Shown here: positions 1 to 64,000 of the stretch, in pieces
How positions within the stretch are numbered: position 1 is the stretch's first letter
Layout of the letters: each line of letters begins with the position of its first letter
NCBI GenBank assembly: GCA_944386325.1
Contig: CALXAP010000007.1
Span: 1-64,000 of the forward strand
Reading direction: 5' to 3'
DNA: 64,000 nucleotides
Origin: an uncultured Clostridia bacterium
GTDB taxonomy: Bacteria; Bacillota; Clostridia; TANB77; CAG-508
Made by a program: the position numbers and the translations under genes
The notes under the pieces: generated by a model
The model's input: only the letters and a program-made list of their open reading frames with translations
The model's database searches: none
What the model was told of the DNA's origin: nothing

Positions 1-91
1 TATTTTTATTTTTGTATTTTTATTTTTGTATTTTTATTTTTGTATTTTTATTTTTGTATTTTTATTTTTGTATTTTTATTTTTGTATTTTT
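1..91. repeat. 14-bp tandem repeat, about 6.5 copies
   Basis: The unit TATTTTTATTTTTG is repeated head to tail with no visible variation from the left edge of the window. The array may extend further left. It is pure A/T apart from one G per unit and codes for nothing convincing. Confidence 0.9.
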
Positions 92-299
92 CAAATATAT
101 TTAATAAAATTAAATATATTTGAATTTGCTTTTTTTTAATATCAATTATTTATTTTTAAAAATAGAATATATAAAAATTTATTTATAATTTAATAAAAAG
201 CAGAAAAAAGCAATATGTTTTATATTGTAACATTTACTAACATAATTATATTGCTTTTTTTATAATAATTTTTTTTTTTGAGAAATATCTTTGTAGTGC

Positions 300-318
300 G
301 GGCGAACAATGTTCGCCC
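300..318. repeat. GGGCGAACA palindrome copy 1
   Basis: A near-perfect 19-bp palindrome (centre AAT) flanked by TGTAGTGC and CCTACA. It is one of twelve copies of the dispersed element in this window. It sits next to a collapsed terminal-inverted-repeat pair at 360-387. Confidence 0.85.
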
Positions 319-359
319 CTACAAACATTCTATTATATTTTTTTATGTTATGATTTATA

Positions 360-387
360 GATTTTGATATAACAATATTTCAAAATC
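360..387. repeat. Collapsed hairpin element (two TIRs only)
   Basis: GATTTTGATATAA is followed almost at once by TATTTCAAAATC. These are the two termini of the 201-bp element with the middle missing. The flank GTATGCCGTGAATTGTAA matches the flank found beside full copies, in inverted orientation. It looks like an internal-deletion derivative or excision product. Confidence 0.65.
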
Positions 388-434
388 GTATGCCGTGAAT
401 TGTAAAATTTACTAATAAAATTATATTACTTTTT

Positions 435-1313
435 TTAAACTAATTTTTTATAACTATACATTAATATTTTTTCATATCTCATCTTTATAATTTTTTTATA
501 AAAATCTTTTCTAATTTCTGATATATAATCTGTATTATCTATTATTTTATTTATTTCTTTTAAATTAATCTTACTAAATAATCTTACTAATGCATCATTG
601 CAATCTTTATTTTTTAAACTACTTATGTATTCGTAATAATTTATTTTTTTATCATTTATCTTTAATGCTGAAGTTGGAAAAACAAATACTTTTGCTTCCA
701 TTTCTTCCTTATCATTTATAATTTCTTCTATTCTTTCATCTGTTAATTGTGGATATAAACATGAAGCACAATCATATATTGGAGCAATTTCAATTTTCTT
801 TTCTGCTTCATTTATTAAAAATCCCCAATTTCCATTATGTCTATTATAATTTCCTAATAAACAATCTGCTATAAACATATTCCAAAAGAATTCTTTCAAA
901 TTTTTTACATCATATATTTGTTGTTGTTCAATAGTTTCTATTACTTCACTTAATTCTGTCCCATATCCATTTTTTAAGCTTTCTATTTGACTATTTTTTA
1001 ATTCTGCAAATTGTTTTAATATTGCCCCTTTTGTTGTAAAATCTTTACATGCCACTACAACTTTAATTATATTATTTGATTTATATGTACCTAATATTGT
1101 ATTTTGTACTTTTAATCCCAAAGTTTTCATAATATTACAAGATATATATTCAGAAATACAATTATTTGAATATCCATGTTTTGATATTCCTTCATTTATT
1201 ACTGGAAATTTTAACATATAATTTTCTCCATTATATATTATACATATCTTTCTACCATTTTTTCCCCCATAATATTTAAATCTATTCATTTCACATTCTG
1301 TAAAATCTATCAT
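435..1313 (-). CDS. HipA-like kinase-fold protein, catalytic Asp replaced
   Basis: A 292-residue protein with the HipA/CtkA-type C-terminal signature: GNYNRHNGNWG at residues 154-164, then AP-x-YD at 177-181. In this family the loop normally reads G-N-x-D-R-H, with the Asp acting as catalytic base. Here residue 157 is Asn, while the Asn (162) and the metal-binding Asp (181) are kept. HipA proteins phosphorylate protein substrates such as aminoacyl-tRNA synthetases. No HipB-like DNA-binding partner lies beside it, so it is an orphan. It is either a weak kinase or a pseudokinase. The family call is good; activity is uncertain. Confidence 0.75.
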   Translation of the reverse strand: MIDFTECEMNRFKYYGGKNGRKICIIYNGENYMLKFPVINEGISKHGYSNNCISEYISCNIMKTLGLKVQNTILGTYKSNNIIKVVVACKDFTTKGAILKQFAELKNSQIESLKNGYGTELSEVIETIEQQQIYDVKNLKEFFWNMFIADCLLGNYNRHNGNWGFLINEAEKKIEIAPIYDCASCLYPQLTDERIEEIINDKEEMEAKVFVFPTSALKINDKKINYYEYISSLKNKDCNDALVRLFSKINLKEINKIIDNTDYISEIRKDFYKKIIKMRYEKILMYSYKKLV

Positions 1314-1406
1314 ACCAAACCTCCACGTATAATTTATAATATCATTTTTATTAATTTTTAATTATACTTACTATTCTATAATAGTAAATTTCTATATACT
1401 ATTATT

Positions 1407-1440
1407 AAATCGAGTAGTGGAAAAATCCTCTACTCGATTT
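1407..1440 (-). terminator. Terminator-like hairpin after gyrA
   Basis: AAATCGAGTAG and CTACTCGATTT form an 11-bp stem in the short space between gyrA and the HipA-like gene. The U-run on the minus strand is weak. Confidence 0.6.
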
Positions 1441-1456
1441 ATTTAAAACTCTATTT

Positions 1457-3886
1457 TTATACTTCTTTTTCAGATATTTTTTCTATACTTACTACTTTAC
1501 CTTCATTTGTTCTCATTAAAGTAACACCCTGTGTTGATCTTCCAAGTATACTTATATCTTTTACATTCATTCTTATAATAGTACCTGTATCTGTTATAAG
1601 CATAATGTCATCTGTTTCATCAACAATTCTTATTCCTACTAAATCACCTGTTTTTGGAGTAATTTTATATGTTATTACACCTTTTCCGCCTCTTGTTTGT
1701 ACTCTATATTCATCTAATTCTGTTCTTTTTCCAAATCCATTTTCCGTTATTGCAAGTAATGTTGATTTACTTCCACCTATTATAGATTCCATTCCAATTA
1801 CATAATCATCTTCATTTAATTTAATACCTATTACTCCTTGAGATTTTCTTCCCATTGGTCGTACATTCTTTTCATCAAATGTAATTGATAAACCTTTTCT
1901 TGTTACTAAAACAACATTATCTTCTCCATCTGTTAATCTTACATCTATTACTTCATCATTTTCTCTCAATGTAATTGCTTGCAATCCTGTTTTTCTTGCT
2001 GTTTTATATTCATCAACTGGGGTTTTCTTTATAAATCCATTTCTTGTTGCAAATAATAGATATTTTCCTTCAGCAAACACTGGTATAGGAATAATTGCTG
2101 ATATTTTTTCTCCTGGGTCTAAACTTAATAAATTAATAATTGCTGTACCTTTTGCTGTTCTTCCTGCCTCAGGAATTTCATATCCTCTTAATTTATATAA
2201 TTTACCCTTATTGCTAAAGAATAATACTGTATCATGTGTAGAAGCAGTAAATATTTCTTTAACAAAATCTTCATCCCTTGTAGTTATACCTAATATTCCT
2301 TTTCCTCCTCTTTTTTGGCTCTTATATGTATCTACAGGCATTCTCTTTATATATCCAAAATGTGTTAATGCTATTACATTTTGTTCTTCTTTAATTAAAT
2401 CTTCAATATTTATTTCGCCTTCTTTGGCTACTATTTTTGTTTTTCTCTCATCACCAAATTTTTCTCTTATTTCTATTAACTCTTCTTTTATAATATCAAA
2501 AACTAATTTTTCACTTGCTAATATTTCTTTTAAATGAGCAATTAATTTCATTAATTCTTCATATTCTTCTTCTATTTTTTCTCTTTGCAATCCAGATAAT
2601 GTTTTTAATCTCATATCTAATATTGCTTGTGCTTGAATATCTGTAAGACCAAATCTTTCCATTAATCTTTCTTTTGCATCATCATATGAAGACCTTATAA
2701 TATTAATTACTTCATCTATATTATCTAATGCAATTTTTAATCCTTCTAATATATGAGCTCTAGCTTCTGCTTTATCTAATTCAAACTTTGTTCTTCTTAA
2801 CACTACAGTTTTTCTATGATCTAAATAATAATCTAAGCATTGTCTTAGTGTTAAAATTTTTGGTTCACCATCTACTAAAGCTAATAATATTATTCCAAAA
2901 GTGTCTTGCATTTGTGTATTTTTATATAATTGGTTTAATACAACTTGTGCATTAGCATCTCTTTTTAATTCTATTACTATTCTTACCTTTTCTTTTCTAT
3001 CTGATTCATCTCTTAAATCTGCTATTCCTTCTATTCTTTTATCTCTTACTAAATTAGCAATGTTTTCTATTAATCTTGCTTTATTAACTTGATATGGTAA
3101 AGATGAAACAATTATTCTTTGCTTATTATTACTCATTTCTTCTATTTCAGTCTCTGCTCTTACTGTTATTTTTCCCTTACCTGTTGTATATGCTTCCTTT
3201 ATTCCTTCTCTTCCTAAAATTATACCTTCTGTAGGAAAATCTGGACCTTTTATAACTGACATCAAATCTTCATCTGTTACATTATCTTCATCAATTATTT
3301 TTATAATACCATCAATTACTTCTTTTAAATTATGTGGTGGAATATTTGTTGCCATTCCAACAGCAATTCCTGAAGAACCATTTACTAACAATGCTGGTAT
3401 TTTGGCAGGTAAAACAGTAGGTTCTTGCAATCTATCATCATAGTTTGGCATAAAATCCACAGTATTTTTTTCAATATCTGTTAACATATGTTCTGAAATT
3501 TTAGCCATTCTTGCTTCTGTATACCTCATAGCTGCAGCTCCATCACCATCTATAGAACCAAAATTTCCATGTCCATCAATAAGTGGATATCTCAATGAAA
3601 AATCTTGAGCCATTCTTACCATTGCATCATATACAGAACTATCACCATGTGGATGATATCTTCCTAAAACTGATCCAACTGTGTTTGCACATTTCCTGTA
3701 TGGTTTGTCAGATGTTATTCCATCTTCATACATAGAATATAAAATTCTTCTATGCACAGGTTTTAGTCCATCTCTAACATCAGGTAATGCACGCATTACT
3801 ATAACACTCATAGCATAATCTATATAGGAGGTTTTCATTTCTTCTTCTATATTTCTTTGTATAATATTTTCTTGTATTTCGTCCAT
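1457..3886 (-). CDS. gyrA: DNA gyrase subunit A
   Basis: GyrA breaks and rejoins DNA in the gyrase A2B2 complex and introduces negative supercoils. The N-terminal topoisomerase IV/gyrase A core contains the AMRYTEARM motif with the active-site Tyr. The C-terminal half carries the beta-pinwheel repeats, including GyrA-box-like QRGGKG motifs. From the chosen start the protein has 809 residues, normal for the family. The start at MDEIQENI is set by AAAGAGGT upstream of ATG; the longer reading (MWKEVNV...) would place this SD inside the gene. gyrA usually follows gyrB directly in Firmicutes. Here about 6.8 kb of accessory genes separate the two. Confidence 0.97.
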
Positions 3887-4041
3887 TACATTTACCTCTT
3901 TCCACAATTTATTCTACTTTTGTATTATACTAAACTGTAAGGAAATATGCAAGTTTTATACAAAATAGAACTTAATATATTGTAAATATTCAGAGGTAGA
4001 ATTAATATTTTAAATTTTTTTGAGAAATGGCTCTGTAGTGC

Positions 4042-4060
4042 GGGCGAACACTGTTCGCCC
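4042..4060. repeat. GGGCGAACA palindrome copy 2
   Basis: A perfect palindromic core (GGGCGAACACTGTTCGCCC differs only at the centre) with TGTAGTGC on the left and CCCTACA on the right, in the gap between gyrA and the VirB4-type operon. The rest of 3887-4177 holds no gene I can support. Confidence 0.85.
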
Positions 4061-4177
4061 CCCTACAGCTGTGAGAGTGAAAATAAAATCCACCAAATGG
4101 CGTATGTCCCATCTATTTTATTATATTAGTAGAACACTTTACCTACTATATTGATAATATAATATTTTCACTTACAA

Positions 4178-4915
4178 TTAATATGCCAATACTTTTGCTA
4201 ATTCTAACTCCTCATTTGATATTTCAAAATTTCCACCTCTATTTTTTATTAACATGTGTAAATTTTCAATTTCTCTTGCCTTTTTTATTACATTTTCTAA
4301 AGGAACTAATTCCTCTAATTTATTTTTTATTTTATTATATTCCTTGTCCATTTTATTAAAATCTCTTTCTTCATAATATGTATTCCACTTTTCTGAATAT
4401 TCATTTACTTTTTCCACTGCCTCAATTTGATTTGTAATAGATTTTTCTATATTATCATTCACAGTTTTAACTATAGTTTCCTTACCCTTTTTCAACAGTT
4501 TAGCAACAGTATTGTTAATTAAATCTTTACTCTGTGCTTTATCTATTGCTTTATCTAATAATCCAGAAATTCCATCTAATATTCCACCATTTTTTACTAC
4601 TGTTTCTACTTGTGAAATATTTTCAAATTTACCTGTGAAAATTCCAAGTGTACTTTTTCCTAAATCCACAGCTGAGTCTATCAGTGTTTTTACTCCATCT
4701 TTTAAGCCCTCGCTTAATAATACATCTTTTACTTCTATTATTTGATCTTCTATAAAATCTGGTAATAAAGCTTTTATTGCAATATCTATTCCTGCATTTA
4801 TTGTTTTTCCAAATGTTGTTTCTAAAAAACTTTTTTGAGCATCTATTGTTATATTATTTTCTTCTATATTATTATTTATTTCTTTTTCAATATTTTTATC
4901 TAATATACCTTCCAT
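4178..4915 (-). CDS. Helix-rich protein of unknown function
   Basis: I do not recognise this 245-residue protein. It is acidic at the N-terminus. It then has a stretch of Gly/Ala/Ile-rich amphipathic helices at about 25-130 (IDIAIKALLP, GILDGISGLLDKAID) and a charged coiled-coil-like C-terminal half. There is no signal peptide or clear membrane anchor. It is the last gene of the operon with the CpaE-like and VirB4-like ATPases, 22 bp after the former, with a strong AAAGGAGG just before the ATG. An effector, adaptor or membrane-associating partner of that system is possible; this is inference from position. Confidence 0.6.
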   Translation of the reverse strand: MEGILDKNIEKEINNNIEENNITIDAQKSFLETTFGKTINAGIDIAIKALLPDFIEDQIIEVKDVLLSEGLKDGVKTLIDSAVDLGKSTLGIFTGKFENISQVETVVKNGGILDGISGLLDKAIDKAQSKDLINNTVAKLLKKGKETIVKTVNDNIEKSITNQIEAVEKVNEYSEKWNTYYEERDFNKMDKEYNKIKNKLEELVPLENVIKKAREIENLHMLIKNRGGNFEISNEELELAKVLAY

Positions 4916-4937
4916 AATCCTCCTTTGTAATTATTTT

Positions 4938-6074
4938 TTATTGTATAATTTTTATAACATTTAAAAATTCTCTTTTTATTTTGTTATTCATATAATAATT
5001 AAAATTTTTATTTATTAATGTATTATAATTATCACTGTATTTTATTTCTCCTATAATATTAAAATCTGTAAATATATTTTTTAATATTTTTTTATATATA
5101 GAATTTTTATTTTGTTTATTCATTATAATTTTTATTTTTTCTTTTTTTATATTCCAATTTTTTATATACATGTCCAATAATTTTTTTGATTTTTCTATTT
5201 CTATTAAATTACTTTCCACAAGAAATAAACTAATATCAGAATTTCGTATTATAAATTTTGTATAATCAAAAAAACATTCTGATGATGTATCCACAATTAT
5301 ATAATCATAAATATTATTTAATTTTGTAAAAATATTTTTTATTTCTTCTTCTTTTATTTTTTGATTTTTTTTATAAATTAAATCTAATCCACATATTAAA
5401 TTTATATTATTATTTATTTTTATTATTAAATCATCTATCTCTATTTTTTCCTTATTTATATTTACTGGATATTTTTTTACACCGAGTAGTGTATGAATAG
5501 AATTATTAATTATATCAAAATCGATTAATAAAACTTTTTTATTTTTTATAGATTTAACTAAATTAATTGAAAAAACACTTTTTCCACTTCCATGTGTTCC
5601 AATTATAGAAATAATTTTATTTTTTTTATTTTTATTTTTTAATTTTTTTATAATTCTAATTATTTGAAATAATTTATTATCATTTATTTTTTGTATCTTA
5701 TTTTCTATTTTATTTATTTTATTTTTTTCTTTTATATTTTTTATAAATTCATTTATATTTATTTTATTATCATAATATATATCATGTATTCCTTTTGAAT
5801 ATAAAAATATTTCTAATTCTTCCTTTTTTTCTTTTAAAAAAATTATTATTTTTAAATTTTTATTTTCTTTTTTTATTTTATTAATAAATTCATATATATT
5901 TAATTCTCCTGGAATTGTTTCACTCATTATTAATATATCAACTTTATGTATTTCTTTTAATGTTTCAATTACTCCTTCTTGATATTGTATATCTTTTGAT
6001 AATATATTAAATTCATTTACTTTTTTTAGTTCTTCATGTAATTCTGTATTAGATAAAGCTGTAATTATATTCAT
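4938..6074 (-). CDS. CpaE/MinD-like ATPase with receiver-like N-terminus
   Basis: A 378-residue two-part protein. Residues 1-115 look like a degenerate receiver domain: they alternate beta strands and helices and lack a clear phospho-acceptor. Residues 150-378 are a ParA/MinD-type P-loop ATPase with GTHGSGKS at 159-166 and a Walker B-like YIIVDTSS near 238. This arrangement matches CpaE, which positions Tad pilus or secretion machinery. The P-loop lacks the KGG signature Lys of classical ParA. It lies 14 bp downstream of the VirB4-like gene, with SD AAGGAG 8 nt before the ATG. It is very Lys/Asn/Ile-rich even for this genome. It probably anchors or orients the neighbouring VirB4-type machine. 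Confidence 0.72.
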   Translation of the reverse strand: MNIITALSNTELHEELKKVNEFNILSKDIQYQEGVIETLKEIHKVDILIMSETIPGELNIYEFINKIKKENKNLKIIIFLKEKKEELEIFLYSKGIHDIYYDNKININEFIKNIKEKNKINKIENKIQKINDNKLFQIIRIIKKLKNKNKKNKIISIIGTHGSGKSVFSINLVKSIKNKKVLLIDFDIINNSIHTLLGVKKYPVNINKEKIEIDDLIIKINNNINLICGLDLIYKKNQKIKEEEIKNIFTKLNNIYDYIIVDTSSECFFDYTKFIIRNSDISLFLVESNLIEIEKSKKLLDMYIKNWNIKKEKIKIIMNKQNKNSIYKKILKNIFTDFNIIGEIKYSDNYNTLINKNFNYYMNNKIKREFLNVIKIIQ

Positions 6075-6088
6075 ATTTAATTCTCCTT

Positions 6089-7873
6089 TTATTTTATTAT
6101 TTCTTTTTCAAAATCATCACTTTCTATTTTTGTAAGTATATGATCATTTCCTGCAAATAATAAACATTCACCTCTTTTTAATGATTTTATTTCTATTTTT
6201 TCTTTTTCTGATAAATTAGTATATTTTTCAAGTAATAAGATATTTTCTTCCTCTAATGAAAAAAATGTTTTTATGCTAGAATTATTTAAAATACTTTTTC
6301 CATATGTTCCATTATCTAAACTGAATAAATCAGATACGTCTTGTGTAATAGCAACTGCACTTCCTCCATACTTTCTTATTGTTTTAAATATTTTATATAT
6401 AAAACTTGCTACATCTTTATTTGATGTAACTCCTATTAGTCTCCAAATTTCATCTAAGTATATTGCTTTTTTTATATTTCTATCTTTTTTTATTTTATCC
6501 CAAAATAGCTCGATGAAAATATACATTCCAAATTTTAAATTTTCTTCACCTAATTCATAAACATCTGCAATTATTAATTTATTATCTAATTTTACATTTG
6601 TATAATTATTAAAAAATTTTAAAGATCCTTTTACAAATGGTATTAATTTTGTTTGTAAATTTTTTGTTCTTATATCTCTTCCTAAAATTCTATATAAATC
6701 TTCTAATATAGGCATTTGTTTTGTTCCTTTAAATGAAGGGTTTATATTAATTTTATCTTTTTCTATATTGTATAATGTTTTATCATCAAAAGTAATTCCT
6801 TTTTCGTTATAGCAAATAATTAATTTTTCTTCTAAAATTGCTTTTTCTTCTTCATCTAAACTTCCAAAAATCAAATTAAAAAATCCAATTAATTTTCCTA
6901 TTTTTGTAGCTAAATACCCATTGTTTTCTTCTATACTTTCTTTTCTTATATCAAAAACATTTATATATGTATTAGATGATGGTCCTATTTTTAGTATTGT
7001 ACCATCTATTTGATTACAAATATTTGTGTACTCTCTATCTGGATCAATAATATATTGTTCTAATCCTAATAATCTATATCTTAATATTTGCAATTTTACA
7101 TAGAATGATTTACCTGCACCACTTGTACCAAATATACACATATTAGCATTTTTATATTTTTCTTTATTATATCTATCTATAAAAACTAATGAATTATTAT
7201 ATATATTTGTTCCTATAAAAATACCATTTTCATCAAATATAGATGATGATATAAAAGGATATGTAGATATTAAACTACTTGTTAAAACATTTCTTTTTGC
7301 TGTAATTTTAATATCCTCACTATTTATCATATATGGGTTACATGATAAAAATGTTTGTTCCTGCCTGAAATTAGCTGACCTCGGCATCATTCCTATACTT
7401 TGGCAAATTCCTTCTATTTTGTTTAATAAATATTTTAATTCTTTTTTATCTTGTGAAAAAACAATTATATAAATATATAGAAAATATAAATCCTCATTAT
7501 TTACTTGCATTTCTTTTCTAATGTATTTTGCATCATCATATGTAAAGGCTGCAATGTCTATATCTTGTCTATTTTTATTTATTGTTTGTAAATCTACACT
7601 AACATTTCCTATATGATACGTTAAATCTCTTATTGTTTTATATGTGTCTTGTTTTTCATAAAATATTGATATATTCATATTTATATTTGTATCAATTAAT
7701 TTTCTTAATAATAAATCATTAAAACTTCTATTATAATTTGATATTATTAAACCTGAATAATATGTGTTATCTATTTCAATATATTTTGGATATTTTGTAT
7801 TAATATAAGAACATGCAATTTTATCTTTTATGTTTATACAGCCTTCATAAAATTTTAATTTTTCTTCTTTCAC
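6089..7873 (-). CDS. VirB4/TraC-type secretion ATPase
   Basis: A 594-residue ATPase of the type IV secretion VirB4 family. GTSGAGKS at 249-256 is Walker A. It is followed by the family-typical IIDPDREYTNIC and a TYINVFDI segment. KAIYLDEIW near 470 is Walker B, and GGSAVAITQDVSDL follows. The gene starts with GTG preceded by AAGGAGGT. It is shorter than the usual 800-residue VirB4 because the N-terminal portion appears to be a separate gene just upstream (7883-8446, 9-bp gap). No VirD4, VirB6, relaxase or peptidoglycan hydrolase is in the window, so it is not a complete conjugation system here. Confidence 0.85.
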   Translation of the reverse strand: MKEEKLKFYEGCINIKDKIACSYINTKYPKYIEIDNTYYSGLIISNYNRSFNDLLLRKLIDTNINMNISIFYEKQDTYKTIRDLTYHIGNVSVDLQTINKNRQDIDIAAFTYDDAKYIRKEMQVNNEDLYFLYIYIIVFSQDKKELKYLLNKIEGICQSIGMMPRSANFRQEQTFLSCNPYMINSEDIKITAKRNVLTSSLISTYPFISSSIFDENGIFIGTNIYNNSLVFIDRYNKEKYKNANMCIFGTSGAGKSFYVKLQILRYRLLGLEQYIIDPDREYTNICNQIDGTILKIGPSSNTYINVFDIRKESIEENNGYLATKIGKLIGFFNLIFGSLDEEEKAILEEKLIICYNEKGITFDDKTLYNIEKDKININPSFKGTKQMPILEDLYRILGRDIRTKNLQTKLIPFVKGSLKFFNNYTNVKLDNKLIIADVYELGEENLKFGMYIFIELFWDKIKKDRNIKKAIYLDEIWRLIGVTSNKDVASFIYKIFKTIRKYGGSAVAITQDVSDLFSLDNGTYGKSILNNSSIKTFFSLEEENILLLEKYTNLSEKEKIEIKSLKRGECLLFAGNDHILTKIESDDFEKEIIK

Positions 7874-7882
7874 TTTACCTCC

Positions 7883-8446
7883 TTATTGATTTGTATTATT
7901 TAAAAATGAACTAATTATTTTTTCCACCTCCTCTTTTTCATTACAATCTACAACTAAATTTCCACATCTTGATAAACATTCTTTTATTTTAAAATATTTA
8001 TCATTTAAATTAGATATTAAAATTTTTTCATTATTTTCATTTATTTCTTTTTTGTTTTCATGGATATTTTTAATTAGAATATAAAAATTTTTACAAGATG
8101 ATTTTTTTTCAGAATTAATTTTTTGAATATAATTAACATATTTATTTGCAAAAATATTTAATTTTTCATTTTCTTTTTCACATTGTTTTAATATTTTGGA
8201 AATATGTTTAGATAAATCTTCTTTATTACTTTGAATTAAAATTTGAATATCAAAATCACATGTTTTTAAAAATAATTTATAAGAATTTAAAATTGCTTCT
8301 TTTTCTAAATTGGATTTTAAATTATAATTTATTGGATATACCTTTAAAATTTTAACATAGGACATTTCTTTTAATTTTATAATTCCATCTTCTGTTATAT
8401 TAATAAAAGGTAACCAATTTTGTACTGATTCTATTTTCTCTTTCAT
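7883..8446 (-). CDS. Probable VirB4 N-terminal-domain protein
   Basis: A 187-residue protein with no ATPase motif. The start (VQNWLPFINITEDGIIKLKEMSYVKILKVYPINYNLKS) resembles the N-terminal lobe of clostridial TraC/VirB4 proteins, where this segment is normally fused to the ATPase. It is the first gene of the four-gene operon, with AAAAGGAG before the ATG. I infer that VirB4 is split into two polypeptides here. No frameshift scar is visible: each part has its own SD and start. Confidence 0.55.
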   Translation of the reverse strand: MKEKIESVQNWLPFINITEDGIIKLKEMSYVKILKVYPINYNLKSNLEKEAILNSYKLFLKTCDFDIQILIQSNKEDLSKHISKILKQCEKENEKLNIFANKYVNYIQKINSEKKSSCKNFYILIKNIHENKKEINENNEKILISNLNDKYFKIKECLSRCGNLVVDCNEKEEVEKIISSFLNNTNQ

Positions 8447-8570
8447 TATAACTCCTTTTGTCCTATTATAATTATTTTTATACTGTTAGTCAACAAAATT
8501 TGATTGACTTTTTTCGACATTCTCTTCTATAATTTATATTTTAAATTTTTGAAGAATGCCTCTGTAGTTC

Positions 8571-8590
8571 GGGCGAACACTGCTTTCCCC
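8571..8590. repeat. Degenerate GGGCGAACA palindrome copy 3
   Basis: The left arm is intact (GGGCGAACAC) and the right arm is eroded (TGCTTTCCCC). Both TGTAGTTC and CCTACAAC flanks are present. It lies in the 8447-8749 gap before the GNAT gene. Confidence 0.7.
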
Positions 8591-8606
8591 TACAACTATT
8601 TTATTA

Positions 8607-8634
8607 GATTTTGAAATAATATTATTTCAAAATC
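8607..8634. repeat. Collapsed hairpin element, perfect TIR palindrome
   Basis: GATTTTGAAATAAT is joined directly to its exact reverse complement, giving a 28-bp perfect palindrome. These are the two ends of the 201-bp element with no interior. The flank GCATACTGTAAATTGTAAC again matches the conserved outer flank of full copies. Confidence 0.75.
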
Positions 8635-8749
8635 GCATACTGTAAATTGTAACATCTACTTATAAATTTTTAATAAATAGTTTACTTAAAAAAAATATAT
8701 AGTATAATATTCTAAAACTTAAAATTAAATTAATAAAAGGAATTGAAAA

Positions 8750-9463
8750 GTGGAATTTTTAAATTTATATTATAAATATTTAGAAATTAAAGAAGATAAA
8801 AAAATATGTTTAAGAAAAAGGAAAGAAATTATAAACAATAAATATCATTATCCTATTATAATTTCTTTTATTGATGATAAAGTATTTTTTTCTTTAGAAG
8901 AAAATTATTATGATATTTTTTTAAATAATATAAAAATAAAAAATATTACAAATAAAGAAGAAATTAAAGATAATATCAAATTATTATTTAAAAATGAAAT
9001 TCAAAAATTTAATATAAAAGAAATGTATAGAATGTATAAAAATGAAGTTAAAAATAATATTGATATTACAAATGTTATAAACATAAAAAATGAACACAAA
9101 AAAGAATACTACAATTCATTTAGTAAATCTAGAAATAATGAATATAAAGAAAAAAAATGGCAAGAACTTTCTAGAAATTTTTTTCTAAATGGAATTATAG
9201 AAGATAATAAAATTGTTTCAATGGGTTATATATCTAATATAAATTATGGTATGGGAAATATTATAATACAAACAGTTGATAAATATCAAAATAAAGGATA
9301 TGGTAAAATGATAGTAGAAAAAATAAGTCGAGAAGCATTAAAAAATAATATCCTACCTATTTATTGGGTAGAAAACAAAAATATATTTTCCATAAAATTA
9401 GCTAAAAGTTTAGGCTTCAAAAAGATATCAGATGAAATAGTTGTTTCTAAAAATGATTTTTAA
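8750..9463 (+). CDS. GNAT-family N-acetyltransferase
   Basis: A 237-residue protein whose C-terminal 100 residues form a GNAT acetyl-CoA fold. It has a strand with GYISNINYG, then the acetyl-CoA loop YQNKGYGKMI (Q-x-x-G-x-G), and a final NIFSIKLAKSLGFKK helix typical of the family. The N-terminal 130 residues are Lys/Asn-rich and not recognised. The start codon is GTG with AAAAGG nine bases upstream. The substrate cannot be read from sequence. It is a lone plus-strand gene between two minus-strand blocks. Confidence 0.8.
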   Translation: MEFLNLYYKYLEIKEDKKICLRKRKEIINNKYHYPIIISFIDDKVFFSLEENYYDIFLNNIKIKNITNKEEIKDNIKLLFKNEIQKFNIKEMYRMYKNEVKNNIDITNVINIKNEHKKEYYNSFSKSRNNEYKEKKWQELSRNFFLNGIIEDNKIVSMGYISNINYGMGNIIIQTVDKYQNKGYGKMIVEKISREALKNNILPIYWVENKNIFSIKLAKSLGFKKISDEIVVSKNDF

Positions 9464-9486
9464 AATATTAAGTATAAAATACTCTG

Positions 9487-10194
9487 CTAATTTAACACAA
9501 TATTTTCAATCTGATTTATTAAGTACTTATAATCAATTTTCCCTACCCTTTTTCCACATTCTATATACATTATCTTATTAAATTTCATCATTTTTTTAAA
9601 CTTATTTAAATAAATTATCTCACTTTCTGAACATTCATTTACTCCTGGATAATCACAAGGACCAGGAATACACATCTTCTTTTTTGCTAAATATTTATAT
9701 TTCTTTTTCCATAAAAATTTATTATTATATAATAAATCCACACCTCTTATATTTGCTTTCCACATATCTAAATTATCCTCATATGGTTTCCAAATATAAT
9801 TATATCTATTATCTAACATTACACCTTTATCTCTAAGGCATAAATCTATTCCATCTGGATTTAACATTGGTATAAAATAAAAACTATATTCATTCCACAA
9901 TTCTTCAAGATTATACCCAATATAAATTTCTTTATTTTTCAATTTTTGCAAAAACTTTTCTATAAAACACATTATTGCTAAACTTATATAATAATCATTT
10001 GCATTACAACCTGTAATTATTAATTTCTTATTTTTACCTATTCCTAATCTAATAAAAAATATCTTTCTACCTAAAACACTTTTCCCAAAATCATTATAGA
10101 AAAAATTTTCATACTCATAACTCATATATTCACAATCATTTTCTAATCTATAAGAATAATATTTCTTATCAGTTTTTATAATATTAAAACTCAT
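9487..10194 (-). CDS. M14 carboxypeptidase-like protein, zinc ligands lost
   Basis: A 235-residue relative of M14 metallopeptidases (gamma-D-glutamyl-diamino acid endopeptidase type). The LNPDG motif (about 111-115) and the WKANIRGVDL segment are kept. The first zinc motif, normally G-x-H-x-x-E, reads G-C-N-A-N-D at 62-67, and the region expected to supply the second His reads MYIECGKR. All three zinc ligands therefore appear replaced and the protein ends early. It is probably a non-catalytic binding protein. Start chosen at MSFNII, 9 nt after AAAGGA, which the longer ORF would place inside the coding sequence. Confidence 0.7.
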   Translation of the reverse strand: MSFNIIKTDKKYYSYRLENDCEYMSYEYENFFYNDFGKSVLGRKIFFIRLGIGKNKKLIITGCNANDYYISLAIMCFIEKFLQKLKNKEIYIGYNLEELWNEYSFYFIPMLNPDGIDLCLRDKGVMLDNRYNYIWKPYEDNLDMWKANIRGVDLLYNNKFLWKKKYKYLAKKKMCIPGPCDYPGVNECSESEIIYLNKFKKMMKFNKIMYIECGKRVGKIDYKYLINQIENIVLN

Positions 10195-10668
10195 ATACAT
10201 CAATCCTTTATACAATCTATTTTTGTTAAATAAAAAATATTCAAAAAAATTTTTTATTTTGTGTATATAAATTTTAATTTCGCATATAATATTGACATAA
10301 GGTTTCTATTAGTTGAACAAAGAGTATTATTAGATTTATAATAGTTTAATAATATTCGAGCAAAGATTTATTGTGGTTTATTAAAAATAGATTATAATAA
10401 GTCGGCGATAAGGTTATATTATGTGTATGTAAGCTATTTGGTATAATGGTTAAATTATATGTAATATAGCTGAGTTAAGATTATATTAATATCTAATTAT
10501 TAATGGTTATTATTAGTCCTTTATGGATGAATATAGTTATTCGTGGTGTTTTTATAGTCGAGCAACTGATTAATATATGTGGTTTATTGCTTATTTATAT
10601 AGCAATATATATTAGGTGAAAAAACTATGTATATTAGTTTGAGCAAAGATTAATATTAGCTTTATGAT
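10195..10668. other. 474-bp gene-less region with irregular GAGCAAAG repeats
   Basis: No supportable gene on either strand. Motifs related to GAGCAAAGATTAATATTAG recur at 10315, 10358, 10560 and 10641, and TGTGGTTTATT occurs twice. The sequence is richer in G on the plus strand than the surrounding intergenic DNA. A TTGACA at about 10292 has no convincing -10. Function unknown. Confidence 0.5.
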
Positions 10669-10703
10669 AATAGCATGTAGGTTATAATTTCCTACATGCT
10701 ATT
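10669..10703 (-). terminator. Terminator of gyrB
   Basis: AATAGCATGTAGG and CCTACATGCTATT form a perfect 13-bp stem with a 9-nt loop directly after the gyrB stop codon. The T-run after the stem is short. Confidence 0.75.
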
Positions 10704-10706
10704 AAT

Positions 10707-12635
<1,929 letters not shown>

Positions 12636-12639
12636 TCAT

Positions 12640-12876
12640 CTATTTAACTCTTCCAGCAATTGTTGTTGGCAAAATATTTGATATATATATTTTTAAATCT
12701 TCTTTTTCTTTTGTTATTATTAATGTTCTTGCATTATTACCTGAAATATCTGTTATTTTTTCTTTATATGTTTTAAGAAAATCTTTATAAAATTCCCATT
12801 TAAGTGTTTCTATATTTAATATACATATAACATTTTTTTCATTTACAATATAATTTTTACCTATGTGCAAATACAT
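12640..12876 (-). CDS. remB: RemB-like (DUF370) regulator
   Basis: A 78-residue protein beginning MYLHIGKNYIV, with SGNNARTLIITKEKED and a basic end. This matches the DUF370 family (RemB, formerly YaaB), which in Bacillus subtilis sits between recF and gyrB, exactly the position here. RemA is a DNA-binding regulator of matrix and osmoprotection genes; RemB's own role is less clear. Identification rests on small size, sequence start and perfect synteny. Confidence 0.8.
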   Translation of the reverse strand: MYLHIGKNYIVNEKNVICILNIETLKWEFYKDFLKTYKEKITDISGNNARTLIITKEKEDLKIYISNILPTTIAGRVK

Positions 12877-12905
12877 ATTATCACAAAATTCCTTTCAAAT
12901 CAAAA

Positions 12906-14003
12906 TTATTTTATAATTCCATTATCCACATAAAAATACTTAGCATTTATATCCTGCTTATCAAAAACACCTTTTTCTGTACATGTGATTATTACTTGAT
13001 TATTCTCCATTAAATCTAATAAATTTAATCTTCTTTTTGAATCTAATTCAGACATAAAATCATCTAACAAAAGAATTGGCTTTTCTTCTAATTCATCTTT
13101 TATTATTTCTAATTCTGTTATTTTTAGTGATAATACTGCAGTTCTATGCTGACCTTGAGAACCATATAGATTTAATTTTTTTCCATTTATACTTATTACA
13201 AAATCTTCTCTTTGTATACCTGCATTTGTCATACCTGTTTTTATATCTAAATTTCTATTATTTTTTAATTTCTCTAAAAAGTCTTTTCTATCTTTGAAAT
13301 TATATATATATTGTATATCTATTTTTTCGTTTTTATTTGTAATATTTCCATGTATATAATTAATTTTATCTATTATTTTTTTTATAAATTCTTCTCTATA
13401 ATTATGAATTTTTTCACCATATATAGATAAATTTTCATCCCAAATATCTAAAAGATTATAATTAACATCACTAAATTTTATTTGTTTTAAATATGCATTT
13501 CTTTGTGCAATTATTTTATTATATTGATTTAAAGAATAAATATATTTAGGTCTTAGTTGACTAATCATTATATCTAAAAATCTTCTTCTTTTAGATGGAC
13601 CATTTTTTAAAATGTTTATATCATCTGGTGTAAAAAGTACAATATAAATATTTCCTATGATTTCACTTGTTTTTTTAACAGGAACATTATTTACTAAAAA
13701 TCTTTTTTTATCATCTATTCTTAGATTTATTTTTCCACTTCTATCTTTTTTCTCATAAGATATTTCTATATCTGCATAATCTTTATTAAAATTTATCAAT
13801 TCCTTATCTTTATTTGTTCTAAAAGATTTTCCTATTGAACAAAGAAAAATAGCTTCTAATAAATTAGTTTTACCTTGAGCATTATCTCCATAAAAAATAT
13901 TTATACCCTTATCTAATTGTACTTTTTGCACATTATAATTTCTGAAATTTTGTAAATCTATTTCCTTTATATACATATTTATCCGAGTTAATCTTTCACT
14001 CAT
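12906..14003 (-). CDS. recF: DNA repair protein RecF
   Basis: An SMC-like ATPase that loads RecA at single-strand gaps with RecO and RecR. Walker A GDNAQGKTNLLEAI is preceded by DLQNFRNY. The signature region is LYGSQGQHRTAVLSLK, and Walker B is LLLDDFMSELDSKRR. Length is 365 residues from the first ATG, which follows GAGGTGAA at short spacing. A second candidate start, MYIKEIDLQNF, is nine codons later and gives the more usual N-terminus. Only 9 bp separate it from dnaN; the S4-domain gene (yaaA/rlbA) usually found between them is missing. Confidence 0.95.
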   Translation of the reverse strand: MSERLTRINMYIKEIDLQNFRNYNVQKVQLDKGINIFYGDNAQGKTNLLEAIFLCSIGKSFRTNKDKELINFNKDYADIEISYEKKDRSGKINLRIDDKKRFLVNNVPVKKTSEIIGNIYIVLFTPDDINILKNGPSKRRRFLDIMISQLRPKYIYSLNQYNKIIAQRNAYLKQIKFSDVNYNLLDIWDENLSIYGEKIHNYREEFIKKIIDKINYIHGNITNKNEKIDIQYIYNFKDRKDFLEKLKNNRNLDIKTGMTNAGIQREDFVISINGKKLNLYGSQGQHRTAVLSLKITELEIIKDELEEKPILLLDDFMSELDSKRRLNLLDLMENNQVIITCTEKGVFDKQDINAKYFYVDNGIIK

Positions 14004-14012
14004 TTCACCTCA

Positions 14013-15131
14013 TTATTCTTTAAGTCTTATAGGAAGAATCATATATATATAATCCCCATCTTCTTCTACAGATCTTATAATAGCAGGAGAAATATTTGTT
14101 CCAAAATCAACAAAAATTTCCTCATCATCTATAGACTTAAGAGCATCTAAATAATATTTTGGATTAAAACCTATTTCTAAATTCTTTCCTTCTGTAGATA
14201 AATATATTTCCTCTTTTGCATCACCTGTTTGATTTGTACAAGAAATTGTTAATTTACCTATATCTATAAATAATTTTACAGGATATTTCTTTTCTTTTTC
14301 TATACTTGAAGATGATATTAAACTTATTCTTTCAAAACAATCTTGTAAAATATTTTTATTTACTCTTATTCTTGTTTCAAATCCATTTGGTATAGCATTT
14401 CTGTAATTTAAAAATTCTCCTTCTAATAATCTAGTAACAATTTTACAATCATCTAATTCAAATAATGCTTGGTTTTTAGAAACTCCTATTTTTACCATAT
14501 CAAATGAATCTTGTATTATTTTATTTACTTCATTTAAAGTTTTTCCTGGAATTACAGCACTAAAATCATGAGTTTTTGAATCTAAAAAAACACTTTTCCA
14601 TGCTAATCTAAATCCATCTACAGCAACTACATTTAATTTATTATTTTTTATTTCAAATAAACATCCTGTAAAAATTGGTCTATTTTCTTCATTACTAACT
14701 GCAAAAATTGTTTTTCTAACCATATTTTTTAATTTATTTTGTTCTATTTCAATAGAATTGTGAATATCTATTTTAGGAAGTTCAGGAAATTCATCTGGAT
14801 TCATAGTTGCAAGTTTATAAAGTGATCCTTCACATTCAATAACTAATAAATTTTGTTCATTTAAACTAATATATATATCAGTATTAGGTAGTTTTCTTAT
14901 TATTTCACTAAACATAATTGCATTAACAACAGTACTACCCTCTTCTTTAATATCACAAGATATTATATATTCTATACCGATTTCTAAATCATATGTTGTT
15001 AATTTAAGTTTATTATCATTTGTTTGTAGAAGTATTCCTTCTAATATAGGCATTGTTGTTTTAGATGATACTCCTTTTACTACGGAATTAATGCCTTTGA
15101 TTAATTTTTCTTTTTCACAAACAATTTTCAT
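14013..15131 (-). CDS. dnaN: DNA polymerase III sliding clamp (beta)
   Basis: A 372-residue processivity clamp that tethers polymerase III to DNA as a ring dimer. Three clamp folds are visible by length and motif spacing: MKIVCEKEKLIKGINSVVKG at the start, GRPIFTG-like NRPIFTGCLFE in the middle, and the C-terminal MILPIRLKE end where the family has M-P-x-R. AAGGAG lies seven bases before the ATG. The 330-bp gap upstream to dnaA carries DnaA boxes. Confidence 0.96.
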   Translation of the reverse strand: MKIVCEKEKLIKGINSVVKGVSSKTTMPILEGILLQTNDNKLKLTTYDLEIGIEYIISCDIKEEGSTVVNAIMFSEIIRKLPNTDIYISLNEQNLLVIECEGSLYKLATMNPDEFPELPKIDIHNSIEIEQNKLKNMVRKTIFAVSNEENRPIFTGCLFEIKNNKLNVVAVDGFRLAWKSVFLDSKTHDFSAVIPGKTLNEVNKIIQDSFDMVKIGVSKNQALFELDDCKIVTRLLEGEFLNYRNAIPNGFETRIRVNKNILQDCFERISLISSSSIEKEKKYPVKLFIDIGKLTISCTNQTGDAKEEIYLSTEGKNLEIGFNPKYYLDALKSIDDEEIFVDFGTNISPAIIRSVEEDGDYIYMILPIRLKE

Positions 15132-15461
15132 CGAAAATCTCCTTTTATAATAATATAATATTTATAGTAGTAATAGTAGTAGGTGTTGTGGATAATGTGG
15201 AAAAGTATGTGTAAATCTTATTTGCGTATAAAAAATCGTGTTGATATTTTTGTTAATAAGTCGACATACTTATACACATGTTATTAAAAAAGTTGTTAAT
15301 AACTATCTTATAAACAAATAATATACAAGTAATTAACATGTAGGTTGTGGTTAACTTTTATAATGCTTGTACATCTAGGATTATAAGTGTTAAAATAAAA
15401 ACATGTTTTGTAAAACATTTATTTTTTTTATTCTTTGTAAGTATTTATTTTTTAATAAATT
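15132..15461. other. Origin of replication, dnaA-dnaN part (incDnaA-like)
   Basis: A 330-bp gene-less segment with a perfect DnaA box TGTGGATAA at 15187-15195 and a near-consensus TTATACACA at 15270-15278. Further TGTGGAAAA and TTGTGGTTAA look-alikes occur, along with AT-rich stretches. Another perfect TTATCCACA lies at 15487-15495 inside the dnaA 3' end. Firmicute origins are usually bipartite around dnaA, which fits. Confidence 0.75.
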
Positions 15462-16787
15462 TTAAGCTGTTAAATTCTTTTTCACATTATCCACAATTAA
15501 TTTTGTATTTTGATTTGACTTTATTTCTTTTTCTATTTTTTTCACAGCATGCATTACAGTAGTATGATCTCTTTTACCAAACTCATCTCCTATCTTTGGA
15601 AATGAAGCATTTGCAATACTTCTACATAAATACATTGCTATTTGTCTAGGAAAAACAATATCATTAGATTTTTTAGATGATTTCATATCTTTAATATCTA
15701 TTCCAAAATATTTAGCTACTACTTCTTGTATATATTCTATAGAAATAACTCTTTCTTTTTTTGTAATAATATCGTTAATAGATTCCTCTGCCATTTCTAA
15801 TGTAATCGGAATATTTGCTAAAGAAGCATGTGCAACTATTTTATTTAATGCACCTTCTAATTCTCTGATATTTGAATCTATTTTAGATGCAATATTAGAT
15901 AAAATTGCATCATCTATAACTATATGATCTAAATCTGCTTTTTTTCTTAATATTGCAAGACGTGTCTCATAATCAGGGTTAGAAATATCTGCAATAAGTC
16001 CCCATTCAAATCTAGATTTTAATCTATCTTCTAGTAATTGAATATCTCTTGGAGGTTTATCACTAGATATTACTATCTGCTTTCCGCTTTCATATAATGT
16101 GTTAAATGTGTGGAAAAACTCTTCTTGGACAGCATCTTTCTTGGCGATAAATTGTATATCGTCAATTAAAAGAAGATCTATATTTCTATATTTATTTCTG
16201 AACTTCTCATTTGTATTATCTTTAATAGCATTTATTAATTCATTAGTAAATTTTTCAGATGTTACATATAAAACTTTTGTATTTCTGTTATTTTTTAATA
16301 TTTCATTACCTATTGAATGCATCAAATGAGTTTTACCAAGTCCAACACCACCATATAAAAATAGTGGATTATATGCTGTACCAAGAGATTCTGTAACTGC
16401 AAGAGCTGCTGCATGTGCTAATCTGTTGTTATTTCCAACAACAAAAGAATCGAATGTATATCTTGGATTTAATGATGTATTTGAGTATCCAAATTTATTA
16501 TCTATTGTACTTTTAGATTCTTTTGAGTCTGTAGAATTTTCCTCTAGTTCTATAGATATTTTGTAAGTTTTATTTGTTAAAAATTTAAAAACATTTATTA
16601 GTAAATCGTAATATCTAGTTTCTAAAAGTTCTTTTTGAAAAACTGATTCTACATGAAAGATAATCTCATCATTAGTTATTTCTTTTATTTCTAAATTGTG
16701 AATCCATGTTGAATAAGAGATTTCTGTCATTTCTTTTTTTAAAAGTTCTTTAGCTTTTAATAAAAGTTCATCTTTATATAATTGCAT
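15462..16787 (-). CDS. dnaA: Chromosomal replication initiator DnaA
   Basis: A 441-residue initiator that binds DnaA boxes and melts oriC. Domain I is the helical N-terminus and domain II is a short linker rich in Ser/Lys. Domain III is AAA+ with GGVGLGKTHLMHSIG and LLIDDIQFI. Domain IV has the DNA-binding signature GKRDHTTVMHAVKKI near the end. The start at MQLYKDELL is preferred: AAGGAG lies 12 nt upstream and would otherwise be inside the ORF, which opens with TTG. DnaA boxes on both sides suggest autoregulation. Confidence 0.96.
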   Translation of the reverse strand: MQLYKDELLLKAKELLKKEMTEISYSTWIHNLEIKEITNDEIIFHVESVFQKELLETRYYDLLINVFKFLTNKTYKISIELEENSTDSKESKSTIDNKFGYSNTSLNPRYTFDSFVVGNNNRLAHAAALAVTESLGTAYNPLFLYGGVGLGKTHLMHSIGNEILKNNRNTKVLYVTSEKFTNELINAIKDNTNEKFRNKYRNIDLLLIDDIQFIAKKDAVQEEFFHTFNTLYESGKQIVISSDKPPRDIQLLEDRLKSRFEWGLIADISNPDYETRLAILRKKADLDHIVIDDAILSNIASKIDSNIRELEGALNKIVAHASLANIPITLEMAEESINDIITKKERVISIEYIQEVVAKYFGIDIKDMKSSKKSNDIVFPRQIAMYLCRSIANASFPKIGDEFGKRDHTTVMHAVKKIEKEIKSNQNTKLIVDNVKKNLTA

Positions 16788-16808
16788 TATAAAATTCAGC
16801 TCCTTCAA

Positions 16809-17047
16809 ATAATATTACAGGAAAAATCAGAATAAGTTATCCACAAACTTATCCACATCTGTTGAAAACTATTTCAAAATTGTTACTTTTTCTTCACATT
16901 TTTATGACAAAAAAATCATAAAAAATGTACAAAAATACCTTTAAAGCCTTATTTCCCTATTATTTAAATATCATACCAAAAAAGGTGTGTATAAGTCAAT
17001 AAAAATTGTGTATAAAAAAAATTTAGTTTTAAAAAAGTAAAAATATA
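16809..17047. other. Origin of replication, rpmH-dnaA part
   Basis: Two perfect DnaA boxes, TTATCCACA, at 16837-16845 and 16849-16857, just 3 bp apart, right upstream of dnaA. Two TGTGTATAA near-consensus boxes lie at 16986-16994 and 17007-17015. Between them is a very AT-rich stretch that could serve as unwinding element. This is the point where leftward and rightward transcription diverge, as expected for oriC. Confidence 0.8.
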
Positions 17048-17076
17048 TTGACAAAATTTACTTAAAATTATATAAT
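17048..17076 (+). promoter_or_regulatory. Consensus sigma-A promoter of the rpmH operon
   Basis: TTGACA at 17048-17053, a 17-nt spacer and TATAAT at 17071-17076: a perfect vegetative promoter 39 bp before the rpmH ATG. Confidence 0.85.
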
Positions 17077-17114
17077 TCTTATACTTATACCGATATTGTA
17101 TTAGGAGGTGCAAA

Positions 17115-17249
17115 ATGAAAAGAACTTATCAACCTAAAAAAAGACAAAGACAAAAAGAACATGGTTTTTTAAAGAGAATGAGTACAAAAGCTGGTAGAAA
17201 AGTATTAAAAGCAAGAAGAAATAAAGGTAGAAAAAAATTATGTGCTTAA
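17115..17249 (+). CDS. rpmH: 50S ribosomal protein L34
   Basis: A 44-residue, highly basic ribosomal protein: [20 protein letters not shown] and onward, with [19 protein letters not shown] at the end, which is the family signature. AGGAGGTG precedes the ATG at good spacing. It starts the rightward operon rpmH-rnpA-yidD-yidC-jag. It is too short for ordinary ORF cut-offs. Confidence 0.97.
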
Positions 17250-17330
17250 AATATATTCAAGAGGCTTCAGATATAATACTGTTAGCCTTTTTTCAATTTG
17301 TACACATATTATTAAGAATGGAAAATAGTA

Positions 17331-17681
17331 ATGAAAACAAAAATGTTGAAAAAAAATTATGAATTTAAGAGAGTATTTGAGAAAAAGAAATATTATGGTG
17401 GAAAGTATTTAGAAATATTTGTTTTAGAAAATAAAACAAATGAGAATTATTTAGGAATAGCTATTAGTAAGAAGATAGCAAATAGTGTTAATAGAAATAG
17501 AATTAAAAGATTAATAAGAGAGTCATTTAGAAAGATTGAAAATAATATTTCTTTAGGATATAATATAGTAATATTATGGAAAAAAAATATAGATATAAAA
17601 TATGCAAAATACGATAATATATATAAAGATTTAGAAAATATTCTATTAAATGCAAAATTATATATTAGGGATGAGATATGA
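17331..17681 (+). CDS. rnpA: Ribonuclease P protein component
   Basis: A 116-residue basic protein that assists the catalytic RNase P RNA in tRNA 5' maturation. It has the family's F-x-x-V-F opening (FKRVFEKKKYY) and the RNR motif NSVNRNRIKRLIRESFR. The SD is weak, as often in this operon. Its end overlaps yidD by 4 bp (ATGA), implying coupled translation. Confidence 0.95.
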   Translation: MKTKMLKKNYEFKRVFEKKKYYGGKYLEIFVLENKTNENYLGIAISKKIANSVNRNRIKRLIRESFRKIENNISLGYNIVILWKKNIDIKYAKYDNIYKDLENILLNAKLYIRDEI

Positions 17682-17902
17682 AGAGAATATTAATAAAGTT
17701 AATAAAAATATATCAAAAAGTTGTATCTCCATTTTTATCTAATATAGGTATACATTGCAAATATTATCCTACTTGTTCCGAATATACAAGACAAGCTATT
17801 GAGGAATATGGTGCAATAAAAGGAAGTATGCTTGGAATAATTAGAATAATAAAATGTAATCCATTTTCAAAAGGAGGGTATGACCCTTTAAAAAAACAAT
17901 AG
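17678..17902 (+). CDS. yidD: Membrane protein insertion efficiency factor YidD
   Basis: A 74-residue protein with YQKVVSPFL, CKYYPTCSEYTRQAIEEYG and NPFSKGGYDPL, all family hallmarks. It is thought to help YidC-dependent insertion of membrane proteins at the inner face of the membrane. It overlaps rnpA and lies 11 bp before yidC. Confidence 0.95.
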   Translation: MKRILIKLIKIYQKVVSPFLSNIGIHCKYYPTCSEYTRQAIEEYGAIKGSMLGIIRIIKCNPFSKGGYDPLKKQ

Positions 17903-17913
17903 GGAGGATATAA

Positions 17914-18753
17914 ATGGCGTTTTTAGCGAGTTTATTTGGATATTTACTAAATTTTATATATGATTTAGTAAATAATTATGGTTTAGCAATTATTATATTC
18001 ACAATAATCATAAAATTATTAATGTTGCCAATTTCAATAAAGCAACAAAAGACTATGAAAAAATCTGTAAAAATACAAGAAAAAGTAAGGCAATTGCAAT
18101 TTAAATATAAAAATAATCCAGAACAATTAAATAAAGCAACAATAGAACTGTACAAATCAGAGAAAATGAGTCCATTTAGTGGATGTTTAAGTGCAATATT
18201 GCAAATTGTAATATTATTATCTGTATTTTTTATGGTACAAAGTCCACTTACATATATGAAAAAAGTAGATGAAGGATTAATAAATCAATATAAAGATGAA
18301 ATAAAACAGAGTCAGGAAGGTCAAAATAATCAGACAATATATCCAGAAATTGAGATTATAAAAGAAAAGGGAGCACAAGATGAAAGAGTAAACATAAATA
18401 TGGAATTTTTAGGATTAGACCTAAGTTCTGTACCAATTTCAAATTTATCAGATTTTAGAGTATACATAATTCCAGTATTATATGTAATATCTTCATTTAT
18501 ATCAATTAAATTATCAAATTCTGTTACAAATAAGAAGAAAAATGAAACAGAAGAACAAGAACCTTCTGAGATGGAAGCTATAATGCAAGCTAATAAAAGT
18601 ATGATGTATATTATGCCAATTATGTCAGTTTCTATTTCAATGGTTGCACCATTAGGACTTGCTTTATATTGGTTAGTAAGTAATGTATTAATGATTACAG
18701 AAAAATTAATATTAAATAAAGTTATGGATTCTAAGGAGGAAGAAAATGTCTAA
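17914..18753 (+). CDS. yidC: Membrane protein insertase YidC/OxaA
   Basis: A 279-residue Gram-positive type insertase. It has a hydrophobic first segment at 5-35, a conserved cytoplasmic hairpin (SIKQQKTMKKSVKIQEKVRQLQ), TM segments around 80-100 and 160-180, and a last TM pair (MYIMPIMSVSISMVAPLGLALYW). There is no lipobox Cys, unlike many Gram-positive YidC proteins. SD AGGGAGG lies upstream of the ATG. It overlaps jag by 8 bp. Confidence 0.93.
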   Translation: MAFLASLFGYLLNFIYDLVNNYGLAIIIFTIIIKLLMLPISIKQQKTMKKSVKIQEKVRQLQFKYKNNPEQLNKATIELYKSEKMSPFSGCLSAILQIVILLSVFFMVQSPLTYMKKVDEGLINQYKDEIKQSQEGQNNQTIYPEIEIIKEKGAQDERVNINMEFLGLDLSSVPISNLSDFRVYIIPVLYVISSFISIKLSNSVTNKKKNETEEQEPSEMEAIMQANKSMMYIMPIMSVSISMVAPLGLALYWLVSNVLMITEKLILNKVMDSKEEENV

Positions 18754-19420
18754 TTCAATTATTTCAGAAGGTCATACAACAAGTGAGGCAATAGAAAAAG
18801 GTTTGAAAATATTAAATACTACAAGAGAAAAAGTTGATATTAAGGTTTTAGAAGAAGAAAAAAGAAGTTTCTTTAGTATATTAGAACCTAGAATTGTTAA
18901 AGTAGAAATGAAGTTAAAAGAAAATCATGAAAATATAGTAGATAAAGAAGCTGTTTCAGAAGATGAAATAAAAAAAGTACAAGAAGGAATAAAAAGTTTC
19001 ATATATGACATATTTGGAAAAATGAAAATAAATAATTTTAAATTTAATATGTTTTATAAAAATGAATATTTAAATATAATTATAGAAGGAGAAAATGTAA
19101 ATCATTTAATAGGATATAGGGGAGAGACATTAAATGCATTGCAGACAATAATATCATCATATGTTTCAAGTACATTACATAGCAGAGTAAAAGTTGTAAT
19201 AGATATAAATAATTATAAAGAAAAAAGAAGAGTTGTATTAGAAGATTTAGCAGTAAAAATGGCAAATAAAGCAATAAAAACTAAAAAAAATGTAACACTT
19301 GAGCCAATGCAACCATATGAAAGAAAGATTATACATTCAAAATTACAAAATAATAGTAAAGTTAGAACACATAGTATTGGGGAGAATCAAAATAGAAGAA
19401 TTGTAATTGAATTAAAATAA
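18746..19420 (+). CDS. khpB: RNA-binding protein KhpB/Jag
   Basis: A 224-residue protein with three parts: Jag_N (EGHTTSEAIEKGLKILN), a KH domain (about 95-150, with GRGET-like GYRGETLNALQTI), and a C-terminal R3H domain (LEPMQPYERKIIHSKLQ...VRTHSIGE). KhpB works with KhpA in RNA binding and cell-division control. AGGAGG precedes the ATG inside the yidC end. It is the last gene before a strong terminator. Confidence 0.94.
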   Translation: MSNSIISEGHTTSEAIEKGLKILNTTREKVDIKVLEEEKRSFFSILEPRIVKVEMKLKENHENIVDKEAVSEDEIKKVQEGIKSFIYDIFGKMKINNFKFNMFYKNEYLNIIIEGENVNHLIGYRGETLNALQTIISSYVSSTLHSRVKVVIDINNYKEKRRVVLEDLAVKMANKAIKTKKNVTLEPMQPYERKIIHSKLQNNSKVRTHSIGENQNRRIVIELK

Positions 19421-19466
19421 GCAAAAAGCTTAAAAGTTTTAAGACTTTTAAGCTTTTTGCTTATTT
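19419..19466 (+). terminator. Terminator of the rpmH-jag operon
   Basis: A 19-bp perfect stem (AAGCAAAAAGCTTAAAAGT against its complement) with a six-base loop, followed by TATTTT. It overlaps the jag stop codon. Confidence 0.9.
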
Positions 19467-19468
19467 TA

Positions 19469-19598
19469 ATCAACCTCTTTCATTCAGGCTCAAAATCAAA
19501 GATTTTGCCCATGAACATTCCTCATTAAATTATATAACAAATTCTATAAACATCTCCAATCGCATTCAAAATTTATTCTATATTATTATTTCAAAATC
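19469..19598. mobile_element. 201-bp hairpin element, right part only
   Basis: Matches the element from the central CCTCTTTCATTCAGG to the right terminus TATTATTTCAAAATC. The left half is replaced by the jag terminator. Confidence 0.8.
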
Positions 19599-19640
19599 TA
19601 TAAATCACGATATAGAAAAAATTTAATAGAATAAATGTAG

Positions 19641-19659
19641 GGGCGAACAGTGTTCGCCC
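19641..19659. repeat. GGGCGAACA palindrome copy 4
   Basis: Perfect GGGCGAACAGTGTTCGCCC with TGTAG on the left and GAACTACGAAGG on the right. It follows the hairpin element by 42 bp, the usual composite arrangement. Confidence 0.9.
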
Positions 19660-19789
19660 GAACTACGAAGGTATTTCTCAAAAAAATGAACATATAAAAA
19701 ATCAATTTATATTTTCATGTGAAAATATAAATTGATTTTTTATGTCTACTGTGATAAAATTATAAAGATTATTTTTAGGAGGGATGAAT

Positions 19790-21148
19790 ATGAAAACTAT
19801 AGCTGCAATATCTACAGCACTTGGAAATGGCGGAATTGGAATTGTTAGAATGAGTGGAGAAGATTGTTTTAAAATACTAGATAAGATTTTTAAGCCAAAG
19901 TCTAATTCTGACATAAAACCATATACTATTAAATATGGTCATATTTATGAAGATAATAATATTATCGACGAAGTTCTAGTTTCATATTTTGTAAAACCTA
20001 AAAGCTATACAACAGAGAATATGTGTGAAATAAATTCTCATGGTTCAAATGTTGTTTTAAATAAAATTTTGCAATTATGTTTAAAAAATGGAGCAGTTCT
20101 TGCAGAGCCTGGAGAATTTACCAAAAAAGCTTTTTTAAATGGGAGAATTGATCTTTCACAAGCTGAGTCTGTTATAGATATTATTAATTCGAAATCTGAA
20201 AAGGAAAGACAAGCTTCTGTTAATCAATTAGAGGGATTTTTATCTAAAGAAATAAAGAAAATTAAAAAGGATATTTTAAGTATATTAACAGACATTGAAG
20301 CTTCAATAGATTACCCTGAGTATGATATAGAAGAAGTAACAAATAATAAAGCGATTTCTGTTTTAAATAATGTAAAAGATTCATTATCAAAACTAGAACA
20401 GACTTTTGAGAATGGAAAAATAATTAAAAATGGTATAAAAACAGCAATAATTGGCACACCTAATGTTGGAAAATCTTCATTATTAAATGCTATTTTGAAA
20501 GAGGATAGAGCAATAGTAAGTCAATATGAGGGAACTACTAGAGACTCAATAGAGGAAGATATTTCTGTAAATGGTGTTCCACTTCGAATTGTTGATACTG
20601 CAGGAATTAGGAACACAGATAATGAAATTGAGAAAATAGGAATAAAAAAATCAAAGAATATTGCTGATAGTGCTGATTTGATAATTGCAATTTTTGATGC
20701 TTCAAGAAAGCTTTCTAAAGATGATTATGATATTATAGATATTATAAAAGATAGAAAGGCAATTATATTAATTAATAAAAAAGATATTTATGATAAAAAA
20801 ATTGAAAGAGACAAATTGGAAGAATTAAATAAGCCAATAATTGATATATCTGCATTAAACAAAGATGGTATTAATGAATTATATGAAGAAATAACGAAAT
20901 TATTTAAGTTAAATGAGATAAATATAAATAATGAAGTTATTATAACAAACATTAGACATTTAGATTTAATAAGAAGAGCAAAAGAAAATGTAGAAAATGC
21001 AATAAATACAATAAATTCTAATATGCCAATAGATATTATATCTATTAATATAAAAGATATAATAGATTGTTTAAATTCAATAACAGGAGAAAGTACGTCA
21101 GAAGATATAATAAATGATATATTTAGTAAATTTTGCTTAGGAAAATAA
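19790..21148 (+). CDS. mnmE: tRNA modification GTPase MnmE
   Basis: MnmE and MnmG together install the cmnm5 group on wobble uridine 34 of tRNAs. The N-terminal formyl-THF binding domain (1-120) opens with TIAAISTALGNGGIGIVR. A helical domain follows, with an inserted Ras-like G domain: GTPNVGKSSLLNA, the TTRD G2 motif, DTAG and NKKD. The C-terminal CLGK matches the C-x-GK end. From this start it has 452 residues. The second ATG is chosen because AGGAGG ends 7 nt before it but only 1 nt before the first ATG. Confidence 0.96.
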   Translation: MKTIAAISTALGNGGIGIVRMSGEDCFKILDKIFKPKSNSDIKPYTIKYGHIYEDNNIIDEVLVSYFVKPKSYTTENMCEINSHGSNVVLNKILQLCLKNGAVLAEPGEFTKKAFLNGRIDLSQAESVIDIINSKSEKERQASVNQLEGFLSKEIKKIKKDILSILTDIEASIDYPEYDIEEVTNNKAISVLNNVKDSLSKLEQTFENGKIIKNGIKTAIIGTPNVGKSSLLNAILKEDRAIVSQYEGTTRDSIEEDISVNGVPLRIVDTAGIRNTDNEIEKIGIKKSKNIADSADLIIAIFDASRKLSKDDYDIIDIIKDRKAIILINKKDIYDKKIERDKLEELNKPIIDISALNKDGINELYEEITKLFKLNEININNEVIITNIRHLDLIRRAKENVENAINTINSNMPIDIISINIKDIIDCLNSITGESTSEDIINDIFSKFCLGK

Positions 21149-21208
21149 TGTTGTCTGCGGAACAAAATTTGCAAAAGCAGTTGTATCAATTGGATATAAA
21201 AAAATAAA

Positions 21209-21409
21209 GAATTTGATATAATAATATTTCATAAATTTTTCGGCTCAATACGATATTTAAGAATTTGTAAAATAATTTAATGAGCCTCTTTCATTCAGGC
21301 TCAAAATCAAAGATTTTGCCCATGAACATTCCTCATTAAATTATATAACAAATTCTAAAAATATCTCCAATCGCATTCAAAATTTATTCAATATTATTAT
21401 ATCAAATTC
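21209..21409. mobile_element. 201-bp hairpin element, full copy
   Basis: Runs from GAATTTGATATAATAATAT to TATTATTATATCAAATTC. The interior folds on itself (AGAATTTG...AATTTAATGAG against CTCATTAAATT...CAAATTCT). It sits between mnmE and mnmG, in a 324-bp gap with nothing else. Confidence 0.85.
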
Positions 21410-21472
21410 ATATTCTGTAAATTGTAAATATCAATTTAAACAAGTAAAATTATATAATAGGAGATGTAAAAA

Positions 21473-23350
21473 ATGAGCTATTATGCAGGAGAATATGATG
21501 TAGCAGTTATTGGAGCAGGGCATGCGGGATGTGAAGCAGCTCTTGCTACTGCTAGAATGGGTATGAAAACAGCAATATTTACTATAAGTATGGAAGTTAT
21601 AGCAAATATGCCTTGTAATCCAAATATAGGTGGAACATCAAAAGGTCATTTAGTTAGAGAAATAGATAGTTTAGGCGGAGAAATGGGAAAGAATATAGAT
21701 AAATCATTTATACAATCAAGAATGCTTAATACTTCTAAAGGACCTGCGGTACATTCATTAAGAGCACAAGCAGATAGAAAAAAATATCAAAGAGAGATGA
21801 AACATACTTTAGAATTACAAGAAAATTTAGATGTAAAACAAGCAGAAATTACAAATATTGAAGTAAGAGATAATAAAGTTTATAGTGTAGAAACAAATAT
21901 AGGAGCTATATATAATGTGAAATCGGTTATATTAGCTACAGGTACATATTTAAAAGGTAAAATTTTTATAGGTGAAGTTTCTTATGAAAGTGGTCCAGAT
22001 GGAGTATTTCCAGCAAATAAACTATCTGAATGTTTAAAAAAATTAGGTATTAAAATTGTTAGATTTAAAACTGGAACACCAGCTAGAGTTAATAGAAGAA
22101 GTATAGATTTTTCTAAAATGCAAATACAGGAAGGAGACAAGGAAATAACAGCTTTTTCTTTTGAGAATGAATTAAAAAGTGATAATCAAGTTCCTTGTTA
22201 TTTAACATATACAAATGAAAAAACACATGAGATTATTAGAAAGAATTTGCATAGATCTCCATTATACGGCGGAGAAATAGAGGGAACAGGTCCTAGATAT
22301 TGTCCATCAATAGAAGATAAAGTTGTAAGATTTGCAGATAAAGATAGACATCAAATTTTTATTGAACCTATGGGATTAGATACAGAAGAAATGTATGTAC
22401 AAGGAATGAGTTCTTCATTACCAGAGGATGTTCAAATTGCTATGTATAGAACAATTACAGGATTAGAACATGTAGAGTTTATGAGACCTGCATATGCTAT
22501 AGAGTATGATTGTATAGATCCATCTCAATTAAAATTATCTTTGGAGCTTAAAAATATAGAGGGAATGTTTTTTGCAGGTCAAATAAATGGAACTTCTGGA
22601 TATGAAGAGGCAGCTGCACAAGGAATTATGGCAGGGATAAATGCTGCATTAAAGTTGAAGGGAAAAGAGCCTATTATTTTACATAGATCTGATGCATATA
22701 TTGGGGTTCTAATAGATGATATTGTTACAAAGGGAACAAATGAACCATATAGAATGATGACTTCTAGAGCTGAATATAGGCTATTGTTAAGACAGGATAA
22801 TGCAGATTTGAGATTAACTAAAATAGGACATGATGTAGGTTTAATTTCTGATGATAGATATAATAGATTTTTAAATAAAAAGGAACATATAGAAAAGGAA
22901 ATAAAAAGATGTAAGAGTAAAACTATAAAACCTACTGATAAAGTAAATGAATTTTTAAAGCAAAATAATTCTTCTTTAATTAAAGTAGGTGTTAAATTAT
23001 CTGATTTAATTAAAAGAACTGAATTAAATTACGAGAAATTAAAAGAAATTGATGATGAAAGACCTGAACTTTCTAAAGCTGAAAGAGAGCAAGTAGAAAT
23101 TCAAATAAAGTATGAAGGATATATTAAATTACAAGAAAAACAAGTTGAAGAATTTAAAAAATTAGAAAATAAAAAATTGCCAAGCAATATAGATTATAAT
23201 CAAATTAAAGGAATAAGTTTAGAAGCAAGACAAAAGTTAAATGAATATAAACCTTCATCTGTAGGTCAAGCATCTAGAATATCTGGTATTTCTCCAGCAG
23301 ATATATCTGTTTTGCTTATATATTTGGAGAAAATGAAGAATTGTAAATAG
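21473..23350 (+). CDS. mnmG: tRNA uridine-5-carboxymethylaminomethyl modification enzyme MnmG
   Basis: A 625-residue FAD enzyme, partner of MnmE. The FAD Rossmann motif is [14 protein letters not shown] at the N-terminus. GxxNxxx motifs such as [24 protein letters not shown] and [19 protein letters not shown] are diagnostic. The C-terminal helical region contains [18 protein letters not shown]. The SD is TAGGAG. Its separation from mnmE by a 201-bp repeat element suggests the two are transcribed separately or that the repeat was inserted in an older operon. Confidence 0.97.
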
Positions 23351-23517
23351 GACATTCGTCGTAAAAATATGCATTTGAGATTGCAAATGCAGGAAACAAG
23401 CGGAAAATAGAATGCAGATTTTTATCTATTATATATTGCAATGTTTTTATAGTGATGTAACAATAATATAGCAAAAATACAATATTTAACATATATAAAT
23501 TGTAGAAAACAGCTGTA

Positions 23518-23534
23518 GGGGACAGTGTTCGCCC
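23518..23534. repeat. Degenerate GGGCGAACA palindrome copy 5
   Basis: Left arm shortened (GTAGGGGACAG), right arm intact (TGTTCGCCCGCAC). It lies in the 650-bp gap between mnmG and rsmG. Confidence 0.65.
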
Positions 23535-23590
23535 GCACTTCGAAGAAATATCTTTAAATAAAAATTCGCATTAAAAATAAACCGTAGAAA

Positions 23591-23676
23591 AAGGATATAT
23601 ATAATAATTTATCGTCAAAATGATAGCTGGGGTCTTCCTAAATGCCTTTGACTTCTAAATTATTATATATATCCTT
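23591..23676. repeat. 86-bp inverted repeat with 21-bp perfect arms
   Basis: The arms AAGGATATATATAATAATTT(A) and its exact complement enclose a 44-nt, GC-richer loop (AGCTGGGGTCTTCCTAAATG within). It could terminate mnmG transcription, but the loop is large and no U-run follows the stem directly. A small hairpin mobile element is an alternative. Confidence 0.65.
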
Positions 23677-23772
23677 CTTCTACTACTCTATTTATTAATT
23701 TTCCTACTTACTCTACTACAAAATAAATTCTTCATCATTCACTATTCACTACAACCATGGTTGCAGATACTC

Positions 23773-23888
23773 TTCAGGCTAAAAATCAAAGATTTTGCCC
23801 ATGAACATTCCTCATTAAATTATATAACAAATTCTATAAATATCTCCAATCGCATTCAAAATTTATTCAATATTATTATTTCAAATTC
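23773..23888. mobile_element. 201-bp hairpin element, right part only
   Basis: Begins in the central TTCAGGCT and ends with TATTATTTCAAATTC followed by ATATGCCGTAATTTTAA, the conserved outer flank. The left half is lost. Confidence 0.8.
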
Positions 23889-24000
23889 ATATGCCGTAAT
23901 TTTAATATCACAAATATTATACTTGGAAAATTCAAAAATTACGATTGTTTTAATGCAAAAACAATGATATAATATCCATAAATGTTTTTTGGAGGGACGA

Positions 24001-24720
24001 ATGGAAAAAGAGCAATTTATTTCAGCAATTACTGAATATTCTAGTAGTATAAAGGTTGTGTTGTCTGAGGAACAAAAAGTAATGTTTTATAATTATATGA
24101 ATATTTTATTAGAATGGAATCAGAAAATAAATTTAACAACTATAACAAAACCAGAAGATATTATTATAAAACATTTTATAGATTCATTAACAGTGCTAAA
24201 ATACATAAAAAATGAAAAAATTAATATTATAGATATTGGTACTGGAGCAGGTTTTCCAGGGATACCAATTAAGATTGTAAATGATTTAAACAATATTACT
24301 TTATTAGATTCTTTGAATAAAAGAATCGTATTTTTGCAAAATGTAATTAATGAACTAAAATTAAAAGATATTGTAGCAGTTCATTCAAGGGCAGAAGAGT
24401 ATATAAAATTAGAAAAAAGGGAAATATATGATATAGCAGTATCAAGAGCTGTTGCAAATATGAGTACTTTACTAGAATATTTATTACCATATGTAAAAAT
24501 TAATGGTATATGTATATGTATGAAGGGGCCAAACATAGAAGAAGAGTTAGAAAATTCAAAAAAAGCTCTTAGTATTTTAGGTGGTAAAGTTGTTAATATA
24601 GATAATTTTGAATTGCCTGATGGAAGTAAAAGAAACATTATAATTGTTAAAAAAATAAAGAATACACCAATGAAGTATCCTAGAATAAATAATAAGCCAT
24701 TAAAAGAGCCTATAAAATAA
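24001..24720 (+). CDS. rsmG: 16S rRNA (guanine-527-N7) methyltransferase
   Basis: A 239-residue SAM-dependent methyltransferase that modifies G527 of 16S rRNA; its loss gives low-level streptomycin resistance in other bacteria. It has the Y-x-x-x-L-x-x-W-N-x-x-x-N-L opening (YMNILLEWNQKINLTT). The SAM motif is IIDIGTGAGFPGIPIKI, followed by VHSRAEEY and SRAVANMSTLLEY. The ATG start follows GGAGGG; the ORF opening four codons earlier with TTG contains the SD. It sits between mnmG and parA as in most Firmicutes. Confidence 0.95.
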   Translation: MEKEQFISAITEYSSSIKVVLSEEQKVMFYNYMNILLEWNQKINLTTITKPEDIIIKHFIDSLTVLKYIKNEKINIIDIGTGAGFPGIPIKIVNDLNNITLLDSLNKRIVFLQNVINELKLKDIVAVHSRAEEYIKLEKREIYDIAVSRAVANMSTLLEYLLPYVKINGICICMKGPNIEEELENSKKALSILGGKVVNIDNFELPDGSKRNIIIVKKIKNTPMKYPRINNKPLKEPIK

Positions 24721-24779
24721 GGATTGTGTAATATAATTTTACTACACTAATTTGTCCCAAGAAAGGAATGATATTAGAA

Positions 24780-25574
24780 ATGGGAAAAGTTGTTGCAATA
24801 GCAAATCAAAAAGGGGGAGTAGGAAAAACAACTACATCTGTTAATTTAAGTAGTATATTAGCAAGAAGAGGCAAGAAAGTATTAATTGTAGATACAGACC
24901 CTCAAGGTAATGCTACAAGTGGTTTGGGAATAGAAAAAGAATTAGAATATTCTGTATATGATGTAATAGTTAATGAAATAGACATGGACAAAACTATAAA
25001 AAATACTAATATTAAAAATCTAAAAATATGTCCTTCAAATATAAATTTAGCAGGTGCAGAAGTTGAGCTTGTATCAATGATTTCAAGAGAGCAAAGACTT
25101 AAAGAGAAGCTAGATTTAATAAAAGATCAATTTGATTATGTAATAATTGATTGTCCACCTTCATTGGGATTAATAACATTAAATACATTTACAGCAGCAG
25201 ATAGTGTATTAATACCAATACAATGTGAGTTTTATGCATTAGAGGGATTAGGACAACTTATGAATACAATAAATTTAGTTAAAAAAAGATTAAATAAAAA
25301 CTTGGAAATAGAAGGTGCTTTATTAACAATGTATGACATGAGAACAAACTTATCAAATCAAGTTGTAAAAGAAGTTTCTAAATATTTCGGAAACAATGTA
25401 TATAAAACAGTTATACCTAGAAATGTAAAACTTAGTGAGGCACCAAGCTATGGAATGAGTATAATAGAATATGATTCAAGATCAAAAGGTGCAAAATCAT
25501 ATGATAAATTAGCAAAAGAATTTTTAAAGAAAAATGAAGCTACGACTTCATCAAAACCAAAGAGAATGAAATAA
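24780..25574 (+). CDS. parA: Chromosome segregation ATPase ParA/Soj
   Basis: A 264-residue ParA with the deviant Walker A KGGVGKTT at 11-18, DTDPQGNATSGLG (switch I), and FDYVIIDCPPSLG (switch II). It binds DNA nonspecifically when ATP-bound, and with ParB it controls origin segregation and DnaA. Start at MGKVVAIANQ is preferred; the upstream in-frame ATG directly abuts AAAGGA. Confidence 0.95.
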   Translation: MGKVVAIANQKGGVGKTTTSVNLSSILARRGKKVLIVDTDPQGNATSGLGIEKELEYSVYDVIVNEIDMDKTIKNTNIKNLKICPSNINLAGAEVELVSMISREQRLKEKLDLIKDQFDYVIIDCPPSLGLITLNTFTAADSVLIPIQCEFYALEGLGQLMNTINLVKKRLNKNLEIEGALLTMYDMRTNLSNQVVKEVSKYFGNNVYKTVIPRNVKLSEAPSYGMSIIEYDSRSKGAKSYDKLAKEFLKKNEATTSSKPKRMK

Positions 25575-25606
25575 TATAAGATTTAATAAATTATGGAGGT
25601 TTGTAT

Positions 25607-26455
25607 ATGGCTAAAAAAACAGGTTTAGGTAAAGGATTAGAAGCATTATTTATTAACTCAGATTTAAATATAGAAGAGCAAAATGAAGGAGAAAAAATAA
25701 CAAATTTAAAAATTATAGATATAGAACCAAATAAAGAGCAACCAAGAAGAATTTTTAATGAAGAAGGATTAACAGAATTATCAGAATCTATAAAAAGATA
25801 TGGTGTTATACAACCAATAATAGTTTCAAAACAAGGAGATTATTTTCAAATTGTTGCAGGAGAAAGAAGATGGAGAGCTGCTAAAAAAGCTGGTTTACAA
25901 GAGATACCAGCAATTATAAAAGATTATGATGATCAAAAAAATAAAGAAATTGCATTAATTGAAAATATACAAAGAGAAGACTTAAATCCTATAGAAAAAG
26001 CGATAGGGATAAGAAAATTAATGGATGATTATCAATTAACTCAACAGAATGTGGCTGACATTTTAGGAAAAGCTAGAAGTAGTATAGCAAATACAGTTAG
26101 ATTATTAAACTTGGATGAAAGAGTAATGGAATTAGCATTAAAGGGAAAATTAACAGAAGCACATTGTAAAGTGTTATTATCTATTGATGATAATGATAAA
26201 CAGTATCAAACAGCTTTAAATATTATTGAATCAGGAGATAATGTTAGACAAGCTACAAAGAAAACAAAAATAAAAAGTAAAATGTCAAAAGATGAAGCTA
26301 AAAAATATGATGCTATTTACAGGGATATAGAAAATAGATTCCAAGGATTTTTTGGAACAAAAGTAAAACTTGATCCAGGAAAGAGGAAAGGAAAAATTAT
26401 AATAGAATATAATAATAATGATGATTTAGAAAGAATTATTGATTTACTAAAGTAA
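25607..26455 (+). CDS. parB: Chromosome partitioning protein ParB/Spo0J
   Basis: A 282-residue protein. The N-terminal ParB/CTPase domain carries the GERRWRAAK box, preceded by EPNKEQPRR and followed by ALIENIQREDLNPIEKA. The central HTH region is LTQQNVADILGKARSSIANTVRLL, and the C-terminal dimer domain follows. It binds parS and spreads as a CTP clamp. The ATG follows GGAGG by 7 nt. It is 32 bp after parA. I saw no obvious parS site in this window. Confidence 0.95.
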   Translation: MAKKTGLGKGLEALFINSDLNIEEQNEGEKITNLKIIDIEPNKEQPRRIFNEEGLTELSESIKRYGVIQPIIVSKQGDYFQIVAGERRWRAAKKAGLQEIPAIIKDYDDQKNKEIALIENIQREDLNPIEKAIGIRKLMDDYQLTQQNVADILGKARSSIANTVRLLNLDERVMELALKGKLTEAHCKVLLSIDDNDKQYQTALNIIESGDNVRQATKKTKIKSKMSKDEAKKYDAIYRDIENRFQGFFGTKVKLDPGKRKGKIIIEYNNNDDLERIIDLLK

Positions 26456-26471
26456 AAGGAGATAGTAGCCT

Positions 26472-26966
26472 ATGGAAATAATACAAGATGTAATGCAGTC
26501 TGAATATACTTTTATAATTATGTGTGTAATAATACTATTATTAGTAATCTTAAATATTGTAAATAATATAAAATTATCAAAATTAAATAAAAAGTATAAA
26601 GAATTTATGGTGAGATTAGGAAATGGAACTAATATAGAAGAAATATTAAGAAAATATATTTCTAAAGTAGATGAAGTGGATAATGATAATAAAGAAATAA
26701 TGGAGTTTTGCAATAATATAAATAATAATATGCAAAAATGTGTACAAAAAATTGGGATTGTAAGATATAATGCATATCAAGATGTAGGAAGTGATTTGAG
26801 TTTTACACTTGCTATGCTTGATAACAAAAATAATGGAGTTGTTTTAAATGGAATATATTCAAGAGATATGTCTAATATTTATGCAAAGCCAATAATTAAT
26901 GGAGAATCAAAATATACTTTATCTGATGAAGAAAAAGAGGCTTTAAATATAGCAAAAGAAAAATAG
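26472..26966 (+). CDS. DUF4446-family membrane protein
   Basis: A 164-residue protein with one N-terminal TM helix (about 13-33), a short coiled coil (40-95), and a conserved domain. The domain contains KIGIVRYNAYQDVGSDLSFTLAMLD and GVVLNGIYSRD, the DUF4446 signature. It follows parB by 16 bp. This gene commonly trails parB in Clostridia. Function unknown; likely at the inner membrane face with the soluble domain in the cytoplasm. Confidence 0.85.
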   Translation: MEIIQDVMQSEYTFIIMCVIILLLVILNIVNNIKLSKLNKKYKEFMVRLGNGTNIEEILRKYISKVDEVDNDNKEIMEFCNNINNNMQKCVQKIGIVRYNAYQDVGSDLSFTLAMLDNKNNGVVLNGIYSRDMSNIYAKPIINGESKYTLSDEEKEALNIAKEK

Positions 26967-26996
26967 AAATCAATAAAAGATTTCTATTTTTCTTTT
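26964..26996 (+). terminator. Terminator of the parAB operon
   Basis: AAATAGAAATC, loop, GATTTCTATTTTTCTTTT, overlapping the stop codon of the DUF4446 gene. Confidence 0.85.
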
Positions 26997-27040
26997 GTTG
27001 TAATTTGAAAGATAATAAAATGTTAAAATTCACGACATAC

Positions 27041-27241
27041 AATTTTGAAATAATAATATCTTATAAATTTTTCGGCTCAATACGATATTTAAGAATTTGT
27101 AAAATAATTTAATGAGCCTCTTTCATTCAGGCTCAAAATCAAAGATTTTGCCCATGAACATTCCTCATTAAATTATATAACAAATTCTAAAAACATCTCC
27201 AATCGCATTCAAAATTTATTCAATATTATTATTTCAAAATC
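27041..27241. mobile_element. 201-bp hairpin element, full copy
   Basis: Left terminus AATTTTGAAATAATAATAT, right terminus TATTATTATTTCAAAATC. The outer left flank AAATTCACGACATAC is close to the flank seen at other copies. Confidence 0.85.
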
Positions 27242-27310
27242 TTTATCTTATTTTATTTTATTTTATTAGCTGTAAATATTAACAATTAAATTAGAATATA
27301 TAATAAAAAA

Positions 27311-27673
27311 CTATTTTTTATTTATATTTTTTCCGTCAGTAATTTTATATTTATTACATATTAATAAATATATATATGAAATTACAGGTGAAATTGCAAT
27401 TATAAAGACAATAAGTAAAATGCAAGCTATTTTCATATTATAATAGTATGCAATTAATCCTATTGCCATAAAGCTAACAGCATATATTAACCATAATATA
27501 GATATAGCCATGTTATACATTTTTAAATTTGAAATATCTTCTTTTGAAATGCTTTTTTTGCTAAATAGAAAAAATGCAGGTTTTTTACTAAAATTTGAGT
27601 AAATGCCCATTATTAAGCAAAAAAAAGCAAATAAGTATATAAATATTAAAAGTAATGTTGGTATTAGATACAT
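27311..27673 (-). CDS. Small membrane protein, three predicted TM helices
   Basis: A 120-residue protein with hydrophobic segments at about 3-25, 53-75 and 80-106. A short polar loop (SKKPAFFLFSKKSISKEDISNLKMYN) lies between the first and second. It looks like the family of short clostridial membrane proteins related to DUF3784, but I cannot assign it firmly. It is a lone minus-strand gene between two copies of the hairpin element, with GGAGGT-like SD in front of the ATG. Confidence 0.65.
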   Translation of the reverse strand: MYLIPTLLLIFIYLFAFFCLIMGIYSNFSKKPAFFLFSKKSISKEDISNLKMYNMAISILWLIYAVSFMAIGLIAYYYNMKIACILLIVFIIAISPVISYIYLLICNKYKITDGKNINKK

Positions 27674-27773
27674 TTATATTACCTCCATAAAAATATAATA
27701 ATAATTTAGCATAGTTTTTGAATATAATCAATAAATATACAAATAATATTTAGTGTTAGAATTTACAGAAAGA

Positions 27774-27849
27774 GATTTTGATATAATAATATTTCATAAA
27801 TTTTTCAGCTCAATACGATATTTAAGAATTTGTAATATAATTTAATGAG
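27774..27849. mobile_element. 201-bp hairpin element, left part only
   Basis: Begins GATTTTGATATAATAATAT and stops at TTTAATGAG, exactly where the central stem turns. There it joins AGAAATGCCTCTG and the palindrome, so the right half was removed or recombined away. Confidence 0.8.
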
Positions 27850-27866
27850 AAATGCCTCTGCAGTGC

Positions 27867-27885
27867 GGGCGAACAGTGTTCGCCC
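27867..27885. repeat. GGGCGAACA palindrome copy 6
   Basis: Perfect GGGCGAACAGTGTTCGCCC, 13 bp before the 5' end of the group II intron. It is oriented with TGCAGTGC on the left and TACAG on the right. Confidence 0.9.
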
Positions 27886-28319
27886 TACAGCTATTCTAGT
27901 GTGCCCAGCATGGGCAATAACTTGTGGGTGAAAGTCCCATACAGTGCCTGATAGTGGCGAACTGTTAGTAAATGGCAAGGGTGTCCTTCGTGAGGGGGAA
28001 TCTGAAAGAAGCCAGAGTTGCAAAATCTCGGTCTGACGTACAGAAATCACATATAAGGCTGAAATGAGTTGGGCGAGCTTGCTAGACAAAGCAAAGCCCT
28101 AGTAACTATCCGAAGCTCATACAGTAAATGTGGCAGATATATGAGAGGAAGGTTGTTGTTCTTACCTGGGGAGGTCTGGTATTTTGGAAATATCTTGAAT
28201 TAGATATGAAAATGCTAATAGTGATATTAGAATGAAATATCAGAAGTCAGCAGATACCATAGTAACAATTTGGATATATACGAATTGTGAAGGGTTGAAC
28301 GATAGGAGGATTTGTTTTA

Positions 28320-29591
28320 ATGAAAGATAAACAAGAATATGATAAAGGTAGACAACTTCATATAGAAGACTATCTACAAGAGAATAAGTTGGAAACTGAA
28401 GGTAATGTAGAAGTACCTAATACTCTTGTTGTGTCTAAATTAAAAGAAGTCGATACGAAAACAGTAACTAATGAATTGCTTGAGAAAATACTTTCACGAG
28501 ACAATATGAACATAGCATATAAAAGAGTGAAAGCAAATAAGGGAGCCAGTGGAATTGACGATATGCAAGTAGATGAACTTCTACAATATCTAAAAGAAAA
28601 CGGCGAACAAATCAAGGAAGATATTAGAAAAGGGGAATACAATCCCAAGGCAGTAAGAAGGGTAGAAATACCAAAGACAGATGGAAGTAAAAGAAAACTA
28701 GGAATACCTACAGTAGTAGATAGAGTGATACAGCAAGCAATAGCGCAACAATTAAGTAAAATATATGAGCCAATATTTTCAGAAAACAGTTATGGATTTA
28801 GACCAAATAGAAGTTGCCATGATGCAATACTAAAAGCTAAAGAAATAATGAACAATGGATATGATTGGGTAGTAGATATAGACTTAGAAAAATTCTTTGA
28901 CACAGTAAACCAAGATTTACTAATATCAGTAATAAGAAGAACAGTAAATGAAGATAAAGTAGTATCACTAATAAGAAAATATCTACAAGCAGGAGTACTA
29001 GTAAAAGGAGTATTTGAAAAGACAGAAAAAGGAACACCACAAGGAGGAAATATATCTCCAATATTAAGTAACATAATGCTTAATGAACTAGACAAAGAAT
29101 TAGAAAGCAGAGGATTACAGTTTGTTCGATATGCGGATGACTGTATAATCCTGACGAAGAGTAAGAAAGCAGCAGAAAGAGTAATGAAAAATATAACCAA
29201 GTTCATTGAAAAGAAATTAAGATTAAAGGTAAACAAAAAGAAGAGCAAAGTAGATAGACCATGGAAAATAAAGTACCTAGGAATTTCTTATTATCAAAGC
29301 AAAGAAAAGATTGAAATAAGAATACACCCAAAATCAATAGAGAAATTTAAAAATAAAATAAGGAAAATAACATCAAGAAGTAATGCAATGAATATGGAAA
29401 CAAGGTATACAAAATTAAAACAAGTAACAAGAGGCTGGGTAAACTATTTCAAAATAGCAAATATGAAGGGAATAGCACAAAATCTAGATAAATGGATAAG
29501 AAGAAGAATAAGAATGTGCTATTGGAAACAGTGGAAAACAAGTAAGAACAGAAAGATGTTTTTAATGAGTGAAAAATGGACCACATTATAA
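28320..29591 (+). pseudogene. ltrA: Group II intron reverse transcriptase/maturase, C-terminus separated
   Basis: A 423-residue reading frame with a full reverse transcriptase domain. RT motifs run from DRVIQQAIAQQL through FSENSYGFRPNRS and GTPQGGNISPILSNIML to the catalytic YADD at 271-274. Thumb and domain X begin (TRGWVNYFKIANMKG). After RMCYWKQWKTSKNRK the frame enters a 225-bp inserted element and stops. The missing end (NLIDLGLSKEKAWHYTW, RKSYWRISNTP) continues at 29815-29976 in another frame. Deleting the insert does not by itself restore the frame, so the gene has decayed further. Start ATG follows AGGAGG. Confidence 0.85.
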
Positions 29592-29794
29592 TTAAGATTT
29601 TTGAATAACATAAAATAACTATATATCCTCTTAATTAATAAGAATTAAAATTTAGAATAAGTGTCAATACTTGATTTATCAATTTATTTTAGTATTGACA
29701 CTTTGATAAATTTTAATATAATTGTTAAAATGGTTATGTAAATAAGTGGTCCAAATTTCAATTATAATACTGGTCCAAAATGGTCCATTTTTCA
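29570..29794. mobile_element. 225-bp MITE with IS21-like ends
   Basis: Inverted termini TGAAAAATGGACCA and TGGTCCATTTTTCA. An extra internal TGGTCCAAAATGG and AAGTGGTCCAAATTTC lie near the right end; multiple terminal TGGACC repeats are typical of IS21-family ends. It holds no transposase, so it would depend on an IS21-like element elsewhere. A possible TGAG target duplication flanks it (imperfect). An inner inverted repeat, AGTGTCAATACTTGA with TAGTATTGACACTT, lies near 29660-29703. Confidence 0.65.
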
Positions 29795-30141
29795 TTTGAG
29801 AAATACAAAAGAAGAATTTAATTGACCTAGGACTGAGCAAGGAGAAGGCATGGCACTACACATGGTCAAGGAAAAGTTATTGGAGAATATCAAATACACC
29901 AGGTCTTGCGATAGCATTAAATAATAAAACGCTAGAAAGATTTGGATATACAAGCCTTTCTAGTATATACTGTTAAAGTATTAATTCTATTGAACCGCCC
30001 ATTGCCGAACGGCACGATGTGGTGGTGTGAGAGGACACTGAATAAAATAATTATTCAGTTCCTACTCGATTTAGATTTTTCTTTTTAGCCATGAATTGTA
30101 ATTATTAGTGAAATTTTCCTATAAAAATTTTAAATATAGTA

Positions 30142-30172
30142 TTGACAATACTTATAACAGTATGCTAAGATA
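30142..30172 (+). promoter_or_regulatory. Probable tRNA promoter
   Basis: TTGACA around 30143 followed by about 18 nt and TAAGAT, roughly 20 bp before the first tRNA-Ser. Spacing is slightly long. Confidence 0.5.
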
Positions 30173-30189
30173 ATAATGTTGTTACATAT

Positions 30190-30281
<92 letters not shown>

Positions 30282-30325
30282 AAAGAATGGGATGTGTTTC
30301 ATATGTCACATCTCATTTATAAAAT

Positions 30326-30415
30326 GGAGATGTACCCAAGTGGTGAAGGGGACTGTTTGCTAAACAGTTAGGTCCTGAAAAGGGCGCGGAGGTTCGAACC
30401 CTCTCATCTCCGCCA
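30326..30415 (+). tRNA. tRNA-Ser (anticodon GCU)
   Basis: A 90-nt class II tRNA. Acceptor GGAGATG pairs with CATCTCC, followed by G and an encoded CCA. The anticodon stem-loop CTGTTTGCTAAACAG gives GCT. A long variable arm and T loop TTCGAAC are present. It lies 44 bp after the first tRNA-Ser and is probably co-transcribed. Confidence 0.96.
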
Positions 30416-30416
30416 A

Positions 30417-30462
30417 AATAAGAGAATGAAATGAATATAAAAATTCATTTCATTCTCTTATT
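30417..30462. terminator. Bidirectional terminator after the tRNA pair
   Basis: A 20-bp perfect stem (AATAAGAGAATGAAATGAAT and its complement) with a six-base loop. It serves the tRNAs on plus and the orphan gene 30470-30862 on minus. Confidence 0.88.
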
Positions 30463-30469
30463 CTAACGA

Positions 30470-30862
30470 TTACCCACCGAAATACTTCCAAATAGCAAAC
30501 TTAAATTTACCAAGTGTAGGCACTTTCTTGAAATTAGATGAGTTTGCTATTTTTTGAAGGAAAACATTGCTTTTTGCAATGTTTATTTGTGGATTCAAAT
30601 TTATTTTTTTCATTTCATTTGATACAATCTGTAAGGCTGATTGTAATAATTTTGAATCCAAGATATGACCGTTGGTGTTGATAAACAACAGTCCTGAGGA
30701 TTTTGATATAGAAATATCAAAGTCCTTTTCTGATTGAAAAAACTTGTAGTTAATACTACTTTGGCTGGCCTGAATTTCGCAATTCAAGCTGAAACATTCC
30801 TCTCCATTATTAAAAATGGAGAACCGTGTAAAATCTTTCATGTTTGAAACATCGTAGTACAT
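30470..30862 (-). CDS. Orphan cassette protein 1, unknown function
   Basis: A 130-residue soluble protein (MYYDVSNMKDFTRFSIFN...) I do not recognise. It has a mix of short strands and a helix near the C-terminus and no membrane segment. Start ATG chosen with GAGGAG 8 nt upstream; the frame is open three codons further to a TTG. Codon use is visibly less A/T-biased than its neighbours. Its promoter reads TTGAAG-N17-TATAAT, 132 bp separate the start codon from a hairpin element, and a bidirectional terminator follows it: the same arrangement as at 38036-38839, 42012-42329 and 58730-59197. Confidence 0.65.
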   Translation of the reverse strand: MYYDVSNMKDFTRFSIFNNGEECFSLNCEIQASQSSINYKFFQSEKDFDISISKSSGLLFINTNGHILDSKLLQSALQIVSNEMKKINLNPQINIAKSNVFLQKIANSSNFKKVPTLGKFKFAIWKYFGG

Positions 30863-30993
30863 AATCAACACTCCTCTAAAAAAATCCTAAAAAAACTATT
30901 AATATTATACCATTAAAATATGTAAACTTCAACATAAAAATACAAAATATTACAAATAATATAGAAAAAAGTCTTGGAATTTATAGTATTCTA

Positions 30994-31192
30994 TTATGAT
31001 ATAATAATATTTCATAAATTTTTCGGCTCAATACGATATTTAAGAATTTGTAAAATAATTTAATGAGCCTCTTTCATTCAGGCTCAAAATCAAAGATTTT
31101 GCCCATGAACATTCCTCATTAAATTATATAACAAATTCTATAAACATCTCCAATCGCATTCAAAATTTATTCAATATTATTATATCAAAATC
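30994..31192. mobile_element. 201-bp hairpin element, near-full copy
   Basis: Left terminus slightly eroded (TATGATATAATAATAT), right terminus TATTATTATATCAAAATC. The interior is intact. Confidence 0.82.
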
Positions 31193-31228
31193 TATAAAAC
31201 ATAATATAGAAAAATCTAATAGATGTAC

Positions 31229-31247
31229 GGGCGAACAGTGTTCTCCT
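31229..31247. repeat. Degenerate GGGCGAACA palindrome copy 7
   Basis: GGGCGAACAGTGTTCTCCTG: right arm changed. Follows the hairpin element at the usual distance. Confidence 0.7.
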
Positions 31248-31391
31248 GTACAACATAGAAATTACTAAAAATTGAATATATAAATTTTTGTTGTAAATTG
31301 TAATAGAGAATTTAATAAATACAATAATATTGATATAAATTCGTATATATGTAATAATATATAATAGTTAATAATTGAAAGGAGAGTATTG

Positions 31392-32846
31392 ATGAAAAAT
31401 AAGAAAAATAAATTAATAATTATTTCAGTTATAATACTTGTAGTTATTATTATTGGAATAATTCTGTGTATTTCAGATGTTTTTAAATCCCCAAGGCAGT
31501 TGTTTGAAAAGTATTCATATCAAAATGCAAAATTACTACCAGAATATAATTATGATGATTTATTAAGGCAATTAGATAAAATTAGAGGAGAAGAGTATGA
31601 AACTACAGGAAATATTACTTTTGGCGTAAATTCACAATATGCAAATGATGATACTTATAGTATTAAACAAGTTAAAGAAGAAATTGAAAAACTTAATATA
31701 GATTATAATGTAAAAAGTATTGGTAAAGAAAATAAAAATTCTACAGATGTTATAATTAAATATGATAATAATGATATATTAAATTTAGAATTAATAAGTA
31801 ATCAAGATAAATATGGAATTAAATATACAGATTTTTATGATAAATATTTATATATAGAAAATAATAATTTAAAGCAATTGGCTGAAAAATTAGGATTAGA
31901 TTCTACAAATATTCCAGATAAAATAGAAAGTATTTCTTTATATGATTTATTATATATAGATAGTAAACAATTAGAAAGAATAATTAAAGAATATTCAGAT
32001 ATTATAAATAGTGTAATAAATGATGAAAAATTCTCTAAATCAAGTAATGTTGAAATTAATTATAATAATGAGAAATTAAATACAAATAAATATACTTTAA
32101 GTTTAACAAACAAAGAAATTTTAGACTTGTATATTAAGTTGTTAGAAAAACTAAAAAATGATGATGCTACTTTAGATATTATATTAGATAAAATTAATAA
32201 AATAAGTTTTAATTATAGTTTAGAAAAACTAAACAAAGATGATTTAAAAAATCTTATACAAAACGAAATAGATAATTCAAAAAATAATGAGTTAGAAGAG
32301 AAAAAATATGATATTAATGTATATGAATATAAAAATAAAACTATAAGAACAGAATTAGTATCAGATGGCATAGATAGTATTGTTATTAATTTATTTGAAA
32401 CAGATAATAACAATGGAAAAGCAGAAATATTATTTAATACTGAGTATGGTAATCAACAAAAAATAACTATTAACAAAAAGCAAGAAAGCAAAAATAAAAT
32501 AGAATATAATATAGAAATAATGTATTATGATGGAACTACTTTTGATTTTAATATAGTTAGTGAAGAAACTGAAATTAGTAATAATGTATATGAATTAAAA
32601 AATACTTTTAAATTAGGAAATTCACAATTCAATATTACAATTAATATGGAACAAACAACTGATTATAATAAAGATGTTAATATAGAAGATTTCAATGAAA
32701 ATAATTCAGTTAATTTAAATAATGAAAGTAATGAAAATATTCAGAAAATAATTGATGAGGGTATTATTAATGTTCAAAATGCTTTTTCTGAAAAATTGCA
32801 GTTGCTTGGTATAGATAATGAGTCAATGCAAGGTTTGGGTATATAA
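31392..32846 (+). CDS. Membrane-anchored extracytoplasmic protein (DUF6583-like)
   Basis: A 484-residue protein with a single N-terminal TM helix at about 8-30 (LIIISVIILVVIIIGIILCI) and no lipobox. The long Asn/Asp/Lys/Ile-rich ectodomain begins KSPRQLFEKYSYQNAKLL and is rich in predicted beta strands with paired repeats (about 60-270 and 300-430). It resembles clostridial proteins annotated DUF6583, but I am not certain. The ATG is three bases inside the open frame, after GGAGAG. It is monocistronic, ending in a terminator shared with the convergent patatin gene. Confidence 0.65.
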   Translation: MKNKKNKLIIISVIILVVIIIGIILCISDVFKSPRQLFEKYSYQNAKLLPEYNYDDLLRQLDKIRGEEYETTGNITFGVNSQYANDDTYSIKQVKEEIEKLNIDYNVKSIGKENKNSTDVIIKYDNNDILNLELISNQDKYGIKYTDFYDKYLYIENNNLKQLAEKLGLDSTNIPDKIESISLYDLLYIDSKQLERIIKEYSDIINSVINDEKFSKSSNVEINYNNEKLNTNKYTLSLTNKEILDLYIKLLEKLKNDDATLDIILDKINKISFNYSLEKLNKDDLKNLIQNEIDNSKNNELEEKKYDINVYEYKNKTIRTELVSDGIDSIVINLFETDNNNGKAEILFNTEYGNQQKITINKKQESKNKIEYNIEIMYYDGTTFDFNIVSEETEISNNVYELKNTFKLGNSQFNITINMEQTTDYNKDVNIEDFNENNSVNLNNESNENIQKIIDEGIINVQNAFSEKLQLLGIDNESMQGLGI

Positions 32847-32970
32847 AGTTTATATTTTTATGTTGTAGTGATTTATTAAGTTTTCAACAATTTGAAAATA
32901 TTCTATTTATTGATTACTGTATTTAGATTTATTAGTGTTATAATTAAAACTACAATGTGTATAACTTATG

Positions 32971-33003
32971 AAGTGAGCTTATATCAATGATAAGCTCACT
33001 TTT
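32971..33003. terminator. Bidirectional terminator between convergent genes
   Basis: AAGTGAGCTTA and TAAGCTCACTT form an 11-bp stem followed by TTCC on plus. On minus it follows the patatin gene stop. Confidence 0.8.
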
Positions 33004-33041
33004 CCACATGTGTAAAAGTTCATAACATGTGGAAAACTATA

Positions 33042-33908
33042 CTAAAAAATTGGACATTTATGCACATAATTTTTCAACATTTTTCTTGTGGATTTATATC
33101 CTAATTCATATAAAAAATCTATTTTGGAGTAATCAAGTAGAGATATATCTGATGTATTAATTTTTATAATATTCGTTGCTCCATACAATTCATATGTGGA
33201 TAACTCATGACATAAAATATCAATTGATGTGTGAATAATATCCACAATATTATTACAACAATTTTTAGAAATATTATTTTCAAATATAATATTAAAAATT
33301 TCATCAGCTCCCATTTGATTTAAAACTTTCCAAGGAGTGTTTTCTCTTATTCCACCATCTAACAATAAAAAGTTTTTATATTCCACAGGTGAAAAAATTC
33401 CTGGAAAACTACAACTAGCTCTAACTACTGTTCCTATATTTGCATCATCAATATAAATTGTTTTATCTGAAAATGTATTTCGTAATATTTTAGATGTGAA
33501 TATAATTATTGAACCTGTTTTTGAATCAATGCTTGGTATAAATAAAGGAATTTTTATTTCATTAATATTTTTTATATTTTTTTGTAATGCGAATTTATTT
33601 ATTAGTTTTTGAATTATCATTCCAGAATTTAATCCTTTAATAGAAATTTTTCCACAAAGAACAAAATCCGTAATTAGTTTAAAAATAGTATAAAAATCTA
33701 CATATTTAATTTTTTTACAATAGTTTTTAAAAATATGTAACATATCATTAGGAGAATATCCAAGTGCAAATAAAGTTGCAATAATACTACCTGAAGAAGT
33801 ACCAGAGATTAAATCAAATTTTATATTATATTCTTCAAATGCTTTTAATGCTCCAATATGTGCAGCACCTTTTACACCACCACCAGATAAACAAAGACCT
33901 TTTTTCAA
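33042..33908 (-). CDS. Patatin-like phospholipase (RssA/YlbK type)
   Basis: A 288-residue cytoplasmic serine lipase-fold protein. The oxyanion-hole motif GGGVKGAAHIG lies at residues 9-19, the nucleophile elbow GTSSGS at about 40-45, and the catalytic Asp in LLDGGIRENTPW near 184. The Ser-Asp dyad is complete, so it is likely active on phospholipid or acyl substrates. The start codon is TTG, preceded by a weak GGTGAT; I see no better ATG. It is monocistronic. Confidence 0.87.
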   Translation of the reverse strand: MKKGLCLSGGGVKGAAHIGALKAFEEYNIKFDLISGTSSGSIIATLFALGYSPNDMLHIFKNYCKKIKYVDFYTIFKLITDFVLCGKISIKGLNSGMIIQKLINKFALQKNIKNINEIKIPLFIPSIDSKTGSIIIFTSKILRNTFSDKTIYIDDANIGTVVRASCSFPGIFSPVEYKNFLLLDGGIRENTPWKVLNQMGADEIFNIIFENNISKNCCNNIVDIIHTSIDILCHELSTYELYGATNIIKINTSDISLLDYSKIDFLYELGYKSTRKMLKNYVHKCPIF

Positions 33909-33997
33909 AATATATCACCAGTAAATTGTATTCGTTAAAAATATAAATATACATTTTTATAGTTTATAAGATATACTTAATATTATTCACGGCATAC

Positions 33998-34034
33998 GAA
34001 TTTGATATAATAATATTTCATAAATCTGTCGGCA
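33998..34034. mobile_element. Hairpin element, left end only
   Basis: GAATTTGATATAATAATATTTCATAAAT followed by TCGGCACAAGATA, where the intact element has TCGGCTCAATACGATA. The flank TATTATTCACGGCATAC is the conserved outer flank. It abuts the truncated gene below. Confidence 0.7.
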
Positions 34035-34244
34035 CAAGATAAGGCACAAGAAAAAATAGAAAATAAAATAATAGAATTCTGTAAAAAAGAAAAGAGTGTT
34101 TTTGAAATTATGAGTTATATTGGACATAAAAATAAAACGAGATTTAGGAGAGATTATATTAAGCCTCTTGTAGATAAAGGTTTATTGAAAATGACTATAC
34201 CAGAAAAACCAACTAGTAAATATCAAAAATATATTTCAAAATAA
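34023..34244 (+). pseudogene. Truncated Fic/AAA_4-type regulator C-terminus
   Basis: About 70 in-frame codons without a start: AQEKIENKIIEFCKKEKS, FEIMSYIGHKNKTRFRRDYI, KPLVDKGLLKMTIPEKPTSK and YQKYISK, then a stop. This is the winged-helix tail seen at the C-terminus of Fic-domain and ATP-binding (AlbA_2/HATPase) putative regulators. The 5' part is missing and the left end of a hairpin element stands in its place. Confidence 0.7.
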
Positions 34245-34448
34245 AAAATACATTCTTTTTAATAAAATATGATTAGTTCGAACATAAACATATAATATAT
34301 ATCTTTTTATAAGATGTAAATAGTAATACATTATAAAAAATTACATAGCACTTAATAAAAAAATATTGATTTATACACATGGTTAATATATAATTATTTT
34401 TGTAATAAATGGATATAATAATATAATAAAAATAAAGGAGTGTATATT

Positions 34449-35405
34449 ATGGTAAAAACAAGAAAAGTTGTATTAGTCGGTACAGGTTTTGTGGGAATGA
34501 GTATGGCATATGCATTACTAAATAGAGGAGGAATAAATGAACTAGTTTTAATAGATATAGCAAAAGACAAAACTGTTGGTGAAGCAATGGATGTATCTCA
34601 TGGAATTCCATTTGCACCTGGAAGCATGAAAGTTAAAGCTGGTGAATATGATGAATGTAAAGATGCAGACATTGTTGTTATAACTGCAGGATTTCCACAA
34701 AAACCAGGACAAACAAGACTAGATTTAGCAAAATCTAATACTCAAATTATGAAAGAAATAACAGAAAATGTTATGAAAAGTGGATTTGATGGTATATTTG
34801 TAATAGCTAGCAATCCAGTTGATTTAATGAGTTATGTTGTGCAAAAAGTATCTAAATTGCCAAAAGAAAGAGTAATTGGTACAGGAACTTTATTAGATAC
34901 AGCAAGACTTCGTTATATGATTGGAGAAAAGTTTGGAGTATCTAGTAAAGATGTACAAGCGTATATAATGGGTGAGCATGGAGATTCATCATTTGTTCCA
35001 TGGACACATACTTATATAGGATGTAAAAGTTTAATGGAGATATATAGAGAACAAAATAAAGATGTAAAAGAATTAGAGCAAATCCATGTAGATGTTGTTA
35101 ATGCAGCATATGAAATTATTAATAAGAAAAGAGCAACATATTATGGAATAGGGGTATCTTTAAGTAGACTAATTGAAGCAATATTTAATGATGAAAATGC
35201 AGTACTTCCAGTTTCTACACTATTAAATGGAGAATATGGAAATAAAGATATTTATATAGGTGTTCCAGCAATTATAAATAAAAATGGGGTAAAGGAAATT
35301 ATTCAATTAGAATTAAATAAAGAGGAACAAGAAAAATTTAATAATAGTGCTAATACTTTAAAACATATGGCTGAAACAGAAATAAATCCAATAATAAATG
35401 GTTAA
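34449..35405 (+). CDS. ldh: L-lactate dehydrogenase
   Basis: A 318-residue NAD-dependent enzyme that reduces pyruvate to L-lactate. NAD motif GTGFVGMSMA lies at 11-20. The substrate-specificity loop AGFPQKPGQTR carries Gln (94) and Arg (100), which fits lactate rather than malate dehydrogenase. The catalytic GEHGDSS has His 187. The ATG start follows AAAGGAG; the frame opens earlier at a GTG inside the SD. Monocistronic with a strong terminator. It indicates fermentative metabolism. Confidence 0.94.
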   Translation: MVKTRKVVLVGTGFVGMSMAYALLNRGGINELVLIDIAKDKTVGEAMDVSHGIPFAPGSMKVKAGEYDECKDADIVVITAGFPQKPGQTRLDLAKSNTQIMKEITENVMKSGFDGIFVIASNPVDLMSYVVQKVSKLPKERVIGTGTLLDTARLRYMIGEKFGVSSKDVQAYIMGEHGDSSFVPWTHTYIGCKSLMEIYREQNKDVKELEQIHVDVVNAAYEIINKKRATYYGIGVSLSRLIEAIFNDENAVLPVSTLLNGEYGNKDIYIGVPAIINKNGVKEIIQLELNKEEQEKFNNSANTLKHMAETEINPIING

Positions 35406-35408
35406 ATT

Positions 35409-35448
35409 AAAAAAATCCTGTAATTTTTAAAAATTACAGGATTTTTTT
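35409..35448 (+). terminator. Terminator of ldh
   Basis: AAAAATCCTGTAATTTTT, a two-base loop, AAATTACAGGATTTTTTT: a near-perfect stem and U-run directly after the stop codon. Confidence 0.92.
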
Positions 35449-35659
35449 AGAGAATCAAAGTGAGTATTATACAATTTTAAAATTAAACAAGAATATTTGA
35501 TATTTTAGTAAAAAATTTAATAGATACTCTATTTATTAAATATTACAAATCTTTAATAAATAATAATTTTTAATAATAATTTTAGCGGTTGATACTTTTC
35601 ATTTACTTGTAAATATAGGCAATATATTGTATAATAACTAAAAAAATGGAGATGATATT

Positions 35660-36664
35660 ATGGCTATAAAAGATAGAATTTTAACAGGGGATAGACCAAC
35701 AGGGAATTTACATATAGGACATTATTTTGGTTCTTTAAAAAATAGGGTTGAGTTGCAAGACAAATATGAAACTTTTATTGAAGTTGCAGATGTTCAAGCA
35801 TTAACAGATAATTTTAATAACCCAGAAAAAGTGCAAAGAAATGTAAAAGAAATAGTAATAGATCAATTGTCAATAGGAATAGATCCAAAAAAAGCAACTA
35901 TATTTATACAATCTATGATTCCTGAAATAGCAGAATTAACAGTTTTTTATTCTAATTTAGTTACAATCGCAAGATTAGAGAGAAATCCAACTGTTAAAAC
36001 TGAAATCGCTCAAAAAAGACATATTTTTGGAGAAAGTGTAACATATGGTTTTTTAGGATATCCAATTAGTCAAGCTGCTGATATAACAGCATTTAAAGGA
36101 ACAATAATTCCTGTAGGAGAAGATCAACTACCTTTAATAGAACAGTGTAGAGAAATTGTGAAAAAGTTTAACACTATATATGGAGAAACTTTATATATGC
36201 CAAAAGCATATTTAAGTACTAATAAGAGAATAAAAGGTTTAGATGGAAATGAAAAAATGGGTAAATCTTTGGGTAATGCAATATACTTAAAAGATTCAGA
36301 TGATGAAATAAATAAAAAGGTAATGTCAGCAGTTACAGATCCTAAAAGAATTAGAAAAGATGATTTAGGAAATCCAGATGTGTGTATGGTTGCATATTAT
36401 CATAAATTATTTAGTAAAAATAGTTTGGATAATATATGTGCTGAATGTAGAGGTGGAAAAAGAGGTTGTGTGGCTTGCAAAAAAGAATTAATAGCAAATA
36501 TAATAGATCATTTTAAACCAATAAGAGAAAAAAGAAAATTCTATGAAGAAAACTTAGAACTTGTTGATAAAATATTATCTGAAGGAACTAAGAAAGCAAG
36601 AATAACAGCTAGTGAAACAATGAAAGATGTGAAAAAAGCAATGAAAATAGATTATAAAATATAA
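35660..36664 (+). CDS. trpS: Tryptophanyl-tRNA synthetase with probable 4Fe-4S motif
   Basis: A 334-residue class I synthetase that charges tRNA-Trp. The HIGH motif is NLHIGHYFG at 16-24. KMSKS appears as EKMGKSLG near 199-206. The insert at 242-273 has cysteines spaced C-x20-C-x6-C-x2-C (242, 263, 270, 273) plus C260. Thermotoga maritima TrpRS binds a 4Fe-4S cluster near the anticodon site with C-x22-C-x6-C-x2-C, so a cluster is likely here. The SD is GGAGATG. No T-box leader is visible in 35449-35659. It is 36 bp before obgE. Confidence 0.94.
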   Translation: MAIKDRILTGDRPTGNLHIGHYFGSLKNRVELQDKYETFIEVADVQALTDNFNNPEKVQRNVKEIVIDQLSIGIDPKKATIFIQSMIPEIAELTVFYSNLVTIARLERNPTVKTEIAQKRHIFGESVTYGFLGYPISQAADITAFKGTIIPVGEDQLPLIEQCREIVKKFNTIYGETLYMPKAYLSTNKRIKGLDGNEKMGKSLGNAIYLKDSDDEINKKVMSAVTDPKRIRKDDLGNPDVCMVAYYHKLFSKNSLDNICAECRGGKRGCVACKKELIANIIDHFKPIREKRKFYEENLELVDKILSEGTKKARITASETMKDVKKAMKIDYKI

Positions 36665-36665
36665 G

Positions 36666-37978
<1,313 letters not shown>

Positions 37979-37996
37979 ATTAATTGAATAAAAAAT

Positions 37997-38028
37997 AAAA
38001 ATGGTATCCAATTAAGGATACCATTTTT
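37997..38028. terminator. Bidirectional terminator after obgE
   Basis: AAAATGGTATCC, loop AATTAA, GGATACCATTTTT. The minus-strand gene 38036-38368 ends 8 bp away. Confidence 0.88.
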
Positions 38029-38035
38029 ATGGAAG

Positions 38036-38368
38036 TCATTTTAAAGTTGTAATTTTTCCGTATATATAGTACGGTTTTCTTTTTGGATGCTCAATTGCCC
38101 CTAAAAATTTGTAATTTACACCAACATATTGAGGGATTCTTGAAAAAGCAATGACTTTTAAATATTTATTTATTTCTTTTTCATCACTTTTAGTAAACTC
38201 AGAATCATATACAAAGTTAACTGTCAAAGAAGACGTTGTTGATTTATAATTACATTTAGCAGCAATTAACTCTTGAATATATGGACGAATCGGTATATAT
38301 TCATAACGTCCAATCAAAGTTTCTCTAGCTACGTTTACATAAATGGGAAATTGTAGAGTGTATAACAT
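38036..38368 (-). CDS. Orphan cassette protein 2, unknown function
   Basis: A 110-residue protein, strand-rich and basic, ending YIYGKITTLK; not recognised. GGGAGG lies seven bases before the ATG. The promoter on the minus strand is TTGATT-N16-TATAAT, with the leader ATAATTATGTTAATT shared with the next gene. Codon use is less A/T-biased than the host genes. It ends 8 bp from a bidirectional terminator. Its C-terminus (Y-x-Y-G-K-x-x-x-L) is faintly like that of the upstream neighbour (FTYGKFVQLE), so the two might be distant paralogues. Confidence 0.62.
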   Translation of the reverse strand: MLYTLQFPIYVNVARETLIGRYEYIPIRPYIQELIAAKCNYKSTTSSLTVNFVYDSEFTKSDEKEINKYLKVIAFSRIPQYVGVNYKFLGAIEHPKRKPYYIYGKITTLK

Positions 38369-38459
38369 AAGAATGCCTCCCTTTATATTAAATAAAAAAT
38401 TAACATAATTATTATACCATAAAAAATAGAAAAATCAATAGTTTGTAGATAAAAAAAGA

Positions 38460-38485
38460 GGAGAAATCTAAGGCTAGATTTCTCC
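38460..38485 (-). terminator. Terminator of orphan gene 38507-38839
   Basis: GGAGAAATCTA and TAGATTTCTCC form the stem. On the minus strand it is followed by CTCTTTTTTT, a clear U-run, so the two orphan genes are separate transcription units. Confidence 0.85.
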
Positions 38486-38506
38486 CGAGAGAAAATGAAA
38501 ATATTT

Positions 38507-38839
38507 TTATTCTAGTTGAACAAACTTTCCATAAGTGAAAAGTTTGTCGGTTCTATTGAAACCGCAATTGATTGTTCCAGTATAAAAATATCCATGATCC
38601 AATAGCTCATCTTTTTTGCTTTTAAAAGATCTCACTAAAAGATACTGATTTTTTACATACTTCGGTTTAGATAGATTATAGACATAATTGATGCTAAGCA
38701 TCGGTTTACTATCACCAAGAACCTCAGTCTCACGCTTGTCAACCAGAACATATTCAGCATAATCAGGGGCCTTAAAGAATTCCTTTTCCCCTGTGCCGGC
38801 ACTATTAAGAAAATATTTTCTGTTGATTGTTTTATTCAT
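38507..38839 (-). CDS. Orphan cassette protein 3, unknown function
   Basis: A 110-residue protein starting MNKTINRKYFLNSAGTGEKE; not recognised and without membrane segments. The ATG is chosen because AAAGGAG is 8 nt upstream; the open frame extends 12 more codons. The promoter is TTGCAC-N17-TATAAT, then ATAATTATGTCAATTAG. It contains GC-richer codons (for example in the stretch encoding SAGTGEKE), unlike the host average. It has its own terminator. The start lies 129 bp from a full hairpin element. Confidence 0.62.
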   Translation of the reverse strand: MNKTINRKYFLNSAGTGEKEFFKAPDYAEYVLVDKRETEVLGDSKPMLSINYVYNLSKPKYVKNQYLLVRSFKSKKDELLDHGYFYTGTINCGFNRTDKLFTYGKFVQLE

Positions 38840-38967
38840 AATGTTCTCTCCTTTGAGTAAAATTCTAATTGACATAATTATTATACCATAATATTACATA
38901 AAGTGCAATATTTTAGCAAAAATTTTTAATTATTGAGTTTTACTTTGTGCTACAATCCACGGTATAC

Positions 38968-39168
38968 GAATTTGATATAATAATATTTCATAAATTTTTC
39001 GGCTCAATACGATATTTAAGAATTTGTAAAATAATTTAATGAGCCTCTTTCATTCAGGCTCAAAATCAAAGATTTTGCCCATGAACATTCCTCATTAAAT
39101 TATATAACAAATTCTATAAACATCTCCAATCGCATTCAAAATTTATGAAATATTATTATATCAAATTC
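38968..39168. mobile_element. 201-bp hairpin element, full copy
   Basis: From GAATTTGATATAATAATAT to TATTATTATATCAAATTC. The left flank ACAATCCACGGTATAC is the conserved outer flank. Confidence 0.87.
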
Positions 39169-39210
39169 TATAAACTGTAATATAGAAAAAATTAAATATA
39201 ATAGATGTAG

Positions 39211-39229
39211 GGGCAAGCATTGTTCGCCT
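39211..39229. repeat. Degenerate GGGCGAACA palindrome copy 8
   Basis: GGGCAAGCATTGTTCGCCTG, preceded by GATGTAG and followed by ATCTACATAGG. It follows the hairpin element at 43 bp. Confidence 0.75.
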
Positions 39230-39503
39230 GATCTACATAGGCATTACTGAAAAAATTTTATATATAATCATAATTTATAGAATTGTTATTATGATAGTAT
39301 ATATATATAAATCGCCAAAGAAATATTTGAATTATCTACATTGCAAAAAAGAATGTGTTTTTGCTTTATTTTTGATTTTATTCTTATTTCTTTGGCTTCT
39401 CTATTTTTATGAATTATTTATATTATTTTATAAACTGTTAATAATACCAATATTAAAGATTTTACGAAAAATATTGATATAATTATAATATCATTTAACA
39501 TGT

Positions 39504-39570
39504 AAGTTATTTTGAATAAACAAAATAACTTTTGTATAATATAAAATTATTTTGAACAGACAAAATAATT
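39504..39570 (+). promoter_or_regulatory. Twin operator-like inverted repeats before the DUF4143 ATPase
   Basis: TTATTTTG-N6-CAAAATAA occurs twice: arms 39504-39531 (extended to AAG...CTT) and 39545-39570. The second overlaps the -35 box by two bases. Two identical dyads in tandem in front of a promoter suggest binding by a dimeric repressor. Confidence 0.65.
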
Positions 39571-39597
39571 GACAAAGCAATATCATGATAATATAAT
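39569..39597 (+). promoter_or_regulatory. Consensus promoter of the DUF4143 ATPase
   Basis: TTGACA at 39569-39574, a 17-nt spacer and TATAAT at 39592-39597. The start codon follows only 18 bp later, so the leader is very short. Confidence 0.8.
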
Positions 39598-39614
39598 AAA
39601 AATAGGTGATGGAA

Positions 39615-40814
39615 ATGTTAAAAAGGGAAATATATTTATCTAGGATAAGAGGGTTTTATGATAGTGATTTAGTTAAGATTTTAGTAGGGATAAGAAGATG
39701 TGGAAAATCAGTTATATTAAAACAAATTATTGATGAAATAAAAGAAAAGGGTATACAGGAAGATCATATATTGTATATAAATTTTGAATTTGTAGAATTT
39801 GAAGATTTAAAAGATTATAAGAAATTAAATGATTATATTAAAGAAAAAATAAAAGATAATAAAGAATATTATGTTTTCTTAGATGAAATACAAAATGTTG
39901 AAAAATTCGAAATAGTTGTAAATTCTTTAAGAGCATCTTTAGAAAATATAAGTATTTTTATTACAGGTTCTAATAGCAAATTATTATCAAATGAACTTTC
40001 TACTGTATTATCAGGAAGATATGTATTATTTAACATATATCCTTTAACTTTTAAAGAATATATTGAATTAACAGGAAAAGATCCAAAAAATGAAGAGAAT
40101 TTTTGGGATTTTGTTAAATGGGGAGGATTACCTAATAGAGTTCAATTTACAGATGAAATAAATATTAAAGATTATTTACATAGTGTGTTTGATTCGATAA
40201 TATTAAGGGATGTAGTAGAAAGATTGGGATTAAAAGATACAACTTTATTTAATTTAATACTACAATATTTGATAGATATAACAGGTAGAGAATTTTCTGC
40301 TAATAATATAATTAAATATTTAAAAACTGAGGGTAAAATTACTTCAACTGAAACATTATATTCTTATCTTGATGCTCTATGTAAAGCTTTGATAATACAA
40401 AAAATATATAGATATGATATTCATGGAAAAGCAATATTAAAAACTTTAAATAAATACTATATGACAGATTTAGGAATTGCACAAATAAAAAATAATAATT
40501 TTGAAATTAATAAATGTTTTGCTATTGAAAATGTTGTTTTTAATGAATTAGTAGCAAGAGGTTATGAAGTATATATTGGAAAATTAAATCCAGGAGAAAT
40601 TGATTTTATTGCTAGTAAGAGTAATAAGAGAAAATATTTTCAAGTAACTTATTTATTATCAGATAAAAATGTGATAGAACGTGAATTTGGTGCATTCAAA
40701 AAGATACAAGATAATTATCCTAAGTATGTAATTTCCTTGGATAAAACAGACTTTTCACAAAATGGAGTTATACACAAAAATATAATAGATTGGTTATTAG
40801 AAGAAGATAATTAG
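39615..40814 (+). CDS. AAA_14/DUF4143 ATPase
   Basis: A 399-residue protein of the family with an N-terminal AAA domain and a C-terminal DUF4143 nuclease-like domain. It opens with LKREIYLSRIRGFYDSD. Walker A is GIRRCGKSVIL, Walker B YYVFLDEIQ, and sensor FITGSNSKLL. The C-terminal part has the GEIDFIASKSNKRKYFQVTY core (D...E-x-K-like, PD-(D/E)XK fold). Such genes are common on mobile or accessory DNA; their role is unsettled. Start chosen at ATG 39615 after AGGTGAT. A decayed copy of promoter and 5' end follows at 40870. Confidence 0.88.
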   Translation: MLKREIYLSRIRGFYDSDLVKILVGIRRCGKSVILKQIIDEIKEKGIQEDHILYINFEFVEFEDLKDYKKLNDYIKEKIKDNKEYYVFLDEIQNVEKFEIVVNSLRASLENISIFITGSNSKLLSNELSTVLSGRYVLFNIYPLTFKEYIELTGKDPKNEENFWDFVKWGGLPNRVQFTDEINIKDYLHSVFDSIILRDVVERLGLKDTTLFNLILQYLIDITGREFSANNIIKYLKTEGKITSTETLYSYLDALCKALIIQKIYRYDIHGKAILKTLNKYYMTDLGIAQIKNNNFEINKCFAIENVVFNELVARGYEVYIGKLNPGEIDFIASKSNKRKYFQVTYLLSDKNVIEREFGAFKKIQDNYPKYVISLDKTDFSQNGVIHKNIIDWLLEEDN

Positions 40815-40869
40815 CATTTTATTTCTTTCAAATCAAAAACTTCTATTAAATTTTTTGCATTTATCAGAA

Positions 40870-41080
40870 AATTGACAAACCAATATTATGATAATATACT
40901 AAAAATAGTTGATTGAAATTTTAAAAATGGAAGTATATTTATCTAGGATAAGAGGTTTTATAATAGTAATTTACTAAAAATTTTAATAGGAATAAGAAAA
41001 TGTGGAAAAATTATTTATATTAAAACAAATTATTGATAAAATAAAAGAAAATGACATACATAAAGATTCTATAATATTAA
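40870..41080 (+). pseudogene. Decayed duplicate of the DUF4143 ATPase 5' end and promoter
   Basis: Aligns by eye with 39568-39780: ATTGACAAA(C/G)CAATAT, ATGATAATATA, then GTATATTTATCTAGGATAAGAGG and AAAACAAATTATTGAT. The start codon is lost (ATTGAAATT), the frame is broken early, and similarity ends near 41080. The upstream twin operators are not duplicated. Confidence 0.85.
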
Positions 41081-41159
41081 AGATTAGTTTTAAGATATAT
41101 TAAGAAATGTGTGATATAATATATAATATGAATTAAAAAAGAGTGGAAGTGAAAATGTT

Positions 41160-41513
41160 ATGAAAAAAATTCCAAAAAATATTACTAAAATCATTAATGA
41201 ATTTATAAAAGAGGTAAATGATATTTTAGGAGATAGAGTAAAAAAAATTATATTATATGGTTCCTATGCTAGAGGAGATTTTAATAAAAATTCTGATATA
41301 GATATAATGATTTTAACAGATTTAACAGATGATGAAATAGTGCAATATAGAACTAGAATTGTGCAGTTAGCATATGATGTTGAATGGAATAATAAGTTTG
41401 ATATTCATTTATCACCATTGATTAAAAATATTGATAAGTTTAATTATTGGTTAGATGCACTGCCTTTTTATATGAATGTTCAAAATGAAGGAGTGGTATT
41501 AAGTGAGTCCTAA
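41160..41513 (+). CDS. MNT-type nucleotidyltransferase antitoxin (MntA-like)
   Basis: A 117-residue minimal nucleotidyltransferase with the signature GSYARGDFNKNSDIDIMIL (about 37-55), where two Asp residues bind metal. In characterised HEPN/MNT pairs, the MNT protein AMPylates and silences the HEPN RNase. It overlaps the HEPN gene by 11 bp, so the two are translationally coupled. SD-like GGAAG lies upstream of the ATG. Confidence 0.87.
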   Translation: MKKIPKNITKIINEFIKEVNDILGDRVKKIILYGSYARGDFNKNSDIDIMILTDLTDDEIVQYRTRIVQLAYDVEWNNKFDIHLSPLIKNIDKFNYWLDALPFYMNVQNEGVVLSES

Positions 41514-41898
41514 AGTATCAAAAGAATTATCAAAACATAGATTAGAACAAGCTAAAGAAAATTTAGAAGAAGCAGAAATATTATATAATATGAAGAAATT
41601 CAAAGGTGCAAACAATAGGGCGTATTATTCTATATTTCATAGTATAAAAGCAGTTTTAGCATTAGAACCTATTGATTTTAAAAGACATAAAGATGTAGTA
41701 GGGTATTTTAATAAAAATTATGTATATCCAGAAATTTTTCCTAGAAAAATGGGAAGTAGAATAGCAGATGCTAGATCAGTAAGAGAAGATTCAGATTATG
41801 ATGATGAATATATAGTCAAACCAGAAGAAACATTAAAACAAATAGAAACAGCAAAAGAACTCTTAAATTTAGTTGAGAAATATATTGATAATCATTAA
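41503..41898 (+). CDS. HEPN-domain toxin
   Basis: A 131-residue four-helix HEPN protein with NNRAYYSIFHSIKAVL (33-52 region), KRHKDVVGYFNKNYV, and RIADARSVREDSDYDDEY. The helix-turn pattern fits PF05168-type HEPN proteins. The usual RNase motif R-x4-6-H is not placed at the expected C-terminal helix, so catalytic activity is uncertain. It starts with GTG, AAGGAG 9 nt upstream. The partner MNT gene lies immediately upstream. Confidence 0.83.
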   Translation: MSPKVSKELSKHRLEQAKENLEEAEILYNMKKFKGANNRAYYSIFHSIKAVLALEPIDFKRHKDVVGYFNKNYVYPEIFPRKMGSRIADARSVREDSDYDDEYIVKPEETLKQIETAKELLNLVEKYIDNH

Positions 41899-41971
41899 AA
41901 TTTGTAAAAAATAGAAAATTATATTCAATCTTTTTTCAAGTAATGTATTAAAAAATAAATGTTTGCAATAA

Positions 41972-42002
41972 AAAAGGAAAATCGATTACGATTTTCCTTT
42001 TA
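41972..42002. terminator. Bidirectional terminator after the HEPN gene
   Basis: AAAGGAAAATCG, loop ATTA, CGATTTTCCTTTT, between the HEPN gene (plus) and the orphan gene 42012-42329 (minus). Confidence 0.88.
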
Positions 42003-42011
42003 AAGAGAGAA

Positions 42012-42329
42012 TTAATAATAATTTTCGAGCAATCTATAATAAATATAGATTGTTTTTTTTCGATTTTGAAATTTTGCTAAACTGTAATTTTCTTGTAAGT
42101 ATTTTTTTTCTTTGGTAAAAGTTATAACCTCTAAGCACATATGATAAAAATTATGATTGCTTTTTGTTACATAAAAAATAATTGTGGGGTTATACTTTTT
42201 GGAAGGTCTATTGTGTTTTTCAGAAAAAAATATTTTTCGAGTATCATCTGGAACCCGAAAAACTTCTACATTTCCACTACCAATTTTCCTTAACCGAATA
42301 CCTAATAGATTTACTTTTTTAAAATTCAT
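42012..42329 (-). CDS. Orphan cassette protein 4, unknown function
   Basis: A 105-residue basic protein (MNFKKVNLLGIRLRKIGSGN..., C-terminal KTIYIYYRLLENYY), not recognised; mostly beta by appearance. AAAGGAGAG is seven bases before the ATG. The promoter is TTGATT-N17-TAATAT and the leader has ATTATGTTAATTC as at 38368. It ends 10 bp from a bidirectional terminator and starts 126 bp from a hairpin element remnant. Confidence 0.6.
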   Translation of the reverse strand: MNFKKVNLLGIRLRKIGSGNVEVFRVPDDTRKIFFSEKHNRPSKKYNPTIIFYVTKSNHNFYHMCLEVITFTKEKKYLQENYSLAKFQNRKKTIYIYYRLLENYY

Positions 42330-42454
42330 TTAGCAACTCTCCTTTATGAATGAATTAACATAATATATATTACAACATTTATATAAAAAAATCAATATGA
42401 TAATATATTAAAAATGCAAAAGTTTTGATATAATAGTTACAATTCGCTGAATAT

Positions 42455-42527
42455 GATTTTGATATAACAAATTTTAAAAATATATCTAATTGCATTCAAA
42501 AGTTGTTAGCATTATCATATCAAAATC
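42455..42527. mobile_element. Hairpin element, internally deleted copy
   Basis: Left terminus GATTTTGATATAAC and right terminus ATTATCATATCAAAATC with only the inner TATCTAATTGCATTCAAAA region between. The left flank TTACAATTCGCTGAATAT resembles the conserved flank. Confidence 0.72.
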
Positions 42528-42624
42528 TATATTTGAATAATATTATATTTAAAATTTATAATAATAAAAAATATTATATATCCCTTATTAGAGGATTATT
42601 AAAAAATATTTAGGAGGGATTAGT

Positions 42625-43683
42625 GTGAAATTTGTACATATTGCAGATGTTCATTTTGATATACCTTTTTCAACATTGGCAGATAAAGATGGTTTAGATT
42701 TAAAAAGAAAATTAGAACAAAGAGATGTATTTAAAAAAGTAATAGAATATATAAAAAATAATAATATAGAATATTTATTTATATCAGGAGATTTGTATGA
42801 ACAAGAATATGTTAAAGAATCTACTATCGAATATATAAATAAAATGTTTAAAGAAATAAATAATACAAAAATATTTATTTCACCTGGAAATCATGATCCA
42901 TATTTAAATAATTCTTTTTACAAAAATTATAAATGGAATGATAATGTTTATATTTTTAATAAAGAAAATAATTATTTTAGTTTTAATAATGTGGATATTT
43001 ATGGATTTGGATTTGATGATTTTTATGTGCAAAGTTTAGATGTGGAAAAAATAAAAATAGTAGACAAAGATAAAATTAATATTTTAGTTATGCATGCAGA
43101 TTTAGATGCATCGAAAAATGGGGATAAACCATATAATCCTGTTTTAACTAAAGATTTAGAAAATTTAGGTTTTGATTATATTGCATTAGGTCATATACAT
43201 GCTACTAATTTTGAAAAAAATAAAAGAATATTATATCCTGGGTCTTTAACAAGTTTAGGTTTTGATGAATTAGGTAAACATGGAATTATTGCAGGAGATA
43301 TTACTAAAGAAAAATATAATGTTGAATTTATAGAAATTAAAGAAAACGAATTAAAAGAAATAAATATAAATGTTTCAGAATTTTCAGATGTGGAAGAATT
43401 AATACAAAAAATAAGTGAAATAATTGCAGATGAACAATTATATAAAATAGTTCTTTGTGGAAAAAGAAAATTTGATATAAATATTCAAAAAATTATTGAT
43501 ATTATTTCAGCAAAAAATTTAATAAAAATAAAAGATGAAACTGTTATAGGATATGATGTGGATAAAATTGCTAAGGAAAATAGTTTGAGAGGATATTTTG
43601 TTAGAGAAGTATTAGAGCATAAAAATGAGTATTCTAATGAAGAAATTGAAAAAGCAATTGAAATTGGACTTGAGAATTTGTAA
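42625..43683 (+). CDS. YhaO/SbcD-like DNA exonuclease subunit
   Basis: A 352-residue calcineurin-like phosphoesterase. Metal motifs: FVHIADVHFD at the N-terminus, LFISGDLYE, SPGNHDPY, VMHAD and YIALGHIHA, all intact. Such proteins are Mre11/SbcD relatives that pair with an SMC-like ATPase. The C-terminal 120 residues form the capping and ATPase-binding region. The GTG start follows AGGAGG. It is 14 bp upstream of the YhaN-like partner. Confidence 0.87.
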   Translation: MKFVHIADVHFDIPFSTLADKDGLDLKRKLEQRDVFKKVIEYIKNNNIEYLFISGDLYEQEYVKESTIEYINKMFKEINNTKIFISPGNHDPYLNNSFYKNYKWNDNVYIFNKENNYFSFNNVDIYGFGFDDFYVQSLDVEKIKIVDKDKINILVMHADLDASKNGDKPYNPVLTKDLENLGFDYIALGHIHATNFEKNKRILYPGSLTSLGFDELGKHGIIAGDITKEKYNVEFIEIKENELKEININVSEFSDVEELIQKISEIIADEQLYKIVLCGKRKFDINIQKIIDIISAKNLIKIKDETVIGYDVDKIAKENSLRGYFVREVLEHKNEYSNEEIEKAIEIGLENL

Positions 43684-43697
43684 ATAGGAGGTGTAAG

Positions 43698-45581
43698 ATG
43701 AAGATAAATAATTTAAAGATAAATGGTTTTGGAAATTTAGAGAATATAGAGATGAATTTAAAAGATGGAATAAATTTAATGAGTGAAAAAAATGAGAAAG
43801 GTAAATCTACATTTATTAAATTTATTAGTGGAATGTTTTATGGAATATCAAAAAATAAAAATGGAAAATTAATTTCTGATTATGATAAATATATGCCATG
43901 GAGTGCAAAAGAATTTTCAGGAAAATTAGAATATGAATTAGATGATAAAAGTAAGTATATAATTTTTAGAGATTTTAATAAAAAGAAAATGCAAATAATG
44001 AATGAGAAAGGACAAGATTTATCAGATAAATTTGATGTGGATAAATCAAGTGGAAGTAAGTTTTTTTATGAACAAACAAAAATGGATGAAGAATTATTTG
44101 AAAATACACTTATGGTAAAACAAGGTGAAACGAAATTAGATAATAAACAGCAAAATGTATTAATTCAAAAAATAACTAATTTAGTTTCAACAGGTAGTGA
44201 TAATATTTCATATCAAAAAGCAAAAGAAAAAATTAATAAAAAATTAGTAGAAGAAATAGGAAGTGATAGAACAACAAATAGACCAATAAATATTTTAAAT
44301 GATAAAATAAAAAAGCTTAATGAAAAAGAAAATAAAATAGAAGAATATAAAAATATATTAAAAGAAAATAGTGAAAATAAAAAAAGAATAGAAAAAGAAA
44401 TTGAAAATAAAAATAAAAAATTAGAATTATATAAAAACATGAAATTAAAATTAGATAATTTAGAAGATGAAAGAGAAAAATTAAAAGTAAATATAGACAT
44501 GAAAAATGAACAGAAAAAAGAATTGGAAGTGTTAAATAATCAATTAAGAGAAATATTAAAAGAAGAAGATAAAATATCAAAAAAGAAAAATAAATCAATG
44601 ATCTTTTTATTTATATTTTTAATTATTATTGGAATAATGTTTTATTTTATAAATTATTTAGGAAAAAATATTATATTAATTGTAGGAGCATTAATAATTG
44701 CAATAGGTATGATAACAACAATATATGATTTTGTAAAAAAGAATATAGATAAAAAAAGAATAGTTAAATCTAAAGAAGATTTAAATGTAAAAATAACAAC
44801 AATACGTGAAACTGTTGATAAAATAAGTAATGAGATTAAAAGTAAAGAACAAAAAATAGATGTGCAAAAACAAATTGAAATGGAGAATATGCAAAGAGAA
44901 TATACAAGCGGAATTTTAAAAGAAGATTCTAATGGGGTATTAAATATTTCATATGATAGAATTGTTATGGAAATATGTGAAAAAGAAGAGCAAATATCTG
45001 AGGCAAGGGTGAATTTAAATACATTAAATTTTGAAAAAAATAGAATTGAAAAAGAAATAAAAAATATTGGAGATATGGAAAAAGAAAAAAAAGAAATAGA
45101 TGATAGAAAAAAAGAAATAGAGTCATTAGAAAAATCTATAAAATTAGCACAAATCTGTTTAGAAAATGCATATGAAAAATTTAAAGAAAATTTAGGACCA
45201 AATTTAAAAAATAATATTTCAAAAACAATGGAGAAAATATCAAGTGGAAAATATAATAATATTTATTTAAATGATAAAAATGAATTATTATTAGAATTAA
45301 ATAATGGACAAGTAATACCTGTGGATAGACTTAGCATGGGGACAATTGATCAAATATATTTATCTTTGAGATTTAATATAATAAAAGAAACAATTAAAGA
45401 AAATATGCCAATTATTTTAGATGAAGTTTTTGCATATTATGATGATGAAAGATTAGAAAATGTATTGAAGTTTTTAAATAAAGAATATAAAGATAAGCAA
45501 ATTATTATATTATCTTGTTCAAGTAGGGAAAAAGATATATTAAATAAATTAAAAATAGAATATAATCAAATAAAAATATAA
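43698..45581 (+). CDS. YhaN/SbcC-like SMC-type ATPase with TM hairpin
   Basis: A 627-residue ATPase. Walker A NEKGKST is at about 31-37. A long coiled coil (about 185-295) is followed by two TM helices (about 300-345, FLFIFLIIIGIMFYFI and IILIVGALIIAIGMI), then another coiled coil, the signature LSMGT, and Walker B MPIILDEVFAYYDDER. In place of a zinc hook the coil apex carries the membrane hairpin, as in Bacillus YhaN-type proteins, which would tether the complex to the membrane. It is partner of the nuclease just upstream. Confidence 0.85.
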   Translation: MKINNLKINGFGNLENIEMNLKDGINLMSEKNEKGKSTFIKFISGMFYGISKNKNGKLISDYDKYMPWSAKEFSGKLEYELDDKSKYIIFRDFNKKKMQIMNEKGQDLSDKFDVDKSSGSKFFYEQTKMDEELFENTLMVKQGETKLDNKQQNVLIQKITNLVSTGSDNISYQKAKEKINKKLVEEIGSDRTTNRPINILNDKIKKLNEKENKIEEYKNILKENSENKKRIEKEIENKNKKLELYKNMKLKLDNLEDEREKLKVNIDMKNEQKKELEVLNNQLREILKEEDKISKKKNKSMIFLFIFLIIIGIMFYFINYLGKNIILIVGALIIAIGMITTIYDFVKKNIDKKRIVKSKEDLNVKITTIRETVDKISNEIKSKEQKIDVQKQIEMENMQREYTSGILKEDSNGVLNISYDRIVMEICEKEEQISEARVNLNTLNFEKNRIEKEIKNIGDMEKEKKEIDDRKKEIESLEKSIKLAQICLENAYEKFKENLGPNLKNNISKTMEKISSGKYNNIYLNDKNELLLELNNGQVIPVDRLSMGTIDQIYLSLRFNIIKETIKENMPIILDEVFAYYDDERLENVLKFLNKEYKDKQIIILSCSSREKDILNKLKIEYNQIKI

Positions 45582-45603
45582 AATTTATGAGGGGTGAAAT
45601 TAA

Positions 45604-46545
45604 ATGATTAAAATATATAACACAAACGAAGATACAAAAAAATTAGAAGAGGTAAAAGAATATAAAAAAGGTGCATGGATAAGTTTAGTTTCCCCCAGTG
45701 AAGAAGAAATACAAGAAGTTTGTAATGCAATAGATTTAGAAGAAGAATTTTTAAGATATCCTCTAGACTACGAGGAAAAAGCCAGAATAGATAAAGAAGA
45801 TGAAAATGTTTTATTTATAATTGATGTTCCAATTATAGAAATGGATAAAGATAATAAAGTGTATACTACAATGCCACTTGGTATGATTGTAGTTCGTGAT
45901 GATTATTTTGTTACAGTTTCTTTAAAACAAAATAGAGTAATAAGTAATTTTGAAAATGGAGTAATAAAAGGATTATATACATTTAAGAAAACTCGTTTTA
46001 TATTACAAATTTTATATTCAAATGCTTCTTTGTATTTAAATTTGTTAAAACAAATAAACAGAGAAACTGAAATAGCTGAAAATGTATTACAAAGATCTAT
46101 GAAAAATAAAGAATTAATAAAATTACTTAGTATGGAAAAAAGTTTGGTTTATTTTACAACATCACTTAAATCAAACGAAGCTGTAATGGAGAGAACATTA
46201 AGGGGAAGAATTGTAAAATTATATGATGAAGATGAAGATATACTAGAGGATGCAATAGTTGAAAATAAGCAGGCAATAGAAATGGGAAAAATATATAGTG
46301 ATATATTAAATAGTACAATGGATGCATATGCGTCAATTATTTCAAATAATTTGAATACTGTAATGAAGAAATTAACATCTGTTACAATTGTACTTTCTAT
46401 ACCTACAATGATAGGTAGTTTTTGGGGAATGAATATAGCACTTCCTTTAACTAGTAATCCATTTGCATTTCCAATGATAATATTATTTGCTGTTTTTATT
46501 TCTTTCTTGCTAGCATTGTGGTTAAAAAGAAAAGGAATGTTCTAA
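45604..46545 (+). CDS. corA: CorA-family magnesium transporter
   Basis: A 313-residue protein with a large cytoplasmic N-terminal funnel, a long stalk helix and two C-terminal TM helices (about 253-273 and 283-306). The GMN selectivity motif (FWGMNIALPL) lies between them, and the positive WLKRKG tail stays inside. It works as a pentamer for Mg2+ (or Co2+) uptake. SD GAGGGG precedes the ATG. It is 22 bp after the YhaN-like gene, probably one transcript. Confidence 0.94.
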   Translation: MIKIYNTNEDTKKLEEVKEYKKGAWISLVSPSEEEIQEVCNAIDLEEEFLRYPLDYEEKARIDKEDENVLFIIDVPIIEMDKDNKVYTTMPLGMIVVRDDYFVTVSLKQNRVISNFENGVIKGLYTFKKTRFILQILYSNASLYLNLLKQINRETEIAENVLQRSMKNKELIKLLSMEKSLVYFTTSLKSNEAVMERTLRGRIVKLYDEDEDILEDAIVENKQAIEMGKIYSDILNSTMDAYASIISNNLNTVMKKLTSVTIVLSIPTMIGSFWGMNIALPLTSNPFAFPMIILFAVFISFLLALWLKRKGMF

Positions 46546-46552
46546 TACAATT

Positions 46553-46612
46553 AGTGAATAATGAATAGTGAATGGTGAATGGTGAATAATGGTATGTTTA
46601 AGAAATTTCTTC
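46553..46612. repeat. GTGAATGGTGAAT repeat, copy A
   Basis: AATAATGAATAGTGAATGGTG and onward through GGTATGTTTAAGAAATTTCTTCGAAGAA. It is directly joined to palindrome copy 9. A nearly identical direct copy stands at 49707-49766, on the other side of the ABC transporter genes. An inverted short relative (CATTCACTATTCACTAC) is near 23737. Confidence 0.8.
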
Positions 46613-46620
46613 GAAGAAAC

Positions 46621-46639
46621 GGGCGAACAGTGTTCGCCC
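46621..46639. repeat. GGGCGAACA palindrome copy 9
   Basis: Perfect GGGCGAACAGTGTTCGCCC followed by GTACG. It lies within the short space between corA and the convergent ABC ATPase gene and may act as terminator for both. Confidence 0.9.
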
Positions 46640-46647
46640 GTACGATT

Positions 46648-47310
46648 TTAAATAATTTTTCCATCTTCTATTTTTATAATTCTATCAGCTAATTTGGCAA
46701 TTTCTAAATTGTGTGTAATCATTATAATTGTTTGATTATATTCTTCATTAGCTTTTTTTAATAATTGTATAATTTCATTACTTGATTTAGAATCTAAATT
46801 TCCTGTTGGTTCATCTGCTAAAATTATTTTTGGCTCTATCATTAACGCTCTTCCTATTGCTACTTTTTGTTGCTGTCCTCCTGATAATTCATTAGGTAAA
46901 TGTTTTCTTCTATTATCTATATTTAAAAATTTTATTATGTTATCAAATTTTTCTTTATCTATTTTTTTCCTATCAAGTTCTAATGGTAATAGTATATTTT
47001 CTTCTGCATTTAATGTTGGTATTAAATTATAAAATTGATAAATTATTCCTATTTTTTCTCTTCTTAATATTGTTAATTCTTTTTTACTCATTTCATACAT
47101 GTTTTTTTCATAAAAATATACTTGGCCATTAGTTGGTTTTTCAAGACCTGCAATTGTGTGTAAAAGTGTGGATTTACCACTACCTGATGGACCAATAACT
47201 GCAATAAATTCTCCTTCTTCTACTTCAAAAGATATATTGTTTAAAGCTATAACTTGAGCTTCATTTTTTCCATAAATTTTACTTACATTTTCTACTTTTA
47301 AAATATTCAT
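46648..47310 (-). CDS. ABC transporter ATPase (LolD/MacB-type)
   Basis: A 220-residue ATPase: Walker A GPSGSGKSTLLH, Q-loop YQFYNLIPTL, signature LSGGQQQKVAIGRAL, Walker B IILADEPTGNLD, and switch ITHN. The N-terminal KNEAQVIALNNISFEVEEGE is typical of mechanotransmission exporters. It is the second gene of the operon, 27 bp after the FtsX-like permease. These systems usually export peptides, lipoproteins or antibiotics, or sense them. Confidence 0.92.
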   Translation of the reverse strand: MNILKVENVSKIYGKNEAQVIALNNISFEVEEGEFIAVIGPSGSGKSTLLHTIAGLEKPTNGQVYFYEKNMYEMSKKELTILRREKIGIIYQFYNLIPTLNAEENILLPLELDRKKIDKEKFDNIIKFLNIDNRRKHLPNELSGGQQQKVAIGRALMIEPKIILADEPTGNLDSKSSNEIIQLLKKANEEYNQTIIMITHNLEIAKLADRIIKIEDGKII

Positions 47311-47337
47311 TGTTTTTCTCCTAATATATTAATAATA

Positions 47338-49608
47338 TTAATCATTATTTTCTACTTTTATAAATTTTGTTGAAATAAATGTTATAAATAAAGAAATGAT
47401 AAATAGTATTATAAAAAATAATCCAATATTACTAAATGGTATTAATAATTCATTTACTTTAATAATACTTTCCATATGTTTTATTATTATATATACTATA
47501 GGTATTGACAAAATGATTGATATTATAACAGATTTTATAAAAATATAAAAACATTCATATAACAAAATTTTATTTATATTTTCCTTAGTTGCTCCTATAT
47601 TTGACAATATTTTAAATTCTTGTTTTCTCTCACATAAACTTGCATTTATTATATTGATTGTACTTATTATACCTATTAGAACAATTGTAAATATAATAAT
47701 TTTTAATATTAATTGTAGTATATTTATATAAATTATTTTTTCTTGATCATCTAAAGAATAGTAATCTGTCGAAATTTCAATATTCTGTTCCTTCTTTATA
47801 TTTTCTATATAATCTGAAAATTTTATTATGTTATCACATTTAATTTTAATTTGTATTGGATCATCCATTTCTCCAAAAGCCATCCAAGTTATTACATGGT
47901 CTTTATGTTCTAAAATATATTGGTTTAAAATATCTTGTATTTTATTATAAGAATCCATATTAACAAATACAATTGGAACTTTGAATTGGTTTTTAAATTC
48001 TTTAAAACCTTCTATTAAATCATCAGATAGTACAAAATCTCCTTTTAAATTTTTATCATCGATTATTTCATATTTTTGTTCAGGTGTTTCAAAATAATTA
48101 TTAATACCCTTATTAGTATCTATAATATTTAAATTTAAATTATTTGTGTTAAATGCATATTCATATGCATAATTAAGCTCCTCTTCTCCTGTAGATGTTA
48201 TTATAGTATTATAAATTATTTTATCTCCATAATTTGCATCTAACTTATTTATATAATCGTTATATATATTATCTTCCAAACCAACTAATGCTATTGATAC
48301 AATATTAGAAGTATATAATTGTGAATTAATTGAATTTTCTGGTGTAACTAAAGCTGTAATTCCCATCATTTTATATTTTATAGATTCTACTTTATCTCCT
48401 GTTTTAGTAACATAATTTTTTATTATAGATTCGTAATCAATATTGCTTTTATTATCAAATAGTAATTTTGCATCAACATCATAATTAGTTACTAAACTAA
48501 CTGTTTCCTTTTCATAATTTATATATGTACTTACTGCTATATATGAAGTCATACAAATCACAAGTAAAACACTTATAACTCTATATTTGTTTTTATTTCT
48601 CCTTAAATTTATTAAACCTAATTTCCCTTCTATTGGAAATAATTTTTCTAAAATAGAATTTCTTTTTTTATATTTTAATTGTTTATTATTTCTTAAACCT
48701 GCAATTACAGATGTAGTACTTGCTTTAATGCTTGGAATAATTGCAGATATGTAAATATTAAATAATATAATAATCAATGCTAAAATTATATATTGTACAT
48801 TAAATACTAAATTAAAACTATATGTAGTAGGAGAAAGTATATTATTTATTAGTTCTAAAATAATATTTGCTCCAAATACGGAAAGTAAAGTTCCTATAAT
48901 AATTCCAAATACTCCAATTATTGTTGTTTCTTTAAATACCATTTTTAGTATTTGACCTTCAGTTGTACCAATACTATTTAATATTGCATATTCTTTTTTT
49001 CTTTCATTTATTGTTATTAAAAATGCATTATATAGTATTATTATAGATAAAATTGAAAAGGTAAGTAAAATAAGTATTATTGCTATATCTATAACATATG
49101 AAAGATTTAATATGTTTTTATATGTAAGAGTATCTGGTTCTAATTGTGCTCCCATTAATCCGTATACAGTAAGTAATTTATTATTAAAGTCGCATTTTTT
49201 CTCTGTTTCCATGAAAGAAAATCCCAGTGTCTGAATTATATCTGTTGAGTTTTTATATGTTTGTTTTACATTATTGTATTTAATATATACATTTATTTTA
49301 GTACTATAATTAAATGTTTTATCAAATTTTTGTAATGGTTCTTCATCATTTTCTTGTACATATATTTTATTGATATATTCTTTACCTTTTATCTTATTAA
49401 GACTATCTATATCTAAATCTTTTATAATAAAATGGTAGTCATTATATTGTGTGTCAATATTTTCATTTATACCATTTCTGATACTAGATATTACAAGTAA
49501 TGTTGTTAATATAAGAAATGTACATAATGCTATTGATATAGTAGTAAATATTGTTCGTTTTATATTCATTTTCATATTATTAAATAATAATTTCGTTTGT
49601 ATTTTCAT
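47338..49608 (-). CDS. FtsX-like ABC permease (two FtsX domains)
   Basis: A 756-residue membrane protein. A first TM near residues 18-40 is followed by an extracellular segment. The first FtsX domain (three TM, about 170-300) has ITINERKKEYAILNSIGTTEGQILKMV. A TM near 345-365 leads to a large ectodomain (370-630), and the second FtsX domain (640-750) has INASLCERKQEFKILSNIGATKENI. The duplicated motif E-R-K-x-E-x-x-x-L-x-x-I-G-x-T is diagnostic. It is the partner of the ATPase downstream; the cargo is unknown. Confidence 0.88.
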   Translation of the reverse strand: MKIQTKLLFNNMKMNIKRTIFTTISIALCTFLILTTLLVISSIRNGINENIDTQYNDYHFIIKDLDIDSLNKIKGKEYINKIYVQENDEEPLQKFDKTFNYSTKINVYIKYNNVKQTYKNSTDIIQTLGFSFMETEKKCDFNNKLLTVYGLMGAQLEPDTLTYKNILNLSYVIDIAIILILLTFSILSIIILYNAFLITINERKKEYAILNSIGTTEGQILKMVFKETTIIGVFGIIIGTLLSVFGANIILELINNILSPTTYSFNLVFNVQYIILALIIILFNIYISAIIPSIKASTTSVIAGLRNNKQLKYKKRNSILEKLFPIEGKLGLINLRRNKNKYRVISVLLVICMTSYIAVSTYINYEKETVSLVTNYDVDAKLLFDNKSNIDYESIIKNYVTKTGDKVESIKYKMMGITALVTPENSINSQLYTSNIVSIALVGLEDNIYNDYINKLDANYGDKIIYNTIITSTGEEELNYAYEYAFNTNNLNLNIIDTNKGINNYFETPEQKYEIIDDKNLKGDFVLSDDLIEGFKEFKNQFKVPIVFVNMDSYNKIQDILNQYILEHKDHVITWMAFGEMDDPIQIKIKCDNIIKFSDYIENIKKEQNIEISTDYYSLDDQEKIIYINILQLILKIIIFTIVLIGIISTINIINASLCERKQEFKILSNIGATKENINKILLYECFYIFIKSVIISIILSIPIVYIIIKHMESIIKVNELLIPFSNIGLFFIILFIISLFITFISTKFIKVENND

Positions 49609-49706
49609 ATATTACTCCTAATTTATATAATACAATAAATGTATTTTTTACTAATATTTACTTTATATCATATAATACATTTTTTTACAAGGTTTTACAA
49701 AAGGAA

Positions 49707-49766
49707 TAATGAATAGTGAATGGTGAATGGAGAATAATGGTATGTTTAAGAAATTTCTTTGAAGAA
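49707..49766. repeat. GTGAATGGTGAAT repeat, copy B
   Basis: GAATAATGAATAGTGAATGG and onward through GGTATGTTTAAGAAATTTCTTTGAAGAA, the direct copy of 46553-46612 with few changes. Confidence 0.8.
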
Positions 49767-49768
49767 AT

Positions 49769-49787
49769 GGGCGAACAGTGTTCGCCC
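49769..49787. repeat. GGGCGAACA palindrome copy 10
   Basis: Perfect GGGCGAACAGTGTTCGCCC followed by CCTACAACTATT, joined to repeat copy B exactly as copy 9 is joined to A. Confidence 0.9.
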
Positions 49788-49840
49788 CTACAACTATTTT
49801 ATTGAGAATATATAGAAAAATATTTCAAAATATAAAGATA

Positions 49841-51089
49841 TTAAAAGTCATTTCCCACTATGTTTGCAATATTGTTTTTTGCATCTACTAATGTATTGTA
49901 TAATTTTTTTGATATGGATTTTGTATTTGTTGTTTCGTAATTGTTTATATATTCATTTATATCTAGTATTCTAAATTTTTGTGAACTTACTGATGTGTCT
50001 TTATAAAAATATATTGGATAATATCCTACATTATCGATTGTTATTGTTTTGTTTGCCTGCTCATCTATATGTTTTGTTAATTGTATTTTTAATATTATCG
50101 ATGATGTTGTGTTTTTCTTTGTCTGATCTGCCATGAAATTTCCCAATGAATATGCAACAAAGCAATCTTTTTTTGTGCCATCTTCTAATTCTATTGATTT
50201 TTTATGTATTGATTGAAGTACATGTGGGTGATTTCCTATTATTATATCTACACCATTTTGAAATAGAAAATTTGCTAGTTCTTCTTGCTCGCTTGATTCT
50301 GTTGTATCATACTCTGTTCCCCAATGCATACATGCAATTATTACATCTACATCTTCATTTTTTATTTTATCTAAATTAGATTTAATTTTATCTTTATCAA
50401 TTAAATTTATGCAATAATCCTTCCCATTAGGCACAGGAATTCCATTTGTACCATATGTATATGAAATAATTGCAATTTTTACTCCATTAACATTTTCTAT
50501 TAATATGCTTTCAGAATCTTCTTGTGATGCAAATGTACCGAGTGTGTCTTATATTTTGCTCATCTAAGAAATTTAGTGTTGAAACTAGTCCATCATAACC
50601 TTTATCTAAACTATGATTATTTGCAGTAGAAAGTACATCAATTCCTAAATCTTTTAAGTTTTTAGCTAATTGTTCTGGAGTATTAAAAGTAGGATAACCA
50701 CTGTATTTTCTTTCTTCTCCTGCAAATGTTGTTTCAAGATTTCCTATTGTTAAATCTGAATCTTCAAAACGAGATTTTATTTCTGAAAATACATATGAAA
50801 AATCATAAGTTTGATTAGCTGAATCATAAGCATCTTTGTATTGAGTGTTTTGGCACATAATATCTCCAATTGCTGTTATATTAATTGTAGTTTTTTCAGG
50901 TTTTATGGTATTTTCGGTTTTATTTGTATCTATATTATTTTCAGAAATTATTATAGGATTGTCATCTTGTAACATATCCTCAGGAATATTATATTTAAAT
51001 ACAAATAAAAGTACACATAAGAACACAATGGATATTAAAGTCATTACTCTATTGAATATATCAAATTTCTTTTTTTTATTTTTCTCCAT
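49841..51089 (-). pseudogene. CapA/PgsA-type metallophosphoesterase, frameshifted
   Basis: Two adjoining frames together make one CapA-family protein of about 415 residues. The first (50511-51089) has an N-terminal TM anchor (ISIVFLCVLLFVFKY), then ITAIGDIMCQNTQY, TIGNLETTFAG and TANNHSLDKGYDG. The second (49841-50434) has IACMHWGTEYDTTES, IIGNHPHVLQ and YSLGNFMADQ. The frame changes at about 50540: removing one base there lets RHT continue as GTFASQEDSESILIENV into the second frame. CapA-type proteins act in poly-gamma-glutamate or cell-envelope metabolism outside the membrane. Either the gene is dead or this is a sequence error. Confidence 0.8.
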
Positions 51090-51108
51090 TTGAAAGCCCT
51101 CCTTATAT

Positions 51109-53136
51109 TTAATTAATAGGAATAATAATATTAAATTGTGTTCCTTTATTTAATTCGCTAGTAAAAGTTATATCTCCATTAAAATGTGCTTTAATATTTG
51201 AATATGACATAAATAAACCTAGACCAGTACCATTTTTTCCTTTAGTTGTAAACATTTCATTAAATAATTTATTTTTTGTTTCTTCAGACATTCCACAACC
51301 ATAATCTCTAACTGAAATAATTAAGTTGTTTCCTTTTGTATTTACAATTAAATCTATCTGAGAATCTTCTTTTCCATTATAAGCTTGTATTGCATTAGAA
51401 ATAATGTTATTTATAACTTGTACTAAACTATTAATATTACCTTTTACCTTTAATGCTGGATTTGTATTATTAATTATATTTAGTTCTACTAAAGCATTTT
51501 TTAATTCATGTTTCATTAATAATGTTACTTGTTTAATTACTTCTTCAATTGTAAAATAATCTTGATTGTTTTCTGAAAAGGTTACAGCTTGACCTTTTAC
51601 AGCAGTAATAATATCAGACATATATGCAGTATAATTTCTTATTTTATCTATCCATTCTTGCATATCTTTTGCTATTTCATGGTGATCTTCAATAGTAACA
51701 TTTTTATCACTAATTGAGCTTTTATATTCTTCTATTAAATCTGATAATCCTTCTGCAGCACCTGAAATTGACATTATTGGTGTTTTTAAATTATGTGCAA
51801 TTCCACCTATTAATTGACCAAGTGAAGCTAAACGTTCTCTTTCCATTAAAGCATTTTGATTTTGTTTAAGTTGATTGATGTTTTGTCTAGTCATTTCTTG
51901 TGTTTTATTAAATGCTATTATTAAATTCCCCATCTCATTTTCAGTTGTTACAGGAAGTGTTTTTGCTAACTCCGTATCTACATCTCCAATTTTTTCTAGT
52001 CTTGTAGTAACATTTTTTATATCTCTTGAAAGTGAAACACTTATATATATAAGTGTTAGAGAAATAATACATAAAAGTACAATATCTGATATAATAATGT
52101 ATTTAAGTAAATTAAGCTGAACTGTATCATATATTACACCTACATATATATCTCCTAGACCTGTATAATTTATTTTTTGAACATATCCTTCTCTATCTAA
52201 ACAATAATAATCATATGTTCTTCCATCTTGGGAATTAGATTTTTCAATAGCATATTTTACGAAAAATTTAGATAATTGTGAGCCATCTTCAGTTATATAT
52301 TCTCCATTTGTATTCATTAAGAAAAATTTATGAGAAGGATCCATTTTGTCCATATTTTTTAACTTTTCTATAATAGTATAAAAATCATTATATTCTTCTT
52401 GATTAAAATATCTATTAAAAGAAGTTTTATATGATTGAAAATAAATATCTCCTGTTTTTTCAGCTGCTTTAGTATAGCAAACTAAAGATGTAAAAAATAA
52501 TGCGACAATTATAAGTGGCATAAGTTGCATAATTAAAACAACTGCAAGAGATTTATTTTTTCTAGTTTTTGTTTCATTTTCTATTTTTCCACTTATATCT
52601 GGAAATTGTTCATGTAAAGATATAAGTATTTTTTTAAATTGTGTTTGAGAAAAAATAAAACATAATACAGCACCTAATGTGAAAAACAATATATAAATTA
52701 AACATATTTTTATGATAGTTAAAATATATGCTTGTACAAATAAAAATGTAATAGGCATTAGTATTAATGGCAACAATATTTCTAAATAATATAAAAGGTA
52801 GGGGGTGTTTAAACATAGTCCCCTAACCTTTCTAATATAAGCTTCTATTTTCCTTTTATCATTAGTTTGATTTATTTTAGTTAATGTATTATTAATTCTA
52901 CTTAATCTTATTAATAATATTACCAAACTAAAGAAACAAAATAATATTACTATCATTAAATATTGTTGAGTATATGTTAATCCATCTAAAGAAATTTGAA
53001 ACATATTATTTATACTATCTGGCGGGTAGTTTAATATTATAGGCAGAAGAGGATATAATATTAAAACTATTATAAAAGGTATAAATAAATAAAATAAAAA
53101 TATTTTTGTTGTACTTTTTAAGTGAAATTTAGACAT
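51109..53136 (-). CDS. Membrane sensor histidine kinase
   Basis: A 675-residue kinase with about six TM helices (12-36, 59-77, 118-140, 142-163, 199-220, 345-368). An extracytoplasmic sensor of about 120 residues lies before the last TM, then a HAMP-like linker (about 370-425). The phospho-acceptor is in ERLASLGQLIGGIAHNLKTP (His 448). The ATPase boxes are NNIISNAIQAY, VRDYGCGMSEE and GKNGTGLGLFMS. No response regulator gene lies beside it. It follows the NRPS by 30 bp on the same strand; AAAGGAGG stands 13 nt before the ATG. Co-transcription with the NRPS suggests it senses or controls the product. Confidence 0.9.
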   Translation of the reverse strand: MSKFHLKSTTKIFLFYLFIPFIIVLILYPLLPIILNYPPDSINNMFQISLDGLTYTQQYLMIVILFCFFSLVILLIRLSRINNTLTKINQTNDKRKIEAYIRKVRGLCLNTPYLLYYLEILLPLILMPITFLFVQAYILTIIKICLIYILFFTLGAVLCFIFSQTQFKKILISLHEQFPDISGKIENETKTRKNKSLAVVLIMQLMPLIIVALFFTSLVCYTKAAEKTGDIYFQSYKTSFNRYFNQEEYNDFYTIIEKLKNMDKMDPSHKFFLMNTNGEYITEDGSQLSKFFVKYAIEKSNSQDGRTYDYYCLDREGYVQKINYTGLGDIYVGVIYDTVQLNLLKYIIISDIVLLCIISLTLIYISVSLSRDIKNVTTRLEKIGDVDTELAKTLPVTTENEMGNLIIAFNKTQEMTRQNINQLKQNQNALMERERLASLGQLIGGIAHNLKTPIMSISGAAEGLSDLIEEYKSSISDKNVTIEDHHEIAKDMQEWIDKIRNYTAYMSDIITAVKGQAVTFSENNQDYFTIEEVIKQVTLLMKHELKNALVELNIINNTNPALKVKGNINSLVQVINNIISNAIQAYNGKEDSQIDLIVNTKGNNLIISVRDYGCGMSEETKNKLFNEMFTTKGKNGTGLGLFMSYSNIKAHFNGDITFTSELNKGTQFNIIIPIN

Positions 53137-53166
53137 ATGTAATCTAATTCCTCCTTTGTAAGGATT

Positions 53167-56100
53167 TTATCTCCTGTTTATTATTGTATTATAAAATTTT
53201 TTAAAATAATTTTGATCTATTTTAGGCCATGACATATGAAGTTTATTCATATAATCTAAAGTAAAGTCTGAATTTATTTCAATATTAGAATCTTCTGTTA
53301 TTACATCACTTGTTATATCATTAATAATACCTAAAATATTATCTTTATTATTAGTTTTAGTTAAGAATCTGTAAAATTTATCATCTGGAATTATATCAAT
53401 ATGATAACCTAAATTATTAAAATATTCTAGTATTTCTGAAAATTTTAATTTATTATTATTTAATATGTGAAAAACCTTTCCATAACTGCTTTTATATGAA
53501 GACATATTAACTATAATTTTAGCACATAAATCAACAGGAGAAAAGTCTACTTCTAAATTTGAAAGAGATTCAGGAAATTTGCCTAATTGTATAAATGAAT
53601 GAAGTCTGTTATATGAAGCATTTTGTTTATAATTTTCTTGAAATTGTCCATCAGAAAATCTAGACATAATATTTCCTAATCTGTAAACACATACATCTAA
53701 ACCACTTTGCATAGCTTTATATACATTGTATTCTGCTTCAAATTTAGTTTTTATATAAATATTATCTTCATAATTTTGTCCTATATATAAAGATGATTCA
53801 TTAAAAGTTTCTATATTTTTTGTATCTGGAATATTAGTACCAGAAACAGAAATTGTTGAAATATAGTTTAATTTTGTATTAAATTTTTTACAAAATTCTA
53901 ATACATGATTTGTACCATCGATATTTATATTTTTAAATGTTTCAGAATCTCCATAATGGTCAACTCTTGCGGCAGAATGAATAACAGTATCAACTTTATG
54001 ACCTAATTTATTGTATTTATTTAAAGGAATATTTAAATTTTCATTTATTATATTACCTTTAATAACAATAACTCTATTATTTAATAATGGAGAAATATCT
54101 TCATTAAAGTAGAATTTAAACTTATTTATTATTCTATCTGTGGCATCAACGTTATTTTTATCTCTAATTAAACAATATATATTTGTATTTGTATTTTTAA
54201 TTAAATAGTAAAGTATATGTATTCCTAAATATCCAGTTGCACCAGTTAATAAGATGTTTTCAATTTTGGCTTTTTGATTTGAAAAATCTGTATTAAAAGT
54301 ATAATAAACATTTCCATTTAAATTTTTATGTAATGGATGTTTAGATTTTATATTATCATTTATATTTCTAATTGTTTTATATTCATAGAAATCTTGAATA
54401 TTTACTTTATAATTTTTTTCTAATAAATCTATACTAACTTTCATTAATGTTAAAGAATCTGCACCTATTTCTAAAATATCATCATCAATACTTATATTAT
54501 AGATATTTAAGGATTCTTCTAATATATTTTTTAGAGTTCTTTCAAAATTGTTTCTAGGAGGAGCATAATTTTCTGTAATATCTATATTAAGTTTTTTGGC
54601 AAGAAGAGCTTTTCTATCTGTTTTTCCATTATGATTAAGAGGAATTTTATCAACAAAAGCAAATATATTTGGAATCATATATTCAGGTAATTTATCTTGT
54701 AAAAATTGCTTTAAATCTCTAGGTGTTAGTTTAGCAGCTGAAACTAAAAAAGCTATTAATTGAACATCTTTATCATTATTCTTTTTAGGTAAAACAACAC
54801 ATTTATTAATATAAGGGTGTGATAAAAGTTTTTCTTCAATTTCTCCAAGTTCAACTCTAAATCCTCTTAATTTTAGTTGATTATCCATTCTTCCTTTATA
54901 ATATAAATTGCCATCTTCTGATAAATACCCACTGTCCCCAGAAAGATAAATTTTTTCACCAGGAATATATGGATTTTCTATAAATTTTTCTTTATTTAAA
55001 TCTTCTCTGTTTAAATAACCTTTACATATTCCAGGACCTGCTACACATATTTGACCTTCTACATTAAAAGGCAATAAATTTAAATCATTATTCATTATAT
55101 ATACTTTTAATGTTGGTATAGGTACACCAATATTAGAAGAAGGATTTTCCATATCATCTTTACTTAATTCTTTAAAAGTAACATGTACTGTTGTTTCTGT
55201 AATTCCATACATATTAATTAATTTTGTGAAATTATATTTTTTAGACCAATCTTTTATAAGTGTAGGATTTAATGCTTCACCACCAAAAATTATATATCTA
55301 ATATGTAAATTACTATCTTCACGTTTTAATTCTGCATCAAGTAAATTGTAAAAATATGTAGGTGTTTGATTTAGTATAGTAACTTTTTCCTTGCGAAGTA
55401 AATCTAAAAATTCATAAGGATTTTTAGAAGTGTTTTCAGGTACTAAAACAAGTTTTCCACCATATAAAAGTGCTCCATACATTTCCCAAACAGAAAAATC
55501 GAATGCAACTGAGTGAAACATTGTCCATACATCATTTTCTGTAAAATCGAAGTCATAATCATCGTTTTTCATAAGTCTAACTACATTTCTATGTGTTATC
55601 ATAACACCTTTTGGATTTCCTGTAGAACCAGATGTATATATAATGTAAAGTAAATCATCAGGAGAAATTTTAGTGTTTAAATTTTCTATATTTTTATTAT
55701 TATAAATTTCATTATTATCTAAATCTATTAAAAGTGTTTCTATTTGGATAGAATCATCTTTTGATTCTTTATTTGTTAATAAGATTTTTGCATTGCTATC
55801 TTTTAACATAAAACTTATTCTATCATGAGGGTAAGCTAAATTAATAGGTAAATAGCAAGCACCAGCTTTTATAATAGCAAGTATAGCAATTATCATTTCT
55901 AATGATTTATTAATACGTAAAGCTACAATAGAATTATTAGTAATTCCTTTTTCTTTTAAATATCTCGCAAGCTGATTTGCTTTATTATTTAATTCTTTAT
56001 ATGTAAGTGTTTTTCCCTCATAAGTTATAGCAATATTATTTGGTGTATCTTTTACTTGTTTTTCAAAGAGACTAACAATATTTTCTTTATCTGGATATTT

Positions 56101-57453
56101 TGTTTCAGGTTTATTAAATTCATATAATATATAATTTATTTCTGGTTTTGTTAGTATATCTATGTTTCTTATTACTATATCAGGATTTTTTAATACTTGC
56201 TCTAACATATTTAATATATGGCTATGTAATACAGATATTTCTTTTTCTGAAAATGCTTGAACTTGATAATCATAATAAATACTTACCATGTTATCATCCA
56301 TATCACAAATATGAATATTTAGCGGTTCAGAAATATGTCCATTAAAACTCCAAATTCTAGAGTAATCTATTTTATTTTTATCAAAACCAATATTAGAATT
56401 TTGGTAAGACAAAATAAAATTATATAATGATTCATTTGTATTAAATTTTTTTCTTATATATTTTAATAGTTCCATATATGGGTATTTTTGATGTCTGAAG
56501 ATATTTAATTCCTGAACAGAAATGTTCTTTATAAAATCACTAAATTTAATTGAGTTTTCGACGATGATATTAAAAGGTAATGTGTTAATAAACATTCCCA
56601 TAGTTTCTTTTTCTTTGATATTTTTTCTATTTAGAATAGGTGAACCAAAAACTATATTATCTAAATTTGTTGTTTTATTTAGATAGATACAGTACATACC
56701 TAAAAAAAGATTAAATAAAGAAATACGGTGCTTAGTACAAAAGTCATTTATTTTGTTTGCCAAGTTAGTAGACAGTTGAAATTCTTTTCTAATAGCTCGA
56801 CAGTCGTGAGACATGTTTTTGTAATTAGGGCAAAACGAAGCAATCTCAGTAATTGAATCTGAGTATTTTTCTTCCCAATATTTTTTATCTGTATTAAATT
56901 TTTCACTTTCAACATATTTTTTTTGTGAATCAATAAAGTCTATATATGAATTATTTAAAGAGTCGTTAATAGGAATATTATGAGTTAAATCATAATAATG
57001 TGATAAAATTTCGTTGCCCAAAGAACAACCAGACCATGAATCTAAAATTAGGTGATGTCCAATACCGATGAAGCCACCAGTTCCATTAGAAAATTTAAAG
57101 ATTTTAAAACTGATTAATGGAGAATCAATGATTTTAAAGGGTTGACTAGCCAGTAAAGAAGATTTTTTCTTTAAATCTGCTTCACTTTTTACATTAAAAA
57201 TATCAATATCAAAAGGAATATAATTTGTAACATACTGTTTTGCTTTTAGTAAAGAATCTAAAGTTATTTGAATTCTCATTGCGTCATTCTTTTGTACAAA
57301 CAAATTAATCGCTTTTTTTAAAGCGTCAACGTCAATAACCTCATTAATGATTACAGTACCTGTTATATTATTAATAGATGTATTACTATAAAATTGCTCG
57401 GTATACCAAATCAATTTTTGAGGATTTGTTAAATCATACAATTTTTTTTCCAT
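53167..57453 (-). CDS. Single-module NRPS, C-A-T-R, predicted threonine-activating
   Basis: A 1428-residue nonribosomal peptide synthetase. Condensation domain (1-430): HHLILDSWS at about 133-141, where the family has HHxxxDG, so Gly is replaced by Ser. Adenylation domain (about 465-960): YTSGSTGNPKG, AFDFSVWEMYG, NMYGITETTVH, SGDSGY, RGFRVELGEIE and NGKTDRKAL. The ten specificity residues read by alignment to GrsA are D-F-W-N-I-G-M-V-H-K, the classical threonine code. The carrier domain has IGADSLTLM. The C-terminal reductase (about 1065-1428) has LLTGATGYLGIHIL, Thr/Ser and Y-x-x-x-K-type signatures, predicting NAD(P)H release as aldehyde or alcohol. A lone C domain at the start suggests N-acylation. 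Start at MEKKLYDL after GGATGG. Confidence 0.93.
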   Translation of the reverse strand: MEKKLYDLTNPQKLIWYTEQFYSNTSINNITGTVIINEVIDVDALKKAINLFVQKNDAMRIQITLDSLLKAKQYVTNYIPFDIDIFNVKSEADLKKKSSLLASQPFKIIDSPLISFKIFKFSNGTGGFIGIGHHLILDSWSGCSLGNEILSHYYDLTHNIPINDSLNNSYIDFIDSQKKYVESEKFNTDKKYWEEKYSDSITEIASFCPNYKNMSHDCRAIRKEFQLSTNLANKINDFCTKHRISLFNLFLGMYCIYLNKTTNLDNIVFGSPILNRKNIKEKETMGMFINTLPFNIIVENSIKFSDFIKNISVQELNIFRHQKYPYMELLKYIRKKFNTNESLYNFILSYQNSNIGFDKNKIDYSRIWSFNGHISEPLNIHICDMDDNMVSIYYDYQVQAFSEKEISVLHSHILNMLEQVLKNPDIVIRNIDILTKPEINYILYEFNKPETKYPDKENIVSLFEKQVKDTPNNIAITYEGKTLTYKELNNKANQLARYLKEKGITNNSIVALRINKSLEMIIAILAIIKAGACYLPINLAYPHDRISFMLKDSNAKILLTNKESKDDSIQIETLLIDLDNNEIYNNKNIENLNTKISPDDLLYIIYTSGSTGNPKGVMITHRNVVRLMKNDDYDFDFTENDVWTMFHSVAFDFSVWEMYGALLYGGKLVLVPENTSKNPYEFLDLLRKEKVTILNQTPTYFYNLLDAELKREDSNLHIRYIIFGGEALNPTLIKDWSKKYNFTKLINMYGITETTVHVTFKELSKDDMENPSSNIGVPIPTLKVYIMNNDLNLLPFNVEGQICVAGPGICKGYLNREDLNKEKFIENPYIPGEKIYLSGDSGYLSEDGNLYYKGRMDNQLKLRGFRVELGEIEEKLLSHPYINKCVVLPKKNNDKDVQLIAFLVSAAKLTPRDLKQFLQDKLPEYMIPNIFAFVDKIPLNHNGKTDRKALLAKKLNIDITENYAPPRNNFERTLKNILEESLNIYNISIDDDILEIGADSLTLMKVSIDLLEKNYKVNIQDFYEYKTIRNINDNIKSKHPLHKNLNGNVYYTFNTDFSNQKAKIENILLTGATGYLGIHILYYLIKNTNTNIYCLIRDKNNVDATDRIINKFKFYFNEDISPLLNNRVIVIKGNIINENLNIPLNKYNKLGHKVDTVIHSAARVDHYGDSETFKNINIDGTNHVLEFCKKFNTKLNYISTISVSGTNIPDTKNIETFNESSLYIGQNYEDNIYIKTKFEAEYNVYKAMQSGLDVCVYRLGNIMSRFSDGQFQENYKQNASYNRLHSFIQLGKFPESLSNLEVDFSPVDLCAKIIVNMSSYKSSYGKVFHILNNNKLKFSEILEYFNNLGYHIDIIPDDKFYRFLTKTNNKDNILGIINDITSDVITEDSNIEINSDFTLDYMNKLHMSWPKIDQNYFKKFYNTIINRR

Positions 57454-57620
57454 AATTATACCATCCATTTTTTATAAAATTATATCTATTTTACAACAAA
57501 ATTATGTAAAAATAAAGAGCTTTTTGGAAAAAAATATCATTTTTTGATATTTTTGTTGATATTATGCCTAAAAATAACCTTATATGATTAAAGAAAATTG
57601 TGATTATAATTCACTTTATA

Positions 57621-57821
57621 GATTTTGAAATAATAATATTGAATAAATTTTTCGGCTCAATACGATATTTAAGAATTTGTAAAATAATTTAATGAGCCTC
57701 TTTCATTCAGGCTCAAAATCAAAGATTTTGCCCATGAACATTCCTCATTAAATTATATAACAAATTCTATAAACATCTCCAATCGCATTCAAAATTTATT
57801 CAATATTATTATATCAAAATC
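57621..57821. mobile_element. 201-bp hairpin element, full copy
   Basis: From GATTTTGAAATAATAATAT to TATTATTATATCAAAATC, 168 bp from the NRPS start codon. The region 57454-57620 has no gene. Confidence 0.87.
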
Positions 57822-57862
57822 TACAAATCAAAATATAGAAAAATCTAACAGAATAGTTGTAG

Positions 57863-57881
57863 GGGCGAACACTGTTCGCAC
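57863..57881. repeat. GGGCGAACA palindrome copy 11
   Basis: GGGCGAACACTGTTCGCACG, one mismatch in the right arm. TTGTAG stands on the left and CACTACAGAGC on the right. It follows the hairpin element by 42 bp. Confidence 0.85.
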
Positions 57882-57965
57882 GCACTACAGAGCTATTTCT
57901 CAAAAAATAAACATGTAAATTTTATCTGTCAATATTAAAAAAATTCCTAAAATTTACAAAAAATA

Positions 57966-57994
57966 TTGACAATTGTATAAATGTAAAGTATAAT
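57966..57994 (+). promoter_or_regulatory. Consensus promoter of the type III TA locus
   Basis: TTGACA at 57966-57971, a 17-nt spacer, TATAAT at 57989-57994: a perfect strong promoter. Transcription would start near 58001, about 30 bp before the first RNA repeat. Confidence 0.88.
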
Positions 57995-58028
57995 GAATAT
58001 ACTATAAGAGAAGTACTAAAGTATTTCA

Positions 58029-58200
58029 TTTGGAGTATCCAAGCCATAAGTTGGAATTAAAAATTTGGAGTATCCAAGCCATAAGTTGGAATTAAAAATT
58101 TGGAGTATCCAAGCCATAAGTTGGAATTAAAAATTTGGAGTATCCAAGCCATAAGTTGGAATTAAAAAATTATGCGGGGTGCAGAAAATGTACTTCGCAC
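58029..58200 (+). ncRNA. toxI: ToxI-like antitoxin RNA: four 35-nt tandem repeats
   Basis: Four direct copies at 58031, 58066, 58101 and 58136, period exactly 35. Each carries TTGGAGTATCCAAGCCATAA then GTTGGAATTAAAAA. Type III antitoxins are RNAs of tandem 30-40-nt pseudoknots cut from each other by the toxin in A-rich sites; GGAGTATCC can pair locally and AATTAAAAA is a fitting cleavage zone. A hairpin with GTGC and GCAC ends and TTTTTAC (58178-58206) follows, placed as the attenuating terminator between antitoxin and toxin. Promoter, repeats, terminator and toxin are in the canonical order. Confidence 0.85.
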
Positions 58201-58221
58201 TTTTTACATTTAAGGAGGAAT

Positions 58222-58713
58222 ATGAAAAGATTACATTTTTATAATATAAAAGATGAATATATAAAATATTTATATCAATTTGATAATAAAGTTCCATTTA
58301 ATAAAGAGTGCAAAAGACCATATATTGGAATAGTTCTAGATATAAATGAAAATACATATTTTGCACCAATGTTTTCTCCAAAAAAGCAACATATGAAGTA
58401 TAAGTCTAATGTTACATATGTAAAAATAGAAAAAAATTTAGGAATTATAAAATTAAATAATATGATACCAGTTAATAAAAAAGATTTATTTTATATAGAT
58501 TTTAATAATATAAAGAATGAAAAATATAAAAATTTATTAATTCAGCAAAATAGCTATATACAAATAAATTCGGATAGGATAAGAAAAAATGCAGATAAAT
58601 TATACAAGTTTGTTACAGTAGATAAACAAGATTTTTTTCTAAATATATGTTGTGATTTTAAGAAATTAGAAGAAAAATGTAGGGAATATGAAAAGAAAAA
58701 TAGGAGCAATTAA
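58222..58713 (+). CDS. toxN: ToxN/AbiQ-family type III endoribonuclease toxin
   Basis: A 163-residue RNase toxin. It opens LHFYNIKDEYIKYLYQFDNKVPFN, then RPYIGIVLDINENTYFAPMFSPKKQH, with the conserved active-site S-P-K-K at 52-55, and GIIKLNNMIPV, the ToxN/AbiQ core. ToxN cuts mRNA and its own ToxI precursor; the system aborts phage infection or stabilises DNA. The ATG follows AAGGAGG. The open frame extends upstream through the repeats, but that part is the antitoxin array and is not translated. The stop overlaps a bidirectional terminator. Confidence 0.9.
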   Translation: MKRLHFYNIKDEYIKYLYQFDNKVPFNKECKRPYIGIVLDINENTYFAPMFSPKKQHMKYKSNVTYVKIEKNLGIIKLNNMIPVNKKDLFYIDFNNIKNEKYKNLLIQQNSYIQINSDRIRKNADKLYKFVTVDKQDFFLNICCDFKKLEEKCREYEKKNRSN

Positions 58714-58725
58714 GCTCCTATTTTT
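58696..58725. terminator. Bidirectional terminator after toxN
   Basis: AAAAATAGGAGC, loop AATTAA (with the toxN stop), GCTCCTATTTTT. The minus-strand orphan gene ends 5 bp away. Confidence 0.9.
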
Positions 58726-58729
58726 GGAT

Positions 58730-59197
58730 TTATCTATAAATTTCAACATATTGTTTAAATCTATAGATTGCAACTTTTAAGTCTACTTCTGCTGCAGATA
58801 AAACATAAAGTTGTTTTACTGCCTTAGAATATATCAAAGGTATCTTTTCAACAGGATTATCCTGTAAAAGATATTTAATTTTCTCACCATACGTAAACTG
58901 CCGTGGTGACAGTATGTGAAAAATATGGTTTTTAACAGAAGATAATGGAATATCAACATTTGGAATTTTGATATCATTATTAAATTCCTTCAAGACATAA
59001 ATAACATCACTTTTAACTCCTTGAACTATTTTAAGCTCAGTCTCCAGTTCATTTATATATTCTTCTGGATTTGTTAATGCCCGATCTTCTTTGTATGAAG
59101 ATGAAGCATCCGGTGAACCGTACATCAAGTCATCAAGAGCTTGAACATGTTGAGCTACATGTCTTGTTGTGTGATAATTCCTATAAGTTAGTGTCAT
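58730..59197 (-). CDS. Orphan cassette protein 5, unknown function
   Basis: A 155-residue, mostly helical protein (MTLTYRNYHTTRHVAQHVQALDDLMYG...), His-rich at the start, not recognised. AGGAGG is eight bases before the ATG. The promoter is TTGACT-N17-TATAAT on the minus strand. Composition is much less A/T-biased than the genome (GCATCC, GCCCGA, CCGTGG-type stretches), pointing to transfer. Terminator, gene, promoter and hairpin element follow the same plan as the other orphan cassettes; the start lies 128 bp from the element at 59325. Proximity to the toxIN locus could mean a shared defence islet. Confidence 0.65.
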   Translation of the reverse strand: MTLTYRNYHTTRHVAQHVQALDDLMYGSPDASSSYKEDRALTNPEEYINELETELKIVQGVKSDVIYVLKEFNNDIKIPNVDIPLSSVKNHIFHILSPRQFTYGEKIKYLLQDNPVEKIPLIYSKAVKQLYVLSAAEVDLKVAIYRFKQYVEIYR

Positions 59198-59324
59198 TTT
59201 TAAATCCTCCTAAATGTATATAATATATGTCAATGACGAAAATTATTATAAGATAAAGATGAACAAAAGTCAATACATTATGTAAAAAAAAATTTGCCAT
59301 AATATATTACAATTCACAGCATGC

Positions 59325-59525
59325 GATTTTGAAATAATAATATCGAATAAATTTTTCGGCTCAATACGATATTTAAGAATTTGTAATATAATTTAATGAG
59401 CCTCTTTCATTCAGGCTCAAAATCAAAGATTTTGCCCATGAACATTCCTCATTAAATTATATAACAAATTCTATAAACATCTCCAATCGCATTCAAAATT
59501 TATTCAATATTATTATATCAAAATC
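59325..59525. mobile_element. 201-bp hairpin element, full copy
   Basis: From GATTTTGAAATAATAATAT to TATTATTATATCAAAATC. The left flank TTACAATTCACAGCATGC is the conserved outer flank. Confidence 0.87.
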
Positions 59526-59564
59526 TATAAACTATAATATAAAAAATAAATAGAACAACTGTAG

Positions 59565-59583
59565 GGGCGAACAGTGTTCGCCC
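59565..59583. repeat. GGGCGAACA palindrome copy 12
   Basis: Perfect GGGCGAACAGTGTTCGCCC, with CTGTAG on the left and GCACTACAGAG on the right, 39 bp after the hairpin element. Confidence 0.9.
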
Positions 59584-59727
59584 GCACTACAGAGTTATTT
59601 CTCTAAAATCAGACATATAAATTTTAGCTGTAAATAGTAATTCTTATTTCAAAATCTTTATATTATTCAATATTAACTCAGTATTATATTATTATGATAC
59701 TTACTGCAAGTTGTACACGCTTTATTT

Positions 59728-59755
59728 CCCTAATATCTTAGGGGATTTTTTTAAT
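59728..59755 (+). terminator. Terminator-like hairpin in the gap
   Basis: CCCTAA, loop TATC, TTAGGG, then GATTTTTTT. No gene precedes it on plus; it could end a small RNA or stop read-through. Confidence 0.65.
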
Positions 59756-59855
59756 ATAATAGTAAAAATGTAATAAAAAAATAATATTATATTAGAAGAT
59801 ATAATATCCGCAAGATATATGATGTGAACATATAAATTCCTAAACAACTCATATA

Positions 59856-59883
59856 TTGACTTTATTGTATAAAAACTTACAAT
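59856..59883 (+). promoter_or_regulatory. Possible promoter upstream of the microsatellite ORF
   Basis: TTGACT, 16-nt spacer, TACAAT. It would start transcription near 59890, before the short ORF and the surface-protein gene. Confidence 0.45.
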
Positions 59884-59953
59884 ATATAGTATATAAGTAT
59901 AAATTATTGTAGAAATAAATAAAAATAAAAGTTATATTATAGGGGATATTAAG

Positions 59954-60034
59954 ATGCAAATAATAAGGAGTAGCTGTAAGTCTTGTGGCTGTACACACAC
60001 ACACACACACACACACACGGGTATAATTTTATAA
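59954..60034 (+). CDS. Short ORF carrying an (AC)13 microsatellite
   Basis: AGGGG stands 8 nt before an ATG. The 26-codon frame reads MQIIRSSCKSCGC and then four or five Thr-His pairs from the (AC)13 tract, and ends in GIIL. A gain or loss of one AC unit would switch the end to another frame (GYNFIKINGVMLY...). It lies 160 bp before the large surface-protein gene. It may be a phase-variable leader peptide or a chance ORF; no homologue is recognised. Confidence 0.4.
   Translation: MQIIRSSCKSCGCTHTHTHTHTGIIL
59993..60018. repeat. (AC)13 microsatellite
   Basis: Thirteen uninterrupted AC dinucleotides, unique in the window and unusual in a bacterium of this base composition. Such tracts slip during replication. 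Confidence 0.9.
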
Positions 60035-60193
60035 AAATAAATGGAGTTATGCTATATTCTAATAGAATAGGCTTTATTAATAATGTAAAAAAATGAAAAA
60101 ACAACAGGTTAAATTTAAGAGAAATAAACGGATATTTATTTTAGATTTGATCTGTTATTTTACACTTAAGAAATAAATTTATAGGAGACAAAT

Positions 60194-63100
60194 ATGAAAA
60201 ATGTAAGTAATTTATCAAATAATTTGTTAAATAAGTTTATAGCAATAATATTAGTTTTTATTATTGTATTTTCACATGCATATATTCTATTAAATAATAG
60301 CATTTCTCTTGCAAAAGAAATATCTGATATAGAAAATATAAAAATATCTATTAATCAAGAATTAACAAAGCATGTTGGAATGATTTATGAAGATGATACA
60401 AATGGAATTCTAGTACAAACTAAAATTAAAATGAGTATTGAAGATTTTAATAAATATAAAGATGACATTGTAGTAGAAAATACAAAAATAAATATTCCAA
60501 TACCAAAGTATTTAGAAACTAATTTCAACAATATAAGTGTATCAACTGTGGATACAGGGCTTGCAAATGGAGATATTTATGGAGAAAAATTCACAAAAAA
60601 TAATTGGAAAATAGAAAATAATGAAATTATTATAACAATAGATAATGATACAAAAGCTAAAATGGAAGAAAATAATGAATTTTATATAAGCTATTATTAT
60701 GGACAAGATGCATATGAAAAATATGCAGATATGATTAGAAAAGGAGAATATATAGATTATACTCAAAGTGTTAATGTAGAAATTAAAATATTAAATGAAG
60801 AAAAAGAGTATGTATTAAAAAGTAATTATGAAAGTACTATGAATACAGAAAATGTACAAACAGAGCAAATTACTTCTGAAATTAGTGCAGATAATATTAA
60901 TATTAACAAAGGAAAGATGTATGCTAATTTTAATAATGAAATGCCGATATACAAAACAGAGTACAGCTTTGATACATTAGTAAATATTAATTATGTAAAA
61001 AATATATTAAAAGTAGAAATTCAAGATTCATATGAGAGTTTTATAAAAGATGAAGAATTTTATGTATTACAAGAAAATGAAACAAGATATAAAACTACAA
61101 AAATAAATAAAAATAATTTTATAAATATATTTGGAGAAGATGGATATTTAAAAATATATAAATCAACTGGGGAATTATTATATACAATAGATAAAAATTA
61201 TGCTGATGAAAATGGATTTTATATAATAAATTATAATAGTGATTATTCTAATTTAAAATTAGAATTTAGTAAACCTGTAAATGAAGGAATAATAAAAATA
61301 CAAAGTGAAAAAGAATTTACAGGACAGATATCTTTATATAAGCAAGATATACAAAGGTATAATATTTTTCAAATAAAAACAGATACAAAATCTTATATTA
61401 ATACATTAGATGAAATACATCAAAGTAGTAATTTATTAAATATGAATTTAACAGAGACTTTGTCAAAAGCTACAATGAGTTTAAGTAACAACAAATTATC
61501 AACAATATTAGAAAGTAATAATTTAGACTTAAAAATAGAATTAAATAATAGTAATTATAGTTCAGATTTATGGACAGATCCATCATTTATTATTGAATTC
61601 CCAGAGGAGATAGAAGATATAGAAGTAAAAAAATCAGATGTTTTATATGATGGTGGACTTGAGATATTATCTATACAAAAGATAAATATTAATAATAAAT
61701 TAGGACTAAAAATAAATATGTCAGGAATGCAAAAAGAATTTATATCAGAAACAATAACAAAAGGAACAACTATAATATTAAATATAGATATAAAATTAAA
61801 AGAATTAATTGTTGCTAAAAAAGATAATATTATAAATCTATATTATCAAAATATGAATGCAATACAATATGAAAATAAAACAAATTTAGTTATAGATAAT
61901 GTAGAATATGAACTTGGTTTAACAACAAATACTGTAGATTACATTTCACCAATGGAAATGCAATTAGTACAAAAAATAAGTAATTATAATGGAGAAGATA
62001 GTGTTATATCTATAGGAAGTGAAGAAAAATTAGGCAATTTAGAAATACTTACAGATTCAAAAATAGCAAATATAGATTTAACTATATTAAACAATACAGG
62101 AAATGAATGTAGTAATGTAAAAGCTATAGGAAGAATTCCTTTTAAAGATAATAAAGATGTTATAACAAATGAATTATTAGGTAGTACAGTAAATACTACA
62201 TTAGAAAATTTAATAACAATAAAAGATGATATTAGTAAATCTAATATAACAATATATTATTCAGAAAATCCAGAAGCAACAACAGATTTAAATCTAGAGC
62301 AAAATGGTTGGAAAACTGAAATTACACAAAAAGATAAAATAAAATCATTTTTAATATATATAGAAAATATGAAAAATGGAGAAATGCTTAATTTTAGTTA
62401 TACAATTCAAATACCAGAACAATTAGAACATGGTGAATATTTATATCCTAGTTTTGGAGTATATTTTAATAATATAACACAAGAAGGAGAAGTTGAGGAG
62501 AGTGCAAGTACTGAAAAAATAGGATTAACAACAGGAATTGGTGCAAGATTAAAATTAGAATTAAGTGCAAATGTAGAAAATAATGGAGAAGTAAATGAAG
62601 GAGAAAAAATAAAATATCATATAAATGTACAAAATACAGGATCAGTTGTGGCAAATGATGTTGTAATAACAAATCCTGTACCAAAAGGAACAACATTTAT
62701 TCAAGAAGAAACAACAAAAAATCCAATAGAAACAATAAATCAATATGTGTATTATGAAAATGCAAATGAATTAAAATGGGAAATAGGAAGTATAGAAATA
62801 GGAAAAAGTATAGATTTAGAATTTGAAGTTTTAGTAGATAAATTGCCTACAATATTAGAGTATTACGGAATGGAAGATGGATTTACAAGTGAAAATGGAA
62901 AATACTACATGATTAATGCTGAGGGAAATCAAACATATAAAGAAGAAATAACAAGTATTCCAGATATTTATATAGAAAATAAATTCTATGTAGAAAGTAG
63001 TAATATATCAAAAAGTATAGAGTCAAACATATGGAAAAACAAAGTAAACTTAACATATATAACAATAAAAGAAGAATCATCAGTAGATAAAACAATGTAT

Positions 63101-64000
63101 ATAGCAGAAAATCAAGAATTTGAATATATTATATTATTACATAATAATGCAGATATAGAGTTAAATAATATATTAGTAGAAAAAGAAATTCCAGATGGAG
63201 TTATATATAAAGAATGTGAAATTATAGGAAAGGATATACAAGCACAGTATGATGAAACAAGTAAAAAACTAATTATTAATTTAGATAAATTAACAGGAGA
63301 AGAAACAGCTCAAATAAAAGTAAAAGTACAAGCTGACAAATTAAATGAAAATGAATATAAAAAAGAAATTGTAACAAAAACAAATGCAATATTAGAAGGA
63401 AGCAAAACTAGTAGTTCAAATGAAGTAATAAATTATATAGGAAAACCAAATATTGAATATAGTTTTACATGTAATATTCCAGATAGATATGTTTATGAGC
63501 AAGATATATTAAATTATAAAATTAACATAAACAATAAATCAGATATTACAGCAAATAAATTTACAGTAGTATTTAAATTGCCTGAAAATTCTAGTTTTGT
63601 AAGTGGAAAATATATAGAGAATAATCAAGAATATACTATAGTTTATGATGAAAGTGGAGAAATAAAAGTAGAAACTAATTTAAAAGGAGAATTAATATTA
63701 GATATAAATTTAAAAGTAGAAAAATTAGAAGATAATTTAACAGAAAAAGAAGTATCAAGCGAGGGAATAATATATGCAAATAATTACGAAGAAACTTTAA
63801 TAGGAAATATAAAACATACAATACTAAAGAAAAGCAATAGTCAAGGAGGAGATACAGCACAAGATGGAACAACAGTATATAGAATAAAAGGAACAGCATG
63901 GTTAGATGATAACAAAGATGGACAAAGACAAGAAAATGAAAAATTATTACCAAATATAAAAGTAGTTTTGTTAGATGAAAAAGGACAAACTGTAAAAGAT
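60194..64000 (+). CDS. Large secreted surface protein with DUF11 and SdrD_B-like domains (partial)
   Basis: The frame is open from the ATG to the window edge: 1269 codons without a stop, continuing beyond. A signal peptide (MKNVSNLSNNLLNKFIAIIL, core 15-33) is followed by a Lys/Asn/Glu-rich ectodomain. From about residue 784 there is a DUF11-type repeat (ENNGEVNEGEKIKYHINVQN, then VANDVVITNPVPKGTTF), with related repeats at about 975-1070 (NQEFEYIILLHNNADIELNN). At about 1229 an SdrD_B/Cna-B-like domain begins (GTAWLDDNKDGQRQENE). Such proteins are wall- or S-layer-associated adhesins. SD AGGAG, 6-nt spacing. The anchor at the C-terminus is outside the window. Confidence 0.88.
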   Translation, partial: MKNVSNLSNNLLNKFIAIILVFIIVFSHAYILLNNSISLAKEISDIENIKISINQELTKHVGMIYEDDTNGILVQTKIKMSIEDFNKYKDDIVVENTKINIPIPKYLETNFNNISVSTVDTGLANGDIYGEKFTKNNWKIENNEIIITIDNDTKAKMEENNEFYISYYYGQDAYEKYADMIRKGEYIDYTQSVNVEIKILNEEKEYVLKSNYESTMNTENVQTEQITSEISADNININKGKMYANFNNEMPIYKTEYSFDTLVNINYVKNILKVEIQDSYESFIKDEEFYVLQENETRYKTTKINKNNFINIFGEDGYLKIYKSTGELLYTIDKNYADENGFYIINYNSDYSNLKLEFSKPVNEGIIKIQSEKEFTGQISLYKQDIQRYNIFQIKTDTKSYINTLDEIHQSSNLLNMNLTETLSKATMSLSNNKLSTILESNNLDLKIELNNSNYSSDLWTDPSFIIEFPEEIEDIEVKKSDVLYDGGLEILSIQKININNKLGLKINMSGMQKEFISETITKGTTIILNIDIKLKELIVAKKDNIINLYYQNMNAIQYENKTNLVIDNVEYELGLTTNTVDYISPMEMQLVQKISNYNGEDSVISIGSEEKLGNLEILTDSKIANIDLTILNNTGNECSNVKAIGRIPFKDNKDVITNELLGSTVNTTLENLITIKDDISKSNITIYYSENPEATTDLNLEQNGWKTEITQKDKIKSFLIYIENMKNGEMLNFSYTIQIPEQLEHGEYLYPSFGVYFNNITQEGEVEESASTEKIGLTTGIGARLKLELSANVENNGEVNEGEKIKYHINVQNTGSVVANDVVITNPVPKGTTFIQEETTKNPIETINQYVYYENANELKWEIGSIEIGKSIDLEFEVLVDKLPTILEYYGMEDGFTSENGKYYMINAEGNQTYKEEITSIPDIYIENKFYVESSNISKSIESNIWKNKVNLTYITIKEESSVDKTMYIAENQEFEYIILLHNNADIELNNILVEKEIPDGVIYKECEIIGKDIQAQYDETSKKLIINLDKLTGEETAQIKVKVQADKLNENEYKKEIVTKTNAILEGSKTSSSNEVINYIGKPNIEYSFTCNIPDRYVYEQDILNYKININNKSDITANKFTVVFKLPENSSFVSGKYIENNQEYTIVYDESGEIKVETNLKGELILDINLKVEKLEDNLTEKEVSSEGIIYANNYEETLIGNIKHTILKKSNSQGGDTAQDGTTVYRIKGTAWLDDNKDGQRQENEKLLPNIKVVLLDEKGQTVKD

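Follow-up and report, generated by a model that had tools for sequence, protein, structure and literature searches.

Acyl-(di)peptide aldehyde clusters of gut clostridia and ruminococci, such as BGC0001686 (N-octanoyl-Met-Phe-H) and that for ruminopeptin, combine a starter condensation (C) domain with a terminal reductase (R) domain in their non-ribosomal peptide synthetases (NRPSs). In AusA, the aureusimine/phevalin synthetase of Staphylococcus, the order is A-T-C-A-T-R and two amino acids are used; its free-amine products cyclise to pyrazinones, a step that needs a dipeptide with a free N-terminal amine. Gut Clostridia commonly encode NRPSs that end in a reductase, and discussion of what these enzymes make has centred on the inhibition of host proteases, the role proposed for NRPS-made N-acyl dipeptide aldehydes (PMC8518294, PMC12327764). 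Neither of these papers mentions a kinase partner, and a literature search for NRPS-kinase linkage, with most subscription papers outside its reach, found none. In the RpfF-RpfC-RpfG (DSF) system of Xanthomonas, a synthase for a lipid-like signal is joined with a multi-pass membrane histidine kinase, RpfC, for which five membrane helices are predicted (PMC12838280), and with an HD-GYP regulator.

The window analysed here is a stretch of 64,000 nucleotides from an uncultured Clostridia bacterium (contig CALXAP010000007.1). It contains an NRPS gene that is a new member of an already known kind, while the kinase/regulator cassette around such genes looks like a new variant.

Domain architecture and expected product of the NRPS

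Table 1. Features of the NRPS gene and its partner kinase in the window
Feature	Coordinates	Strand	Basis or remark
C-A-T-R NRPS, threonine code	53167..57453	-	Pfam, NCBIfam, GrsA alignment
Condensation domain, first (starter) position, HHLILDS	56140..57444	-	Pfam and motif reading
Adenylation domain, code DFWNIGMVH-K (Thr)	54622..56067	-	Pfam and GrsA alignment
Carrier (T/PCP) domain, IGADSL	54361..54537	-	Pfam and motif
Thioester reductase (R) domain, GATGYLG and YIKTK	53191..54249	-	Pfam, NCBIfam, structure-sequence alignment
Sensor histidine kinase, 675 aa, conserved partner	51109..53136	-	Starts 30 bp after NRPS stop
Extracellular Cache/PAS-like domain of kinase	52111..52491	-	About residues 216-342, between membrane helices

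The NRPS is encoded by a single open frame of 1433 aa (53167-57468), in which the assigned start lies at the second ATG, with GGATGG ahead of it, and 57468 is the alternative start. Pfam places Condensation at residues 9-443 (E 3e-75), AMP-binding at 468-819, AMP-binding_C at 876-949, PP-binding at 978-1036 and NAD_binding_4 at 1074-1319, so that order and extents bear out the claim of an earlier sequence-only reading that a complete C-A-T-R series lies in one gene. In NCBIfam, the score for the amino-acid adenylation model exceeds the threshold (426 bits, cut-off 317), and that for the thioester reductase model falls slightly short (199 bits, cut-off 213). All active-site motifs in Table 1 are intact, including the carrier serine and the Y-x3-K of the reductase; a dead R domain, which would have undone the proposed product, is thus not what the Tyr/Lys pair and the glycine-rich motif suggest, and the proposed membership in the gut-clostridial aldehyde class is supported.

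The best whole-protein NCBIfam match is AusA, and the R domain can be aligned in full with two structures, the AusA reductase (4F6L) and the PCP-R didomain 6VTJ, the second presumably from an archaeal NRPS of Methanobrevibacter ruminantium. For the T-R end, the part of the protein to which that comparison is confined, 6VTJ is the nearest solved structure (E 3e-68). Orthology with AusA is ruled out by the architecture and by the score of 753.5 bits against an equivalog cut-off of 2500 (NF047350). The NRPSs of BGC0001686 and ruminopeptin share with this one an origin in gut Clostridia and the expectation of an acylated amino aldehyde; theirs, however, have two modules and give dipeptide aldehydes, whereas here there is a single threonine module. 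Monomodular and dimodular forms are both common across genomes of the host family.

The specificity residues were extracted with phmmer against GrsA (1AMU) and with a script for pairwise alignment; they read DFWNIGMVH, and NGKTDR supplies the lysine at A10. The code previously read by eye was thereby confirmed, and it is unchanged across the seven-member clade of this NRPS. Since this is the textbook threonine code, the adenylation domain is predicted to activate threonine. An acyl input had also been proposed, on the grounds of HHxxxDS in the C domain. Context makes this input probable: the C domain forms the N terminus of the protein with no NRPS module upstream of the gene, in 35 of 80 related loci the NRPS has a gene for a FadD-like acyl ligase as its neighbour, and a homologue of that ligase (44-50% identity) is encoded elsewhere in the source genome. 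The motif as proof of a starter domain was dropped: 111 of 115 first C domains of the class carry DS or DA here, so HHxxxDS is not diagnostic. The enzyme probably makes a fatty-acyl threonine aldehyde, and its product is best read, from sequence, as N-acyl-L-threoninal or threoninol, according to whether the reduction takes two or four electrons. The suggested link to pyrazinones fails for this NRPS, because acylation leaves a lone residue without a free amine, so that it should not cyclise. Activation of the carrier domain is assumed, as the only phosphopantetheinyl transferase found in the genome is of the AcpS type.

A sensor kinase beside the synthetase and an HD-GYP regulator

The sequence-only reading passed over the kinase/regulator cassette, the second NRPS of the genome and the abundance of such NRPSs in the family. 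The kinase is single-copy in the source genome. Its sensor region is modelled with confidence (AlphaFold pLDDT 87); Foldseek gave no match below E 0.001 for this region, and the Cache assignment comes from the subsequent VIA-align comparison, with Z scores of 9.2 for the chemoreceptor domain 2qhk and 8.8 for the uracil dCache receptor of Roseburia (9hvj). Among 61 NRPS loci of the host family, monomodular and multimodular alike, 60 have a kinase as the very next gene, and the remaining one is truncated where its contig ends; a stricter motif-based count lost only split or divergent kinases and that same locus. When the kinase was used as the query on GTDB species contigs, an NRPS lay directly upstream on the same strand in 78 of 79 loci, with a gap of typically 10-20 bp. 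In the source window the two genes form an apparent operon. Scanning the region for promoters gave 85 hits where 87 were expected, no more than chance would yield. More than 100 related loci have an NRPS followed by its own membrane sensor kinase, often with a c-di-GMP-type response regulator next. The same kinase core also occurs beside ABC-2 permeases or unknown genes (families f54 and f41).

Two sensor modules share this kinase core, one Cache-like and the other a shorter 7TM type (PF16927). The shorter type is present in 20/20 multimodular loci, with 7TM confirmed in the members tested, and a tally that includes some species twice gives 88 monomodular loci with Cache-like and 7 with 7TM sensors, against 20 multimodular loci with 7TM and none with Cache-like. 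Sensor type tracks the NRPS lineage on an R-domain tree (main group: 4 changes against 23.7 after shuffling, none of 500 shuffles being as low), which could be explained by shared ancestry alone. Covariation with module number was reduced to a claim of co-inheritance, the phylogenetic independent-pairs test having too few events.

In 62 of 69 related loci a regulator with REC and HD-GYP domains lies within four genes after the kinase, in most relatives immediately behind it. It has HD-GYP output, with no recognised DNA-binding domain. The series NRPS, kinase, HD-GYP regulator recurs outside the host family: f3, which belongs to the same taxonomic order, has it, and so do the Clostridia families f39, f63, f75, f15 and f9. 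In the source genome, in contrast, the regulator is not next to the kinase; its one close copy, 72% to the version of a relative and with intact HD and GYP motifs, is on another contig beside the second NRPS. Across the source genus the kinase and regulator are on separate contigs, and the second NRPS has no adjoining kinase. The source genome encodes two GGDEF proteins.

The series of synthase, multi-pass membrane kinase and HD-GYP regulator is that of the Rpf system. The synthase here is, however, an NRPS and not of the RpfF type (crotonase family), and the kinase carries a Cache-like or 7TM sensor without REC and HPT domains. At most, the cassette would work like Rpf/DSF, by analogy, without being a member of it.

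Possible roles of the synthetase-kinase pair

Signalling is considered the most likely role, at about an even chance. The starter C domain would take an acyl group from CoA or from an acyl carrier and couple it to the threonine that the A domain has placed on the T domain, and the R domain would free the product through NAD(P)H reduction. We infer that this product would be small and lipid-like, N-acyl-L-threoninal or the corresponding alcohol, and that the kinase, which carries the extracellular Cache-like domain, would be tuned to the product or to a process under its control. The kinase may then hand its phosphate to the HD-GYP regulator, in trans from another contig in the source genome, with output via c-di-GMP.

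Alternatively, the kinase could respond to a different stimulus and do no more than control the NRPS. One account, rather unlikely in our estimate, takes the product as an aldehyde-warhead inhibitor of host or competitor proteases, with the kinase acting only to activate the operon when it receives an external signal, for example protease stress. The protease inhibition by related gut N-acyl dipeptide aldehydes (PMC8518294, PMC12327764) suits this account, as does a secreted HtrA-like serine protease that is divergently encoded beside the NRPS in 55 of the 62 loci with enough sequence, loci in conjugative-element contexts (L061, L090, L104) included. That protease is nevertheless absent beside the NRPS of the source window, and it adjoins the regulator in two genomes (G011, G044) without NRPS or kinase, so that the presence of regulator or protease at the site is no proof of partnership; as a dedicated target or partner HtrA was not accepted. 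Moreover, a regulator lacking a recognised DNA-binding domain does not readily point to direct control of operon transcription, and an acyl threoninal of one residue would probably mimic a protease substrate less well than a dipeptide. Outside the host family, the HtrA-like protease was seen only in the same order.

Linkage might also be without function, NRPS and kinase having been co-inherited as a unit in one lineage while the kinase serves an unrelated task. The host family does share a chromosomal site (HtrA-like protease divergent from NRPS, kinase and regulator, followed by Tex), and many of its loci are therefore non-independent; but the pair persists in other surroundings, namely the source window, the same three conjugative-element contexts and several other Clostridia families at about 35-49% identity, which together with the result of the kinase query makes this explanation improbable. 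Tight linkage of synthase and sensor would likewise be expected of self-resistance genes, and a sensor with an extracellular domain might report reactive-aldehyde stress or damage for self-protection, without cell-to-cell signalling. Such a role appears about equally improbable, given that the cassette contains no conserved exporter, aldehyde dehydrogenase or target copy and that Cache-like and 7TM sensors on one kinase core fit ligand recognition better than general stress.

Implications for gut Clostridia

The literature searched yielded no small-molecule quorum signal of this kind in these bacteria. Tentatively, and with less confidence than for the locus itself, the signalling role may be extended to the abundant reductase-terminated NRPSs of gut Clostridia as quorum-signal synthases, each producing a particular N-acyl amino (or dipeptide) aldehyde or alcohol that is read by the adjoining, co-inherited kinase, with c-di-GMP output. 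If true, N-acyl-threoninal would be a Gram-positive counterpart of the acyl-homoserine lactones, its formula being two hydrogens apart from one. The widespread NRPS molecules of the gut may thus serve as bacterial signals and not only as protease inhibitors. A near-invariant kinase with an HD-GYP regulator would shift the question from which host protease is inhibited to which bacterial receptor is addressed, and each NRPS variant would offer a concrete ligand-receptor pair.

The threonine-coded synthase and its likely acyl input

The source genome spans 1.69 Mb in 37 contigs, is 99% complete and falls in a family of Clostridia with small genomes, known chiefly from gut metagenomes. The relatives compared are metagenome assemblies almost throughout, Candidatus Merdicola faecigallinarum being the sole named one among those fetched. 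Matches of some kind, many being long NRPS matches, occur in 215 of the 243 genomes of this family, in which one-module (~1,430 aa) and two-module (~2,490 aa) proteins are both frequent.

Condensation, adenylation, carrier and reductase domains follow one another within a single uninterrupted frame of the window NRPS, the complete C-A-T-R order that the sequence-only reading had proposed. The adenylation domain scores over its NCBIfam cut-off; the thioester-reductase model scores slightly short of its own, and the R domain can be aligned over its full length with two solved reductase structures, those of 6VTJ and AusA. A phmmer alignment to GrsA (1AMU), together with a pairwise alignment script, gives the residues DFWNIGMVH, with the tenth, Lys, supplied by NGKTDR. 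DFWNIGMVH with Lys is the textbook threonine code, so that the threonine assignment made earlier is borne out by alignment, and that description is right wherever sequence can decide. Taken alone, the gene is a further member of an already known NRPS type. Its nearest complete relatives share 91%, 52% and 49% identity, and in a tree of 100 R domains it belongs, with strong support, to a clade of seven rows. The code is identical in all inspected clade members (the window NRPS and loci L052, L053/L117, L054/L114, L113, L115 and L116). The remaining one-module NRPSs of the family carry many different codes, which makes the threonine code a marker of the clade and not the family default.

Upstream of the window NRPS there is no NRPS module. 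The only other NRPS of the genome, on contig C2 (C-A-T-C-A-T-R, spread over two frames), has its own reductase and thus would release its product, not hand it on. Of 80 related loci, 35 have a FadD-like acyl ligase beside the NRPS, L116 and L117 of the threonine clade among them, and the source genome has a homologue on contig C8 (44-50% identity). From this genomic context, the missing upstream module together with the ligases, a fatty-acyl starter is likely. The HHxxxDS motif, previously taken to point to an acyl starter, is ordinary here, since 111 of 115 first C domains have S or A directly after HHxxxD. One AcpS-type enzyme is the only phosphopantetheinyl transferase found in the source genome, leaving AcpS as the putative activator of the NRPS carrier; nearly all relatives sampled also have a single transferase, and one related family (L234) has an Sfp-like gene beside its NRPS.

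The two-module NRPS on C2 (L004:8456-15905; L011 and L015 in the same genus) shifts frame by one base at GTTAAACGG, and two species have this shift at an identical position. Both halves remain open; the gene may be a split enzyme, contain a recoding site or carry an old frameshift that the species share.

The partner kinase, the regulator and their site

A sensor histidine kinase, of a kind present as one copy only in the source genome, adjoins the NRPS. Kinases of this type follow the NRPS in 60 of 61 loci of the clostridial family, comprising 41 picked by NRPS similarity (including the window) and 20 picked as multimodular; the remaining locus ends with its contig. A short NRPS remainder precedes the kinase in L111, and the kinase is split in L097 and L101. 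A stricter, motif-based count gave seven misses, which are split or divergent kinases, an NRPS remainder or a contig end. In the reverse test, in which the kinase alignment alone was searched against 84,980 species genomes, an NRPS lay directly upstream on the same strand in 78 of the 79 kinase loci with upstream sequence, mostly at a gap of 10-20 bp; the two locus sets share species, and the figure is valid for the Cache-type sensor, as the best-scoring loci are all of this type. In other families (L245, L247, L249, L240 and L241), the same kinase core is preceded not by an NRPS but by ABC-2 type permeases or by a protein of 543 aa without Pfam match.

Residues 1-430 of the kinase were modelled with AlphaFold from an alignment of 40 relatives (mean pLDDT 87); the model comprises a helical membrane part, an extracellular alpha/beta domain (~216-342) and a helix running to HAMP. 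Foldseek returned no significant match for the sensor region. The extracellular domain resembles Cache/PAS-type sensors by VIA-align, with Z 9.2 to 2qhk and 8.8 to 9hvj, a uracil receptor from Roseburia, values of 8-9 being only moderately over background. A 7TM sensor with PAS (PF16927) is joined to the same kinase core in other loci. Sensor type clusters strongly on the R-domain tree (4 changes versus a shuffled mean of 23.7; 0 of 500 shuffles as low), showing that synthase and sensor are inherited together, not that the one recognises the other.

A response regulator with receiver and HD-GYP domains lies at most four genes downstream in 62 of the 69 kinase loci whose downstream sequence is long enough. 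The order NRPS, kinase, regulator recurs in f3, a second family of the order, and in families f39, f63, f75, f15 and f9, where NRPS identity is about 35-48%; in f41 the kinase comes after the NRPS but the regulator is absent. That the regulator stands behind the kinase in these other families too is the main reason for counting it as a partner. In the source genome its one close copy (72% to that of a relative) adjoins the two-module NRPS on C2, which has no adjoining kinase. The cassette thus appears split in the source genus, the kinase lying with the threonine NRPS and the regulator with the other. In 55 of 62 loci the NRPS is flanked on its other side by a divergently oriented, PDZ-containing HtrA-like protease. 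In G011 and G044, two genomes that lack the NRPS, the HtrA and regulator genes lie immediately next to each other in divergent orientation (~190 bp between), so the NRPS-kinase pair occupies, or has been lost from, a site at which HtrA and the regulator are resident. HtrA as a system part or aldehyde target was dropped on the same evidence.

Other features of the window

The direct repeats bracket the ToxN region and a 155-aa ORF, and resemble an intergenic element that is mobile or repeated. The CapA-like gene is split between two frames in the sister species (L052) as well and is probably an old pseudogene.

Coordinates of the synthase, the kinase and further features of the window
Feature	Position	Remarks
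C-A-T-R NRPS	53167-57453 (longest frame to 57468)	minus strand; one open frame
Sensor histidine kinase, 675 aa	51109-53136	minus strand; starts 30 bases past NRPS stop
CapA-like (PGA_cap) gene	49841-51089	directly after kinase; two frames
Type III toxin-antitoxin module	57966-58713	ToxN (PF13958)
35-nt tandem repeats	58028-58167	ahead of ToxN
Perfect TTGACA-17-TATAAT promoter	57966	ahead of ToxN
Direct repeats	57621-57938 and 59325-59640	97% over 222 nt, 82% over 104 nt; inner inverted repeat
Palindrome GGGCGAACACTGTTCGCCC or close variants	49769-49787, 57856-57898, 59548-59590	recurrent, intergenic
Group II intron domain matches	27984-28295	Rfam RF02001, RF01998

A candidate signalling route

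On the best reading, which starts from the observed domains, code, active-site residues and linkage, the NRPS would make N-acyl-L-threoninal (or threoninol), and the adjoining kinase would read this product, or a state that it creates. The kinase may then signal in trans to the HD-GYP regulator, with a putative output via c-di-GMP; such an output is possible, given that the HD and GYP motifs of the source genome's regulator are intact and that two GGDEF proteins are encoded. It is also possible that the product is a protease inhibitor, as has been considered for the dipeptide aldehydes related to it (PMC8518294, PMC12327764); this would be compatible with a signalling role, and the two are not exclusive.

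RpfG is an HD-GYP regulator, the last in the RpfF-RpfC-RpfG series. The layout of synthase, multi-pass kinase and HD-GYP regulator recalls that series by analogy, although none of the proteins of the cassette belongs to the Rpf system. In the latter, the lipid signal synthase and a multi-pass kinase act in series (PMC12838280). A literature search, incomplete in coverage, found no description of the NRPS-kinase pair. It is this near-invariant pair of synthase and kinase, together with the HD-GYP regulator, that is the part of interest to specialists.
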